Notes under the pieces: model-generated
Database searches by the model: none
What the model was told of the DNA's origin: nothing
Seen by the model: the letters and a program-made list of their open reading frames with translations, nothing else
In this document: piece by piece, positions 1 to 64,000 of the stretch
Position numbering within the stretch: position 1 is the first letter of the stretch
Layout of the letters: every line of letters begins with the position of its first letter
DNA from: Actinomycetes bacterium
GTDB lineage: Bacteria; Actinomycetota; Thermoleophilia; Solirubrobacterales; Solirubrobacteraceae
DNA length: 64,000 bases
Assembly (NCBI GenBank): GCA_021792455.1
Contig: JAJYUP010000004.1
Span: 1 to 64,000 of the forward strand
Reading direction: 5' to 3'
Made by a program: the position numbers and the translations under genes

Positions 1-66
1 CACCGAGATGTCCTTCAGATTGTGCTGGCGCGCCCCTGAGACGACGATCTGCTGCGATATCGCCAT
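1..66 (-). CDS. uvrA: Excinuclease ABC subunit A, N-terminal 22 codons only (runs off the left edge)
   Basis: Reverse complement of 1-66 reads MAISQQIVVSGARQHNLKDISV, the conserved UvrA N-terminus (I-V-G-A-R-x-H-N-L-K-D/N-I). Truncated, so absent from the ORF track. Confidence 0.85.
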   Translation of the reverse strand, partial: MAISQQIVVSGARQHNLKDISV

Positions 67-235
67 GTGTGGAGGATCATTTTAGGGGGGCGAACGGATG
101 TTCGCCCCTTCGTGGTTGGCGCAGCCTGATCCGCCGCGAGGCCGCTCGCCCTCTGCGCCCTCGAGCAGGCTCGAGGTGGGACCTCTCAGGCGCCGCGCGA
201 TCGAGCGGGCTTCGCGCTAACCTGCACCCTCGCAA

Positions 236-331
236 GCGCCCGTAGCTCAGTGGTCAACGGTTCTCTACGGGGAGCCAAAGAGCGGCGGTCTTTCAAACCG
301 CAGGTCGGGAGTTCGATTCTCCCCGGGCGCA
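236..331 (+). tRNA. tRNA-like gene with anticodon TTC (292-294) and a 31-nt D-loop carrying a hairpin insertion; body resembles tRNA-Arg
   Basis: Perfect 7-bp acceptor GCGCCCG/CGGGCGC, D stem GCTC/GAGC, anticodon stem GCGGT/ACCGC with 7-nt loop CTTTCAA, T stem GGGAG/CTCCC with loop TTCGATT, discriminator A. D-loop 249-279 contains GGTTCTC-TACG-GGGAGCC hairpin. Confidence 0.75.
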
Positions 332-341
332 TCGTCGCAAA

Positions 342-370
342 CCCGCATGGTCGTGCGGGATGCGGGCTTT
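342..370 (+). terminator. Rho-independent-like terminator after the tRNA
   Basis: Inverted repeat CCCGCAT...ATGCGGG followed by CTTT. Confidence 0.5.
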
Positions 371-485
371 CCAGGGCGAGCGCTCGCGGGGCGAAATCGC
401 CGTGGTCACCACTCGTGGGTACCAATGTCGTGCGTCAGACTTTCTGGCAGGGCTGTTGTGTCGGTCCTGAAGGAGGATCTGAATC

Positions 486-1409
486 ATGGGAAGACCGGCA
501 TCGATCTCGGTGGATGCGAAGACCCGGATCGTGTTGAGCGTTCTGGCTGGCGAGGCCTCGATTGCGCAGCTGGCTTCTCGCGAGAAGGTCAGTGAGCAGT
601 CGATCGGGCGATGGAAGGCCGACTTTCTCTGTGCCGGGAGAACCGCTCTTGCGGCCGGCAGATCTGGGCCGTCCACACGTGAGCAGCAGCTCGAGGCTCG
701 AGGTCTGTGATCTGAGCCAGGCGCTCGGTGAGGCGCACGTGCGGCTGCGGGTGGGCAAGAGCTCGGCGGAGGGCCGCCTTCGCCCTTCGAGGACCTCGAG
801 GTGATCCGTATCGATGCGGGCATGCCGAGGGCGAGGTTCTGCGCCCTGATCGGCGTGCCCGAGCGGAGCTGGCGTCGGTGGCAGGCCAGGGCTCGTGTCG
901 GTGAGCGGCCGAAGGGGCCGTGGCCGGTGCCGGTGCGTGACGCGATCGCTTCGGCGGCACGCGAGCATGCGCTCGCACACCCGGCGTGGGGGCATCGCAA
1001 GATCTGGGCGCTGGTCCGCCACGACGGTCTCGAGAGCTCCCCGTCCACGGTGATGCGCTCGCTGCGCGACCAGGCGCTGCTTCTGCCGGCCGAATATCAA
1101 CGACAGCGGCGCAGGCTCGGGAAGGCGCGCAGGGCGGACCTCGCCAAGACACCCGCCGGCGCCAATGAGGTTTGGCAGCTCGACTTCACGGACTTTGAGA
1201 CCAGCCGTGGCGGGACGTGGCGGGTCGCCGGCTGCCGGGACTGCTGGAGCAGGTGCGAGCACCCGTTTCACCTCTCACCGACCGCCAACCAGCACGACGC
1301 GATCGACGCCCTCGAGCTCGCGCGCCATCTCGAGGAGCGCCGGCGCACACACAGCGAGCTGCGGCCACACGAAGCCCTGGCGTGGAGCTGCCCTGCTGAG
1401 GTCCACTGA
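486..1409 (+). pseudogene. IS3-family-like transposase remnant (OrfA-like HTH at 486-710, OrfB-like part at 801-1409)
   Basis: OrfA-like ASREKVSEQSIGRWKADFL; OrfB-like PAWGHRKIWALVR...ANEVWQLDFTDFE then jumps to HTHSELRPHEAL, so most of the rve catalytic core is missing. Confidence 0.7.
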
Positions 1410-1596
1410 GGCCCTTCGGACCCGACACGGCCGCAGCTCGCAGACGACCACCCCTGCGGGCGGCCATGAGATCGCGGCAGCCCAGGTGAGCGTCGAGGCG
1501 GACATCGCGATGATCCTCCGGGGCAGCCCTGCCCCGGAGATGATCGCGATCGAGCGGCGGGCGGCCTGAGCTCTCACCCGCAGGGCGGCCCTTCAG

Positions 1597-1677
1597 GCCG
1601 AGCGCGCAGCGCTCGAGAAGCCCCCCGCCGCGGCTGCCCGCAGGAAAGCGGCGATCACCACACACCAAGACGAGCCC
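1597..1677 (+). mobile_element. IS/transposase C-terminal fragment, copy A of an inverted pair
   Basis: About 85% identical by eye to the reverse complement of 5561-5642; encodes AERAALEKPPAAAARRKAAITTHQ. Confidence 0.5.
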
Positions 1678-1718
1678 AGAGCATGCCGAGGGCTTGACGC
1701 GGGACACTCGCGCTCGCG

Positions 1719-2898
1719 GTGAGCACCGGCTTGGCGGCGTTGCACGAGACCATGGAGTGGGAGGTCGATCGGATCGTCGGCCCGAAGGGCAAGCATGACC
1801 GTGAGCGGACCGCGAAGCGGCACGGTCATGCCGATGGTGAGGTCACGCTTGGTGCCCGTCGGGTGCCGATCAGCCGCCCGCGCGTCAGGTCTGCACAGGA
1901 CACCGAGGAGATCGCCCTGGGCAGCTGCCAGGAGCTCGCCTGCCGCGACCCGCTCGGCGGCATGGTGCTGGAGCGGATGCTCGCCGGTGCCTTCACCCGG
2001 AAGTCGCGGCGAGTGGATGAGCCCACAGGCGAGCAGGTGCGGGCCGAAGCGCGCTCGACGTCGAAGTCGGCGGTGTCCAGGACGTTCGTGGCCAAGACGC
2101 GCACGGCGCTTTCCGAGCTGCTGGTCCGTGACCTCTCGGACCTGGATCTGGCGGTGGTGATGATCGACGGGATCGATCCGGCTGACCTCACGCACGTCGT
2201 GGCGCTCGGGATCACGACCGACGGGAGAAAGGTGCCGCTCTCGCTCAGGGAGGGATCGACCGAGAACGCGACCGTCGCGAGCGCGCTGCCGGCAGACCTC
2301 GTCGACCGCGGGCTGCGGCTCTCCGACGAGCAGCTCTACGTGCTGGACGGTGCCAAGGCGCTCAGAAAGGCCGTGCGGGACCTCGCCGGCCAAGCGGGCG
2401 CTTCTGCAGCGCTGCCGAATCCACAAGTCCAGGAATGTGTGCGGGCATCTGCCCGAGACCGAGCGACCGTGGGTGCGCGCCAAGCTCAACAAGGCCTGGA
2501 GCGAACCAGACCATGCGAAGGCACTCGGCTCACTCGAGGCGCTCGCCGCCCAGCTGGAGAAGGTGCATCCCGACGCCGCCGGGTCGCTGCGCGAGGGGAT
2601 GGAGGAGACCCTCATCCTCACACGCCTCCATATCACCGGCGCCCTGCTGCGCACGCTCTCATCGACAAACTACATCGAGAGCATGTTCGACACCGTCCGC
2701 ACCACTCAGCGCAACGTCAAGCGCTTCCGCGACGGGGACATGCGCCTGCGCTGGACCGCCGCCGGGATGACCGAGGCCGAGCGCTCCTTCCGGCGCGTCA
2801 AGGGACACCACGACCTGCCCAAGCTCATCGACGCGATCCATCGCGAGCTGAACCAGACCATCCCGACCGAGGAGGCCGTTACCGTTGTCGCCGCCTGA
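1719..2898 (+). pseudogene. IS256-family (Mutator type) transposase, frameshifted
   Basis: Frame of 1719 carries VVMIDGIDPADLTHVVALGITTDGRKVPLSLREGSTENA...VLDGAKALRKAV; homology continues in the frame of 2350: LLQRCRIHKSRNVCGHLPE...NYIESMFDTVRTTQRNVKRFRDGDMRLRWTAAGMTEAERSFRRVKGHHDLP. Confidence 0.85.
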
Positions 2899-2991
2899 GC
2901 ATCACATCCCGGACCGTCACCGAAGTTCCACAGCGAACGGGACATCCTCACCGGCTGCCCAGCGGCACGTTGAGCTACAGAAGAGGCGGTT

Positions 2992-3165
2992 AGGCCGCGG
3001 CGGCTTCGCGCAGCTCGCGGTAGGCCTGCTCGGTTTCGCGCTCGAGATCCGCTTCGACCTTACGGAACGCCTTCTCGACCTCGGGGCGCGTGCGGGTCGA
3101 GTCATGGATCAGGATGGCGCCGTTGGGCAGTAGATGCTCGATCTCGTCGTGTTCGATCGTGGCCT
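2992..3165 (-). pseudogene. C-terminal remnant of an unidentified protein
   Basis: Minus-strand reading ATIEHDEIEHLLPNGAILIHDSTRTRPEVEKAFRKVEADLERETEQAYRELREAAAA* with no start codon in frame nearby. Confidence 0.35.
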
Positions 3166-3273
3166 ATGCATTATCAGGGCACGCACCGGACAGAATCTCA
3201 CCGGAAGGGCTGCGTGAGCAGGTGTAGCCAACGCGATCGCCCCGACAGCTTGCGGTCGCACATTTGATCGTGC

Positions 3274-3657
3274 TCATACTCGTATGACCTCGATCGAGGC
3301 GAAGGCGGAGAAGTCGCTGTCCTGTGTCACGACGGCGGCACTGTGGCGCATTGCGCAGGCGGCGATCCAGGCGTCGTGGCGGCGCAGCTTGCGGCCGGCT
3401 TCAAGCTCCTGCGCGGCGATGCGCGCAAAGCACGACGCGGTCTGCGCATCCATCGGCAGCAGCCGGTAGGCACCACGCACGCGCGAGAGCGTCGCCAGAC
3501 GCCGCGCGCGCGTCTCAGTCTCGCGCGCCCGCAGCACCCCAAGCTCGAGCTCGGCCGCAGTGATGACCGAGACCGCGATCGCCTCCGGCAGCTCGCCGAG
3601 CTCACGCCCGCCCTCCTGCGCAACAAAGACCGAGGTGTCGGCGATCGCGCGCTTCAC
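3274..3657 (-). CDS. PIN-domain toxin, VapC family
   Basis: MKRAIADTSVFVAQE...ELELGVL...HDAWIAACAMRHSAAVVTQDSDFSAF; PIN acidic residues present; overlaps the upstream antitoxin gene. Confidence 0.85.
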   Translation of the reverse strand: MKRAIADTSVFVAQEGGRELGELPEAIAVSVITAAELELGVLRARETETRARRLATLSRVRGAYRLLPMDAQTASCFARIAAQELEAGRKLRRHDAWIAACAMRHSAAVVTQDSDFSAFASIEVIRV

Positions 3658-3905
3658 ACGTCCTCGACGAGCGCGCCGCGCACGTCAGCGAGATCGGCAA
3701 GCAGGTCCTGGTCGGCGCTCGCCTCATGCACGATCTCGCGCAACACTGAGGAGGAGACCCAGGGGTCGCGCTGTTCGACGTGCGGCACGATGTCCGCGAC
3801 GGGATCGCGGTTGACGGTGAGCGTGATCTGCTCGCCGGAGCGCACCGCGTCGACGACCGCGGCGGTGCGGTTGCGCAGCTCACGAACGGAGATCGTCAAA
3901 CTCAT
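3654..3905 (-). CDS. Phd/YefM-type antitoxin paired with the VapC at 3274-3657
   Basis: MSLTISVRELRNRTAAVVDAVRSGEQITLTVNRDPVADIVP is the Phd/YefM N-terminal pattern; 4-nt overlap with toxin start. Confidence 0.85.
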   Translation of the reverse strand: MSLTISVRELRNRTAAVVDAVRSGEQITLTVNRDPVADIVPHVEQRDPWVSSSVLREIVHEASADQDLLADLADVRGALVEDV

Positions 3906-3972
3906 GTGCGCAAGCGTAGCACGCCCGTGCTACAGGCATGTGGCCCAAGGTCGGGGCGACCTTGGCCGCGGA

Positions 3973-4140
3973 TCAGGCTGGCACGAGCTCGCTGCTTTGC
4001 GCATCGACACCGGGCTCGGGCTCGTAGGTGGTCTCTTTTGACTCGAACGCAGCCGAAAGCAGCCGCGCGTCGTCGGCGCGACTCTTGTGGTGCAGGTAGC
4101 GCATCGTGGTCTGGAGCTCCGGGCGGCAGCAGTTGCCGGC
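3973..4140 (-). pseudogene. Tyrosine recombinase/integrase C-terminal remnant
   Basis: Minus frame contains ELQTTMRYLHHKSRADDARLLSAAF, the typical C-terminus after the catalytic Tyr in phage-type integrases; upstream catalytic domain absent. Confidence 0.6.
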
Positions 4141-4151
4141 GTGCCTCGCGG

Positions 4152-4931
4152 CTATGGGAAGTCGAGCCCCCGCGTGCTGGTCGTCCCGTGCACAACGGTG
4201 GTCACTCGCTCGCCAACGAGTGCTCCCTGTGGGCCGGGCCACCAGACCAGGAACCAGCCCTTCTCGACGCTCGCTTGCACGTGCGTGCCGTCCTTCAGCG
4301 TGAAAGTGAGGCCTGTCACACTTCGACCGACGTGGCCGTCGAGAATGGTGAAGCGCCTTCCGGTGCCGCCTTGCCCTCGGATCTCGCGGGTGGATTCGGC
4401 ATCAGCGATCACCTTCACCTCGTCTCGCGCTAGCGGACCGGTCCTGGTACCAACGGACTCGGTCATCACAAACGGATGCGAGGAGCCCATTGAAGCTCGG
4501 CAGGCCGTGATGACTGCGCCTTTCTGCGCCCGCAGGATCATCGTCGTGTACCGGCCCCGGGTGTCGCTCAAGACGGTGCTCCATTCCGTGGGACCGATCC
4601 TCGGCAGCGGAGCTCTCATCGTGCTCGGAGTTTCCACGCGTCCGCTCCTCATGCCGGATATGAGGCTTGAGGCGGCGTGCCCGCATGTCCGCTTGGCCGC
4701 CTGGGTCTGGCCACTCGCGGGAGTGGTGGGTGATGCGCTCCAGCCCGCGTAAGCACGCTGCGCTTCGGTTCCGAGCCCCACCAGCGCGACAACGATTCCC
4801 GCCGCCGCGGCAGCGGCTACCACGCCGACGGCGAGGGCATGGGAGCGCCGCCCTGGCGCCACCGCGTCGGCGCCGTAGAGCTCACGGCTCGCCTGGACCA
4901 GCTGCGCTTCGAGCCCTTCGAGATATCTCAT
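4152..4931 (-). CDS. Membrane-anchored hypothetical protein encoded with the ECF sigma factor (possible anti-sigma-like)
   Basis: N-terminal cytoplasmic segment then one TM helix (ALAVGVVAAAAAAGIVVALVGLG); ATGA overlap with the sigma gene. Confidence 0.6.
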   Translation of the reverse strand: MRYLEGLEAQLVQASRELYGADAVAPGRRSHALAVGVVAAAAAAGIVVALVGLGTEAQRAYAGWSASPTTPASGQTQAAKRTCGHAASSLISGMRSGRVETPSTMRAPLPRIGPTEWSTVLSDTRGRYTTMILRAQKGAVITACRASMGSSHPFVMTESVGTRTGPLARDEVKVIADAESTREIRGQGGTGRRFTILDGHVGRSVTGLTFTLKDGTHVQASVEKGWFLVWWPGPQGALVGERVTTVVHGTTSTRGLDFP

Positions 4932-5503
4932 GGCCGATCGGCTCCCATCTCTTTTCGCAGTCGTGCCAGTCCGCGGCTGACACGCTTGCGCGCCACCGCC
5001 TGCGATGTGCCCGCGCGCTCGGCGATGTGCGTGTAGTCGCGTTCGAGCACCACACGTTCGATCACCGCGACGCGCTCCTCTCCACTGAGCTGATCAAGCG
5101 CACCGTGGATCTGGCTCTCGGCGCCGCCGAGGCGATCGATCGCCCTGGTGTCCTGCTCCTCCAGCGGGACGCGCTGCAGCCGCAGCTGCCTCCGTGCCGC
5201 GTCATCGACGTAGCCATCGCGATAGCTGTCGGCAACCTTGTGGCGCGCGATCCCGCGCAACCACGCACGGCCGTCAGGCACCTCGGTCGCATGCCCCCGA
5301 TGCGTCGCGATCAGCGCCGCCGCGAACACCTCCGCCGTCAGATCAGCCGCCAGCTCCGCGCTGCCGACTCGGCGACGCACGAACCCCACCAACCCCTCGC
5401 TGTGCCGAGCGAAGAAGACCGCAAAGGCATCCGCCCGCCCCGCCCGCGTCGCGGCGAGCAACTCCTCATCTGACATCCTGCTCAAGCGCCGCACAACCCA
5501 CAC
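4928..5503 (-). CDS. ECF-type RNA polymerase sigma factor
   Basis: DEELLAATRAGRADAFAVFFARH (sigma2) and RVAVIERVVLERDYTHIAERAGTSQAVARKRVSRGLARLRKE (sigma4 HTH). Confidence 0.85.
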   Translation of the reverse strand: MWVVRRLSRMSDEELLAATRAGRADAFAVFFARHSEGLVGFVRRRVGSAELAADLTAEVFAAALIATHRGHATEVPDGRAWLRGIARHKVADSYRDGYVDDAARRQLRLQRVPLEEQDTRAIDRLGGAESQIHGALDQLSGEERVAVIERVVLERDYTHIAERAGTSQAVARKRVSRGLARLRKEMGADRP

Positions 5504-5508
5504 TATCG

Positions 5509-5715
5509 TCAGAACGACACGGTCTGTGACTGCCCTGAGTCAAGTTTTTGGCGGTGTACTGGCTGGTTTTGATGTGTGATGGTTGTTGCTTTCCTGCGGG
5601 CAGCGGCGGCGGCGGACTCCTCGAGCGCTGCGCGCTCGGCCCGTTGGGCCACCCAGCGACGGACGGCTCCGCCGACTCCCGGATCGCAGTTCGCTCCCAC
5701 CCAACGTGATGTCAT
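5509..5715 (-). mobile_element. IS/transposase C-terminal fragment, copy B of an inverted pair
   Basis: QRAERAALEESAAAAARRKATTITHQNQPVHRQKLDSGQSQ; 5561-5642 is the inverted relative of 1597-1677. Confidence 0.5.
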
Positions 5716-5723
5716 GCGTACAC

Positions 5724-5990
5724 ATGGCTGAGCAGATGGGAATCAGGGGGCTCCGCGAGACCATCACGGGAACCATCCGCCGGGTGCGCAACAGCGGAAC
5801 GATCGAGACCACCCACCGCCGGCGTCCGGTCGCGGTGCCTGCGCCTGTGCAGGCCGGCCGGATCGAGCGCCTGCTGCAGGATGCCGACATCACACCTCCC
5901 CAGCCGCTCGCGCGGCCGGTGCGCCGCTTTCCTGCCACAGGGACACCGAGAGCAAGTCAGGCGCTCGGGGAAGACCGCACTGGTCGCTGA
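5724..5990 (+). CDS. Phd/YefM-like antitoxin
   Basis: MAEQMGIRGLRETITGTIRRVRNSGTIETTHRRRPVAVPAPV...ITPPQPLARPVRRFPATGTPRASQALGEDRTGR. Confidence 0.7.
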   Translation: MAEQMGIRGLRETITGTIRRVRNSGTIETTHRRRPVAVPAPVQAGRIERLLQDADITPPQPLARPVRRFPATGTPRASQALGEDRTGR

Positions 5991-6129
5991 GCTCGGCCCC
6001 GTTCGCGCACGGCAGTGGGTTCCAAGCAGCGAGCTGACCGACCTGTGGCACGCGCCGCCAGACCCGACGCTCGGCGAGGATCTCGCGAGGCTTGGCGGAG
6101 AGCTGGCAGACCCCTGGGCCGCCCAGCGT

Positions 6130-6648
6130 GTGGCGGTCCTGCTCGACACCTCGGTTCTGATCGCCGCCGAGACAGGCCCTGAGGAGGACGCCGCCATCAG
6201 CGTCGTCTCGCTCACCGAGCTGCATCTCGGCGTGCTCATCGCCGCCGACGATCGCACGCGGGCGCTTCGGCTGCGCCGTCTCGCCGTGATCGAGGATCAC
6301 TTCGACGCTCTGCCGTTCGATGCCGCCGCGGCGCTAGAGTGCGGCCGGCTGCACGCGGTGCTCGCAAAGCGCGGCGGCCGGCCCCGGCGTCGCGCGTTCG
6401 ATCTCGCGATCGCCGCGACCGCAAACGTTCACGGCGTGCCGCTGCTGACCTGCAACACGAGGGACTTCGAGCTCCTCGCGGGAGAGATCGACATCCTCAG
6501 CCCACAGCGCAGGCCACGCCTGAGCGCACGTCAACCGTGGTTGCGATGCGTTCGGCCGGCGATGCTGCAAGGTGCCGATCGTCGAGGCGCCGCTGGCAGG
6601 ACCCAGCGAGATCCCAGGATGCGAGATGGTGTTCGAGCGGTTCACTGA
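6130..6648 (+). CDS. PIN-domain toxin, VapC family (GTG start; C-terminal tail after about 6505 looks non-homologous)
   Basis: VAVLLDTSVLIAAETGPEEDAAISVVSLTELHLGVLIA...RRRAFDLAIAATANVHGVPLLTCNTRDFELLAG. Confidence 0.75.
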   Translation: MAVLLDTSVLIAAETGPEEDAAISVVSLTELHLGVLIAADDRTRALRLRRLAVIEDHFDALPFDAAAALECGRLHAVLAKRGGRPRRRAFDLAIAATANVHGVPLLTCNTRDFELLAGEIDILSPQRRPRLSARQPWLRCVRPAMLQGADRRGAAGRTQRDPRMRDGVRAVH

Positions 6649-6900
6649 TCACGCAAGGCAGGCCATCGTGCTCGCGCAGCAGCAGGCGCGGTCGTTCAGG
6701 CACAACTACATCGGCACCGAGCACATCCTGCTTGGGCTGATGCACGAGGACGGCGGCCTCGCCGCTCGGATCCTTTCGGACTGCGGTGCCGACCGAGAGG
6801 CGATTCGCAGCGAGGTGATCCGCCTGCTCGAGGCCTCGCCTCCCCCGGAGCGCGGGCAGGTTCGAGCCGCCCTCCAAGCCCGCTGCGCCCGCCGCTCGGG
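6626..6900 (+). pseudogene. Truncated ClpC/ClpA-type N-terminal (Clp-N repeat) protein
   Basis: MVFERFTDHARQAIVLAQQQARSFRHNYIGTEHILLGLMHEDGGLAARILSDCGADREAIRSEV; no AAA+ modules follow. Confidence 0.6.
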
Positions 6901-7263
6901 GTGGCCGCCCTCAGACCGCTCGGGGGCCGTCTCGATGCCGCCGCGGCTGGAACGGATCGCCCAGACCAGCTCTCGGCGCCCACTGACGGCCTCGCCTGGA
7001 CGCAGGCGAGGCTGCTGTGGCGCCCAGAGGGAGTCGAGCTGCGCATTCCCCTGCACCTCGGCTGGGGCGCGATCGCAGCACTCGCCTCCGACGGCGTCTG
7101 GGAGCAGGGGCCGCTTGCAGGGCTGCGCAGAGAGATCTGGGCGGGCTGGCTCGCACTCGCCTCCCCGACGCTGCTGCAGGACATCGACCCAGAGCAGCTG
7201 CGCCTCCTGCTCGACGAAGCGGTCGCCCGCGCGCTCGAGCACAGCGGCGCCGAGCCTGCGAGG
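6901..7263 (+). pseudogene. Unidentified protein, 3'-truncated fragment
   Basis: LRIPLHLGWGAIAALASDGVWEQGPLAGLRREIWAGWLALASP...DPEQLRLLLDEAVARALEHSGAEPAREDF; the RALEHSGAEP motif and its DNA recur at 10982-11016. Confidence 0.4.
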
Positions 7264-7299
7264 GAGGACTTCGGGCAGCTGGGCGAGGCAAGCGTCCTG

Positions 7300-8390
7300 C
7301 CGCCTGCCGTCGTCCTCGCCACGTCGGTGACTGCCACGCTCGCGACCGTCACGTTGCCGGTGTTGCTCACCAGGAAGTCGCAGGTGATCTTCTGGCCAAC
7401 CCTGGTCACCGGATCCGGGCTGCCCGGCGCCTCCGACTTCACGAGCGTCAATGACGGGGACTGCGTGGCAGACACCGTCGCCGAGGACGGCGGCGATTCG
7501 ACCGAGCCGCCCGAAGGCGTCGTGCCCGTCGCGGTCGCCGCGTTCGTGATCGACCCGGCGTTCACGTCAGCCTGAGTGACAGTGCAGGTCGCCGTGCACG
7601 TCACCTGCGCCCCAGGCGCCAGGCTCGCAGCGCCCGCCGGACACGAAACCGCCGAGAGGCTCCCCGACCCCGAGAACGCCGTCTCGTTCACCTTCACCGG
7701 CGCCATGGTCACGTTCCCGGTGTTAGTCACCACGAAACTGTAGGTGACCGTCTGGCCAACCCCGGTCACCGTGGTGGGTGTGACAGACTTCACGAGCGAG
7801 ATCGCAGCGGAGCAGCTCGTCCACGAGGACGTGTTGTTGGCGAGGTTGGGGTCGGCCTCGTTGCCGAGAACGTTCGCGGTGTTCGTGATGCAGCTCGACT
7901 GCGACGATGTGCTGACGCCGGTGATGGTGGTGGCCTCGGAGGCGCTGACAGCCAGCGCTCCGACGGTGCAGGTGACGGTGGTGCCGGCCGTCGAGGAGTA
8001 GATGCCGACTGTGCGGCCGGCGGTGGGACTGGCCACACCGGTCAGGCTGGGCGGCACGACGTCGGTGACCACGCTGCCCGACGAGGGATCCGGACCGTTG
8101 TTGGTGTCGGTCAGGGTGCAGGTGAGGGTCGCACCGGGGCTGAAGGTCGCCGGGCCGGTCTTGGTGATCGCCATTTCGACGCTCGCGCCCGGTGACAAGG
8201 CGCCGTCGTTGCTGTTGCTTGGTACGCCGGTGGCGGTAGCGACGACGGTGAACGTCGCGCTCGACGACGACGGGTTGGCGACAGAGATCTGGTAGATGGC
8301 TCCGGTGCTGTTGTTCGTGAAGCCCAGGTTGCCGTTGCCGTACGTCCACGCCGCCCCGTAGAACGCGCCGCCGGGGGCGCGGGCGTGGAA
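7300..8390 (-). pseudogene. DUF11-type cell-surface repeat protein fragment, truncated at both ends
   Basis: TKTGPATFSPGATLTCTLTDTNNGPDPSSGSVVTDVVPPSL..., SLVKSVTPTTVTGVGQTVTYSFVVTNTGNVTMAPVKVNE..., LTLVKSEAPGSPDPVTRVGQKITCDFLVSNTGNVTVASVAVTD; no proper N-terminus (runs into the IS1380 remnant). Confidence 0.75.
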
Positions 8391-9378
8391 GCTCGGTGCG
8401 CGCCCGCAGCGGCGGGAGGACGCTGAGCAGGCCGAGCGGACTGTGATCGACATCGACGCGACGCTGATCGGCGCGCACTCGCAGAAGGAGGGCGCCCAGG
8501 GCAACTTCGAGAAGGGTTACGGCCATCACCCCCTGCTCTGCTGTCTGGACGGCACGGGTGAGGCGCCCGCCGGGATCCTGAGGGAGGGCAAGGCCGGCTC
8601 GAACACCGCCTCGGATCACATCGCCGTGCTCGACCTCGCGCTGGAGCAACTCGATCGAGAGGCGCTGGAGGGCGATATCCTTCTGCGCGCCGACGGAGCC
8701 GGCCCAACGCACGAGCTGACCGTCTACTGCCGCGAGGCCCGGATGCGCTTCTCGGTCGGCTTCGATCTGGATGAGCGGGTCCGCGAAGCGATCCTCGCCA
8801 TGCCCCAGTCCGCGTGGATAAAGGCGATCCGCGCCGACGGCTCAGAGCGCCGGGACTCCGAGGTCTGCGAGATCACCGACCAGGTCGATCTCTCGGCCTG
8901 GCCCGAGGGCTCGCGGCTCTTCGCCAGGCGCACGAAGCTCAAGGAGGGCGAGCAGCAGTCCTTCGCCGATCACGACGGCTGCCGGCTGGCCGTGTTCTTG
9001 ACCGACCAGCCCGACCCGGACATCACAGTGCTCGACCTCACCCACCGCGGCCGCGCGCGCGTGGAGGACCGCATCCGCGAGGGCGAGGACTGCGGGCTTC
9101 AGAACCTGCCGTTCCGCTCCTTCGCTCACAACCGGGCATGGCTGTGACTCGTCGGGCTCGCCCGGGACCTGATCGCCTGGACCAAGCAGCTCGCTCTCGC
9201 AGAGCAGGCACGCTCGTGGGAGCTCGAGCGTCTGCGCTACCGCCTGCTTCACCAATCCGGGCGGATCGCCCGCCACGCACGCCGAACGACCCTGCGGCTC
9301 GCCCGCGACTGGCCGTGCTCGGAACAGCTCGCCACCGCGTTTGAGCGCCTGCAGGCGCTCCCAGCCCTCTCCGGCTGA
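8385..9378 (+). pseudogene. IS1380-family transposase, 5'-truncated with an in-frame TGA at 9145-9147
   Basis: TVIDIDATLIGAHSQKEGAQGNFEKGYGHHPLLCCLD...GSNTASDHIAVLDLALEQL...NRAWL*, then the same frame continues LVGLARDLIAWTKQLAL...LRYRLLHQSGRIARHARRTTLRLARDWPCSEQLATAFERLQAL. Confidence 0.85.
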
Positions 9379-9668
9379 CCGCCGGCGCCCCCGGCGCCCG
9401 CCGCGAACACGACCCTCAGCAGAGCCGTCGGCGTCAGCCTGCCCGCAAACGACTCTGGAGCGCTCCCCGCAACGCCCATCACCCGACAAACCCTCTGGAC
9501 GGTGGCCCCGGCAGCCTCCACCACCATGGCATGGCGCAGGCCCTCACGCCGCGCGCACGGCCCACTCGGCCGCTTACTGCAAGATCGAGGCTTGACGCAG
9601 AGAGCACCCTCACGCCGCACCTCGCGACGCGCACAGCAGTCTCACACGACGCATATGAGCGAGCGACC

Positions 9669-9887
9669 ATGAGCACTGTACAGCGAAATGACCGTGCGCC
9701 GGTCGGCAGACTCACCGCAGCCGACGTGATGTCGGTCTCCGAGGTCGCAGAGCTCCTGCACGTGCCGCGCTCCACCGTTTCCGACTGGGCGCGACGCGAC
9801 ATCCTGCCGAGCGTGAAGATCGGTCACCTCCGCCTCTGCGTCCGCCACCAGATCGAAGCGCGACTGCTCGGGTCCACGAAGGGCTGA
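9669..9887 (+). CDS. Helix-turn-helix (excisionase/MerR-like) DNA-binding protein
   Basis: MSVSEVAELLHVPRSTVSDWARRDILPSVKIGHLRLCVRHQIEARL. Confidence 0.75.
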   Translation: MSTVQRNDRAPVGRLTAADVMSVSEVAELLHVPRSTVSDWARRDILPSVKIGHLRLCVRHQIEARLLGSTKG

Positions 9888-9995
9888 GCAGCACGCGGTC
9901 GTCGAAGACGACTACGCGGAGGGCAATCCCCCCTCGACGCGACGGCTGTCCGTTACGCGATTGGAGCCGGCGGCTGGCGTAGACTGGCAAGGGTC

Positions 9996-10337
9996 ATGGC
10001 AAGCATGCGCACCCCGGAGCTTGGACCTGCGGCAAGGCCGGTCGCGGTGCCGGATGACCTCGACGCCCCGTCTCTGCGCAAGGCGACGGGACGGGTCGAG
10101 CTGCCGTCGCACATCCGCTGGAGCGGTCCCCCTGTGACCTATGACATGGCGGACCGCGCCGACCGCATGCGTGTCTATGAGCAGGTTCTGCGCGAGGGCA
10201 CCGAGGACGACGTGCGCTTCTACGTCGACGCCGCCGAGCTTGCCGAGGTCTTCGACGAGCTCGTGCTGCCGCCCGCCGTCCGAAGTGCGTGGGCTCAGTG
10301 GCTGCAGCGCGGACACCGCGCCGCTGCGCGGTGCTGA
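9996..10337 (+). CDS. Hypothetical protein, candidate antitoxin partner of the AbiEii-like gene
   Basis: Good ORF immediately upstream of and overlapping the NTase ORF; no recognised family. Confidence 0.55.
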   Translation: MASMRTPELGPAARPVAVPDDLDAPSLRKATGRVELPSHIRWSGPPVTYDMADRADRMRVYEQVLREGTEDDVRFYVDAAELAEVFDELVLPPAVRSAWAQWLQRGHRAAARC

Positions 10338-10960
10338 GCCGGCTGCAGGAGGAGGTCGCCGAGCTGATCGTCGGCCTCGATGAGGCCGAGGGCTTCGCGC
10401 TGGCCGGTGGAGCGGCTCTGATTCTGCGCGGCGAAGTTCAGCGCACGACTCGCGACCTCGACTTCTTCGGGCTCACCAGCGAGGCTGTCGAGGCTCTTGT
10501 GCCCGCTGTCGAGCGCGCCCTGCGCGCGGACGGCCTCGAGGTGCGAAGGGTGCGAACGGCTCCGGGCTTCGCCCGCCTGCTTGTCGAGCGTGGCGAGGAC
10601 ACGACCGAGGTCGATATAGGCGCCGACGCGCGGCTCTTTCCCTCCGAGCCGAGCCGTCTGGCACCAACCTTGAGCGCTCAGGAGCTCGCGGTGGACAAGG
10701 TGCTCGCCGTCTTCGGACGAGCTGAGGCGAGGGACTTCGCCGACCTCATGGACGTCGAACCGCAACATGGCTTCGATCATCTCTGCCAGCTCGCGGCGGA
10801 GAAGGACCGCGGCTTCGATCTGCACGTCTTCGCGGAAATGCTCGACCGCTTCGAGCGACTCCGACGCGACGAGTTCGAGCTGGACGACGCCCGCTACGAG
10901 CGCCTGACCAACCTCGTCGAGACATGGCGCCAGCAAGCGATCGACCTCGCCGCCCGATGA
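10289..10960 (+). CDS. AbiEii/AbiGii-like nucleotidyltransferase (toxin-type)
   Basis: FALAGGAALILRGEVQRTTRDLDFFG...TTEVDIGADARLFPSEPSRLAPTLSAQELAVDKVLAVFGRAEARDFADLMDV: NTase GG...D-x-D pattern and lysine/RDxxD motif. Start may be further in (near 10330). Confidence 0.75.
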   Translation: MGSVAAARTPRRCAVLSRLQEEVAELIVGLDEAEGFALAGGAALILRGEVQRTTRDLDFFGLTSEAVEALVPAVERALRADGLEVRRVRTAPGFARLLVERGEDTTEVDIGADARLFPSEPSRLAPTLSAQELAVDKVLAVFGRAEARDFADLMDVEPQHGFDHLCQLAAEKDRGFDLHVFAEMLDRFERLRRDEFELDDARYERLTNLVETWRQQAIDLAAR

Positions 10961-10976
10961 GGGCGCGCTATACGGG

Positions 10977-11093
10977 GACGCCGCCCGTGCGCTCGAGCAC
11001 AGCGGCGCCGAACCTGGACGCCCAGAGGCGTTCCTGCGCCGCCTCTGCGGCGATCCTCCCGAGGGCGCCGGCGGCAACTCGGAGGCAGAGTGA
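10977..11093 (+). pseudogene. C-terminal fragment sharing sequence with the gene fragment at 6901-7263
   Basis: DAARALEHSGAEPGRPEAFLRRLCGDPPEGAGGNSEAE*; DNA 10982-11016 matches 7224-7258 with two mismatches. Confidence 0.4.
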
Positions 11094-11378
11094 TCAGGCG
11101 TGATGCCGATGCCGGGTCGCCGGCACAGTGATCGGCGGTCGCGGAGCGGTGAAAGGACAGCAGGCGAGAGAGGATTCGATAGATCGTGCCGGACCGCAGG
11201 CTCCACTCGCTGGGCTCGGCGGTCACGGCACAGATCAGATCGAGCTGTCAGATATACGCGACTCTCGCCTCACCGCTCGGTCAGAGGGCGCGGGGCCAGG
11301 CATCCGATCGGCACCCATCCTCGCGGCGGCACCCATCCTCTCAGCGCGACGGATGGATCACCTGAGAGGCGGTGCCGG

Positions 11379-11394
11379 GTTAGGCTAGCCTAAC
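11379..11394. promoter_or_regulatory. Perfect 16-bp palindrome GTTAGGCTAGCCTAAC, DtxR/IdeR-like operator candidate
   Basis: Exact palindrome ending 3 nt before the GTG start at 11398; resembles the half-site TTAGGNTAG.CTAA of actinobacterial iron boxes. Confidence 0.5.
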
Positions 11395-11397
11395 ATC

Positions 11398-12714
11398 GTG
11401 CCTGAGACGCCCGCCGCTCCGAAGCCGCCCCTGCCGGCAGCGCGCTGGCGCGTGCAGTCCACGATCGCGGGAGCAGGCATCCTCGTTGGAAGCTACGACC
11501 TCGCCGCGATCTCGGTCGCGCTCGCGCCGCTGCGGACGAGGTGGCATCTGGCGAGCGGCGTTGTGACGACGCTCGGCACCGCGACGCTTCTCGGCATGCT
11601 GCTCGGGTCGCTCGCGACCGGGTTCCTCGCCGATCGGTTCGGACGACGCCGCATCGTCGTCGCCGACGTCGCGCTGTTCATCCTCACCGCCGCAGCGGGA
11701 GCTCTCGCACCGGACTTCGCGGTGCTCGCCGGCGCGCGCCTGCTCAGCGGCTTCGCGGTCGGCGTCGACTTCGCCGTCGTGTTCCCCTTCGTTGCCGAGA
11801 CCGCTCCACGGGCCAGGCGGGGCGAAGCGATGGCCTGGATCATGTGGTCTGCGAACTTCGGAACGCTCGCTGCATACGGAGCCGGAGCGCTGCTGCTCCA
11901 CATCTCCGAGGCGGCGGGTTGGCGGTTCGCCCTGGCGCTCGGGGGCCTGCTCGCGCTGCCGCTGCTGGCGCTTCGCCGCGAGCTCCTCGATCCTCCGCAG
12001 TGGCACGCAGCACGCCTGCCGGACCTCGCCGGGATTCTGCGCTCCGTCACTCACTCGAGCCGCCGGCGACCACTGTCCGTCGCGGCTGTCGCGACGTTCT
12101 GCTATCAGGTCGGAGATCAGGGGATCGGCCTCGTGCTGCCGTTCCTGCTCGCGGCAGTGCTCGTGACCTCGGCGGCCGGCGGAGCCCTTGGCGCCGCAGC
12201 GGTGAAGGCGGTGACCATTCCCGCCTCGACGCTGACGATCGTGCTGATCGAGCGCCTCGGGCGCCCGAGGCTGCAGGTCGCCGGGTTCCTCGGCAGGGGC
12301 CTCGCCTTCGTGCTGCTCGGCGTGCTGCTGATGATGAGCGCGGCGCTGTCGGCGTGGCTGATCTGCCTGCTTTTGGCGATCGGCTACTTCTTCGGCGCGG
12401 CCGGGCCAGACAAGACCACCGTGATCCTGCCCGCCGAGTCGTTCCCCTCCGAGGTGCGCAGCGCAAGCCAGGGGATCAGCCAGGCGGCAGGGCGTCTCGG
12501 CGGCATCGTCGGCGTCACCGCCTACGGGCTGCTGGCCGGCGCCGGCGGGCCCGGCGCCGCCCTTCTGTTCTTCGGGGCGGCAGCGCTCCTCGGCGCGGGG
12601 GTCACGCTCGCCGCACCCGCGCTGCAATCCTCTTCGGGACCGGCGCCACCGCACGACGGCGGCGCGCCGGTTTGGGAGGAGGCCGCAGCCGACGCGTTCA
12701 CGCAGCGACGCTGA
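11398..12714 (+). CDS. MFS transporter (sugar-porter-like)
   Basis: GTG start; 12 hydrophobic segments; GFLADRFGRRRIVVADVALF and PAESFPSEVRSASQGISQAAGRLGGIVG motifs. Confidence 0.85.
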   Translation: MPETPAAPKPPLPAARWRVQSTIAGAGILVGSYDLAAISVALAPLRTRWHLASGVVTTLGTATLLGMLLGSLATGFLADRFGRRRIVVADVALFILTAAAGALAPDFAVLAGARLLSGFAVGVDFAVVFPFVAETAPRARRGEAMAWIMWSANFGTLAAYGAGALLLHISEAAGWRFALALGGLLALPLLALRRELLDPPQWHAARLPDLAGILRSVTHSSRRRPLSVAAVATFCYQVGDQGIGLVLPFLLAAVLVTSAAGGALGAAAVKAVTIPASTLTIVLIERLGRPRLQVAGFLGRGLAFVLLGVLLMMSAALSAWLICLLLAIGYFFGAAGPDKTTVILPAESFPSEVRSASQGISQAAGRLGGIVGVTAYGLLAGAGGPGAALLFFGAAALLGAGVTLAAPALQSSSGPAPPHDGGAPVWEEAAADAFTQRR

Positions 12715-12807
12715 GTATCATCTGCGGCCGGACTGACATCAGCAGCCGGGCTCGGCAGAGCAGATCCGGCATGCTGGGTTCGGCGACGACGTTGAGGGGA
12801 AACGGCA

Positions 12808-15800
12808 GTGACGGACAGTTCGGCAGGATTGCGGGGGCGCACCAGACGGCTGAGGTGCAGCGTGTCATCGGCCATCCTTCTGGCGATCGCGGTCCTTCTC
12901 GCCGCCGCGCTCCTCAGGCCCGGCGAGGCCCGCGCGGAAGCGACGGTGAAGATCGGGCCGGCGGAAGCCTCAGAAGCGCTGTTCGTCGCTGGCGACGTGA
13001 GCAGGCTGAGCGCCGTGCCCGCCGGCACGAAGGACGTGATCCTCGAAGAGGCGCTCCAGCAGCTCTACGCCGACGAACCTGAACTGGCGCCGGCGACTGC
13101 GGAGGGCGACATCTCGAAGATGGAGGCACTGCTGGAAGCCCCCTCCGCACCTTCGAACGCGAGCCTCCAGCTGATGGCGGGCAACCAGCGGATCATCGCG
13201 ATCCTCGCCGCTCTCGAGCGCGCCCCCGAATCTTCGGAAGGCGGACTGCCGGCACCTGCGAAGCTCGCCGTCACGCACCTGGCCGCCGACGCCCTCTCCG
13301 GATCGGCGGACATATTCGCGAAAGCCGAGGTGCCGAAGTACTTCGAACCCTTTGCGAGCGCTCGCACGAACCTCACCTTCACCTCCTTCTCGCCCACCCA
13401 CGTGCTGCGGGCCACGCACCAGCTCGCCTCGCGGGACAAGCTCTTTGGGCAGGCCCGCGATGCCCTCTGGGGCAAGGCGAGCGAAGAGAGCGTCTTCTCT
13501 GAATGGCGGCAGCTGCTCGCCGAAAGCGCTGTGCTGAGATCGCCTGCGCTGAAGGCGCTGCGCGAAGCGATCGAAGCTGGCGGCGGCACGCTCACCGAGG
13601 AACCCGCCGCGCTCGCGAAGCTGTTCAGCGAAAGCCAGAAGACGACGCAGGAACAGTCCTGCGCGCACGGAGCAGGCGAAGAAGAAATCGGAGGGGAGAC
13701 GATCGAAGGCCTCCCGCGGCTGAAGTGCAGCGGCGGCGCCCTCTACGAAGACGCGCACACCCCGCGCCGCTGCACTGAAAAGAGCCGCTGCGAAGCGGAA
13801 CTGAAAGAACTCGCGGCGAAAGACCTCACCGAGCGCCAGATCATCGACGAAGAGCGCGCGACGATGGTCGCCGCCGCCGAACTGCTGCGCCCCTCGGACA
13901 ACAAGGCCGCCGAACTGCAGGCGGCGACCGCCCAAGCCCAGGCGCAGATCAGCGAAGAGGAAACCGCCTACGCCAACTACGAAGCCGAACAGGCCGAGAA
14001 GCAGGCGATCGCCGGCGGCGTGAAGGAGGGCCTCGAGGGCAGTGCCGCCGCCCTCGCGCTCGCAACCGGCAACTACTCGGAAGGCATGAGCGGACTGATA
14101 GGCGTCGGCTTCGAACTCTACGAAAACGCGGAAGGCGCACTTTCCAACCCGCCGCCGGGGCCCCAGGAAATCACGCTGCAGGATCTCGCAGACATCAGCA
14201 CTCAGCTCTCCGGCTTCCAGCAGTACACCCAGGAAGCGTTCCACGCAATCAACACGCAGCTCGCGCAGCTCTCCGCCCAGCTCGCCCGCGAAAACTACGA
14301 GCTCAAACAGGAACTGAGCGCGCTCGGCGAACGGCTCGAGCGCGTGCAGGGCACGATCTACGCCCTCCAGGACGAGGTGAAGGAACTGTTCGCCGCCGAG
14401 ACGAAGGCGAACCTCCAGAGCACCATCGAAGACAGCATCGGCTGGCTTGCGAGGACCGGGGAACCGCTCTCCGGGCCAAAGGTCCAGGAAGCGCTCGTCG
14501 CCCTGAAAAAATTCGGCACGGAAATCGCGAAAAGCTCGCTCGTCAACGCGCCCGAAACCCAGCCATTCACCTTCGAAGGCGCCTACCGCCAGCTGACCTC
14601 GAAAACGACCGGCGAACCCTCTGAACTCGGCGAAGACGTCGGCTACCTCGCACGCTTCCCAAGCGAACAGGGCTGGGTCACAACCCTCGCCCCCTCCTCG
14701 CTCGCGAACACCGTCTTCTGGTCGGAAAGCGGCCAAGCATACGGACAGCTGATGCTCGAAAACGCGAGCCACGTGACTGCACCGGACGTCGCCGGGCTCG
14801 ATGAACTCGAACGGGAAGGCGCGAACCTCGAGAAGGCGGAGAGCGCCTGGTCAGCGCACTCTGGAGGCTCCGGCTCGCGGACGGGCAACGCGATCCTCGA
14901 CCATGCCATCAGCGACGTCGAAGAAGCCGCCTACGGGAAAGGTCTCGACGGCGGCCCCGCCGTCCAGTCCCTGCTCAGCGAACAAGCGCAGAAGAGCTTC
15001 GAAACAGCGCTCGAAAAAGCGCTGAAAACGACGGAGCCGAACCCGACGGGGCTCACCCTGTGGGGCGGCGCGAAGCAGGCCTTCTCCGCGAGAAGCGTCG
15101 CGGAAGCGCAATATCCCGCGCTGAAGTGGAGCGAATGCTCAGGAAGCGAAGGCAAAAACGGCACGGTGGCCATGCCCGAATCTTTCATCGAAAGCCTGCC
15201 GCCGTCGCTCATCGACGGCGTTCGGCTCGGCGTGATCGGCGCCCCGAAATCCGGCGCGCCGCTCACCCTGCAAGTCTGCCGGAAGATCACGAAGAAAGAG
15301 AGCAACGGCGCCACCATCAAATCTGAACGCTACGAAGAACCGTGCAGCGTCGACGTCGGCAACGACTGCAATGTCTTCTATGAAGCCGAAGCGACGGAGG
15401 AATACGAAGAAGAATCCGTCACCGAGCAGCTCACCCTGAAGCGGTCTGAAACCGGCGAAACCATCGCCGAATCGAGCGTCGCCGAATGCAAGCAGACAGC
15501 GCTGTTCTGGAAAGGGAAAGGCTACTTCGAATCCTGGGATCCGACGACGAAAGGCGCGTACGGGTTCGAAGTCAAACACACGGCGCTCGGAGGCTCCTTC
15601 GAAAACGAACGCCACGTCGGAACGATCGACCGTCTCTACTGGACCGGCAAAACCTTGAACTGGGAATACACGGGAACGGCGCTCCAAGGCGGCCACTGCC
15701 CCTACGAAGGATCAGTCGAAAGTGCCGGCATCGAGTACGCCAACTACGCGCCCGGCGAAAGCCCGTTCACCTCCAGCGAGGAACCGCAGGTGGTCGAAGC

Positions 15801-17619
15801 GATCGACGGCCTCCTGCGCGAACTCCAGGAGAAAGCCTACGGCGAAGGTCTGAAAGCACTCGAACAGAACCCGCCTGAAAGCCTCGGCGGCGCGAGGGCG
15901 CTCGTTCAGAGCTACGTCAAGCTCGGCCTGCCCCAGGCGGTCGGCAGCGACCCCGAGCTGCAGAGCGACGTCGAGGGCCTGGGCGCCCAGTTCCTCGACC
16001 CCGAACCCGGCATCCCACGTTCGCTTCCCGCAGAGGTCGAGGCGCTGGTTGGGAGCTGGATCCACCGCCTGAAGGAATCGAGCTCGACGGGGCTCGAAAA
16101 GCTGCTCGAAGACGATCTCATCGGCGAAGTGAAGCAGCGCGCCCAGGCCTGGATCTCTCAGATCGCAGAACAGGTGAAGCCATACATCGAAGGCAAGGTC
16201 ACCGGGTTCGGCAGCTCTGCGGAACCCGTATCAGAGCAGCCCGCGCTCGTCGAATCTGCGTTGAACCGGCTCCAGCTGACGAGGGACGTGCTGAGCGAAG
16301 CGAGAGCTCCAAGCGCCGAAACGCTCACCCCGGTCGGGCTCGGCAGAAGCGAAGCGACGCTCCGCGCCGAAGTCGCGCCGGACGGCGGCGCGGTGGAATC
16401 GTGCCTCTTCGAATACGGCTCGACTGAATCCTACGGCCAGTCGATCGAATGCTCGACGGTGCCGAAGGCCGGTGAAAAGGCGGCGATCGTGACGGCGAAG
16501 GTGACGAACTGGACGCCGGAAGGCAGCTTCCACGAGCGAATCGTCGTGAAGACCTGGGGCGGGACGAGCTACGGGCAGGACGTGAAGGTTCAGCTGGCCC
16601 AGGCGACGAAGTCGCCGTCTGGCGGGCTGATCCTGATGAGCACAGACACGCCAGGGGCAACGATCGGCAAGCTGCAGGACGAAGCGCTGCCTGAAGGGAC
16701 GCCCCTGCCGACAGGCGCTGCGCAGCTCGTCGGCATGATCAGCTTCACGGTGAACGTGACACCCGGCGGCAGCGCGCGCGTTCGGATCGAACTGCCGAGC
16801 GGCGACGTGCCGACCGCTCTCTACAAGCTGCTGCACAAGCGCAGCGGCGGAGAGGAATACGTCGAAGTGCCCGCCTCCGTGTACACGATCGCCGGCAACG
16901 TGATCGAACTGACGCTCGTCGACGGCGGTCCTGACGACGAAGACGGCGAAGCAAACGGCGTGATCGTCGATCCGCTCGTGCCCGTCGTTCTCTCCTCCGC
17001 AAAGCCGACCTCGCCGTCGGCGCCCTCCCCATCGCCCACGCCGCCTGCGAAACCAAGCACAGCCAAAGCGCCGCACGTGCAGCGGAAGCTGCCGCCTGAG
17101 TGCGTGAGCGACGGGCTTGCGACGATCCGCCCAGGCGAGCTCAGGCTGCCCGCAGGAGCGCGGATCGAGCGCAGCGAGATCATCGTCGACGGGAAGGTCG
17201 TGGCGATCCTCGGGCCGGGCAGCAGCGCCGCAATCGTGAGCTTCGCGCCCGCACGCAAAGGCCCCTACAGGCTCACGGTCCTCGCAAAGCTGACGAATGG
17301 GCACACGATCAGAAGGCAGATCGTCCTGCACCCCTGCGGCCGCGCGGCGAGATCGCTGCCGACGTGCCTGGTGGGCAGCACGGCGACGGTGCGCCTCAGC
17401 GCGTTGAAGCTGCCAAGAGGCGTAGAGGTCAGGCGGGCGGACGTCATCATCAACGGCCGGGTGATCGCGCAGCTCTCCGCGCACGGCGTGGGCGCGATCG
17501 TGAACGTCGGCAGGCAGCAGAAGGGCGGCTACACCGCAACGCTTGTCGCAAAGCTCTCGAACGGACACACGCTGAGAAGGCGGCTGGTCTTCAAGAGCTG
17601 CAGCAGGCACCGCCGCTGA
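12808..17619 (+). CDS. Very large secreted protein (1603 aa), unknown function, with C-terminal tandem domains
   Basis: GTG start; signal peptide SSAILLAIAVLLAAALLRPGEARAEA; FEYGSTESYGQS-type beta module; two C-terminal repeats at about 17090-17610. Confidence 0.85.
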   Translation: MTDSSAGLRGRTRRLRCSVSSAILLAIAVLLAAALLRPGEARAEATVKIGPAEASEALFVAGDVSRLSAVPAGTKDVILEEALQQLYADEPELAPATAEGDISKMEALLEAPSAPSNASLQLMAGNQRIIAILAALERAPESSEGGLPAPAKLAVTHLAADALSGSADIFAKAEVPKYFEPFASARTNLTFTSFSPTHVLRATHQLASRDKLFGQARDALWGKASEESVFSEWRQLLAESAVLRSPALKALREAIEAGGGTLTEEPAALAKLFSESQKTTQEQSCAHGAGEEEIGGETIEGLPRLKCSGGALYEDAHTPRRCTEKSRCEAELKELAAKDLTERQIIDEERATMVAAAELLRPSDNKAAELQAATAQAQAQISEEETAYANYEAEQAEKQAIAGGVKEGLEGSAAALALATGNYSEGMSGLIGVGFELYENAEGALSNPPPGPQEITLQDLADISTQLSGFQQYTQEAFHAINTQLAQLSAQLARENYELKQELSALGERLERVQGTIYALQDEVKELFAAETKANLQSTIEDSIGWLARTGEPLSGPKVQEALVALKKFGTEIAKSSLVNAPETQPFTFEGAYRQLTSKTTGEPSELGEDVGYLARFPSEQGWVTTLAPSSLANTVFWSESGQAYGQLMLENASHVTAPDVAGLDELEREGANLEKAESAWSAHSGGSGSRTGNAILDHAISDVEEAAYGKGLDGGPAVQSLLSEQAQKSFETALEKALKTTEPNPTGLTLWGGAKQAFSARSVAEAQYPALKWSECSGSEGKNGTVAMPESFIESLPPSLIDGVRLGVIGAPKSGAPLTLQVCRKITKKESNGATIKSERYEEPCSVDVGNDCNVFYEAEATEEYEEESVTEQLTLKRSETGETIAESSVAECKQTALFWKGKGYFESWDPTTKGAYGFEVKHTALGGSFENERHVGTIDRLYWTGKTLNWEYTGTALQGGHCPYEGSVESAGIEYANYAPGESPFTSSEEPQVVEAIDGLLRELQEKAYGEGLKALEQNPPESLGGARALVQSYVKLGLPQAVGSDPELQSDVEGLGAQFLDPEPGIPRSLPAEVEALVGSWIHRLKESSSTGLEKLLEDDLIGEVKQRAQAWISQIAEQVKPYIEGKVTGFGSSAEPVSEQPALVESALNRLQLTRDVLSEARAPSAETLTPVGLGRSEATLRAEVAPDGGAVESCLFEYGSTESYGQSIECSTVPKAGEKAAIVTAKVTNWTPEGSFHERIVVKTWGGTSYGQDVKVQLAQATKSPSGGLILMSTDTPGATIGKLQDEALPEGTPLPTGAAQLVGMISFTVNVTPGGSARVRIELPSGDVPTALYKLLHKRSGGEEYVEVPASVYTIAGNVIELTLVDGGPDDEDGEANGVIVDPLVPVVLSSAKPTSPSAPSPSPTPPAKPSTAKAPHVQRKLPPECVSDGLATIRPGELRLPAGARIERSEIIVDGKVVAILGPGSSAAIVSFAPARKGPYRLTVLAKLTNGHTIRRQIVLHPCGRAARSLPTCLVGSTATVRLSALKLPRGVEVRRADVIINGRVIAQLSAHGVGAIVNVGRQQKGGYTATLVAKLSNGHTLRRRLVFKSCSRHRR

Positions 17620-17651
17620 GAAGCTTCGGCGCGCAGCGCTGCTCCCAGGCG

Positions 17652-17680
17652 TTGCATCGATCCGCCATCAGTGGTAGGTT
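17652..17680 (+). promoter_or_regulatory. Sigma-70-type promoter driving the riboswitch transcript
   Basis: TTGCAT-17 nt-TAGGTT. Confidence 0.4.
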
Positions 17681-17682
17681 GA

Positions 17683-17840
17683 GCGCCGTTCGTGCCGAAT
17701 CCTCGCCCCCAAGGGGGCTTGGAGCGGGGGACCCAAGGCGGCCGCGAGGCCGCAGGGGCGAACCGCCACATCTGTGGCGCAGCGCGATGCGCGAGCCCGA
17801 CAGCTGACCCCGTAGGCGCCCGGAAAACCGAAAGGACGCA
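17683..17840 (+). ncRNA. Cyclic di-AMP riboswitch (ydaO-yuaA type)
   Basis: Ordered conserved blocks: TGCCGAATCC, GCGGGGGACCCAA, GGGGCGAA, CAGCTGACCCCGTAGGCG and AAAGGACG; directly upstream of a peptidoglycan-associated protein gene. Confidence 0.88.
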
Positions 17841-17846
17841 CCACAG

Positions 17847-19145
17847 ATGTCGGCGCTGCCGTCTGATCTCGCTGCATCCGATCCCTCGCAGGCTTCGCCT
17901 CAGGTCCCGCCCGCACGTCCCGCCGAGATTGAGGCTCGCAGGCTGCGCGGCGGCAGAGCGAGTGCGGTGGTGCACGCTGGCAGGGTGCAGGCGGTCGTGC
18001 GCGGCGGCAGAGCGAGTGCGGTGGTGCACGCTGGCAGGGTGCAGGCGGTCGTGCGCGGCGGCAGAGCGCAGACGATCTTGCGGGGCAGCTGGGCACGAGC
18101 GACGGTGCTTGCCGCATCGCTTGGCACGATCGCCGCGGTGAGCGCGATCAGCGCGGCGCCAGGGGTCGCCCTCGCCGCAGCGTCGATCAACCGAGGTGAT
18201 CGCCCGGTGGCGATGAGCGCCTTCTCCACCGGCGGCGTCGCCGCCTCGCAGCTGCCCCTCGCAGGCGCAGACGGCCACGCTCTCCTCCCACAGCAGCTGC
18301 GCAGCCACCCTGTGCGCGCCCTTCAAGCGGCGCTGCACGTCGTGATCGACGGCGACTTCGGGCCCGAAACAGAGGCTGCTGTGCGCCGCTTCCAGGCAGA
18401 ACACGGGCTGCCCGCAAACGGCATCGTCGACGCGCGCACATGGGCGGCGCTCGGCTTCCACGAGATGCGGGAGCTGAGGCCACGGCCGCTTCGCCGCGGT
18501 CTGAAGGCCAGCGCCCCTGACGCATACAACGGCGGCACCGAAGCACACAGGGAGCTGCGCAGAAGCGGGAAGCGGACGAAGAAGCAGAAGAAGGGCTCAA
18601 AACGCTTGCAGACGCCCGCCACAGCGCCAGACGCCGGCGCAAGCCCCGCAGGCGCCGTGACACCAGCGCCCACCCCAGCCCTGACGGCGCCGGTGCCGCC
18701 GTCGACTGAAGGCTATGTCAACCCGCTCCCCAGCGGATTCACCGCCGGCCGCACCGACATGGGTGTCGACTTCACCTCTGTGCCTGGGACGGCCATCCTC
18801 GCGATCGGGCAGGCGAAGATCCTCGGCATCTACCCGAACTGGTTCCCACCAGGCGGCCCCAACGGCGGCAACATGCTCGAATACGAACTGCTCACCGGGC
18901 CTGATGCGACGCGCAGGGTGTACGTCGCGGAGCAGATCGAAATCACGGTCGCCGTCGGAGAAACCGTCGCTGCGGGGGCGCTGATCGGCCGCTACGCCTC
19001 CGAAGGAACCGGCATCGAGATGGGATGGGCGGCCGGAGGGGGCGTGACCCTCGCGCAGGCGACGACAGGCTACGAAGAGGGTCAGGAAACCGAAGCGGGC
19101 CAGAGCTTCCGCGCCTTCCTGCAGAGCCTCGGCGTCGCCCTCTAG
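17847..19145 (+). CDS. Secreted peptidoglycan-binding (PG_binding_1) protein with a C-terminal M23-peptidase-like domain
   Basis: VRALQAALHVVIDGDFGPETEAAVRRFQAEHGLPANGIVDARTWAALGF; later FTAGRTDMGVDFTSVPGTAILAIGQAKIL...AVGETVAAGALIGRY. Confidence 0.85.
   Translation: MSALPSDLAASDPSQASPQVPPARPAEIEARRLRGGRASAVVHAGRVQAVVRGGRASAVVHAGRVQAVVRGGRAQTILRGSWARATVLAASLGTIAAVSAISAAPGVALAAASINRGDRPVAMSAFSTGGVAASQLPLAGADGHALLPQQLRSHPVRALQAALHVVIDGDFGPETEAAVRRFQAEHGLPANGIVDARTWAALGFHEMRELRPRPLRRGLKASAPDAYNGGTEAHRELRRSGKRTKKQKKGSKRLQTPATAPDAGASPAGAVTPAPTPALTAPVPPSTEGYVNPLPSGFTAGRTDMGVDFTSVPGTAILAIGQAKILGIYPNWFPPGGPNGGNMLEYELLTGPDATRRVYVAEQIEITVAVGETVAAGALIGRYASEGTGIEMGWAAGGGVTLAQATTGYEEGQETEAGQSFRAFLQSLGVAL
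17949..18056 (+). repeat. 54-bp in-frame tandem duplication (2 copies plus partial)
   Basis: GGCGGCAGAGCGAGTGCGGTGGTGCACGCTGGCAGGGTGCAGGCGGTCGTGCGC twice, exact; encodes RGGRASAVVHAGRVQAVV. Confidence 0.95.
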
Positions 19146-19283
19146 CGTCCCACGCCTCGCGCTGCGGCGCGGACGCCTGGTGCCTTGCCTCCGATCGTCG
19201 TCGAGTGGCACTGGCGATTCGCCCGTCACGAAGCGGGACTGAGCCGCGCCCACGATTTGTAATCTGATGGCATCCGTGTTGCG

Positions 19284-19493
19284 ATGGACAGCTTCGGTCG
19301 GCTCGTCGTTGCGAAGACTCTCCGGGATGAGCTCGGCATCGAGGGCCCCACCGACCTCGAGCTCACTGCCTCGGACGGCAGGCTGGAGCTCACCGTCGCA
19401 GACGTGCCGGCACGGGTGGAGGAGCGGGATGGGTTCCCCGTGCTTGTGGCCGACCGGCCGATGCGGCCGATGAGCACGGCGGCTGTCTGCTGA
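19284..19493 (+). CDS. AbrB/MazE/VapB-like antitoxin without an evident toxin partner
   Basis: MDSFGRLVVAKTLRDELGIEGPTDLELTASDGRLELTVAD: SpoVT/AbrB swapped-hairpin pattern. Confidence 0.7.
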   Translation: MDSFGRLVVAKTLRDELGIEGPTDLELTASDGRLELTVADVPARVEERDGFPVLVADRPMRPMSTAAVC

Positions 19494-19856
19494 GCGCAGA
19501 TCAGCGTGCGCTGCCGACCTACAGGGCCATGGGTGCCGAGGTTCGGTTCATCGGCACCTGAGACGGCTCCCGCGGCGAGCAGGCCGGCTGATCGTCTCCT
19601 TCATCAGCCGCCTGGCACACCGCCCTGCGGATCTGGCGCCAACCTCGGAGCAGGCCGGCCGATCTTCTCAGCCTGGGTCTTGTGATCGCGCCGCCTCGGC
19701 CTATTGAAGGAGGTATCGAGGACATACCTGCAGCAGACACTCCACTGGTCGCGCGAAGGGCCGTCAGGCGTTTGCCGGGCCGCCGCCCCACTCGGGCAGA
19801 TGACCGTTGGCGTGGAGGCTGCGAGGGAGCAGCGAAGAGGTGAAGGACAGCAGCAG

Positions 19857-21101
19857 ATGACAGCGCACAAAGGGCACCGTTCCAGGAGGGCGGCCGATGC
19901 CGCCGATTTGCGCGCCTTGAGAATCGCGATGCTCGCCCCCCCTTGGATCCCTGTGCCTCCGCCGGGATATGGAGGCATAGAGGCCGTGATCGCGCTGCTC
20001 TCGCGCGAGCTTCTCAGACGTGGGCATGAGGTGACGCTGTTCGCAGCGCCAGGGTCCTGCTCGGAGGCGGAGGTCGTCGAGCTGCTCGACGCTCCCCACC
20101 CAGAGGCGATCGAGCGGGCCCTCTATGAGGCCGACCACGTCGCGCGCGCCTTCGCCCACATCGAGCGCGAAGAGCGCTCAGGGCGAGCCTACGACGTCGT
20201 GCACGACCACTGCGGGTTCACAGCATTCGCGATGGCCGACCGCATCGGAGTGCCCCTCGTGCACACCCTCCACGGGCCGTTCACCCCGGATACCGCCGCC
20301 TTCTACGCCCACCACGCAGCGAAGGCGAAGGTCGTCGCGATCAGCGACGCCCAGCTCCGCGAAGCTCCGGCGAACCTGCAGGTCGCAGGCGTGGTCCCAA
20401 ATCCGATCGACGCTGCGCGATGGCCTCTGATCCGCGAGAAGGCGGGCTACCTGCTGTGGGTCGGCCGGATGGCGGAGGAGAAGGGACCGCACCGCGCGAT
20501 CGCGGCAGCACGCCTCGCGAAGATGCCGCTCGTGCTCGCCGGTCCTGTCCAGCCGGGCCAGGAGCATTTCTTCGAGCGGGAGGTCGCTCCCCACATCGAC
20601 GGCAGGCAGGTGCGCTGGGAAGGCGAGGTCGCAGGCGCAACAAAGAGGCGGCTGTTCGCACGGGCGAGCGCCCTGCTGATGCCGATCAGGTGGCAGGAGC
20701 CGTTCGGCATCGTGATGATCGAGGCGATGGTGTGCGGGACGCCTGTCATCGCCTTCCCTGAAGGCGCTGCTGAGGAGCTCGTCAGGCCAGGTGAGACGGG
20801 CTTCCTCGTTCATGACGAGCAGGAGATGGCAGCTGCATGCCTGCGGGCGGGCGAGCTGGACCCCAGCCGCTGCCGCACCGCGGTCGTGAAGCGGTACGAG
20901 GTTCGCGCAGTCGCAGCAGCCTACGAGCGGATCTACCGCTCCTGCAGCGAGAGATCAGCCCCCCGGATCGACGCTCGCTCTCAGCTTGCCAAGCGCCCTC
21001 TGTTCGATCTGGCGCACGCGCTCAGCACTCAATCCGAGCCTCGCGGCGATCTCGCTGAGCGACAGCTGCGGCCCCGCGTCGAGACCGTAGCGAGCGCGTA
21101 G
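19857..21101 (+). CDS. GT4-family glycosyltransferase
   Basis: RIAMLAPPWIPVPPPGYGGIEAVIALLSRELLRRGHEVTLFAAPGS...GRMAEEKGPHRAI...EPFGIVMIEAMVCGTPVIAFPEGAAEELV; paralogous to 38465-39646. Confidence 0.88.
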   Translation: MTAHKGHRSRRAADAADLRALRIAMLAPPWIPVPPPGYGGIEAVIALLSRELLRRGHEVTLFAAPGSCSEAEVVELLDAPHPEAIERALYEADHVARAFAHIEREERSGRAYDVVHDHCGFTAFAMADRIGVPLVHTLHGPFTPDTAAFYAHHAAKAKVVAISDAQLREAPANLQVAGVVPNPIDAARWPLIREKAGYLLWVGRMAEEKGPHRAIAAARLAKMPLVLAGPVQPGQEHFFEREVAPHIDGRQVRWEGEVAGATKRRLFARASALLMPIRWQEPFGIVMIEAMVCGTPVIAFPEGAAEELVRPGETGFLVHDEQEMAAACLRAGELDPSRCRTAVVKRYEVRAVAAAYERIYRSCSERSAPRIDARSQLAKRPLFDLAHALSTQSEPRGDLAERQLRPRVETVASA

Positions 21102-21870
21102 CACGAACCGCTCGCGATCACTGAGACCACTGAGCAGGCTGCGCAGCTGCCGAATCTGAACATCAGCGAGTGCGCGCTCATATTCGTCCTGCGCGATCGG
21201 GTCGACGAGCAGCTCGCCGAACGTCCCTGTGCCGCGATCTGGATCGTCGCTCGCAAGCGGCTCCTCGAGTCCCTTTGGCGGCCGGTCGGCGGCGATCAGG
21301 CTCGAGACCTGTGCAGCGCTGAGCTTCGTGTGCTTCGCAAGCTCGCTGAGGGTGGGCTCACGCCCCTCCCGCCTCAGGTGGGAGCGGTGGGCGTCCTTGA
21401 TTCGAGCGAGCTGCCGGAGCGCACGGTCTGAGAGAACGACGGGACGGGTGAGCTCCGCGACGAGCTGCTGCATCGCCTGCCGAACCCACCAGGAAGCGCA
21501 GCTCCAGAACGGCGCTCCCCGCTCAGGCTGGTAGCGCTCCACTGCCCTGAGCAGGCCAACCACGCCCTCCTGCAACAGCTCGAGGCGCTCGATCCCCCCG
21601 GCCGATCGGTACCGCTTCGCGACGGCGGCAATCGCAGGCAGGTGGGCCTCGATCAGCTGCGCCCGCGCGTCGCGGTCACCTGCCTTCGCAGCGGCGATCA
21701 GCTTCCGCTCGATCTCTGCAGAGAGCGAAGGTCGGCTGTCGAGCTCGCTGAGGTAGACGCTCGTCTTCGCGGCAAGCTCCCTCGCGACCCCCTCTCGCCC
21801 CTGTCCTTCCAGCCTCCTGGCGAGCCTCGGATCCAATCGCGAAGACGCCCTGGTGCCTGCCCTTCCGCTC
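20955..21870 (-). CDS. Alternative sigma-70 factor (RpoD/SigB-like, group 2/3)
   Basis: LLQEGVVGLLRAVERYQPERGAPFWSCASWWVRQAMQQLVAE and ...LSGLSDRERFVLRARYGLD...LSLSEIAARLGLSAERVRQIEQRALGKLR. Start uncertain (ORF extends to 21953 through a repeat). Confidence 0.85.
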
Positions 21871-21915
21871 ACGCCCTCGATTCTTCCAACTGGCCTGGGG
21901 AGCCGCTCGACCAGC

Positions 21916-22081
21916 GATCGAAAGCGACTGCGATGATGGCCTCTCACGGGCAACGCGGTCGGGGGGAGTGCCCGGCTCGAACAGTGATCGCAAGCGACTG
22001 CGATGATGGCCTCTCACGGGCAACGCGGTCGGTGGGAGTGCCCGGCTCGAACAGTGATCGCAAGCGGCTGCGATAATGGCC
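21916..22081. repeat. 70-bp tandem repeat, 2 full copies plus partial, each beginning with ATCGCA(A)AGCGAC-TGCGAT-type hairpin
   Basis: Copies at 21916-21985, 21986-22055 and 22056-22081 (GATCG[C/A]AAGCG[A/G]CTGCGAT[G/A]ATGGCC...). Confidence 0.95.
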
Positions 22082-22328
22082 CTGTGGACGGGGAGCACGT
22101 GATGGCGCGGGCGTCGCAGCCGTTTCCAGACGGCGACCCTCGCGGGTCGCGCGATGCTCGCGCCAAGTTCACAGTGGCGGACCGCCGAAGAGGGACAGCA
22201 ATGGTGGGAGCCTGCCGGCGCCGCCGCCGGCTGCGCGGCAGGTCTGAGGGAAGAGCCTCAGTTGAGGGTCTGAGTTGACGTACAGAGCCTCGAGCGTCGG
22301 AGCCCGCGATCGGGAGGAGGTGATCTCG

Positions 22329-22376
22329 ATGACAGCTCGCTGAGCGCAGCGCAACCCGCCGCTCAGTCTGAGCGGC
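22329..22376 (+). promoter_or_regulatory. Leader with minimal uORF (ATG ACA GCT CGC TGA) and 8-bp hairpin upstream of the permease gene
   Basis: GGGAGGAGGTGATCTCG-ATGACAGCTCGCTGA (strong SD), then GCCGCTCA-GTC-TGAGCGGC. Confidence 0.4.
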
Positions 22377-22407
22377 ATCTCAAGCCTCCACGATCAAAGG
22401 AAGGACG

Positions 22408-23484
22408 ATGGACTCATCTCTCGCGCTCGCGCCCGCGCCGAGGCGCAGGCTGCTCCCAGGACTCATCGGCATCGGGGCGTTTGTGATCATTGCCGCCGCT
22501 GGGCTTTGGTGGGCGAAGTGGTCGCCCTACGGCAACAAGCTCGCAGAGCTTCTCAGCCACCCCGTCTGGAGCGGCGGGGTCATGCTGAACGAAGCTGGCG
22601 CCGCCCGCTCAGCGCCGTCGCTCAGCGGTGCATGGGCTTTCACGAAGGCCTACTTCGATGACATCTGGCCAGGTTTCCTCGCGGCGCTCGGAATCGCCGC
22701 CGCAACTGAGACGCTGATCCCGCGCAGGTGGCTGCTCAGGCTGCTCGCGAAGCGCAGCGAGGCGCGAGGGTCGCTGATCGGCGGGCTGTGCGCGCTGCCG
22801 TCGCTGATGTGCACCTGCTGCACGGCGCCGATAGCGGTGACGCTGCGTCGCGATGGGGTCCCGACCTCAGCGGCGCTCGCCTACTGGATCGGCAACCCTG
22901 TGCTCAACCCTGCTGTGCTCGCCTTCCTCGCAGTCGTCGCGCCCTGGCAGTGGGTGCTGACGCGAATCATCGTCGGGCTCGCGCTCGTGTTCGCAGGCAC
23001 CGCGCTCGTCGCCCGCTTCGCCGACCGCACCCCGCACCGCGAGATCGAGCTGCCGCCGGTGCGGACAGTCGATCCCCGCGAGGCTCCTGTGAGCTTCGGG
23101 CGCGCGCTCGCGAAGCTGTTCGTGAGGCTCGCCCCCACCTACTTCGTGGTGATCTTCCTCACCGGCCTGTTCCGTGGATGGCTCTTCCCGATCGACGGCA
23201 CTGCGGTCGAGTGGGTCGTGCCGTCGATCATCGCCGCCGCAGTCCTCGGCACGCTCGTCGTGATCCCAACGGCAGGCGAGATCCCGATAGTCCTCGGACT
23301 CGCAAGCGCTGGCGTGAACGTCGGTGTGCTCGGCGCGCTCCTGATCACGCTGCCCGCGATAAGCATCGTCTCGATGGCGATGGTCGCACGCACGCTGTCG
23401 GTGCGGGTGACGCTCGCGATGGGGGCCGCCGTGGTGGGGAGCGGATTCCTCGCCGCCGGGCTTCTGTGGCTGCTCACCAGATGA
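22408..23484 (+). CDS. DUF318/YraQ (ArsP-like) permease
   Basis: ALPSLMCTCCTAPIAVTLRRDGVPTSAALAYWIGNPVLNPAVLAFL; multiple TM helices. Confidence 0.8.
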   Translation: MDSSLALAPAPRRRLLPGLIGIGAFVIIAAAGLWWAKWSPYGNKLAELLSHPVWSGGVMLNEAGAARSAPSLSGAWAFTKAYFDDIWPGFLAALGIAAATETLIPRRWLLRLLAKRSEARGSLIGGLCALPSLMCTCCTAPIAVTLRRDGVPTSAALAYWIGNPVLNPAVLAFLAVVAPWQWVLTRIIVGLALVFAGTALVARFADRTPHREIELPPVRTVDPREAPVSFGRALAKLFVRLAPTYFVVIFLTGLFRGWLFPIDGTAVEWVVPSIIAAAVLGTLVVIPTAGEIPIVLGLASAGVNVGVLGALLITLPAISIVSMAMVARTLSVRVTLAMGAAVVGSGFLAAGLLWLLTR

Positions 23485-24155
23485 GCGCAGTCGAGTCGGC
23501 ACGATCGCGGCCGCCCCCGCGCACCTCTACCGCGGGCTCACGGTCGCCTCTGCGTTCACCGCGGCGCGGCGAGCCGCTCGCTCCGGCGCTGCGTGCAGGC
23601 GAGCAGAGCCTGCGAGCTCGATCTCGCCAAGCTCTGCGCGCAGCGGCGCGAAGATCTGCGTGTACCAGTAGTCGGTCCGACTCGAAAGCTCTTCGATCCG
23701 CGCCGCCTCGGCATCGAAGCCTGAAAGGTCGACCTCTTCGACCAGCGCGAGAGCCCTGACGTGGCGGGCGTTCGCCTCGATGCGCTCGTCACCCATCGCG
23801 CGCGAGGTGGTCGGCGAGGCCGGCGAGGACGAGGCGCAGAGCCTCAGCTGCGTCGTCACCGCATCGAATGCAGCGGGAAGGGGCGCGCCCGCTGAGAGCG
23901 CGGGCGCGCTTGTTGCCATCCCTGGCACCCTGTCCTGCCCCAGACCATCGGGCAGCCTCGCTCGCGAATCGCTTGGGCCTCTTTCGCTCGGCATGAGCCG
24001 TGCGCAGGCCCGCAGGAAGCTGACGCGCTTCACGATCTCCCGCACCGGCTTCGACAACTTCTGCCTCTACGCAGGCTTTGGGATCAGCGCGGCGCACAGC
24101 GCACCACCGCGCGCGAGCCCTGCCAGCCGATGCCGGAGTCGGTGCTCCTCAGCGC

Positions 24156-24494
24156 TCAGTACGAGCCGCTCACGCCCGTTTTCTTCTTCTTTTTCAGCTT
24201 GACGTGATGCTTCGCGGTGTGCTTGGTGGCGTGGTGCTTGACGGAGCGCCCCTTCTTCTTGCCGCGCCTCCGCGAATGCTTCTTGGTGCTGCGCGTCTTG
24301 TGACTCCCGCTTTTCGTCGCGCTCGCAAGCGCGACGGCGGGGCCAGCCGCACCGAGCGCTTGGCGAGATGAGCCTGATCTGCCCGCGGCAGCGGCAAGCG
24401 CCGATGCGGGCGCAAGGAGTCCTGCAAGCAGGAGGGCGGCGGTCGCGAAGGCCGACACGATGCGGATTCTCGCTGCTCTGATACGGCTTGACAT
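24156..24494 (-). CDS. Small secreted Lys/His-rich protein
   Basis: MSSRIRAARIRIVSAFATAALLLAGLLAPASALAAAAG signal peptide, then KTRSTKKHSRRRGKKKGRSVKHHATKHTAKHHVKLKKKKKTGVSGSY; AGGAGG SD upstream of ATG 24494. Confidence 0.65.
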   Translation of the reverse strand: MSSRIRAARIRIVSAFATAALLLAGLLAPASALAAAAGRSGSSRQALGAAGPAVALASATKSGSHKTRSTKKHSRRRGKKKGRSVKHHATKHTAKHHVKLKKKKKTGVSGSY

Positions 24495-24798
24495 GATGGG
24501 CCTCCTCAACTCCCAGGGGCATGCACGAAGGTTTGCCTGCGACGGACCCCAGGTGAGGCCGCCAGCGAGGGCGAGCGCGAAGGCGAGGCCTGAACGCACG
24601 GACGCCGGAAGCACTCCGTCTCACAGGAGACCGTCAGAGACAGTGTCATTTGATAGCAGACTGAGCGAGCGGCCGCAGTCGCCTCCTGCTCTGGGCGGGC
24701 CCTGACCGAGCGGCCCTCGTGCTCAGTGGCCCCCAACGAGACCGGCAATCCCGCAGGACGCCCCTCGCGCGGTCGATTCGCTGAAGTACCCTGAGGCG

Positions 24799-25869
24799 AT
24801 GCCCGCAGCCGAGGTGAGCGTCACGCACGCGGCGAGACAGTCGCCCGACACCTGCGCGATCGAAGTGCGCGGTCTGTGCAAGTCGTTTGGCGAGGTGAAG
24901 GCGCTGATCGGCGTCGATCTCGATGTGCAGAGGGGCACGGTGCTCGGCCTGCTCGGTCCAAACGGCGCAGGCAAGACGACGCTCGTGCGAATCCTCACAA
25001 CGCTCTTGAAGCCAGACTCAGGCAGAGCGAACGTGCTTGGGCTCGACGTCGTGAAGGATGCTGCGAGGCTGCGCAGCGAGATAGGGCTCGCAGGACAGTA
25101 CGCGGCGGTCGACGAGAACCTCACGGGCCTCGAGAACCTGACGATGGTCGGCCGCCTCTACGGCGACAGCAGGGCAGGCGCGAAGGCGCGAGCGCAGGAG
25201 CTGCTCGCGCGCTTCGATCTGACCGAAGCGGCCCGACGGCCGACGAAGACGTACTCAGGCGGGATGCGCCGGCGTCTCGACCTCGCCGCAGCGCTCGTCG
25301 CAAAGCCGCCTCTGCTGTTTCTCGACGAGCCGACGACTGGGCTCGACCCGCGCAGCCGCCTCGATCTGTGGACCGTGATCGAGGAGCTCGTCGCGGAGGG
25401 AAGGACGGCGCTGCTGACGACCCAGTACCTCGACGAGGCCGACAGGCTCGCTGACACCATCGCCGTGACAGACCACGGCCGCGTGATCGCAAGCGGCACC
25501 CCAGATGAGCTGAAGGACAGGATCGGCGGGGAGCGTCTCGAGGTGAGAATCGAGGACGGCGGGGACCTGCAGGCGGCAGCGAACGCCCTCGCACCCCTCT
25601 CCGATGAGCCGCCGACCCTCGACGGCGAGCTCGTGAGGGTGAACGTCAGGCAGCGGCGCGGCAGCATCGTCGAGGCGGTGCGCCGTCTGAGCGAGGCAGG
25701 CATCGGCGTCGACGATCTCCTGCTGCGCCGCCCAACCCTCGACGACGTCTTCATCGCACTGACGGGCCACGCGGCGGAGACCTCGCCAGAGCGAGCGGAT
25801 GCGAAGAGCGAAGGCACCGAGCGCGCCGGACGCCTGCGCGATCGCAGAGGGGCGGGCGGCCGCAGATGA
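24799..25869 (+). CDS. ABC transporter ATP-binding protein, DrrA-like drug exporter
   Basis: GLLGPNGAGKTTLVRIL, TYSGGMRRRLDLAAALV, LLFLDEPTTGLDP; C-terminal DrrA-type extension. Confidence 0.92.
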   Translation: MPAAEVSVTHAARQSPDTCAIEVRGLCKSFGEVKALIGVDLDVQRGTVLGLLGPNGAGKTTLVRILTTLLKPDSGRANVLGLDVVKDAARLRSEIGLAGQYAAVDENLTGLENLTMVGRLYGDSRAGAKARAQELLARFDLTEAARRPTKTYSGGMRRRLDLAAALVAKPPLLFLDEPTTGLDPRSRLDLWTVIEELVAEGRTALLTTQYLDEADRLADTIAVTDHGRVIASGTPDELKDRIGGERLEVRIEDGGDLQAAANALAPLSDEPPTLDGELVRVNVRQRRGSIVEAVRRLSEAGIGVDDLLLRRPTLDDVFIALTGHAAETSPERADAKSEGTERAGRLRDRRGAGGRR

Positions 25870-26687
25870 GGCGCTCAGGCGGGAGCGCAGCAGCCGGCTC
25901 GGTTCGATCGCGGCAAGCTGGGATGAGGCGCGCGATCTCCGACACGCTCGTGATCGCGGAGCGAAACCTGATCCGCCTGCCCCGCGCACCAGAGCTGCTG
26001 ATCGCCTTCACGGTTCAGCCGATCATGTTCGTGCTGCTGTTCCGCTACGTCTTCGGCGGGGCGATCAGCACGCCCGGCTTCTCCTATGTCGACTTCCTCA
26101 TCCCAGGGATCATCGTCCAGAACATCGCCTTCGGCGGCTTCGTCACGGCGATCGGCCTGAACGAGGACGTCCACAGAGGGCTGATAGACCGCTTCCGATC
26201 GCTGCCGATGGCGCGTTCTGCGGTGCTCGCAGGGCGCACCCTTTCAGACATAGCGACGAACTGCCTGTCGATCGCGATCCTGCTTTGCACGGGACTGATC
26301 ATCGGCTTCAAATTCAGCGCGAGCGTGCCGGAGATCATCGGCGGCATCGGCCTGCTGCTGCTCTTTGGATACGCGTTCTCATGGTTCTTCGCGTTCGTCG
26401 GCCTCCTCGTGTCGACCCCAGAGTCGGCCAACTCCGTCGGATTCATCCTGATCTTCCCACTGACGTTCATCTCCTCTGCGTTCGTGCCAGTGCAGTCGAT
26501 GCCCTCAGTGCTGAGGGCGTTCGCGAAAGTGAACCCCTTCACGATCACGGTGGACGCGATGCGCCACCTGTGGGTCGGGGCACCCGCAGGCGGCTACGTC
26601 TGGCAGGCGGTGCTGTGGGCCGGCGGCATCATGGTGATCTTCGCCCTCCTCGCCGTCGCGCGCTACCAACGCGCGACAGGCGGGTAG
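25866..26687 (+). CDS. ABC-2 type permease, DrrB-like
   Basis: Overlaps the ATPase gene (ATGA); FTVQPIMFVLLFRYVFGGAI...FVPVQSMPSVLRAFAKVNPFTITVDAMRHL. Confidence 0.9.
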   Translation: MRRSGGSAAAGSVRSRQAGMRRAISDTLVIAERNLIRLPRAPELLIAFTVQPIMFVLLFRYVFGGAISTPGFSYVDFLIPGIIVQNIAFGGFVTAIGLNEDVHRGLIDRFRSLPMARSAVLAGRTLSDIATNCLSIAILLCTGLIIGFKFSASVPEIIGGIGLLLLFGYAFSWFFAFVGLLVSTPESANSVGFILIFPLTFISSAFVPVQSMPSVLRAFAKVNPFTITVDAMRHLWVGAPAGGYVWQAVLWAGGIMVIFALLAVARYQRATGG

Positions 26688-26713
26688 ACCGAGCAGGGCG
26701 CCGAGGCTCGAAA

Positions 26714-26826
26714 GGGCGCGGGGAGGTCCCCAGGTGAAGCTCGCAGAGGCGCGGGGAGGTCCCCAGGTGAAGCTCGCAGAGGCGCGGGGAGGTCCCCAGG
26801 TGAAGCTCGCAGAGGCGCGGGGAGGG
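26714..26826. repeat. 33-bp minisatellite, 3 copies plus partial
   Basis: GGTCCCCAGGTGAAGCTCGCAGAGGCGCGGGGA starting at 26725, 26758 and 26791. Confidence 0.95.
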
Positions 26827-26857
26827 GCCAGGCGAGGCAGCCGGCGTGGCACTGAGC

Positions 26858-26881
26858 GTATCTGCACAGCTATGCGGGTAC
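26858..26881. promoter_or_regulatory. ArsR/SmtB-type operator candidate
   Basis: Imperfect palindrome GTATCTGCACAGCTATGCGGGTAC just upstream of the arsR-like GTG start at 26891. Confidence 0.55.
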
Positions 26882-26890
26882 CATTGAGGC

Positions 26891-27277
26891 GTGCCAGCCT
26901 CGCAGACTCATGCCGCCCATCGCGGCGCACGACCTCTCGATGAGCCTGGGGTGCTTTCGATCGCGGAGACGATGCAGGCCCTCAGCGCTCCTTCGCGGGT
27001 GCGCCTGCTCTACGCCCTGCGCACAGGCGAGATGAGCGTGAACGAGCTTGCGGCGGCAGCGGGCATCACGCCTGCCGCCGCCTCCCAGCAGCTGCGGCTG
27101 CTCCGCCACCTGCACCTCGTAGCCGCGCGCCGCGAGCGCCAATCGATGCTCTACAGGCTGCACGACGACCACATCGCCGCACTCCTCGACGAGGTCCGCA
27201 ACCACGCTGAGCACGCCTCGAGAGGCTGGTCCTCCCCGGCGCCGTCTCCGACGGCACTGCAGGAGGTGCAGCCGTGA
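26891..27277 (+). CDS. ArsR/SmtB-family metalloregulator
   Basis: MQALSAPSRVRLLYALRTGEMSVNELAAAAGITPAAASQQLRLLRHLHLVAARRERQSMLYRLHDDHIAALLDE. Confidence 0.88.
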   Translation: MPASQTHAAHRGARPLDEPGVLSIAETMQALSAPSRVRLLYALRTGEMSVNELAAAAGITPAAASQQLRLLRHLHLVAARRERQSMLYRLHDDHIAALLDEVRNHAEHASRGWSSPAPSPTALQEVQP

Positions 27278-27978
27278 GCCCACATGAGCATGGCCACAGC
27301 CATGGCCTCATCGCGCGATCGATACTGCGCTCGAAAGCTGGGATCCGCGCCGTCTCGCTCAGCCTGCTGATCCTGCTTTTGACAGCGCTGGCTCAGCTCG
27401 CCGCCTTCTATCTCACGGGCAGCATCGCGCTGCTGGCCGACATCATCCACAACTTCGGCGACGCGCTCACGGCGATACCGCTCGCCATCGCGTTCCTGCT
27501 CCGCTCCGCAAGCGCAGAGAAGCGCGCGGGCCTGTTCGTCGTCGGGGCGATCTTCATCAGTGCATGCGTCGCGCTCGCGGAGGCGATCAACCGCCTCGTC
27601 AACCCGCAGCCGATCACGAACCTCGGCGTGCTCGCGGCGGCCGGGCTGATCGGCTTCCTCGGCAACGAGCTCGCAGCGCATGTACGGCTGCGCGCGGGCC
27701 GAGCCCTCGAGAGCCCCGCTTTGATCGCGGACGGATACCACGCCCGCACAGACGGCTTCGTAAGCCTCGCGGTGCTCGCAAGCGCGATCGTGCTCGCCGC
27801 CGGGCTGAAGGTCGCCGACCCGATCATCGGCCTCGCGATCTCGCTCGTGATCCTCCGGATCACGTGGCACGCCTTCAGGACCGTGCAGGCAGAGCCGGGG
27901 GCCGGCGTGCTCGCCCTCGAATCGGACGGCCCACCTGCAGAGGGGACGCAGGCTCTGGGAAGGACAGGGCTGACGTGA
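27274..27978 (+). CDS. Cation diffusion facilitator (CDF) transporter 1
   Basis: GSIALLADIIHNFGDALTAIPLAIAF...DGYHARTDGFVSLAVL; His-rich N-terminus. Confidence 0.88.
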   Translation: MSPHEHGHSHGLIARSILRSKAGIRAVSLSLLILLLTALAQLAAFYLTGSIALLADIIHNFGDALTAIPLAIAFLLRSASAEKRAGLFVVGAIFISACVALAEAINRLVNPQPITNLGVLAAAGLIGFLGNELAAHVRLRAGRALESPALIADGYHARTDGFVSLAVLASAIVLAAGLKVADPIIGLAISLVILRITWHAFRTVQAEPGAGVLALESDGPPAEGTQALGRTGLT

Positions 27979-28976
27979 ACGCGGCCCACGCCGGCCACGG
28001 CGAAGGTGCGAGCGGGCATCGGGCGGCCACAGCTCACCTGCATCACATCGCGAGCGACGCCGATGCGGGCAAGCTGCGGATCGCCTTGTCGCTGATCGTC
28101 GGCCTGATGGCCGTCGAGGTGACCGTCGGCATCCTCTCGCATTCGCTTGCGCTGCTCTCCGATGCGGCGCACATGCTGACGGATGGCGCCGCGATCGGGA
28201 TCTCGCTGTACGCGATGAGGCTCGCGATGCGCCCTGCAAAGGGCGCGCTCACCTATGGGCTCAGGCGTGCGGAGATCCTCGCCGCGCTGACCAACGGCGC
28301 GACGCTGCTCGTGCTCGGCCTGCTCATCGTCTACGAGGCGATCAACCGACTGATCTCCCCACCGCACGTGACAGGGTCAGCTGTCCTCGCTGTTGCGCTG
28401 ATCGGCGTGATCGTGAATCTCGCCGCAACGATCACCCTGTCAAAGGCGAACCGCGAGTCGCTGAACATCGAGGGCGCCTTCCAGCACGTGCGCAGCGATC
28501 TCGCCGCCTTCGTCGCCACGGCGATCGCAGGAGCGCTCATCATCGCAACGGGCTTCTCGAGGTCCGACGGCATCGCCTCGCTCGTGATCGCAGCGATCAT
28601 GCTGATCGCCGCCCACCGACTGCTGAAGGCCTCAGGCCGCGTGCTGCTCGAGGCTGCCCCAGAGGGACTGGACGTCGAGGCGATCGGACGGACGCTTGCA
28701 GGCGCGGGGAACGTCAGGGAGGTCCACGATCTGCACGTGTGGGAGGTGAGCTCCGGCTTCCCCGCCCTCTCTGCACACGTGCTCGTACCTGAGGGCGTGG
28801 ACTGCCATGAAGTCCGGCGCGGGCTGGAATCTGTGATCAAAGAGCAGTTCCAGATCGAGCACACCACGCTGCAGGTCGAGCACGAGGGTGAGCGCCTGCT
28901 CTCGATACAGTCGCAGGCCGACGAGGGACCAAACGATTCCCAACCGATCGAGCTCGAGGCCAACGAGCTCGAGTGA
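27975..28976 (+). CDS. Cation diffusion facilitator (CDF, CzcD/ZnT-like) transporter 2
   Basis: HSLALLSDAAHMLTDGAAIGISLYAMRLA...AFQHVRSDLAAFVAT...VREVHDLHVWEVSSGFPALSAHV; GTGA overlap with transporter 1. Confidence 0.9.
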   Translation: MNAAHAGHGEGASGHRAATAHLHHIASDADAGKLRIALSLIVGLMAVEVTVGILSHSLALLSDAAHMLTDGAAIGISLYAMRLAMRPAKGALTYGLRRAEILAALTNGATLLVLGLLIVYEAINRLISPPHVTGSAVLAVALIGVIVNLAATITLSKANRESLNIEGAFQHVRSDLAAFVATAIAGALIIATGFSRSDGIASLVIAAIMLIAAHRLLKASGRVLLEAAPEGLDVEAIGRTLAGAGNVREVHDLHVWEVSSGFPALSAHVLVPEGVDCHEVRRGLESVIKEQFQIEHTTLQVEHEGERLLSIQSQADEGPNDSQPIELEANELE

Positions 28977-28986
28977 GGAGAGCACA

Positions 28987-30030
28987 GTGCGCTATCGGAA
29001 GCTTGGAAGCTCAGACCTCGAGGTGTCAGAGATCTCGCTCGGATCCTGGCTCACCTACTCTGGCGGAGTCGGCGCGGAGACGGCGAAGGCCTGCACGGAG
29101 GCCGCCTTCGCTGCGGGGATCAACCTGTTTGACACCGCAAACGTCTACGGTCGCGGCGCCGCGGAGAGCGCGTGGGGAGAGATCCTCAGCAAGCACCGCA
29201 GAGACTCCTACATCCTCGCAACGAAGGTGTGGGGTCAGATGTCCGACGACCCGCAGGACAGGGGCCTGTCCGCCGCCCAGATCGCGAAGCAGATCGACGC
29301 GTCTCTGCGGAGGTTGAAAACCGACTACGTCGACCTCTACCAGGCGCACAGGTTCGACCCAGATGTTCCGATCGAGGAGACGATCGAAGCGCTCCAGCGC
29401 GTCGTCGCGGAGGGAAAGGCGCGCCACCTCGGCTTCAGCGAGTGGACACCGGAGCAGGTGCAGGCCGCGATCGAGATCGGCGGGCCGAGCCTCTTCGTGT
29501 CCTCGCAGCCGCAGTACTCGATGCTGTGGCGCGCACCAGAGGCGGAGCTGTTCTCACTCTGTGCGCGGAATCGCATATCCCACATCGTGTGGTCACCCCT
29601 CGCCCAGGGGGTGCTGACCGGCAAGTACGCACCATCGCAGCCGCCGCCCGCCGGCTCCCGCGCGAGCAGCGCGGAGATGGGCGGCTTCATCGGCCGCTTC
29701 ATGGAGCCTGAGGTGCTCGAAGCTGTGCAGCGACTGAAGCCGATCGCGCAGCAGGCTGGCATCAGCCTTCCGCAGATGGCGCTCGCCTGGGTGCTTCGCC
29801 GCGAGGAGGTCGCCTCCGCGATCGTCGGCGCGACGCGTCCTGAGCAGGTGCAGGCGAACGCCGCCGCCTCCGGCATCAAGCTGAGCGCAGACGTGCTCGA
29901 GGCGATCGAGGACGCTCTTGGGCAGACGCCTGTGCGTGGTCCTGTCCTCGCGCCGCTCGCCCGCGAAGGGGTGATGCACAGAGAGCAGCTCCGCGCCGGC
30001 GAGGGGGGTCGAGGGCCCACAGACCGATGA
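28987..30030 (+). CDS. Aldo/keto reductase
   Basis: YRKLGSSDLEVSEISLGSW...NLFDTANVYGRGAAESAWGE...DYVDLYQAHRFDP...GFSEWT. Confidence 0.92.
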   Translation: MRYRKLGSSDLEVSEISLGSWLTYSGGVGAETAKACTEAAFAAGINLFDTANVYGRGAAESAWGEILSKHRRDSYILATKVWGQMSDDPQDRGLSAAQIAKQIDASLRRLKTDYVDLYQAHRFDPDVPIEETIEALQRVVAEGKARHLGFSEWTPEQVQAAIEIGGPSLFVSSQPQYSMLWRAPEAELFSLCARNRISHIVWSPLAQGVLTGKYAPSQPPPAGSRASSAEMGGFIGRFMEPEVLEAVQRLKPIAQQAGISLPQMALAWVLRREEVASAIVGATRPEQVQANAAASGIKLSADVLEAIEDALGQTPVRGPVLAPLAREGVMHREQLRAGEGGRGPTDR

Positions 30031-30199
30031 TTCGGTGCCCAGCCCATCGATGACGAGGCGCTCGCAGGGCGGCGATCTCGCGCTCGCAGCGGAATCGGTG
30101 GACACTACGGAGCACAACGGGGAACCTTCCCGATGCCCGCTGGCACGCCTCTGGCTAGCTTCAGCTCAGGCCGCTTCAACCAATGAGAAGGAGCATGAG

Positions 30200-30637
30200 A
30201 TGCCTGGAATGTTGACGAGGTGGGAACCATTCGCCGAGCTCGGCGAGCTTCGCAGCCGGCTCGACCGGCTGTTCGGCGATCTGACGGACGGTCGAGACCG
30301 CGCGTGGGCACCTGCCATAGACGTCGAGCGTGAGAAGGACAAGCTCATCGTGCGCGCCGATGTACCTGGCGTCAAGCCAGAGGACGTGAACATAGAGGTC
30401 CAGGACGACATCCTGACGATCTCCGGTGAGCATGAGGAGCGAACGGAGAAGAAGGAGAAGAACTTCCTGCGCCGAGAGCGCAGGTATGGCTCCTTCAGCC
30501 GCTCGATGGCCCTTCCTCCGGGAGTGGATGCGAGCAAGATCGAGGCCGTGACGAAAGACGGCGTGATCGAGCTCGAGATCCCGCTCCCTTCGGAAGCAGC
30601 GAAAGAGCCGGTGAAGATCACGCCGACTGCAGCCTGA
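30200..30637 (+). CDS. Hsp20/alpha-crystallin small heat-shock protein
   Basis: APAIDVEREKDKLIVRADVPGVKPEDVNIEVQDDILTISGEHEERTE...GSFSRSMALPPGVDASKIEAVTKDGVIELEIP. Confidence 0.93.
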   Translation: MPGMLTRWEPFAELGELRSRLDRLFGDLTDGRDRAWAPAIDVEREKDKLIVRADVPGVKPEDVNIEVQDDILTISGEHEERTEKKEKNFLRRERRYGSFSRSMALPPGVDASKIEAVTKDGVIELEIPLPSEAAKEPVKITPTAA

Positions 30638-30821
30638 CGGCTGCCTCTCTCTCGCGCCTGCACAGGCCCGAACACCACTTCGAGCCCTGTGCCGCTTTCA
30701 GATCGGACCGCTCAGCGCCGGCGCCCTGTGCGCGCCCGCGCTGAGCCGCCGCGTTGGACAGGCGCGCTCACTCCACCCGCAGAGCACGGGCGAGGCGCCC
30801 TCACCGCTCCGTGCACGAGCG

Positions 30822-32063
30822 TCAGCTCCATTCACTCCAAGCTGCTCGCGGATCAGAGAGCAGCTGCGTGCATGCAGAAGCGAGTGCACGGAGATCACCG
30901 AAGCCCTCAGCCTCCTCACGCAGACAGGCGACCCTCTCCCCTCCAAGGGCAGCTTCGATCTGCCTGACCGCGTTCGCGTCCCTTTGGGCGAGCAGCTGAA
31001 CTGAGGCGTGCGCCGCCGCGACCTTCGCCGCAAGCGACGGGAGCATGTCAGACGGCAGCCGTGCCAGCGTTCTCTCCGCGCTCTCGTAGGCCGGATCGAT
31101 CTCGTGGAAGCGGTTGACGACCGCAGCGGTGCTGCGAATGCCGGCCTCTCTCAGCTTCGAGGCGAGGAAGAGCGCCTCCCCCACCGATGCAGCCTCTCCT
31201 CGGCTCACGAGCAGGAACAGCGTGCCGCGGTCCCGGAGCAGCGCTTCGACTGCGAGAGCGCGCTCACGAAAGCCGTCAGCCATGCCGAGGAGAAGCTCGA
31301 AGAACGCTGTGAGCTCCGAGAGCATCGCCGTCCCAGTGAGCACACGCAGCACCCCCGCAGCGGCGCTCGCGATCCTCGCGAGCCGCCGTGACGGCGATGC
31401 GAGGCTCCTGAGCGTCGGATCATCGATGAATCTGCGCAGGCGGCCTGGCGCATCGAGGAAGGAGAGCGCGTCGCGTGATGGCGGAGTGTCGAGCACGATG
31501 GCGTCGTAGGCGTGATCGCGCTTCAGCTCATGCAGCTTCGCGATCGCCGTGTACTCCTGAGACCCCGCGATCGCGGTCGACAGAGCGCGGTAGACGGGGT
31601 TCGCAAGAATCCGCTCGCAGACCGCCTCGCTTGGCGCGAGCCGCTGCATCGCCTCATCGAAGGTCCCCTTCACGTCGAGGCTCATCGCCCACAGCCGCCC
31701 CGTCGCCCCGGTGCCTGGCGTCTGCCGCCCCGTCGCCTCGGTGCCTGGCGTCTGCCGCCCGGGCGCCGGCTCTGAGGGGCTGCCGTCGGCGATCCGCACC
31801 GTGGGATCCTCAACGGGGCGCGTGCTCGCGCTCGCCGTGCGGAAGGCCTGCAGATCGACCTCATGGGGGCGCCCGCCCACCTCCTCGATTCCAAGCGCCT
31901 CAGCGAGACGCTTCGCGGGATCGATCGTGAGCAGGGCGGTGTTCCTGCCACTGCCCGCAAGCCAGAGAGCGACGGTGGCGGCGATCGTCGTCTTGCCGAC
32001 ACCGCCGCCGCCGACGCACACGACCACCTGCGCGTTCGCGACCTCCTGCTGGACTGAGCTCAC
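30822..32063 (-). CDS. ArsA/GET3-like ATPase (second of a pair)
   Basis: CVGGGGVGKTTIAATVALWLA, LLTIDPAKRLAEAL, DAIVLDTPPSRDALSFLDAPGRL; GTG start overlaps the stop of the upstream ATPase. Confidence 0.8.
   Translation of the reverse strand: MSSVQQEVANAQVVVCVGGGGVGKTTIAATVALWLAGSGRNTALLTIDPAKRLAEALGIEEVGGRPHEVDLQAFRTASASTRPVEDPTVRIADGSPSEPAPGRQTPGTEATGRQTPGTGATGRLWAMSLDVKGTFDEAMQRLAPSEAVCERILANPVYRALSTAIAGSQEYTAIAKLHELKRDHAYDAIVLDTPPSRDALSFLDAPGRLRRFIDDPTLRSLASPSRRLARIASAAAGVLRVLTGTAMLSELTAFFELLLGMADGFRERALAVEALLRDRGTLFLLVSRGEAASVGEALFLASKLREAGIRSTAAVVNRFHEIDPAYESAERTLARLPSDMLPSLAAKVAAAHASVQLLAQRDANAVRQIEAALGGERVACLREEAEGFGDLRALASACTQLLSDPRAAWSEWS
31694..31753. repeat. 30-bp in-frame duplication in the ArsA-like gene
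   Basis: GCCGCCCCGTCGCC(C/T)CGGTGCCTGGCGTCT twice; encodes RQTPGT(E/G)ATG. Confidence 0.9.
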
Positions 32064-33034
32064 CAGAGCCGCCGGCCGAGCGTCTGTGCAAGTCGATCGA
32101 TCGCCTGGCCCCGCTGCTCTCGCATGTCGAGGCCCGCATCGAGAGGCAGCGTCCAGCACGCGGTGCCGCGTGGAAGGGTGCGCCGCAGCCTCGCGAGCTG
32201 CCTGTGCTGCATCCGTGCCCGAGCGTCGAGCCAGAGCGCTGAGCAGACTGCTGTCTCAGAGGTGCTCAGTCGTTCCAGCTCCAAACGCTCTGCGTCCAGG
32301 AGCGGCCTTCGCAGCATCCGGTTCACGAGCACCGCCTCCACCCGCATCCGCAGCGACCCCGTCAGCGTCGCATGCAGCGCAAGGGTCTCCGTCACCGCCA
32401 TCTGCTCCCCGTCGGCGACGATCACCGCCGCTGCCGCACGCCCGTCGCCGAGCAGATCCTCGATCGCACGAGCCTGGCGCGCGACGATCCCGACCCTCGC
32501 GATCGCGGCAAAGGTCCGTGGCGCTGAGAACAGAGCAGCCGCATGCCCGCTCGAGGGGGCGTCGAGCACGACGAGATCGTATTCGCCGCCACGGCTCGCC
32601 CGCCGGTGGGGACGCGACAGCTCGGCGACCTTGCCCATCATCAGCAGCTCACTGAGCCCAGGCGCCGCTGCCGCGAACAGCCGGAAGGCACGGTTTCCCA
32701 TCAGCGCATGAGCGGGTATCGGCGCTCGCACCTCGTGACGCAGGTACTCCCGCAGCGCTCCGTCGGAGTCGATCGAGATGTGCGTCAGCCGCTGCCGCAG
32801 AGGGCGCTCCGTCATAGGCTCGCTCTCGCGCACGTCGAGGAGCGCTGGGATGTCGTTGCGGGCGCTCACCTCTGCGACGATCGTACGCAGCCCTCTCCTC
32901 GCGGCCGCGCTCGCCACCGCAAGCGCCACCGTGGACTTGCCGACGCCGCCCTTGCCGGTGACGAGAATGAGGGTGTGAGACCTCAGGTGCTCCATCGCGA
33001 AACGAAGTCTGACCTCGCGGCGCCTGATCGGCAA
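32060..33034 (-). CDS. ArsA/GET3-like ATPase (first of a pair)
   Basis: LILVTGKGGVGKSTVALAVASAAARRG...YDLVVLDAPSSGHAAALF. Confidence 0.8.
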   Translation of the reverse strand: MPIRRREVRLRFAMEHLRSHTLILVTGKGGVGKSTVALAVASAAARRGLRTIVAEVSARNDIPALLDVRESEPMTERPLRQRLTHISIDSDGALREYLRHEVRAPIPAHALMGNRAFRLFAAAAPGLSELLMMGKVAELSRPHRRASRGGEYDLVVLDAPSSGHAAALFSAPRTFAAIARVGIVARQARAIEDLLGDGRAAAAVIVADGEQMAVTETLALHATLTGSLRMRVEAVLVNRMLRRPLLDAERLELERLSTSETAVCSALWLDARARMQHRQLARLRRTLPRGTACWTLPLDAGLDMREQRGQAIDRLAQTLGRRLW

Positions 33035-33292
33035 CCTCCGGTCGCGCCCAGGCCAGACCCTGAGGCTATCGCGGCTTGGAGAAGCTGTCCGCCGCGGAGC
33101 GCCTCGAGGTCGCGCCCAGGTGAGCCCTCAGGCTGCCGCGGCAGCAGCCGTCCGCGCCGCCGGCGGCTCACACGTCGAGGGGAGGGTCCTGCGTAGTCTG
33201 CCGCACGCTTTCGCGAACCTGCTGCGGATGCGAGCCTCACCGCCTCTCGCGAGCATTCGAGCTGTGAGCCAGGTCAGGCTGTCAGTGCTGCG

Positions 33293-34231
33293 ATGAGCAG
33301 GGTGCTCGCCGCCGTGACGGGAGACGCTGCCGCCCCCGTCGTCCTCGCTGAGGCGGTCGAGATCGCTCGCCTGTTCTCAGCCTCTGTCGAGGCGCTGCAC
33401 GTTCTCGACCACCACGAGATTGCGACGTCGCACGTGTGCGCCCGCGCGCAGGTTGCGCTCAGGACAGCCCCGGGCACGCCGTCGAAGACGATCGTTCAGC
33501 TCTCGCGCAGCGGCGATGTGGACGCGGTGGTGATCGGCTCGAGGGGACGCGCGAAGGGCATCAGGCCTGCGGGCAGCACCGCGACTGCAGTACTCACCTC
33601 AGCTGCGACTCCAGTCGTCGTGCTTGCTCCCGACGCGATCGTCAGGCGCCCGATCAGCAGGGTTCTCGTGCCCGTCGATGGTACGCCGGCGAGCACCTCC
33701 GCGCTGCGAAGGATCGTCGCACTCTCTGCCCATGCCAATCTCAGCATCGTCGTCGCGCATGTGCACCCCACCGGCCGGATCAGGGTCAGGGACCGCCTGC
33801 CCCACGAGGTTCGCGCCTGGACTGAGGATTTCCTCGCGGCGACCTGCCCGGCGAGCATCGAGGTCTCGCTCGAGATCCGCCTCGGAGAGCCGCATCAGCA
33901 CATCCTCGACATCTGCCGCAGCGGCGACTGCGACCTCGTTGCCGTTGGCTGGAGCCAGCAGCTCCATCGCGGCAGAGCGCCGATCGTCGCGCGCCTGCTT
34001 TCGGAATGTCGGCTGCCGCTCATGCTCGCACCTGCACATGCGCAGGGATCCGAGCGAACCGCCGTCATCGCCGCAGGTCGGCCGGCCTCGCGCTCGAAGC
34101 AGCGCGCCTTCGGTGCCCAGCGAGGCGATGTTGCTGCGGGCATCGCCCGCGCGTCCACTCACGGGGTCCTGGCCGCTCACGATGTCTTCAGCACCGCATA
34201 CCACACCCGCTCTGCCACCTCGGCCATGTGA
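33293..34231 (+). CDS. Tandem universal stress protein (UspA) domains
   Basis: GDVDAVVIGSRGRAKGIRPAGSTATAVLTSAATPVVVL and ISRVLVPVDGTPASTSALRRIVALS...GDCDLVAVGWSQQL. Confidence 0.78.
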   Translation: MSRVLAAVTGDAAAPVVLAEAVEIARLFSASVEALHVLDHHEIATSHVCARAQVALRTAPGTPSKTIVQLSRSGDVDAVVIGSRGRAKGIRPAGSTATAVLTSAATPVVVLAPDAIVRRPISRVLVPVDGTPASTSALRRIVALSAHANLSIVVAHVHPTGRIRVRDRLPHEVRAWTEDFLAATCPASIEVSLEIRLGEPHQHILDICRSGDCDLVAVGWSQQLHRGRAPIVARLLSECRLPLMLAPAHAQGSERTAVIAAGRPASRSKQRAFGAQRGDVAAGIARASTHGVLAAHDVFSTAYHTRSATSAM

Positions 34232-34797
34232 TCGCCCGCACGCACGAGCCGCCGGTAGAGCTCGCGCTTCGCGGTCACCTCCCGGATCTCTTCCAGATCG
34301 AGCAGCGCAGACATCGCGCCTCGGTAGACTCGCTCCAAGCGTCGTTGACTCTGTATCGCTCTGTCGGCAGCCGCGGTCGCGGCAAGGCGACGGTTGTGTC
34401 CGCTGAGCGCACCGAATGACTTCGCTATCTCCTCAGCGCCGTCCAGAAGCTCTCTTGCCATCTCGCAGAACGCCTCGTCAGGCGCCACGCCCATCACCTC
34501 GGCCTCCCTCACCGCATTCTTCGCCCTGTTCAGAACCCCATCCAATCCCTGGGAGAGCTGAAACAGATCCTCAGGGTCGAGTGGCGTCGTGAACGCTTCG
34601 GTCAGCGCTGCGCGCAGCCTGCGCTTCGCATCATCGGCGCGATGCTCGCACTCCCTCACCTCAGCACCTGCGCCATCTCGCCCGCCTGCCCAGGCAACCA
34701 GCGCCCTCAGACCTTCGACGGTGATCTCCGCCTGTCCGCACAACATGCCGAGCAGGTCTACGTGCCGCGGCAGAAACCAGCGGCGGCGCATCAGCAA
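34177..34797 (-). CDS. DUF47 (PhoU-like) phosphate transport accessory protein
   Basis: ECEHRADDAKRRLRAALTEAFTTPLDPEDLFQLSQGLDGVLNRAKNAVREAEVM. Confidence 0.85.
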   Translation of the reverse strand: MLMRRRWFLPRHVDLLGMLCGQAEITVEGLRALVAWAGGRDGAGAEVRECEHRADDAKRRLRAALTEAFTTPLDPEDLFQLSQGLDGVLNRAKNAVREAEVMGVAPDEAFCEMARELLDGAEEIAKSFGALSGHNRRLAATAAADRAIQSQRRLERVYRGAMSALLDLEEIREVTAKRELYRRLVRAGDHMAEVAERVWYAVLKTS

Positions 34798-34927
34798 GAG
34801 CTCGGTCGCATCGGCGGCATCCCCGCCTGATCAGACGCACACCCCTCATCGGCAGCGCTCGGGGTGCTCGCAGCGCCGACCACACCGACAGCTGCGGCCG
34901 CACAGCGCGCGCTCGAACGCAGCTCAC

Positions 34928-35932
34928 TCATGCAAGCGCCCCCCAAGCCAGCTCGAGCAGCACGCTCAGCAGGCAGGACGCAGGGACCGTCACCAGCCAA
35001 GCGAAGCCCATCGCCCCCACGACATGCCAGCGAACGTGCGCGAGGCGGCGCTCGCCTGCGCCCACACCGACGACGGAGGACGCGACGACCTGACTCGAGG
35101 CGACTGGGGCGCCTGCGACGGACAGCGAGAGGATCACGGCAGTTGAAGCGGTCTCACTCGAGAGCCCGTCCAACGACGCCATGCGGAAGATGCCTGCGCC
35201 CACCGTCCTCACGACCCGCCATCCTCCCATAGAGGTGCCGAGCGCGAGCGCCCCGGCGCAGGAGAGCTTCACCCACAGGGGAACGGTGAACACATGCACC
35301 TGGCCTGTCGCCAGGAGCAGCGCCGTGATCACGCCCATGCTCTTCTGTCCGTCGTTTGCGCCGTGGCTCAAGGCAAGCGCCGAAGACATCACCCACTGCG
35401 CGCTCCGCACCGGCGCAATCACCCTCGTGCTCGCGCGACGGAGCATCCGCCGCTGCAGACGCACGATCACTGCGCCAAGCGCGAAGCTCAGCACTGGTGC
35501 GAGCGCGAAGAACACGAGCACACCTGCCACCCCTTCTGGGCGCACGCCCCTCAGTCCTCCCCACCGCACCGCGGAGGCGCCAGCCGTCGCCAGCCCAGAC
35601 CCGATCAGCCCCCCAAGGAGCGCATGCCCTGAGCTCGACGGAAGGCGTGCTCGCCACATCAGGACGTTCCACATCGCCGCCGCCAGGAGCGCCGCGCCGA
35701 GGACGTGCACCGTCTGCGCCGACCTCACTGTCACGATCCCGGAGATCGTGCTTGCGACTGCTGTGCCGAGAGCGAGAGCGCCAATCGCGTTGAACGCTGT
35801 CGCTGCAGCGATTGCGCGCCCCGGCGCGCCGGCACGTGTCGCGACCAGCGTCGCGACCGTGCTCGATGCGTCGAGGAACCCGTTCGTCACCGTGAAGGCC
35901 AGAGCACAGCCGATCGCCAGGGCAAGCCCCAT
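34928..35932 (-). CDS. PiT-family inorganic phosphate transporter
   Basis: FTVTNGFLDASSTVATLVATRA...LPSSSGHALLGGLIGSGLA...LSHGANDGQKSMGVIT...GTSMGGWRVVRTVG. Confidence 0.9.
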   Translation of the reverse strand: MGLALAIGCALAFTVTNGFLDASSTVATLVATRAGAPGRAIAAATAFNAIGALALGTAVASTISGIVTVRSAQTVHVLGAALLAAAMWNVLMWRARLPSSSGHALLGGLIGSGLATAGASAVRWGGLRGVRPEGVAGVLVFFALAPVLSFALGAVIVRLQRRMLRRASTRVIAPVRSAQWVMSSALALSHGANDGQKSMGVITALLLATGQVHVFTVPLWVKLSCAGALALGTSMGGWRVVRTVGAGIFRMASLDGLSSETASTAVILSLSVAGAPVASSQVVASSVVGVGAGERRLAHVRWHVVGAMGFAWLVTVPASCLLSVLLELAWGALA

Positions 35933-35986
35933 CGTGCAATCATGCACTTCGGGCTCACCTGTCGCCTCTTCGATCGAGCACCGTCC

Positions 35987-38437
35987 ATGACAGATGCAGC
36001 ACGTCAGTCCAGGCAGGAGCCTCACAACGACGAGAGCCCATCGGAGAGCCGATCCAGCGCCCTCTCCCCTCGCCGGAGCTCCCCCCAGGGGCCCGCCCCC
36101 CAGGGGCACTCGCCTCAGGGGCACTCGCCTCAGGGGCACTCGCCTCAGGGGCACTCTCCCCGAGGGGACTCCCCTGGAGGGGCCGCTCTTCGTGATGCGC
36201 AAAGCCGTGTGAGCACCGACTCGATCGTCAGTCCGAGCGGCGAAGAGTTCGAGATCCTCGGCAGGGCGGGTCCCGTCGAGCGCCAGAGTGCGCCTGCGAT
36301 CGCTGCGGAGGCGCGTGAGGAGCTTCTCGTCATCAAGGACGGCGAGGTGTTCCTCTGTGCCAGGCCCGACGGAGACATCGCACCTGCGAGAGCTTCTGGC
36401 GAGGGTCTCTATGCCTACGACACCCGCCACCTGTCTGAGCTGCGCTTTGAAGTCGGCGGCTCACACCCTGTCGTGCTGTCCTCCGCAGCCGTCGAGGACC
36501 ACGCCGTCGTCGACGCGACGAACGCCACCCTCCGCCAGGGCCCACGGCTTCTGCTCCCGCAGCAGTCGCTGAGCATCAGCCGCGATCTCATGGTCTCATC
36601 GGGCAGGCTGTACTTCGCCGCGGCGGTGCGCAGCTTCCTGGCGCAGCCGCTCACCGTCTCGCTCTCCATCTCGCTCGCCGCGGACTTCGCCGACATCTTC
36701 GAGGTCCGAGGTGGGCCGCGCCGCGCCTCGCGAGGGCAGACACTTGCGCCGAAGCGCACGGACAAGGGACTCGTGCTCGCCTACATAGGCGAGGATCGCG
36801 TCTTCAGAGCGAGCATCGTGGAGTTCGACCAGCAACCCCAGCAGCTCGAGATCGTCGCGGACAGAGCACTCCTCAGCTGGGAGGTGAACTTGGATCGCGA
36901 GCGCCAGGGGATGCTCGCGATCACCGTCGAGCCGTCCGTCGGAGGCCAGCGGCGCAGACGCAGGCGAGCGCAGCGAGCCAGAGCAGAGCTTCAGCGATCG
37001 ACGACGCAGTGGATTGCAGAATGCACAGCGATAGAAAGCGACAACCGACTGTTCGGCAGGCTGCTCAGCACATCCATCACAGACCTGAGGGCGCTCATCG
37101 TGCCCGCGGCCGGCGGGCACATCGTCTCCGCCGGCATCCCCTGGTATGTCGCGCCGTTCGGGCGCGACGCGCTCATCACCTCGATCGAGTCGCTTCTGCT
37201 TGGCCCTCGCCTGCTGCGCGACGCGCTCACCGTGCTTGCACGCCTGCAGGCGAGCTTCGACGACCCGTGGCGAGACGCGGAGCCGGGCAAGATCATGCAT
37301 GAGCTGCGCGTCGGCGAGCTCGCAGGCGCAGGGATCGTCCCGCACACCCCCTATTACGGCACCGTCGATGCAACGCCCCTGTTCCTCATCGCCGCCGCCG
37401 AGTACTGGGCGTGGACAGGCGACCTCGAGACGCTGCGTGGACTGCGCCCATCCCTCGAAGCTGCGCTGCGCTGGATCGACGAGTTCGGCGACATCGATCG
37501 CGACGGATTCGTCGAGTACTCCTGTCGCTCGCCTGGGGGACTTCAGAACCAGGGCTGGAAGGACTCGGAGACGGCGATCGTCGATGCCGACGGCCGGCTC
37601 GCCGAGGGTCCGATTGCGCTTGTCGAGGTGCAGGGCTACGTGTTCGCCGCAAAGCAGAAGATCGCAGCCGTCTTCCGCGCGCTTGGGGAGGCGGAGACCG
37701 CCGAGCGCCTGCGTCGAGAGGCACAGGAGCTCGCTGCGCGCTTCGAAGAGGCCTTCTGGGACCCCCAGGAGGGCACCTATGCGCTCGCGCTCGACGGCGC
37801 CAAGCGTCAAGTTCGCAGCGTCACCTCCAACCCGGGTCACTGCCTCTACTGCGGCATCGTGCAGCCGAGGCGCGCAGCCGCGGTCGCTCAACGCCTCATG
37901 GCCGACGACATGTTCAGCGGCTGGGGCGTGAGGACGCTCTCCCGGTCGAATCCTGCATACAACCCGATGAGCTACCACAACGGCTCCGTCTGGCCACACG
38001 ACAACGCGCTCATCGCCGCAGGGCTCAAGCGCTACGGCCACGACGATGCAGCGCGTCGAGTCGCAGACGCCCTGTTCGATGTGGCGGTCGGCTCACGTGA
38101 TTTCCGCCTGCCGGAGCTCTACTGCGGATTCGACCGCTCTCAGCGTCCCGCGCTCGTCTCCTACCCTGTCGCGTGCATCCCTCAGGCCTGGGCGTCCGCG
38201 GCGCCCCTGCTCATCTTGCAGACGATGCTCGGCATCGGCGCGGATGCCGCCTCTGAGTCGCTCACGATCACGAGGCCAGAGCTTCCTCAGTGGCTCAGCC
38301 AGGTGCGCCTCACGAACCTGAAGGTTGGGCAGGCGAGCGTAACGCTCGACTTCCAGCGCGTCGCCTCCACGACGAGCTTCGCACTGCTCGAGCAGAGCGG
38401 CGGCAGTCTCAGCGTCACGATGGCGGCGGGACGATGA
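35987..38437 (+). CDS. Glycogen debranching/amylo-alpha-1,6-glucosidase-like enzyme
   Basis: YAYDTRHLSELRFEVGG; WYVAPFGRDALITSIESLLL; EPGKIMHELRVGELA; TPYYGTVDATPLFLIAAAEYWAWTGD; WGVRTLSRSNPAYNPMSYHNGSVWPHDNALIAAGLKRYG. Confidence 0.88.
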   Translation: MTDAARQSRQEPHNDESPSESRSSALSPRRSSPQGPAPQGHSPQGHSPQGHSPQGHSPRGDSPGGAALRDAQSRVSTDSIVSPSGEEFEILGRAGPVERQSAPAIAAEAREELLVIKDGEVFLCARPDGDIAPARASGEGLYAYDTRHLSELRFEVGGSHPVVLSSAAVEDHAVVDATNATLRQGPRLLLPQQSLSISRDLMVSSGRLYFAAAVRSFLAQPLTVSLSISLAADFADIFEVRGGPRRASRGQTLAPKRTDKGLVLAYIGEDRVFRASIVEFDQQPQQLEIVADRALLSWEVNLDRERQGMLAITVEPSVGGQRRRRRRAQRARAELQRSTTQWIAECTAIESDNRLFGRLLSTSITDLRALIVPAAGGHIVSAGIPWYVAPFGRDALITSIESLLLGPRLLRDALTVLARLQASFDDPWRDAEPGKIMHELRVGELAGAGIVPHTPYYGTVDATPLFLIAAAEYWAWTGDLETLRGLRPSLEAALRWIDEFGDIDRDGFVEYSCRSPGGLQNQGWKDSETAIVDADGRLAEGPIALVEVQGYVFAAKQKIAAVFRALGEAETAERLRREAQELAARFEEAFWDPQEGTYALALDGAKRQVRSVTSNPGHCLYCGIVQPRRAAAVAQRLMADDMFSGWGVRTLSRSNPAYNPMSYHNGSVWPHDNALIAAGLKRYGHDDAARRVADALFDVAVGSRDFRLPELYCGFDRSQRPALVSYPVACIPQAWASAAPLLILQTMLGIGADAASESLTITRPELPQWLSQVRLTNLKVGQASVTLDFQRVASTTSFALLEQSGGSLSVTMAAGR
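36086..36160. repeat. 15-bp tandem repeat (PQGHS-coding), about 5 copies
   Basis: CAGGGGCACTCGCCT at 36101, 36116, 36131, degenerate at 36086 and 36146. Confidence 0.92.
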
Positions 38438-38464
38438 GCGGGTCGCGCGGCGGCCCCGCCGCCG

Positions 38465-39646
38465 TCACGCCGGGACTATGAGCGGGGCGCGCACCGCCCT
38501 GCGGTAGACAGCCTCGTATCCGTCGGCGACCACGCTCAGGTCGTACCGTTCTGCGACGCTCTGCCGACACCGTCCTGGGTCTATCTCGTCGAGCTTCTCC
38601 ACAGCGGCCGCCATCTGCCCCTCATCTTCCACGTGATAGCCGTTCACGCCGTCGAGGACGATCTCAGAGACGGCTCCTTCGGGAAAGGCCAGGACAGGCG
38701 TGCCACATGCCAGCGCCTCGACGACGACCATGCCGAACGGCTCAGGCCAACGGATCGGCATCAGAAACGCCTCAGCGTTCGCGAACAGCTGCCTGCGCTG
38801 CTCTCCGCCGACCTCGCCGACATATGTCACCGCGGCCCCATCGACGTGCGGCGCGACTCGCTCCTCGAAGTACCGCTCCTGACCGCTCTGCACTGGACCG
38901 GCAAGGATCAGCCGGCGCTTTGCGAGCTTCGCGACGGCGATCGCCCTGTCCGCCCCCTTCACTGGATCCATCCTGCCCATCCACAGCAGATAGTCCATCT
39001 TGCTCCTGCGGTGCGGCCACTCTGCAACCACGACGGGGTTTGGAACAACCGCCGCCACCTCGACCGGCACCGGCGCCTGCACGCTCTGTGAGCGGCTGAT
39101 CGCCACGAGCATCGCGTTCTGTCCGTGCTCGGCGTAGAACTGGGAGGTCTCGTCGGTGAAGGGGCCATGAATCGTGTGCACCACCGGAGCGTTGACTCTG
39201 TCGGCCATCGCAAGCGCGGTGAACCCCGAATGGTCGTGGACGACGTCGAAGGGACGACCCTCCTCCGCCGCCGCCTCGATGGCACGAAACGCCCTCGCGA
39301 CGTGGTCGCTCTCGTGCAGAGCAGAGCCGATCGTATCTGGATGGGCCGCGTCGAGCGGGCTGCACACGCGCGCCAGGGAGCGTGAGCCGGGCGCCGCGAA
39401 CAGCACGACGTCGTGCCCTCTGCGAACGAGCTCGTCCGTCAGCAGCGAGACGACCGCCTCGATCCCGCCGTAGCCGTTCGGCGGCACGGGGATCCATGGT
39501 GGCGCGAGCATCGCGATCCGCAGAGGCCTCTCGCCCCGCAGGGGTCGGCTGCCGCCCGTCAGCGTCAACCCGCCTCTCTGCAGCGCTCGCCGCTCGCGCC
39601 GCAGCCTCGCGGGCGGCGGGGCCTGAAGCGCCATCGGCGCTCTCAT
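38465..39646 (-). CDS. GT4-family glycosyltransferase (paralog of 19857-21101)
   Basis: LRIAMLAPPWIPVPPNGYGGIEAVVSLLTDELVRRGHDVVLFAAPGS...EPFGMVVVEALACGTPVLAFPEGAVSEIVLDG. Confidence 0.9.
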   Translation of the reverse strand: MRAPMALQAPPPARLRRERRALQRGGLTLTGGSRPLRGERPLRIAMLAPPWIPVPPNGYGGIEAVVSLLTDELVRRGHDVVLFAAPGSRSLARVCSPLDAAHPDTIGSALHESDHVARAFRAIEAAAEEGRPFDVVHDHSGFTALAMADRVNAPVVHTIHGPFTDETSQFYAEHGQNAMLVAISRSQSVQAPVPVEVAAVVPNPVVVAEWPHRRSKMDYLLWMGRMDPVKGADRAIAVAKLAKRRLILAGPVQSGQERYFEERVAPHVDGAAVTYVGEVGGEQRRQLFANAEAFLMPIRWPEPFGMVVVEALACGTPVLAFPEGAVSEIVLDGVNGYHVEDEGQMAAAVEKLDEIDPGRCRQSVAERYDLSVVADGYEAVYRRAVRAPLIVPA

Positions 39647-39830
39647 TGCGGGACCTCGACGAGATCTCCTCTCACGGCGCTCAAGGTATGCTCTCGCAGG
39701 CTTTCTGCCATCGGGATTCCGCCCTGAGCGCCCCGCACCTATCTACTTAGCGCGATCGGGTGATGCCCGGTTGCTGCACTCTCGCCCGTCGTGCAGACTT
39801 CTCGCTGTGGCGAGGGACCCCGACGTGTCG

Positions 39831-41306
39831 ATGAACAGCTTCGACGTGCAGGGCACCGTCGAGAGCCGCACGTTCGAGGAGATCGCGATCGGTGAGACGG
39901 CGAGCATCACGCGGACCTTCACAGCCGCTGACGGCGACCTGCTCGCGCTGCTCACCGGCGAGCCGAACATCGAACTTCTCGCGCCAGATGCGGGGCGCGA
40001 GGATGCGGCGAGCAGCGAGCTCGAGCCTCGTCGGGGCGCGAGCCTGCAGCTTGCAGACGCTTCCTGGTGCACCTCGCTCATAGATGCGATTCTCCATCAC
40101 AGGCTGCCGGGCGCCGGAGCCCGGCCAGTCCAGCAGAGCTTCAGCTTCCTTCGCCCTCTTTCACTCGGAGAGTCGATCACCGCGTCGGTCACGGTCACGG
40201 GAAAGGATCCCGACGAGCGGCGTGTCTCGCTCGCCTGTCTCTGCAGGAGCGACCGCGGCGATACGGTGCTCCAGGGCACAGCCGAGGTGCTTGCTCGATC
40301 AGCAGCGGTGAGAGGCAGGGCGGTTCGGCTTCCAGAGGTGCACCTGCAGCGCCCTCACATGCTGTTCGACGCGCTCATCGAGAGGGCGCGGCCGCTTGGG
40401 CCGGTCAGAACGGCGATCGTGCACCCAGTCAACAGCGAGTCGCTGCTCGGAGCGTTTCAGGCGGCCGAGGAGGGGCTGATCATGCCCGTGCTCGTCGGGC
40501 CAGCCGACCGGATTCGGGCCCGCGCGGCGGCTGACGAGACAGACATCAGCCGCTTCGAGCTGCTCGGCACCGCGCACAGCCACGATTCCGCGGCAAGCGC
40601 TGTGCGCCTCGCCCGAAACGGCGACGTCGAGGCGCTGCTCAAGGGCGACATCCACACCGACGAGCTGATGGCCGCGGCCGTCTCGCGTGAGCGCGGGCTC
40701 ACGACGGACAGGCGCATGAGTCACGTGTTCGTCGTCGACGTGCCCGCCTATCCGCGCCCGCTGCTCATCACCGACGCCGCCATCAACGTCGAGCCTGACC
40801 TCACCGCGAAGCGCGACATCGTCCAGAATGCGATCGACCTCGCCCATGCTCTTGGCCTGCGCCGGCCAAAGATCGCGGTGCTCTCCTCAGTCGAGACGGT
40901 GAGCGAAGCGATAGCCTCCTCCCTCGATGCAGCCGCGCTCGCGAAGATGGCCGAGCGTGGGCAGATCCTCGGCGGCATCGTCGATGGGCCGCTCGCCTTC
41001 GACAACGCGATATCAGCCGCTGCGGCAGAACGAAAGGGCATCCGATCCCCTGTCGCGGGGAGGGCAGACGTGATCGTCGTGCCGCATCTCGACACGGGGA
41101 ACATGCTCGTCAAGCAGCTCGACTATCTCGCAGGCTCCCAGGCCGCTGGCATAGTCCTGGGCGGCCGCGTCCCAATCGCGCTCACGAGCCGCGCCGATGG
41201 CATCGCAGAGCGGGTCGCATCCTGCGCGCTCGCGGTGCTGCTCGCCCATCGTACGCGGCGCCCGCGCAGGCGCGGCCGCGACGCGGAGCCCTCGACGACG
41301 AGCTGA
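39831..41306 (+). CDS. Bifunctional MaoC-like hydratase / phosphate acetyl(butyryl)transferase
   Basis: N-terminal FEEIAIGETASITRTFTAADGDLLALLTGE (MaoC hot-dog); C-terminal AAEEGLIMPVLVGPADRIRA...LLKGDIHTDELM...RMSHVFVVDVPAYPRPLLITDAAINVEPDLTAKRDIVQNAIDLA (PTA/PTB). Confidence 0.88.
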   Translation: MNSFDVQGTVESRTFEEIAIGETASITRTFTAADGDLLALLTGEPNIELLAPDAGREDAASSELEPRRGASLQLADASWCTSLIDAILHHRLPGAGARPVQQSFSFLRPLSLGESITASVTVTGKDPDERRVSLACLCRSDRGDTVLQGTAEVLARSAAVRGRAVRLPEVHLQRPHMLFDALIERARPLGPVRTAIVHPVNSESLLGAFQAAEEGLIMPVLVGPADRIRARAAADETDISRFELLGTAHSHDSAASAVRLARNGDVEALLKGDIHTDELMAAAVSRERGLTTDRRMSHVFVVDVPAYPRPLLITDAAINVEPDLTAKRDIVQNAIDLAHALGLRRPKIAVLSSVETVSEAIASSLDAAALAKMAERGQILGGIVDGPLAFDNAISAAAAERKGIRSPVAGRADVIVVPHLDTGNMLVKQLDYLAGSQAAGIVLGGRVPIALTSRADGIAERVASCALAVLLAHRTRRPRRRGRDAEPSTTS

Positions 41307-41455
41307 GAGCTTCACGCACCCATCGGCTTCGCGCTGGCGATCGCGGCCGCGAGCGCGCCAGCTTCGGCATGCGCAGGCTTCGTCCGTAGTTTCTACGGCC
41401 GGGCCGTGGTGCAGCCTCGATGTGCGACGCGGACTCCTGACGTATGCTGGCGAGG

Positions 41456-43501
<2,046 letters not shown>

Positions 43502-43616
43502 GCTGAGCTCTCCCCGCTGCCGCGCTGCTGAGGTGCCTCAGGTGCGTAGTAATCCGCTGACGGACGCGCGGCGTGCGCGGATGCACCTCGAGTCTCTGTG
43601 GTGCAAAATCCGCTTC

Positions 43617-43955
43617 ATGGCACTCTCACCACAGCCACTCGCCTCCGGTGCGCACGGGCGGGAGCTGGCGATCGACACCTACCTCACCGACGGAAAGCGG
43701 CTGCTGCGGGTCGTCTCCGACTTTGCGCCAGACAGAGACAGCTTCGCCTGGCTCGAGGACTGCCGGACGCTCGAGGTCCAAGCGTATGGGGAGAGCGAGC
43801 TTGCAAGCGTCGATCTCCGCGTCGTGCGCAGCTCGCCGCCCGCCGATGCGCTTCAGCGCCCCCGCCGCAGAACCTGCGCCGATGCAGCACGACCGCGAAC
43901 GCATGCACCGCGGGGGCGAGGCAGCACTCTCAGCGCCGAGCGCGGAGACCACTGA
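43617..43955 (+). CDS. Small hypothetical protein
   Basis: ORF MALSPQPLASGAHGRELAIDTYLTDGKRLLRVVSDFAPDRDSFAWLEDCRTLEVQAYGESELASVDLRVVR. Confidence 0.5.
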   Translation: MALSPQPLASGAHGRELAIDTYLTDGKRLLRVVSDFAPDRDSFAWLEDCRTLEVQAYGESELASVDLRVVRSSPPADALQRPRRRTCADAARPRTHAPRGRGSTLSAERGDH

Positions 43956-44028
43956 GCACCAAGCATCCTGCGTCGCTCGGCGGCCGCCGCTGAGCTCGCC
44001 CAGCCGCAGCGCACAGCGGGGTCGGACC

Positions 44029-44862
44029 TCATCGCCGCGGACGCAGCGGCTCCGCCGGCTCGACTCGCCCGCCCACCGTGGCAGCGCTTTCACGCAGCGC
44101 CCCAAGATGCCTCTCCAGATAGGCTCTGCCCACCTCCGGCATACAGCCAACCAGCCCAAGAGCCCCGACTGGGCCGCCTGGAAGGTCGCGAACTGGCACC
44201 GCGATCGCGACGACGCCCGTCTCATGCTCCTCGTTCTCGACGGCGAAGCCCAGCTCGCCGACGGAGACGATCTCGCTCAGCATCCTCCTCTTCGAAGTGA
44301 TCGTGTGCGTCGTGTATCTCGTGAGACTCTGCTCTGAGAGCACCTTCTTCAGCTCACCGCGGTCGAGCCCGCTCAGCAGCGCCTTGCCCAGAGCCGTCGC
44401 GTGAGCCGGCAGGGCGGCTCCCCGCCGGAGGCTCACCCCGAGCAGCCCCTGCCCCTTTGCAGCACTTCTCTCCTGGGCGGCGATGATCGCATCGCGCCCG
44501 ACCAGAAGCGCGAGGCAGGCGGTGCAGCCAGTCCGCCTGCGCAGCAGCGTCAGCTCACCGTCCAGAGCGCGCACCGCCCGCTGGGAGGCGAGCGCAGCGG
44601 CCCCGAGGTCGTTCGGGAGGCTGCCGAGTCGGTAACGCCTCGAGATGTGGTCCTGCTCGAGCATCCCAAGCCCGACGAGCGTCGTCATGTAGCGATGGAT
44701 CGTGCTGCGGCTCGCACGCATCCGGCTCGCGACCTCCGCGATCCCCTGCACAGGATGCTCAGGGGTGAACGCCTTCATGACCAGAAGGCCCGTCTCGAGC
44801 GACTGGGAGAACCTCGGTCCAGTCAGCTGCGCCCCGCTGCGCGATCCCATCCGCGGACTCAT
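44029..44862 (-). CDS. IclR-family transcriptional regulator
   Basis: SLETGLLVMKAFTPEHPVQGIAEVASRMRASRSTIHRYMTTLVGLGMLEQD...LPAHATALGKALLSGLDRGELKKVL...GFAVENEEHETGVVAIAVPV. Confidence 0.92.
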   Translation of the reverse strand: MSPRMGSRSGAQLTGPRFSQSLETGLLVMKAFTPEHPVQGIAEVASRMRASRSTIHRYMTTLVGLGMLEQDHISRRYRLGSLPNDLGAAALASQRAVRALDGELTLLRRRTGCTACLALLVGRDAIIAAQERSAAKGQGLLGVSLRRGAALPAHATALGKALLSGLDRGELKKVLSEQSLTRYTTHTITSKRRMLSEIVSVGELGFAVENEEHETGVVAIAVPVRDLPGGPVGALGLVGCMPEVGRAYLERHLGALRESAATVGGRVEPAEPLRPRR

Positions 44863-44908
44863 CGAAGCTCGCTCACGCCCCCGACGACGCCCTCGAAGCC
44901 CCAGGTGC

Positions 44909-44998
44909 GCGCCCCGCCCACTCAGCGCGCCCCGCCCACTCAGCGCCCCCCACCCACTGAGCGCCCCCCGCCCACTCAGCGCGCCCCGCCCACTCAGC
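44909..44998. repeat. 18-bp tandem repeat, 5 copies, upstream of the iclR-like gene
   Basis: GCGCCCCGCCCACTCAGC at 44909, 44927, 44945, 44963, 44981 with minor variation. Confidence 0.95.
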
Positions 44999-45375
44999 GC
45001 GCCCCTCGACGCTCTCGCGGCAGTCGACATGCAGGGCCCGCTGAGCACGCCGGCCCCACGCGACTCGCGCTGTCCACGGGACTCTGCCGATCGAGCGCAA
45101 GCCCGCTTCCCGGACCGCACATCCCCGCAGGAGAGCGGAGCGGTTGACAGCTGCCGCTGACTCGTCTGCACCAACCGGTAGGTAGGGTTCCGCGGCCATC
45201 AGTTGACCTGCGAGATCATCACACAATGCACCCATCAGTGCAGCATCGTCGTTGATTGCCGTCGTGCAGGTGGTCAGGGGCGGCGTCGAGCGCCCGCAGC
45301 GGGAGGCATCGAAGCTGAGCAGCCGGCGCTGCTCCTCGCATCGAGCTGTCCGCCCCTCGCTCGGCGTATGCTCTC

Positions 45376-46020
45376 ATGACGGCACCCAACCAGCGAGTGG
45401 ACCAGATGTCAAGAGCGGATGAGGTTGCGGTCGCGGGCGGCAGCGGCGAGGCGGATGTGGGAGCGGCAGCGGCGCGGACCGATCCGGCCCCGGCCGAGGT
45501 GAAGCGAGTCGCGCGCTCGCTTCAGCGGATCCGCGGCGCCGCGCTCGACGCGATCATCGCCGCGCTGCGCGAAGCCTTCGCTGTGCAGCGCTGCACGCTG
45601 CGGCTCGACGACGAGGGCGAGCTGTTCCCGGTGCGTCACGAGAGCTCGATACCCCCCGCCTCATCGCTGATCGGAGACCGCAGCGTCGCCCTCAGAGGCC
45701 AGCCGGTGGCGGAGGCGCTGCTCGGCGGAGCGGCCCAGGTCATCCAGCCGGACACCAGGGCAGCCTCCGAGGACCCCGCGTTCCTGCGCATGCTCGAGCT
45801 CTATGGCGGCCTCGGCGCGCAGATCGTCACCGCGGTGCGCTGCGAGGGCCGGCTGGTCGGGATCATCTCCCTGCACCAGCTCGGGGGCCCACGGGCCTGG
45901 AGCACAGAGGAGGCAGAGCTCGCCCAGGCGGCCGCTGACCTCGTCGCCCGGATCCTCGATGTGGGGCCGCCCGCCGGCTCGAGGCGCCCAGCTCCCGCGC
46001 GCCCAGGGCCCGCGAGATGA
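45376..46020 (+). CDS. GAF-domain protein
   Basis: FAVQRCTLRLDDEGELFPVRHESS...ITAVRCEGRLVGIISLHQLGGPRAWSTEEAELAQAAADLVARIL-type GAF pattern. Confidence 0.8.
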   Translation: MTAPNQRVDQMSRADEVAVAGGSGEADVGAAAARTDPAPAEVKRVARSLQRIRGAALDAIIAALREAFAVQRCTLRLDDEGELFPVRHESSIPPASSLIGDRSVALRGQPVAEALLGGAAQVIQPDTRAASEDPAFLRMLELYGGLGAQIVTAVRCEGRLVGIISLHQLGGPRAWSTEEAELAQAAADLVARILDVGPPAGSRRPAPARPGPAR

Positions 46021-47126
46021 CGCAGCGGCTGCATCTGGAGTGGAGCCGCTCGATCCTCGAAGACGCGGCGAGCAGCCACAACCGCCTTTGGCCTGACCTC
46101 CAGCCTGCCGCGACGGCGGAGGCTGGCGAGGAGCTCATCCTCGACGTGCGCGACGGGATGGACGGCCAGCTGAGCGCAGCGAGCAGCTCGGAGGCGCTGC
46201 TCGCAGTCGACCTCCAGACCAACCACCCGCTCACCGGGCCAGTGGAGATCCGCGGTGCCCAGCCCGGGGACATTGCGGTGATCGAGATCCTCGCAATAGA
46301 GCCGCGCGGCATCGGCGCCACAGCAGTAATCCCCGGGTTCGGCCTGCTCGGCGATCTGTTCGAGCGGCCCTTCCTCGCTCACTGGGAGATCGCAGACGGG
46401 GTCGCAAGATCGGCACAGCTGCCCGGGGTGGCCATCCCGGCCCAGCCGTTCCTCGGCTGCGTCGTGGTCGCACCCTCCGCCGAGCTGGTGCAGCGCGCCA
46501 CCTCGCGCGAGGCGGCGCTCGCCGCACGCGGCGGCTTTGCCCTTGCCCCGAGCAGCGCCGGTGCTGTGCCCGCCATCGAGCCCTACGCCTCGCATGGCCT
46601 GCGCACGATCCCGCCCCGCGAGAATGGCGGCAACCTGGACGTGCCGCAGCTGGGGGTGGGGAGCAGGCTCCTGCTGCCGGTGCACGTTCCTGGGGCGATG
46701 GTCTCGATCGGCGACCCGCACTTCGCCCAGGGCGAGGGCGAGTGCTGCGGCACCGCGATCGAGGTCGCCGCCCGTGTGAGGGTGCGCGTCGCTCTGAGAG
46801 CGCCCCGCGCGGACAGCTGGATGCCTCGATTCCCCGCGCTCGAGTTCTCAGAGCAGCGCTCGCCCGTCATCGCAAGGCCCCACTTCATGACGACGGGCAT
46901 CCCCGTCGGCGAGGACGGGCAGAACGCGGACCTCGATCTGACGCTCGCCGCGCGCCAGGCGCTGCTCGAGATGCTCAGGTGGCTGGAGCACGAGCGCGGC
47001 CTGAGCCGGGAGCAGGCCTACGTGCTCTCGAGCGCAGCTGCGGACCTGCGCATCGCCGAGGCGGTCAATCGTCCCAACGGGCTCGTCGTCTGCCGCCTGC
47101 CGCTCGACATCTTCGAGGAGCTCTGA
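46017..47126 (+). CDS. Acetamidase/formamidase family protein
   Basis: NHPLTGPVEIRGAQPGDIAVIEILAIEP...IPPRENGGNLDVPQLGVGSRLLLPVHVPGAMVSIGDPHFAQGEGECCGTAIE. Confidence 0.92.
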   Translation: MTQRLHLEWSRSILEDAASSHNRLWPDLQPAATAEAGEELILDVRDGMDGQLSAASSSEALLAVDLQTNHPLTGPVEIRGAQPGDIAVIEILAIEPRGIGATAVIPGFGLLGDLFERPFLAHWEIADGVARSAQLPGVAIPAQPFLGCVVVAPSAELVQRATSREAALAARGGFALAPSSAGAVPAIEPYASHGLRTIPPRENGGNLDVPQLGVGSRLLLPVHVPGAMVSIGDPHFAQGEGECCGTAIEVAARVRVRVALRAPRADSWMPRFPALEFSEQRSPVIARPHFMTTGIPVGEDGQNADLDLTLAARQALLEMLRWLEHERGLSREQAYVLSSAAADLRIAEAVNRPNGLVVCRLPLDIFEEL

Positions 47127-47225
47127 GCAGAATGGCGAGCGCCTCGGCAACTGCAAGCGGCCGCGGCGAGGGGACGCGGCGAGCAGCAGGGCATACATCT
47201 GACAACGACGCGGAGGAGAGCAGCA

Positions 47226-47717
47226 ATGCCACGCAACCCACTGCTGAACAAGACGACGGCGACGAGGGAGAACGCGCTCACAGAGCGGGAGCGAGACGAA
47301 TTTCTAGCGATCAAGCAGGACTGTCACTTCGCCTCCGACCGGGGTGATGGCTGGTGGCACCTGACGCCCCTCTGGTACGTGTGGGATGGCAGCCGGTTCT
47401 TCCACACGCTGGGTGCAAGCAGGCGTCACCTGAAGAACATGAGACGCAACCCGAACGTGACGATCTGCGTCGACGTCGACCCGCGCCTCACGGAGGGGCT
47501 CGCGGCGGGCACGAGGTCTGTCGTCTGCTTCGGAGTCGCGAAGCTCACCGAGCTCGAGGAGGACGAGGAGCTCGTCAGGCAGATCACCGACCGCGTGATG
47601 GAGCGCTACATCGGGCCGGACAGGGCCCTATACAGCGACGCAGTGTGGGCGGAGCCGCGGACGATCGCCACGGTCACGCCGCAGAGCTGGCTCACCTGGG
47701 ACCAGACGAAGGGCTGA
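47226..47717 (+). CDS. Pyridoxamine 5'-phosphate oxidase-like / F420-binding split-barrel protein
   Basis: HLTPLWYVWDGSRFFHTLGASRRHLKNMRRNPNVTICVDVDPR. Confidence 0.82.
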   Translation: MPRNPLLNKTTATRENALTERERDEFLAIKQDCHFASDRGDGWWHLTPLWYVWDGSRFFHTLGASRRHLKNMRRNPNVTICVDVDPRLTEGLAAGTRSVVCFGVAKLTELEEDEELVRQITDRVMERYIGPDRALYSDAVWAEPRTIATVTPQSWLTWDQTKG

Positions 47718-47737
47718 CGAAGCCGGGGCGGCCGCTC

Positions 47738-49741
47738 TCACGCTCGCTGCGCCTCGCGCAGCTGCGCGCGCAGGCTCCTGATCTCGTCTCGGAGCTCGGC
47801 GGCGTACTCGAAGCGAAGGTCCTCCGCCGCCGCCGCCATCTCCTCCTCGAGCTCGACGATCAGGCGCTCGAGCTCATCGCCCTGAGGCCGGTCCCCGGCG
47901 CGCTCGAGACGCCGACGCCTGCGCTTCGGAACCTTCGACTCGCTTCCGAGGAACTCTGCGATGTCGGATATGCCCTTCACGATCGTCTCTGGCGTGATGC
48001 CGTGTGCCTCGTTGTAGGCGACCTGGATCGCCCGCCTCCGGTCCGTCTCAGCGATCGCCGCCCGCATCGCAGCCGTCTGCCTGTCGGCATACATCAGCAC
48101 CGTGCCGTTCACGTTGCGCGCCGCCCTGCCGATCGTCTGGATCAGCGAGGTCTCACCGCGCAAAAACCCCTCCTTGTCTGCGTCGAGGATCGCGACGAGA
48201 GACACCTCTGGCAGGTCGAGCCCCTCGCGCAGCAGGTTGACGCCGACCAGCACGTCATAGTCCCCAAGCCTCAGCTCCCTGATGATCTGAATCCGCTCCA
48301 GCGTGTCGATTTCTGAGTGCAGGTAGCGACACTTGCACCCCATCTCCAACAGGTATTGAGAGAGATCCTCGCTCATCTTCTTGGTCAGCGTGGTGACGAG
48401 CACGCGCTCGTCTCGTGCGACACGCACCCTGATCTCGTTCATCAGGTCATCGACCTGGTTCCTGGTCTCACGCACTTCGACGATCGGGTCGACGATCCCC
48501 GTCGGGCGGACGATCTGCTCGAGCACGCGCGTCGAGCGCGTGCGCTCGAACTCGCCAGGCGTCGCGGAGACGAAGATCAGCTGCGGCGTCATCGAGATGA
48601 ACTCAGCGAACGTCTGCGGCCTGTTGTCGAGTGCGCTTGGCAGGCGAAACCCGTAATCGACGAGCGTCTGCTTGCGCGAGCGGTCTCCCTCATACATCCC
48701 GCCGAGCTGAGGGACCGTTTGGTGAGACTCATCGATGAAGCAGACGAAATCGTTCGGGAAGTAGTCGATGAGGCAGTACGGCCGCTCCCCTGGCTTTCGA
48801 CCGTCGAGGATCCGCGAGTAGTTCTCGATCCCGGAGCAGAAGCCCATCTCCCTGAGCATCTCCATGTCGTACTGCGTCCTTTGACGCAGGCGATGGGACT
48901 CGAGCATCTTCCCCTCCCCTTCGAGCTGCGAGCAGCGTTCGCTGCACTCGCGCTCGATCTGCTCGACGGCTGCCTCTATCGCGCCCTCTCTCACGTTGTA
49001 ATGGGTCGCCGGCCAGATCGCGAGATGCTCGAGATCGTCGAGAAGCACCTCCCCCGTCAGCGGATCGAACTCCGTCAGTCGCTCGACCTCGTCCCCGAAG
49101 AAGCTGGCCCTGTAGGCCGTCTCCGCATAGGCGGGGAACACCTCGAGGCTCTCGCCACGCACTCGGAACGTGCCCCTCGACAGCACCGTATCGTTGCGGT
49201 TGTACTGAATGTAGACGAGCTTGCGCAGCAGCTCGTCTCGGTCGATCGTCTCGCCGCGCTTCAGGATCTGGACGTTCATCTCATAGACCTCGGGCGAGCC
49301 GAGCCCGTAGATGCAAGACACTGAGGCCACGACGATGACGTCCCTGCGCGCAAAGACCGCTGCCGTCGCCGCATGCCGCAGACGATCGACCTCCTCGTTT
49401 ATCGCAGAGTCCTTCTCGATGTACAGGTCCCTGCTCGGCACGTACGCCTCTGGCTGGTAGTAGTCGTAGTAGGAGACGAAGTACTCGACGGCGTTCTCAG
49501 GGAAGAACGTCCGGAACTCGTTGCAAAGCTGTGCGGCGAGCGTCTTGTTGTGGGCGATGACGAGCGTCGGGCGCTGGACCGCCTCGATCACGCCCGCCAT
49601 CGTCATCGTCTTCCCCGTCCCAGTCGCGCCAAGCAGCGTCTGGAAGCGCTCTCCCTGCTCCACGCCCTCAGCAAGCCCGGCGATCGCCTTCGGCTGGTCG
49701 GCCGTCGGCGTGAACGCGGGATCGAGACGGAAGCGGGGCAT
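47738..49741 (-). CDS. uvrB: Excinuclease ABC subunit B
   Basis: [87 protein letters not shown]-terminal UVR motif; start chosen at [20 protein letters not shown]. Confidence 0.97.
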
Positions 49742-49780
49742 GCGCAACCACCGTAGCGCCCCAGGAAGCGAACCACCCGA

Positions 49781-49891
49781 CGCCCCCATCGGCCGCGACG
49801 CCAAGCACCCTCAGGCGCCGAAGGGCTCTGCGCCCCCATCGGCCGCGACGCCAAGCACCCTCAGGGGCCGAAGGGCTCTGCGCCCCAACCA
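49781..49891. repeat. 50-bp direct tandem repeat upstream of uvrB (2 copies plus partial)
   Basis: CGCCCCCATCGGCCGCGACGCCAAGCACCCTCAGG(C/G)GCCGAAGGGCTCTG at 49781-49830 and 49831-49880. Confidence 0.95.
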
Positions 49892-49902
49892 GCGGCGTCT
49901 CT

Positions 49903-50568
49903 CTAGTCGATCCCCAGCTGCTTTGCGTAGAGGCGCCTGTAGGCGGCCTCAGCGGAGAGGACCGTTCGCACATATTCCGCCGTCTGGGGAAACGCGATGT
50001 CCTTCAACGTCAGCGCCCGCCCGTGCGATCGCGCGGACTCCCGCCAACGTTCGACGTTCGTCATGCCCGCGTTGTAGGCGGCAACCGCCGCGAGCTCGTC
50101 GCCATCGTAGTGGTCGAGGAGGTAGCGAAGGTACCAGCTTCCGTAGGCGATGTTGACAGCCGGCTGATTCAGATCGCTTGTCCTGAAGGCGTACCCGCCC
50201 GTCAGCTTCGCGAGAAACTCCGCAGTGGACGGCAGGATCTGCATCAGCCCCTGTGCACCAGCGCTCGATTCGCGCGGCAGGAATTTCGTCTCCGCGTCGA
50301 TCACGGCAGCGATCAATGCGGGGTCGAGATGCTTCGCCTTCGCCTGCCTCCTGATGATCGACTCGTCGCGCAGCGGCAAGCGAAGTTCGCGGCTCACCTT
50401 CGCGGTCAGCAAGAGCCCCGCTGTCAGGCCAGCGAGAGCGAGCAGGACAAGGAGGCCCTTCAGCCGCCCAGGCGCACCTGATCTGCGCCTGCGCGGCCTC
50501 GCGCGCCCTCTCGCGCTCTGATCGGCGCCCAGCCGGCCGCTCCTTCCGCGTTCACACCCGCTCGTCAC
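49903..50568 (-). CDS. Lytic transglycosylase (SLT domain), membrane-anchored
   Basis: LIAAVIDAETKFLPRESSAGAQGLMQILPSTAEFLAKLTGG...AVNIAYGSWYLRYLLDHYDGDELAAVAAYNAGMTNVERW. Confidence 0.9.
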   Translation of the reverse strand: MTSGCERGRSGRLGADQSARGRARPRRRRSGAPGRLKGLLVLLALAGLTAGLLLTAKVSRELRLPLRDESIIRRQAKAKHLDPALIAAVIDAETKFLPRESSAGAQGLMQILPSTAEFLAKLTGGYAFRTSDLNQPAVNIAYGSWYLRYLLDHYDGDELAAVAAYNAGMTNVERWRESARSHGRALTLKDIAFPQTAEYVRTVLSAEAAYRRLYAKQLGID

Positions 50569-50689
50569 GCCAGCCCTCTCATCTGTTGCCGCCTGCTCAT
50601 CGCGCCGCTCTGCTCACGCCCCTGCCCGTGTCTCGCCGCCTGTCTCGTTGCGCGCGCTCACCGACCTGCCCTCGCCACACTTGCCCCGC

Positions 50690-51280
50690 TCATCTGCCCA
50701 ACGCTGCAAGAACGTTCGACAGCTTCTGCTCGAGCTCCTGCTCGCTGCCGTCGTTCACGACGACGAAGGTTGCGAGCTGCGCCTTCTCCTCCTGGGTCAG
50801 CTGCCTGTCGTTGCGCGCGGCAACGCCGAGATGAGCGCGCCGCTGCGTCCTTTCCGCGATCGTCTCCGGGTCCGCAACGACCGCGACGGTCGCATCACAA
50901 CGCTTCTCGAAGCCTGCCTCGAACAGCAGCGGCACCTCGAGCACAGCGGCGCGCGGCGGCGGATCCAGCCGCTGAACACGCCTCATCCACTCCTGCACAC
51001 GCTTGCTGACGAGCGGCCACAGCAGGTTCTCGAGCCATTCCCGCTCCGCTTCGGAGCTGAAGACGATGCCTGCGATCCTCGCCCTCTCAACGATCCCGAG
51101 CGGTGCGACATCTGCCCCCCACCGCTTCAGGACGGCCTCCCTCACCTCCGCCGTCTCGTAGAGCTCATGCACTATCGCATCGCTCGAGCACACGGCGGCA
51201 CCAAGTCGCTCCAGCGCTGCAAGCGCCGTCGACTTGCCTGCGCCCATCCCGCCCGTCAGCCCGATGAGCGGCACATCCAT
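50690..51280 (-). CDS. coaE: Dephospho-CoA kinase
   Basis: LIGLTGGMGAGKSTALAALERLGAAVCSSDAIVHELYE...AAVLEVPLLFEAGFEKRCDATVAVVAD. Confidence 0.93.
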   Translation of the reverse strand: MDVPLIGLTGGMGAGKSTALAALERLGAAVCSSDAIVHELYETAEVREAVLKRWGADVAPLGIVERARIAGIVFSSEAEREWLENLLWPLVSKRVQEWMRRVQRLDPPPRAAVLEVPLLFEAGFEKRCDATVAVVADPETIAERTQRRAHLGVAARNDRQLTQEEKAQLATFVVVNDGSEQELEQKLSNVLAALGR

Positions 51281-51304
51281 CGCAGCGTGCTCGACGCGAA
51301 CGCT

Positions 51305-52642
51305 CTAGTGCCCCGCCGGATGCGCCTCGACTCCCGCCTGCGCCTGCTCTGCTGCCTCGCCCTGCGCACCCGCCTCGCCCTGCGCACCTGCCTCTCCCTG
51401 CGCACCTGCCTCGCCCTCTGCCGGCTCATCATCGACCATCGGCAGCTCGCTCCCCCCCGCACCTGGACCTTCGACGGCCTCAGGCCTTCCTGCCGCCTCC
51501 GGCTCTCGCTTGATCGGAAGGACCTGATCCTCGACGCGCTTGGCTGAGAGCGAGAGGCGACGGCGCGCTGGATCGATCTCGATGATCTTCACCCTGATCT
51601 CGTCGCCGGGATGCACGATCTCGCGGGGGCTCTCGACGTGATGTGGGGCGAGCTCAGAGATGTGAACGAGCCCCTCCACCCCGTCGAGGATCTCGACGAA
51701 GGCACCGAAGGTGACGACCTTCGTCACCCTGCCCTCGAGCTCGTCACCGATGTTGTAGGTGTCGACGATCCGCTGCCACGGATCCTCTTGGGTCTGCTTC
51801 AGGCCGAGGGAGATGCGCTGTCGGCCCCGATCGATGTCGAGCACCTTCACCTGCACGGTGTCCCCAATTTTCAGAATCTCGCTTGGGTGGTTCACGTGAG
51901 ACCAGGAGAGCTCGGAGATGTGGATCAGTCCATCGATCCCATCGAGGTCGACGAACGCCCCGAAGTCGACGATGTTCGATATCTGCCCCTCAACTACGAG
52001 CCCAGGCTGCAGGCGGTCGAGGATCTGCTGTCGCACCTCCTTGCGCTCCTCTTCGAGCACCGCGCGCCGGGAGAGCACGACGTTGTTGCGCGAGCGATTC
52101 AGCTCGATCACCTTCGTCTCGATCTGGCTGCCGAGGTATTCGTCGAGATTTGGAACGCGTCGTATGTCCACGAGAGACGCCGGCAGAAAGCCGCGCACGC
52201 CGAGGTCGATGATCAGGCCGCCCTTCACCACCTCGATCACGGTGCCCTCGACAGGTTCTCCAGACTCCGCCGCCGCCTCGATCCGCCGCCAGGCCTTCTC
52301 AAAACGGGCGCGCTTCTTGCTCATGATCAGGCGCCCGTCCTGATCCTCCTTCACGAGCACGAGCGCATCCACCTGCTCGCCGAGCGAAACCTCTTCGTGT
52401 GGATCGACCGTCTTGCGGATCGACAGCTCAGAGGCTGGGATCACGCCCTCCGACTTGTAGCCGATGTCGACGAGAACCTCGTCCTTGTCGATCCGAACGA
52501 CGTTGCCGGTGACGACCTCGCCCTCCTCGATCGGCTTCATCGTCGCGTCGTAGTTCGGCACTATCTCGCCGTCGATCTCGAGCAGCAGGCCGTTCGAGCC
52601 CTCGACGACCTTCGCTTCAGGTCTCTCTGTCGCTGTTTGCAC
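51305..52642 (-). CDS. rpsA: 30S ribosomal protein S1
   Basis: Four S1 repeats (GEVVTGNVVRIDKDEVLVDIGYKSEGVIPASEL..., VVKGGLIIDLGVRGFLPASLVD, NIVDFGAFVDLDGIDGLIHISELSW, VVTFGAFVEILDGVEGLVHISELA); GTG start at 52642. Confidence 0.95.
   Translation of the reverse strand: MQTATERPEAKVVEGSNGLLLEIDGEIVPNYDATMKPIEEGEVVTGNVVRIDKDEVLVDIGYKSEGVIPASELSIRKTVDPHEEVSLGEQVDALVLVKEDQDGRLIMSKKRARFEKAWRRIEAAAESGEPVEGTVIEVVKGGLIIDLGVRGFLPASLVDIRRVPNLDEYLGSQIETKVIELNRSRNNVVLSRRAVLEEERKEVRQQILDRLQPGLVVEGQISNIVDFGAFVDLDGIDGLIHISELSWSHVNHPSEILKIGDTVQVKVLDIDRGRQRISLGLKQTQEDPWQRIVDTYNIGDELEGRVTKVVTFGAFVEILDGVEGLVHISELAPHHVESPREIVHPGDEIRVKIIEIDPARRRLSLSAKRVEDQVLPIKREPEAAGRPEAVEGPGAGGSELPMVDDEPAEGEAGAQGEAGAQGEAGAQGEAAEQAQAGVEAHPAGH
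51343..51414. repeat. 18-bp repeat coding GEAGAQ in the S1 C-terminal tail
   Basis: CCTGCGCACC(C/T)GCCTC(G/T)C at 51361, 51379, 51397, degenerate copy at 51343. Confidence 0.9.
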
Positions 52643-52698
52643 AGGCAGAAGCCTAGCGCAGCAGGGGCGAGCCCAGGAGGCGCGCTCGAGGCGACCCT

Positions 52699-52811
52699 CC
52701 GCCGCGGAGGCGAGGGCTCGCGAGGCGCTCTCGCGCAGGCGAGGCGACGGGCGGGGGAAGCCGCCGCGGAGGTGAGGACTCGCGAGGCGCTCTTGCGCAG
52801 GCGACGCGACT
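52699..52811. repeat. About 50-bp direct repeat (spacing 62 bp) between rpsA and the divergent FAD-reductase gene
   Basis: CCGCCGCGGAGG(C/T)GAGG(G/A)CTCGCGAGGCGCTC(T/T)(C/T)GCGCAGGCGA at 52699 and 52761. Confidence 0.85.
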
Positions 52812-52843
52812 CCCGCGCGATCCCGCAGACGTATCATGGCGCG

Positions 52844-54025
52844 ATGCCAGTCAGGGCAACCAAGCGCGGCGTCTCGCGCACGCCACTGCGCCGCGACTGC
52901 GACGTGCTCATCTGCGGCGCCTCGTTCGCGGGGCTCGCGGTCGCACGGCAGCTCTCAGGCTCAGGCGCAGAGGTGCTTCTCATCGACCGTTACGAGATCG
53001 GGGAGCGCCAGACATCTGCCTGCGGCATACCGACGCAGTGGTTGTTCAAGCTCTCGCTGCAGAGCTCTCTGCGCCAGACCTTCGACGAGCTGCTCGTGCA
53101 CACACCTGCCGCGTCCGTGCGCTGGTCGCTGCCATGGACGTTCTCGACCTTCGACTACAGGGAGCTGTGCGCGCTCATGTGGGAACAGGCGACGCTGCCG
53201 GAGAGCTCCTTCGAGACTGCGAAGGTGGATCGCATCACACGCGCGCGCGACCCAGCCGCCAGCCACACAGTGCACACCGACCGTGGGGAGATCAGGGCCC
53301 CGCTCGTCGTCGATGCGCTTGGATGGCGGCGAGTGCTTGCGCGATCGAGCGAGATCCAGCCCCCCAATGCCCCTCTCTCGCGTGGGCTCGAGGTGCATCC
53401 GCGATCCTCAGGAGACCAGATGGAGCTCTGGATCGACCCCCGCTACGTCAGGGCAGGCTATGGCTGGAGCTTCCCAGCGCGCGATGAGATGCGGGTCGGC
53501 GTCGGCTCCTTCTGGCCGGCTCACCACGTCAAGGAGCCGACGGTGCGCCTCGCAAGAGATCTCGACCTGCGCTCGGAGCGCTACCAAGGCAATTGGATAC
53601 CCCACGAGCTCCGCCCAGCCGTCGAAGGGGGCGTGTTCTTCGTGGGAGACTCCGCTGGGCACTGCCTCCCGCTCACGGCGGAGGGCATAAGGACCGCGTT
53701 CTACTTCGGGATCGCCTGCGGCAGAGAGCTGCGCGGGGTGCTCGAAGGCACGCTCAGGCCAGAGGAGGCGCTGCGCCGCTACGGCGCGTTCTCAGACGCG
53801 CATCATTGGAAGTACCGATGGCTCCTGCGCAGCCAGCGCATCATCGGCGCTCTCAACACGACGCCCCTCGTCGGTGCGCTGTCGAAGGCGATGGGCCGCC
53901 GCTCCATCGCCCACTGGGCCTTTCAGCACTACCTCGCAATCGCGCCGCCCTCGTTCGTCGATCGCGAGAAGCCGCCACGCGCAGGGGTGCGAACAGCGCC
54001 GGCCGTCCGCCTCGACCCACTCTGA
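52844..54025 (+). CDS. FAD-dependent oxidoreductase, geranylgeranyl-reductase-like
   Basis: DVLICGASFAGLAVARQLSGSGAEVLLIDRYEIG...GVFFVGDSAGHCLPLTAEGIRTAFYFGIACGRELRGVL. Confidence 0.85.
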   Translation: MPVRATKRGVSRTPLRRDCDVLICGASFAGLAVARQLSGSGAEVLLIDRYEIGERQTSACGIPTQWLFKLSLQSSLRQTFDELLVHTPAASVRWSLPWTFSTFDYRELCALMWEQATLPESSFETAKVDRITRARDPAASHTVHTDRGEIRAPLVVDALGWRRVLARSSEIQPPNAPLSRGLEVHPRSSGDQMELWIDPRYVRAGYGWSFPARDEMRVGVGSFWPAHHVKEPTVRLARDLDLRSERYQGNWIPHELRPAVEGGVFFVGDSAGHCLPLTAEGIRTAFYFGIACGRELRGVLEGTLRPEEALRRYGAFSDAHHWKYRWLLRSQRIIGALNTTPLVGALSKAMGRRSIAHWAFQHYLAIAPPSFVDREKPPRAGVRTAPAVRLDPL

Positions 54026-54103
54026 GCGACGGCGGACCCGCGCCGGCCGGTGCGCGAAACGGGCGGCTCGACTTCGGTGCCCGAATGCTGCGAGACTGCC
54101 GTC

Positions 54104-54400
54104 ATGGATGATGGACCGAACCTCCGCATAAACGTCCCGCCAGAGCAGGTCGCAGGCCACTACGCGAACCTCGTCGGCGTCTGGCACACCCAGCACGATT
54201 TCGCGATCGACTTCTGCGTCATCCAGCCGTTCGTTGGCGGGGAGGAGGGATCTATGAGCGCCCAGGTCGTCTCGAGGGTGCGAATCCCGCCGACGATCGT
54301 CTTCGATCTGCTGCGCTCGATCAACGAGAACCTCACCGACTACGAAGAGCAGTTCGGCGAGATAAAGCAGCCGGGCGACGGAGAGGAGCAGAGCGAGTAG
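54104..54400 (+). CDS. DUF3467-type small protein
   Basis: NLRINVPPEQVAGHYANLVGVWHTQHDFAIDFCVIQP...VVSRVRIPPTIVFDLLRSINENLTDYEEQFGEI. Confidence 0.75.
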   Translation: MDDGPNLRINVPPEQVAGHYANLVGVWHTQHDFAIDFCVIQPFVGGEEGSMSAQVVSRVRIPPTIVFDLLRSINENLTDYEEQFGEIKQPGDGEEQSE

Positions 54401-54483
54401 CGCTCCTGCCCCGCGCCGCTCCAGGACGACCGCGCCTGCCCGTTGGGCGCGCGCTGAGCAGTGAGCACCTGCCCCGCGCCGCT

Positions 54484-55719
54484 TCAAGCGGCCTTGCGCA
54501 GCAGCCTCCCCTTCGCCGCGGATACGTGCGCGAGCGCAAGTCTGCTCGCCTCCACCGCGCTTGCCCAAGACACCTCTGCCAGCATCCCTGGCGCGGCGAC
54601 CATGTCGCCGGCGAGGAACACGCCGCCGCCCTGGTCGATCGCGGGCCGCTCGCGCCAGGTGAACCCTGGCAGCTCGATCGCTCCGGAGCGCCTGTCCATC
54701 ACCTGCCTGCGACGCCAGGTCTCGCGCCCCTGCCAGTCCTGCAGTGAGATGTCGAGCAGACGTCTCAGGCGCAGGCTCGCCTGCTCAGCGCTCTCGTTTG
54801 GCCTCATCGGCATCTGGGCCTGGATCAGCTCGTGCCCCTCTGGGGCGACTGATCGGTTCGCGGCGGAGTAGCGGCCGATCCAGCCGGCCTCGTCGAAGTC
54901 TGAGACGACCGTCGGGTCGCCCTCACCGCGGCGCAGACCGAGGTCGAGGCACAGCGTCTTTCCCCCTGGCCAGCGAAGCCCGCCATCTCCGATCAGCCGC
55001 GCAGCCTCTGAGAGCTCGGTCGCAACGATGACTGGGGCCTCTGGCAGCTGCTGCACGTGCGCGCCCGTCTGCAGGCAGACGCCAAGGCCGCGCGCCCTGC
55101 GCTCGAGCTCGTCAACGAGGGAGCTCCAGCCGTTCACTGGATAGCGCACAGGCGTTCGGATCGCCAGCCCGCGCTGCATCCGCGGCCATACGAAGGCCGC
55201 TGAGAGCGATCCTGGATCGTGGTGGTAGGTGAAGACGCCCGCTATCGAGGAGAGCATGCAGGCGACGGAGTCGCCTGCATGGCGGGCCGCCCAGCTGCGG
55301 AAGTCGAGCTCGACGGGAGCTTCTCGGCCCCTCAGCCGCAGCACCGCCGGCAGCAGCTGAAGCGGCGGTGTGCGCTTCAGCTTGCCGTCGATCCTCATCC
55401 TGATCGCGGACAGGCGCGGGCTTGCATGGGGCGGCAGCAGGTCCCGCTCCGAAAGCCAAGCCCAGAAAGGGCCATCGCTGTACATCGCATGCGGTCCGAG
55501 GTTCGCCTTGAACGGACCATCCGTGCTCCGTGCCCTGCCGCCGACGCGCTCGTGGGCCTCGAGCAGGCTCACCGACAAGCCCGCCTCTGCGCAGCAGATC
55601 GCCGCACACAGACCGGCGATGCCGGCGCCCACGATCGTGATCTCGCGCCTGCTGTGAACAGAGGCGCCGGTCGAGCTCGCGCTTCGGTGCTCGCTTGCCG
55701 CGTGCACTTCTGTTGTCAT
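54484..55719 (-). CDS. NAD(P)/FAD-dependent oxidoreductase (amine oxidase/phytoene-desaturase-like)
   Basis: ITIVGAGIAGLCAAICCAEAGLSVSLLEAHERVGGRARST...; C-terminal GVFLAGDMVAAPGMLAEVSWASAVEASRLAL. Confidence 0.88.
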   Translation of the reverse strand: MTTEVHAASEHRSASSTGASVHSRREITIVGAGIAGLCAAICCAEAGLSVSLLEAHERVGGRARSTDGPFKANLGPHAMYSDGPFWAWLSERDLLPPHASPRLSAIRMRIDGKLKRTPPLQLLPAVLRLRGREAPVELDFRSWAARHAGDSVACMLSSIAGVFTYHHDPGSLSAAFVWPRMQRGLAIRTPVRYPVNGWSSLVDELERRARGLGVCLQTGAHVQQLPEAPVIVATELSEAARLIGDGGLRWPGGKTLCLDLGLRRGEGDPTVVSDFDEAGWIGRYSAANRSVAPEGHELIQAQMPMRPNESAEQASLRLRRLLDISLQDWQGRETWRRRQVMDRRSGAIELPGFTWRERPAIDQGGGVFLAGDMVAAPGMLAEVSWASAVEASRLALAHVSAAKGRLLRKAA

Positions 55720-55795
55720 CTCTCGCCTCCTGTCGCCGGACCGGGCGGCTGCCGCCGCGGTCGCAGAAGTTGTGGATGTCCGCCAGCGTAAGAGG

Positions 55796-55823
55796 TCACT
55801 GGACCGCTATACAGTGCCAGTGA
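55796..55823. promoter_or_regulatory. Inverted repeat TCACTGG-N14-CCAGTGA, candidate autoregulatory operator of the MocR divergon
   Basis: 7+7 bp perfect inverted repeat touching the ATG (55823) of the mocR-like gene and facing the divergent oxidoreductase gene. Confidence 0.5.
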
Positions 55824-57229
55824 TGAGCAACTCGACAGGTCCAGTTGCACCTCGCCTGCTCATCGAGATCGACAGGGGCGGTGAGCTCACGCTGCACGAG
55901 CAGATCGAGGGATCCCTGCGCGCACAGATACAGGCCGGGCTCCTTGCCGCAGGAACGAGGCTTCCCTCCACCAGAGGGCTCGCAGCTGAGCTTCGCATCT
56001 CCCGCGGCGTCGTCACTGAGGCCTACGGCCAGCTCGCCGCGGAGGGATACCTCTCCATCAGCCGAGGCGCCCCTGTGCGGGTCGCCGCCACCGTGCGGCG
56101 GCAGAGCCCCCGTCCACCGGCGCGCTCGCTCACCGACACCTTCAGGTACGACATGCGCCCGAGCCTGCCTGACCTCGCCGCCTTCCCGGCTCACCAGTGG
56201 CTGCGCTCGGTGCGTGCGGCGCTCACGCTCGCCCGGATCGACGACCTCGCCTACCCAGACCCCCGAGGCAGGCCGGAGCTCAGGGAGGCCCTCGCCGACT
56301 ATCTCGGCCGGGTGCGCGGCGCCGCGGCAGAGCCGGAGCACACCGTCATCACGACCGGGTTCATGCAGGCCTTCTCGCTTCTGTGCAGAGCGCTCGCCTC
56401 CCATGGAATCACCTCGGTTGCCATCGAGGATCCAGGCGCACACGTGCACCGGCTCATCATCGAACGCTCAGGGCTCACTCCCGTCCCCATCCCCGTCGAT
56501 GAAGAGGGCATCGTCGTCTCTGTGCTCGCCGACTGCGACGCCGCCGCAGTCGTGCTCAGCCCAGCCCACCAGTTCCCGACCGGGGCGGTGCTCAGCCCGA
56601 GGCGCCGAGCGCAGCTCATCCAGTGGGCGGAAAGCGAAGAGTGCCTCATCATCGAGGACGACTGGGACGGCGAGCTGCGCCACGACGCCGCCGCCGTCGG
56701 CGCCCTGCAGGGGCTCGCGCCAGAGCGTGTCCTCTACATCGGCTCAGCCTCGCTGCGTCTCGCGCCCGCTCTGCGCATCGGCTGGATGCTTGCGCCGTCC
56801 TCGCTTGCGTGGCCACTCAGCGAAAGCAAGGCGATAGAGGATGGCGGCGCCGAGGTGATCGGCCAGCTCGCCCTCACCGACTTCATACGTCGCGGCGAGC
56901 TCGACCGGCATCTGCGCCGGATGCGCCTCGCCTACTCGCGGAAGCGCAGGCGCCTGCGTGGCGCCCTCGCGAGGCACATGCCCTCCGCCCGCCTCATCAG
57001 CGCAGGCAGCGGCATCTTCGAGCTCCTGCAGCTGCCGGCGGGCGTCCAGGAGACAGACCTCATCGCGGCGGCGGCCTCACGTGGGCTCGGGTGTGAGGGT
57101 CTTCAGCTGCACCGCTTCGCAACAGATGGGCCCCAGTGCGTGCTGATCGGATGTGGAGCGCTGCCGGAGCCGGCGATCGACCACGCCATCAGACTTCTTT
57201 CGGAGGCCTCGAGGCAGGTCACGCGCTGA
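55823..57229 (+). CDS. MocR/PdxR-type GntR regulator with aminotransferase-like domain
   Basis: LHEQIEGSLRAQIQAGLLAAGTRLPSTRGLAAELRISRGVVTEAYGQLAAEGYL + YPDPRGRPELREALADYLGRVRG...AVVLSPAHQFPTGAVLSPRRR. Confidence 0.92.
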   Translation: MSNSTGPVAPRLLIEIDRGGELTLHEQIEGSLRAQIQAGLLAAGTRLPSTRGLAAELRISRGVVTEAYGQLAAEGYLSISRGAPVRVAATVRRQSPRPPARSLTDTFRYDMRPSLPDLAAFPAHQWLRSVRAALTLARIDDLAYPDPRGRPELREALADYLGRVRGAAAEPEHTVITTGFMQAFSLLCRALASHGITSVAIEDPGAHVHRLIIERSGLTPVPIPVDEEGIVVSVLADCDAAAVVLSPAHQFPTGAVLSPRRRAQLIQWAESEECLIIEDDWDGELRHDAAAVGALQGLAPERVLYIGSASLRLAPALRIGWMLAPSSLAWPLSESKAIEDGGAEVIGQLALTDFIRRGELDRHLRRMRLAYSRKRRRLRGALARHMPSARLISAGSGIFELLQLPAGVQETDLIAAAASRGLGCEGLQLHRFATDGPQCVLIGCGALPEPAIDHAIRLLSEASRQVTR

Positions 57230-59858
57230 GGAGCTCGTGCTGCTTGGCGGCAAGCCAGTCTGCCCCGACCCCGATGTCGACGACCAGGGCGGGCTCCCGG
57301 TCATCCCACACCGCGCACATCTCCCTGCGGATCAGCTCGCAGGCAGCCTTCACGCTCGGCTCGGGCTCGGAGGGGATCTCGAACAGGAGCTCGTCGTGAA
57401 TCGTCAGGATCAGCTTCGCCTGCGATCCCGCCGCCCGCAGAGCAGAGTCGCAGCGCAGCATCGCAAGCTTCATGATGTCGGCCGCCGTCCCCTGGATCAC
57501 CGTGTTGACGGCAAGCCGCTCTCCCTGGCTTCGCACCTGGAGGTTGCGCGCCAAAAGCTCTGGGATCTGGCGGCGCCTGCCCCACACCGTCGTCACATAC
57601 CCCTGCTCGCCTGCGCGCTTGATCGTCTCGTCGATGAACTGCGCAACCTTCTCGAACCTCTCGAGGTAGGCGTCGATGAACTCCTTCGCCTCCGCTCTCG
57701 GAATGTTCAGGCGATCCGCGAGCCCAAAGTCGGACAGGCCGTAGACGATGCCGTAATTGATCATCTTCGCCTTCGAGCGCATCCCCTCGTCGATCTCGTC
57801 CGTGCTCACCCCGAACACTCGCGATGCCGTCGCGCTGTGAACGTCCTCGCCGCGCGCGAACACCTCCTTCAGCACGGGCTCATCGGCGAGGTTCGCGAGC
57901 ACCCTCAGCTCGATCTGGGAGTAGTCGGCGGAGATCAGAAGCGCCCCCTGCTCCGCCTCGAAGCAGCCCCTTATCCGCCTGCCGAGCGGCGTCCTCACCG
58001 GCACGTTCTGGAGGTTCGGGTTCGTGCTCGACAGCCTGCCCGTCTGGGCGACCGTCTGCAGGAACGTCGTGTGCAGACGGGACTGCCCGTCGACCATCTG
58101 CGGCAGCACGTCGAGGTAGGTCTTCAGCAGCGTCGAGAGCTCCCGCCATCGCTCGACTCTCTGCACGATCGGATGCTCGGATCTGATCGCCTGCAGCACC
58201 CTCGCGTCGGTCGAGAACCCGGTCTTGCCGCGACGCTTTCGGGAGAGTCCGAGCTTCACGAACAGCACCTCCCCCAGCTGCTGGGGAGAGCCGATCACGA
58301 ACTGCTGCCCGGCGAGATCGAAGATCTCCTGTTCGAGGCTCGAGATCTCCATCCTCACGTCCGAGGCGATCTGCGCCAGGCGCTCCAGGTTCAGCCGCAC
58401 CCCCGCCCGCTCCATCTCCTTCAGCACGGAGACGAGCGGCAGCTCGATCTCGCTCAGCAGCGGCTGCAGCCCAAGCTTCTCGATCTGCTCGCGTTGGCCT
58501 GCCGCAAGCGCGAGCATGCACGCAGCCCGCGCGCCAAGCGGGTCGCCCACCTCGCTGACGAGCCCATTCTGCTCGCAGAGCTCCTCGAGCGGGTAGCCCC
58601 GCCGCGCCGGGTCGAGCAGGTAGGCGCCGATCATCGTGTCGTGTGCGAGCTTCGCGGGCAGCACCGAAAGCGCCTTCGCGTCGTGTGCGATCACGGGCCA
58701 CCCCTCGAGCCGCCTGATCACCTCCTCTGCCCCTCCGCATCCGCCGACGAGCACCTTCTGCGCCGTCGCGACTGCAAACCGAAACGGATCGCCCTCTGCG
58801 AACAGCTCGCCCTCCGCCGGCTCGCTGCGCTCCACGAGAACGGCAGCCTCCCCGTCGCCGAGCGTCTGAATCTGCGTCGGGTCACCGAGGATGAGCTCCG
58901 ATTCCAGGCGACGCTCGCCTCGCTGCCGCGGGGCGGCCTGCTCACCGAGCGCCTCTTCCAGGCGACGCAGAGGATCGCGCAGCTCATAGCGCCTGAACAC
59001 CTCCCTCAGCTTCGAGCGGTCAGGCTCAGCTGAGAGCTCCGCCTCAGGATCGAACTGCACAGGCACGTCCCGTCTGATCCGCGCGAGCTCCCTCGAGATC
59101 CGCGCCAGCTCGGCGTGCTGCAGGAGGTTCTGCCGGCGCCTGCTCCCACCGACCTGCGCGACGTTCGCAAGCACCCCGTCGATGCTGCCGAAGCGCTCGA
59201 GCAGCTCCCTCGCCGTCTTCTCCCCGATGCCGGGGACCCCAGGGATGTTGTCTGAGGCGTCCCCCTTCAGCCCATAGAAGTCAGGGATCAACCTCGGGGT
59301 GATCCCGTACCGATCGATCACCGCCTGCCAGTCGTAGGTCTTCGTCTCCGTCATGCCTCTCGCCGTCGCCATCACCTCGATCAGCCCGTCCTCGTCGATG
59401 AGCTGAAAGACGTCCCTGTCTCCCGTCAGGATCGTCACCGGCACGCCGGCGGCTCGCGCCTGCTCCGCGAGAGATCCGATCACGTCGTCGGCCTCGTAGC
59501 CGTCGACGCTGATGTTGCGATAGCCGAAGGCCGTGACGAGCTCCTCGCACGCTGGCCACTGCATCTTCAGCAGATCGGGCCTTGCGATCCTCTGCGCCTT
59601 GTACTCCGGATAGAGCTCGGTGCGCCCTGAGGTGCCTGCGTCCCAGACGACGATCGCGGGAGCAGCCCCACGCTCAGAGATCAGCTTCACGAGCATCGAG
59701 GCGAACCCGAAGATCGCGTTCGTCGGCATCCCGGTCGACGTCGCGATCGACTCTGGCAGCGCATAGAAGGCCCTGTAGACGAGGCTCGGGCCGTCTATCA
59801 GATACAGACGCGCCCCCTTGCGCTCCCTATCGCCGCCGCCTCTGCCCTCTGCTGCCAT
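57219..59858 (-). CDS. polA: DNA polymerase I
   Basis: 5'-exonuclease (LIDGPSLVYRAFYALP), and polymerase motifs (RGCFEAEQGALLISADYSQIELRVLANLADE; SKAKMINYGIVYGLSDFGLADRL; LILTIHDELLFEIP). Confidence 0.96.
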   Translation of the reverse strand: MAAEGRGGGDRERKGARLYLIDGPSLVYRAFYALPESIATSTGMPTNAIFGFASMLVKLISERGAAPAIVVWDAGTSGRTELYPEYKAQRIARPDLLKMQWPACEELVTAFGYRNISVDGYEADDVIGSLAEQARAAGVPVTILTGDRDVFQLIDEDGLIEVMATARGMTETKTYDWQAVIDRYGITPRLIPDFYGLKGDASDNIPGVPGIGEKTARELLERFGSIDGVLANVAQVGGSRRRQNLLQHAELARISRELARIRRDVPVQFDPEAELSAEPDRSKLREVFRRYELRDPLRRLEEALGEQAAPRQRGERRLESELILGDPTQIQTLGDGEAAVLVERSEPAEGELFAEGDPFRFAVATAQKVLVGGCGGAEEVIRRLEGWPVIAHDAKALSVLPAKLAHDTMIGAYLLDPARRGYPLEELCEQNGLVSEVGDPLGARAACMLALAAGQREQIEKLGLQPLLSEIELPLVSVLKEMERAGVRLNLERLAQIASDVRMEISSLEQEIFDLAGQQFVIGSPQQLGEVLFVKLGLSRKRRGKTGFSTDARVLQAIRSEHPIVQRVERWRELSTLLKTYLDVLPQMVDGQSRLHTTFLQTVAQTGRLSSTNPNLQNVPVRTPLGRRIRGCFEAEQGALLISADYSQIELRVLANLADEPVLKEVFARGEDVHSATASRVFGVSTDEIDEGMRSKAKMINYGIVYGLSDFGLADRLNIPRAEAKEFIDAYLERFEKVAQFIDETIKRAGEQGYVTTVWGRRRQIPELLARNLQVRSQGERLAVNTVIQGTAADIMKLAMLRCDSALRAAGSQAKLILTIHDELLFEIPSEPEPSVKAACELIRREMCAVWDDREPALVVDIGVGADWLAAKQHELLSA

Positions 59859-59874
59859 CGCAGCCGCACTCTAC

Positions 59875-59960
59875 GACGCCTGCGCGCTGGGCTCCTCCCA
59901 GGCCGGCCGCCGCGCGCCTGAGCACGGTCGCCGATGACGCCTGCGCGCTGGGCTCCTCCC
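59875..59960. repeat. 25-bp exact direct repeat (61-bp spacing) between polA and malic enzyme genes
   Basis: GACGCCTGCGCGCTGGGCTCCTCCC at 59875-59899 and 59936-59960. Confidence 0.92.
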
Positions 59961-60054
59961 CTCCTCACGGCAGGCAGCCGGAGGACAGGCGCCTGGTGAG
60001 CGCGAAGCGCACACAATAAGATGCCTGCTCTGCCGATCCGACTGAGGAGATGAT

Positions 60055-61557
60055 GTGGCCGCAACGCCAAGCGCCCAGTACCGACTGACGATCCGCGTCA
60101 AGCTCGCCGATGCTGAGGGCCTGCTGGGCGAGGTCACGAACGCGATCACCGAGGCGGGCGGAGTCATCTCCGCAGTCGACCTCGTCGAAGGCGGCCAGGA
60201 GGGCACCCTCCGTGACATCGTCGTAGACGGCAGCGACGAGCACCACTGGCGGGACCTGACGAGCGCGATCGCCGCGCTCGACGGCGCGGAGGTGATCGAC
60301 ACGATCGATCGAACGTTTCAGATGCACGTCGGCGGCAAGATCGCACAGCACAACAAGCATCCCCTCAAGAGCCGCGACGACCTGTCGATGGTCTACACCC
60401 CAGGCGTTGCAAGGGTCTGCCTCGCGATCGCAGACGCCCCTGAACGGGCCTTCCAGTACACGATCAAGCGCAACACGGTCGCAGTCGTCTCCGATGGAAG
60501 CGCAGTGCTTGGGCTCGGCGACATCGGCCCAGCCGCAGCGATGCCGGTGATGGAGGGCAAGTGCTGCCTGTTCAAGGAGTTCGCCGACGTCGACGCCTTC
60601 CCGATCTGTCTGACGACGAACGACCCAGAGGAGATCGTGAGCACCGTCGAGCGGATCTCTCCCGCGTTCGGCGGCATAAACCTCGAGGACATCTCCGCCC
60701 CACGCTGCTTCGAGATCGAGGACTCCCTGAAGGCGCGCCTCGACATCCCCGTGTTCCACGACGACCAGCACGGCACCGCCGTCGTGACGATGGCTGCGCT
60801 GCTGAACGCTGCGAAGCTGACGGGCCGCAGCCTTCAGAGCCTGCGGGTCCTCATCATCGGCGTCGGGGCAGCTGGGATCGCAGTCGCGAAGATCTTGAGG
60901 GCGGCAGGCGTCAGCGACCTCATCGGCGTCGACTCGAAGGGTGCGCTGCACGTAAAGCGGCAGGACTACCTCGACGGCACCATGCACGTGAGCAAGCGCT
61001 GGTTCGCGGAGGTGAGCAACGAGCAGTGCCTGTCAGGGCATCCGGCAGAGGTGATCGATGGGGCGGACCTCGTGATCGGGCTCTCCGGCGCAAGGGTCCT
61101 TCCCGCTGAGTCCCTGGCGCGAATGAAACCTGATGGCGTGCTGTTCGCGATGGCGAACCCGACACCGGAGGTCGATCCTGAGGCGGCGGCGCGGTACGTC
61201 CGGATCGTCGCGACCGGCCGCTCCGACTATCCGAACCAGATCAACAACGTGCTGTGCTTCCCCGGCGTCTTCCGCGGCGCCTTGGACGTCCGCGCAAGCG
61301 CGATCACGGAGGAGATGAAGATGGCGGCGGCCCAGGCGATCGCGGACATCGTCGATGAGAGCGAGCTCAGTGAGGAGTACATCATCCCGTCCGTCTTCAA
61401 CAGGGACGTCGCCCCCGCAGTCGCGGCTGCGGTCGCTGAGCAGGCACGCATCAGCCATCTCGCCAGAGCAGGCTCAGAGGTCGGCTTCGCGAAAGGTGAA
61501 ACATCGCTCTCCTCACCGCCTGTGGTCCATCACGCCGAGCAGGCGAGCGGCGGCTAG
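60055..61557 (+). CDS. NAD(P)-dependent malic enzyme with N-terminal ACT domain
   Basis: YRLTIRVKLADAEGLLGEVTNAITEAGGVISAVDLV (ACT); SMVYTPGVARVCLAIA, NTVAVVSDGSAVLGLGDIGPAAAMPVMEGK, FHDDQHGTAVVTMAALLNA. Confidence 0.93.
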   Translation: MAATPSAQYRLTIRVKLADAEGLLGEVTNAITEAGGVISAVDLVEGGQEGTLRDIVVDGSDEHHWRDLTSAIAALDGAEVIDTIDRTFQMHVGGKIAQHNKHPLKSRDDLSMVYTPGVARVCLAIADAPERAFQYTIKRNTVAVVSDGSAVLGLGDIGPAAAMPVMEGKCCLFKEFADVDAFPICLTTNDPEEIVSTVERISPAFGGINLEDISAPRCFEIEDSLKARLDIPVFHDDQHGTAVVTMAALLNAAKLTGRSLQSLRVLIIGVGAAGIAVAKILRAAGVSDLIGVDSKGALHVKRQDYLDGTMHVSKRWFAEVSNEQCLSGHPAEVIDGADLVIGLSGARVLPAESLARMKPDGVLFAMANPTPEVDPEAAARYVRIVATGRSDYPNQINNVLCFPGVFRGALDVRASAITEEMKMAAAQAIADIVDESELSEEYIIPSVFNRDVAPAVAAAVAEQARISHLARAGSEVGFAKGETSLSSPPVVHHAEQASGG

Positions 61558-61558
61558 A

Positions 61559-61643
61559 TGGCGAGCCGCAGGGACGCTGGCTGTGCGACGAGCAGGGCGC
61601 AAGCCAGCTGCGTGGCGAGCCGCAGGGACGCTGGCTGTGCGAC
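61559..61643. repeat. 31-bp direct repeat (54-bp spacing)
   Basis: TGGCGAGCCGCAGGGACGCTGGCTGTGCGAC at 61559 and 61613. Confidence 0.92.
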
Positions 61644-61691
61644 CAGCCGCCTCGCGATGATCGCCAAGCGACTGACCACGTGGGGCTTTGA

Positions 61692-62603
61692 ATGCGGGTG
61701 ACGATCACTGGCGCAACCGGCCTCATCGGCGGCGCCGTCATCAACTCACTCACGAGGACAGGCGCTGAGGTCACCGTCCTCTCGAGAGACCCTGCCAAGG
61801 CGAGGCGCAGGCTCGCAGACCTGCCTGTCGAGGCCGTCAGCTGGTCGCCGATGGAGGAGCCGGCACCAGCGGAGGCTCTATCCGGAGCGGATGCGGTGAT
61901 CCACCTCGCGGGCGAGCCGATCGCGCAGCGCTGGTCTGGTGAGGTCAAGCGCCTGATCAGGGAGACGAGGGTGCGAGGGACGGCAAACCTCATCACGGGG
62001 CTTGGGCAGGCACGACCTGCTCCCAGCGTGCTCGTCAGCTCTTCGGCGGTGGGCATCTATGGGCCTCGGGCCGACGAACCTCTCGACGAGGATTCACCTC
62101 TTGGCGAGGGCTTCCTCGCGGAGACGTGCATCGCCTGGGAGCAGGAGGCGATGAAGGCGAGCGAGCTTGGTCTGAGGGTGGTGTGCATGCGCACAGGCGT
62201 CGTGCTCAGCGCCGCTGGCGGCGCGCTCGCGAAGATGCTCCCTCCATTCGAGATGGGACTCGGCGGCCCTGTCGCCGGCGGGCGACAGTACGTCTCCTGG
62301 ATTCACCTCAGCGACCTCGCGAGGATGATCGTGAGCGCCGTCGCAGACGAGCGCTGGAGCGGGCCGGTGAACGGGACCGCCCCGAACCCTGTGACCAACG
62401 GGGAGCTCTCGAAGGCACTGGCAGCGGTGCTCCACCGGCCGGCTGTGCTGCCCGTCCCAGCGCTCGCTCTCCGCCTGCTCTACGGGCAGATGGCGGAGAT
62501 CGTCACGACGGGCCAGCGCGTGCTCCCGGCGAAGGCACTGATCCTCGGCTGCGAGTTCGAGCACCCGAGCCTCGCAGAGGCGTTGCGCTCCGCGCTCTCT
62601 TGA
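61692..62603 (+). CDS. TIGR01777/SDR39U1-family NAD(P)-binding epimerase
   Basis: MRVTITGATGLIGGAVINSLTRTGAEVTVLSRDP...VIHLAGEPIAQRWSGEVKRLIRETRVRGTANLI...YVSWIHLSDLARMI. Confidence 0.92.
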   Translation: MRVTITGATGLIGGAVINSLTRTGAEVTVLSRDPAKARRRLADLPVEAVSWSPMEEPAPAEALSGADAVIHLAGEPIAQRWSGEVKRLIRETRVRGTANLITGLGQARPAPSVLVSSSAVGIYGPRADEPLDEDSPLGEGFLAETCIAWEQEAMKASELGLRVVCMRTGVVLSAAGGALAKMLPPFEMGLGGPVAGGRQYVSWIHLSDLARMIVSAVADERWSGPVNGTAPNPVTNGELSKALAAVLHRPAVLPVPALALRLLYGQMAEIVTTGQRVLPAKALILGCEFEHPSLAEALRSALS

Positions 62604-62684
62604 GTTACGAAGAGGCGCAGCGGCAGGACCGCTGCAGACGGGCGCACGCCGCGCCAGGCCACCTGCAGACCGCGTGCTCGCTCG

Positions 62685-63941
62685 CTATGGAACGTGGGGG
62701 CCGCTGATCGGAAGCTCACGCCAGAAGACCGCCTTCCCGTTGCGGAGGACGTCGGCCCCGTACCTGACGATCGTCGTTTCGCCATCAGGAAGCACTTCGT
62801 ATGGGCCGAGCACGGACCGCAGCCGCCGCAGGTGGAACGCCGCCGCAACGACTGCTTCCCTGCTGATCGGACGCTTCGCCGCTGACCTGATCGCGTCGAG
62901 AACGAGCGTCATCGCCTCATACCCGTAAAGCGCATATGAGCTCCCTGGCGTGTGGAAGCGCGCTCTGAACTGGCGCAGCACCTTCTTCGCGGCCTTCGGA
63001 TAGCTCGATGGGGGCAGCACCGGCGAGGTGAGGTAGCTGTCCGCTTCGGCGAAGCCGAGTTCGCTGGGGAAGGCGGATTCCGCCATTTCGCTCGTGCCAA
63101 GCAGGTGCAGCGACGGATCGTTCGCGTGAAGTTCGCGCCACAGCGCAACGGTCCCAGGGTCGTCCTGCCCGCTGACAAACACTGCTTCGGCGCCGCTTTG
63201 CAGCACTTTGCTCACCTGTTCGGCGAAGGTGGGGTTGCTCCCCGCGTCCGCCACTTCGACGGTTTCCTGCCCGACGAGGTCGATCCCATTCCTCTTCGCC
63301 CCTTCGGCGACGATCGTCGCGAGCGGCGCTGTGAAAGGCTCGCCGTCGCTGAGTACGAACAGCCTCTGGACGTGAAGAGCCTGCAGCAGCGCAATCTGCG
63401 CCGCACCCTGCACTATGTCGCCCGGCAGCAGCCTGATGAACGTGCGCTTGCCGCTTGGGTAGAAGCGTTCAGGGTCGCCTTGACCCGCGTCGAAAGAGGA
63501 CGTGAGCCCGGCGTATGGGCTGCGGGTGCTGACCTGGAGGACCCCCGCTTTGTTCGTGACCGGGAGGGATACGGCGGTGGAGGCGGAGTCGTAGTCACCG
63601 ATGTAGGCGACGGTGGTTTCGTTTTCGACCGCACTCTTCGCGTTCGCTTCCGCGAGCCCAGGTTCCGGCACTCCGCTCGCGCCCGCATCGTCGAGCGAGA
63701 CGAGCCGGATGTCGTAGCCGTCAACGACGTGGTGGACATCGGCGAGCGCGAGCCGCTCGCCCATGAGGGTCTGGGAAGCAGCTTCCGCGGACGGCCCCTG
63801 GAGGGGCAGGCTCGAGTAGACGGTGAGGACCCTCCCAGGTGAACGAGCAGCGCTGCTGGGAGTGGCGGATCCGCACCCTGCCAGCGCTGTCGCTGTTGCC
63901 GCTGCAAGGACGGCGAGGGCGAGCAGCGATTGCGCCCTCAT
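62685..63941 (-). CDS. Branched-chain amino-acid-type ABC transporter substrate-binding lipoprotein
   Basis: Lipobox LALAVLAAATATALAGCG; VYSSLPLQGPSAEAASQTLMGERLALADVHHVVDGYDIRLVSLDDA...VAYIGDYDSASTAVSLPVTNKAGVLQVS. Confidence 0.88.
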   Translation of the reverse strand: MRAQSLLALAVLAAATATALAGCGSATPSSAARSPGRVLTVYSSLPLQGPSAEAASQTLMGERLALADVHHVVDGYDIRLVSLDDAGASGVPEPGLAEANAKSAVENETTVAYIGDYDSASTAVSLPVTNKAGVLQVSTRSPYAGLTSSFDAGQGDPERFYPSGKRTFIRLLPGDIVQGAAQIALLQALHVQRLFVLSDGEPFTAPLATIVAEGAKRNGIDLVGQETVEVADAGSNPTFAEQVSKVLQSGAEAVFVSGQDDPGTVALWRELHANDPSLHLLGTSEMAESAFPSELGFAEADSYLTSPVLPPSSYPKAAKKVLRQFRARFHTPGSSYALYGYEAMTLVLDAIRSAAKRPISREAVVAAAFHLRRLRSVLGPYEVLPDGETTIVRYGADVLRNGKAVFWRELPISGPHVP

Positions 63942-64000
63942 CGGCTGTTCAGCTGCGACGACCTGGAAGGTAGCGCGTGATGATCCGCAACGACGCCCCG

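What the first reader, a model, noticed from the sequence alone, without database searches (positions are those of the whole stretch)
236..331. tRNA-like gene with a 7-bp hairpin inserted in the D-loop and an unexpected anticodon
All four arms are intact and fully paired, and a terminator follows. But the D-loop is 31 nt instead of the usual 8-11, and the extra part folds as GGTTCTC-TACG-GGGAGCC (7 bp with two G-T pairs). The acceptor/D region (GCGCCCGTAGCTCAG, discriminator A) looks like tRNA-Arg, yet the loop CTTTCAA gives anticodon UUC (Glu), as if CTTCTAA of Arg-UCU had two bases swapped. It could be a decaying tRNA, a mobile-element tRNA, a non-translational tRNA, or a functional tRNA with an expanded D-arm.
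Basis: partly seen in the sequence, partly recalled or inferred. Interest (0 to 1): 0.7.

Follow-up and report, generated by a model that had tools for sequence, protein, structure and literature searches.

The report
Five-armed tRNA-Glu replaces the usual one
A group of soil actinobacteria appears to read the codon GAA with a tRNA that carries an extra conserved hairpin in its D-loop, a form shared with some phages, and lacks the ordinary tRNA for that codon.

Summary
Window 236-331 is a 96-nt tRNA (Rfam tRNA, 65.5 bits) with a 7-bp hairpin in the D-loop and anticodon UUC; ARAGORN mistakes the hairpin for the anticodon arm. It is not decaying: it occurs in 21 of 24 genomes of the genus and in two genera of another family of the same order (Solirubrobacterales by record titles). 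Over 25 distinct copies all seven hairpin pairs show compensatory changes. In the own genome and in a 97%-complete relative it is the only UUC tRNA. In 201 genomes of the order it never coexists with the canonical tRNA-Glu(UUC), and in the second family the canonical gene is missing between its still-adjacent neighbours. GAA still means Glu (39 of 40 conserved RpoB sites), so this five-armed tRNA most likely supplies Glu at GAA. Relatives lie on viral contigs, mostly UUC, which suggests spread by phages (inferred). Its core lacks Glu identity elements known from E. coli, and GluRS shows no matching change. No description of such a tRNA turned up in open papers. Expression, charging and retention of the hairpin are untested.

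The parts
236..331 (+). tRNA gene with D-loop hairpin, anticodon UUC, discriminator A331; no CCA encoded
   Evidence: Rfam RF00005, 65.5 bits; conserved in the genus
236..242 (+). acceptor stem, 5' strand (pairs with 324-330)
   Evidence: 100% paired in 25 copies
245..248 (+). D-stem, 5' strand GCTC (pairs with 280-283)
   Evidence: invariant in 25 copies
259..265 (+). 5' arm of the D-loop hairpin, GGTTCTC
   Evidence: all 7 pairs with compensatory changes, 96% of cells paired
266..269 (+). loop TACG of the hairpin
   Evidence: loop length and letters vary among copies
270..276 (+). 3' arm of the D-loop hairpin, GGGAGCC
290..296 (+). anticodon loop CTTTCAA, anticodon TTC at 292-294
   Evidence: TTC in all 25 copies of alignment A2
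302..306 (+). 5-nt variable loop AGGTC (nt 47 present, unlike canonical tRNA-Glu)
218..223 (+). possible -10 element TAACCT, by eye
   Evidence: TAACCT also upstream in G010, G014, G021; the promoter scan found nothing
342..359 (+). stem-loop after the gene, possible processing or terminator structure
   Evidence: no T-run
1..66 (-). start of uvrA, divergent neighbour (MAISQQIVVSGARQHNLKDISV...)
   Evidence: same neighbour in G006, G010, G014, G016, G018, and 1.3 kb away in G021

Best explanation
A functional chromosomal tRNA-Glu(UUC) with a fifth arm: a 7-bp hairpin in the D-loop, after the conserved G18-G19-U-N-A-A. It stands in for the canonical tRNA-Glu(UUC) and is most likely the cell's reader of GAA. 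Shown by sequence comparison: the gene is conserved, its hairpin covaries, it is the only UUC tRNA in two genomes listed in full, the canonical gene is absent, and GAA still means Glu. Inferred: the gene is expressed, the hairpin stays in the mature tRNA and projects from the elbow of the L, the host GluRS charges it mainly through U34-U35-C36-A37, and the gene spread by horizontal transfer, probably with phages or other mobile elements.
For: Full tRNA match with insert. 21 of 24 genus genomes; the three without are 58-74% complete. Compensatory changes in 7 of 7 hairpin pairs, no shuffle of 500 reaching the whole-structure values. Only UUC tRNA among 44 in the own genome and 45 in G018, 97% complete. 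D-loop form in 32 and canonical UUC form in 70 of the same 201 genomes, none with both. Canonical gene missing between its conserved neighbours in G068, G113, G079 and G087. GAA falls on Glu in 39 of 40 conserved RpoB positions.
Against: No expression, charging or processing data. The body lacks U11-A24, U13-G22:A46 and has nt 47, which are major Glu determinants in E. coli, and GluRS shows no matching change. The mutual exclusion rests on only three D-loop genera. G019 holds a second UUC tRNA-like sequence with a Gln-like body and a weak anticodon stem (L120). No full tRNA list was made for the two other genera. MFE folding often prefers another D-loop pairing.
Confidence: 0.8

Rival explanations
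1. The hairpin is a precursor element that is cut out during maturation, leaving a tRNA with an ordinary D-loop.
For: Both flanks of the hairpin are A-rich and invariant, as a processing site might be; removal would give a normal tRNA size.
Against: I see no bulge-helix-bulge or group I intron features in 20 nt; bacteria are not known to have the archaeal splicing enzymes (general knowledge). No cmscan match to an intron family.
Confidence: 0.08
2. The tRNA serves mainly outside translation (for example tetrapyrrole synthesis or as a regulatory RNA) and GAA is read by something else.
For: Unusual shape; core without the E. coli Glu identity elements.
Against: No other UUC tRNA in the two genomes listed in full; GAA codons are in use and mean Glu, 119 of 1501 Glu codons in RpoB; C34 of Glu-CUC is not expected to read A.
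Confidence: 0.06
3. The tRNA is charged with another amino acid (its body is Arg-like) and GAA is ambiguous or reassigned.
For: 3' half 83% identical to tRNA-Arg(ACG).
Against: 39 of 40 conserved GAA positions in RpoB are Glu.
Confidence: 0.02
4. A decaying, misassembled or mobile passenger tRNA without a cellular role.
For: ARAGORN cannot name it; relatives on viral contigs; 3' fragments of it near the gene in G014, G019 and G021.
Against: Independent assemblies, 21 of 24 genus genomes, compensatory changes, uvrA as a conserved neighbour, canonical gene absent.
Confidence: 0.04

Closest known systems
Canonical bacterial tRNA-Glu(UUC), as in sister genera (G024, G041, G043, G026)
   Same: Anticodon UUC, A37, G1-C72, discriminator A; presumably the same codon and amino acid
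   Different: Canonical has D-stem GTGT with U11-A24 type core, a 4-nt variable loop (no nt 47) and a short D-loop; here D-stem GCTC/GAGC, 5-nt variable loop and a 7-bp D-loop hairpin
tRNA-Arg(ACG) of the same genome
   Same: GCGCCC acceptor start, D-stem GCTC/GAGC, 3' half 83% identical
   Different: Anticodon, discriminator A instead of G, D-loop hairpin
tRNA-Sec and 8/4 or 9/3 'allo-tRNAs' (from memory)
   Same: tRNAs with an abnormal arm
   Different: Those change the acceptor/T branch or lengthen the D-stem; here both are normal and a new helix is inside the D-loop
Archaeal tRNA genes with introns at non-canonical places (PMC8450103)
   Same: Extra sequence inside the D-loop region of the gene
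   Different: Archaeal inserts form a bulge-helix-bulge and are spliced; none seen here, and the host is bacterial
tRNA-dependent lysogeny of actinobacteriophages (PMC10865867)
   Same: A phage tRNA takes over from a host tRNA of the same isotype; a precedent for replacement
   Different: No integrase or prophage was shown at the replaced locus; the canonical gene is absent, not interrupted
Phage tRNAs that evade tRNA-cleaving defences (PMC10264068, PMC11555353)
   Same: Phage-borne tRNAs differing in sequence from host ones
   Different: Described changes are in the anticodon loop (PMC10264068); that paper does not mention the D-loop or D-arm

Membership tests
tRNA (RF00005) | Cloverleaf with acceptor, D, anticodon and T arms | tested here: met
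   65.5 bits against a gathering score of 29
tRNA (RF00005) | D-loop without a further helix | tested here: not met
   7-bp covarying hairpin; not a requirement of the model, but true of ordinary tRNAs. The claim is therefore a variant tRNA
tRNA-Glu(UUC) | Anticodon U34 U35 C36 with A37 | tested here: met
   listed as strong determinants in PMC9976931
tRNA-Glu(UUC) | U11-A24, U13-G22:A46, no nt 47 (E. coli determinants) | tested here: not met
   C11-G24, C13-G22, variable loop AGGTC
tRNA-Glu(UUC) | Charged with Glu by GluRS | not testable with these tools
   Only indirect: GAA means Glu and no other UUC tRNA was found
Archaeal-type tRNA intron | Bulge-helix-bulge at the exon borders | tested here: inconclusive
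   Not seen by eye in the insert; no BHB model was run
Phage-borne tRNA | Lies on a phage or prophage | tested here: inconclusive
   Relatives on viral contigs; the window copy lies beside uvrA and no prophage was shown
Decaying or pseudo-tRNA | Broken stems, no conservation | tested here: not met

The most novel reading that the evidence does not exclude
A phage-borne class of five-armed tRNA-Glu(UUC) entered two families of Solirubrobacterales and displaced the essential host tRNA for GAA. The hairpin may shield the tRNA from tRNA-cleaving defences or toxins, and GluRS accepts it although its core lacks the classical Glu identity elements.
Probability: 0.4. Interest if true: 0.85.

Novelty: new variant of a known kind. 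Interest (0 to 1): 0.72.

Why it matters
A sense-codon tRNA with a conserved extra helix in the D-loop, as the likely sole reader of GAA, would show that the tRNA elbow can carry a fifth arm in normal translation. It makes testable how GluRS recognises a tRNA without its classical core determinants, and may be a case of a phage-type tRNA displacing an essential host gene. Annotation also suffers: ARAGORN misnames the gene, so these genomes look as if they lacked tRNA-Glu(UUC).

Tried and rejected
Reassignment of GAA: rejected on RpoB columns; GluRS alone gave only two conserved GAA sites. Co-transfer of GluRS with the tRNA: the GltX tree keeps the D-loop genera within their own families. GluRS residues common to the D-loop genera: none, but the control was also zero, so the test has little power. 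A first pattern for canonical tRNA-Glu (CGTCTAG...) hit nothing in the whole order and was useless as a test; it was replaced. Named phages and plasmids: partial matches only; the one looked at is an ordinary tRNA-Val. Many genome-wide pattern hits are tandem or truncated tRNAs, gaps of N, or archaeal inserts, not this family. Single-sequence folding does not decide: the cloverleaf with hairpin lies 0-7 kcal/mol above the MFE, so the hairpin rests on covariation. Literature searches found no such tRNA; subscription papers were not searchable.

Full report
What is there. The window carries at 236-331 a tRNA gene with a 7-bp acceptor stem, 4-bp D-stem, 5-bp anticodon stem, 5-nt variable loop, 5-bp T-stem and discriminator A. 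Rfam's tRNA model matches it end to end at 65.5 bits with a long insert in the D-loop. ARAGORN reports a tRNA with the same ends but a wrong anticodon, because it takes the D-loop hairpin for the anticodon arm. The true anticodon arm is GCGGT-CTTTCAA-ACCGC, anticodon UUC.

Conservation. Full-length copies occur in 21 of the 24 genomes held for the genus; the three without are 58-74% complete. Record titles of the relatives in a public collection are mostly Solirubrobacteraceae, Solirubrobacterales or Actinomycetota MAGs. An order-wide search with a broad pattern finds the form in 32 of 201 genomes, in three genera: g1 (18 of 19 drawn, family f1), g42 (11 of 12) and g44 (3 of 3), the last two in family f3. 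That pattern requires CTTTCAA, so it could not have found other anticodons; the wider pattern, which leaves the anticodon free, gave only UUC copies of this build in genomes.

The hairpin is kept as a helix. In 25 distinct copies of 96-97 nt (19 from genomes, 6 from viral contigs) all 7 hairpin pairs have compensatory changes and 96% of cells pair. For the whole structure none of 500 shuffles reaches the observed values, and sliding the partner by 1-3 columns destroys the signal. RNAalifold finds the same helix with one pair left open. Within the genus alone, 4 of 7 pairs already show compensatory changes. Single-sequence energies do not decide. The stretches AGTGGTNAA before and AAGAGC after the hairpin are invariant.

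It is the cell's UUC tRNA. The own genome (83% complete) has 44 tRNAs; this is the only UUC one, and Glu-CUC has the canonical build. G018 (97% complete) has 45, again with only this UUC tRNA. A generic UUC-tRNA pattern in six genus genomes gives, besides this gene, a 3' fragment in G019, matches that by eye are not tRNAs, and one exception: a UUC tRNA-like sequence in G019 with a Gln-like body and 3 of 5 anticodon-stem pairs (L120). In other genera the canonical tRNA-Glu(UUC), GTGTARCGGT...TTTCA, is found in 70 of 201 genomes and 24 genera, and in none of the 32 with the D-loop form. The rest show neither by these patterns, so they hold other forms or are incomplete. As only three genera have the D-loop form I attach no probability to the exclusion.

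The canonical gene is missing from its place. In G026 (family f3) it lies between a coding gene (Exo_endo_phos) and a gene that looks like lgt; G090 has the same place with about 3.4 kb more. In G068, G113 and G079 (g42) and G087 (g44) both neighbours align on either side but the tRNA is not there: 25-43 bp separate the aligned parts instead of about 130-150. The D-loop tRNA lies 2.6-5 kb downstream of that place. That the canonical gene was lost here, and not gained elsewhere, is inferred from its wide presence in the order.

GAA still means Glu. In RpoB of 15 genomes with the D-loop tRNA, GAA codons on columns at least 80% conserved in 12 other genomes fall on Glu in 39 of 40 cases; GAG does in 915 of 939. 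With no other UUC tRNA in the genomes listed in full, and C34 of Glu-CUC not expected to read GAA (general knowledge), the D-loop tRNA most likely supplies Glu at GAA.

How it may be charged. PMC9976931 gives U34, U35, C36 and A37 as strong, and U11-A24, U13-G22:A46 and the absence of nt 47 as major determinants of tRNA-Glu. This gene keeps the first set and G1-C72 and lacks the second. One full-length GluRS gene was found in nearly every genome tested (none in G009). Its tree follows the families, and no residue is common to the D-loop genera alone (a weak test). Recognition mainly through the anticodon is therefore my inference; whether the hairpin helps or hinders is open.

Where it comes from. 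The same build occurs on 13 contigs of a viral collection, with one more of looser build (L090): UUC in 9 of the 13, CCU in 2 of identical sequence, UGC and UUU in one each. Their GC runs from 0.39 to 0.69. Several carry tail, head, ribonucleotide reductase or helicase genes, and one copy lies in a cluster of 14 tRNAs and a tmRNA. Named phages and plasmids have no full-length match. Occurrence in two families whose other genera have the canonical form, and in phages, suggests transfer; its direction is not shown. A mechanism is on record: in tRNA-dependent lysogeny a phage tRNA takes over from a disrupted host tRNA of the same isotype (PMC10865867). The window copy is in no visible prophage: uvrA starts at 66 on the other strand, as beside the copies in G006, G010, G014, G016 and G018. 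The gene's 3' end is duplicated nearby in G014, G019 and G021, which fits use as an integration site, common for tRNA genes.

What is known. Searches of the open library gave no description of a bacterial tRNA with a conserved D-loop hairpin; this does not prove novelty. I file it as a new variant of tRNA-Glu: it works like one by inference, and fails part of the E. coli identity set.

Noticed in passing
window 17683-17833 +: c-di-AMP riboswitch (ydaO/yuaA leader), 46.2 bits against a gathering score of 38.
   Followed up: no
window 483-2993: Open frames just downstream that look by eye like an IS3-type and a broken IS256-type transposase.
   Followed up: no
genomes: A short second GltX homologue (about 300 aa, GluQRS-like) is in 11 of 13 genomes without the D-loop tRNA but in only 1 of 16 with it and with a GltX match. 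Few independent lineages; no explanation.
   Followed up: partly
L091, L094, L099, L100: Viral D-loop-hairpin tRNAs with other anticodons: CCU (Arg), UGC (Ala), UUU (Lys).
   Followed up: partly
L342 and L343 (G087, genus g44): Two D-loop UUC tRNAs in one genome, with different hairpin sequences.
   Followed up: no
L120 (G019): A UUC tRNA-like sequence with a Gln-like body and a poorly paired anticodon stem.
   Followed up: no
L117 (G025, family f2): A UUC tRNA with D-stem GTCC and 5-nt variable loop, different from both the canonical and the D-loop form.
   Followed up: no
L135, L136, L175, L184, L187, L199, L202: Archaeal tRNAs with long D-loop inserts, some able to form hairpins of 7-12 bp; possibly introns.
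   Followed up: no
L165, L180: Copies in MAGs titled Acidimicrobiaceae and Alphaproteobacteria; the second is identical to a Solirubrobacterales copy (L193), so misbinning is likely.
   Followed up: no
L026, L027, L128: 3' fragments of the tRNA (about 42-47 bp) 1-6 kb from the full gene in G021, G014 and G019, like attachment-site duplications.
   Followed up: partly
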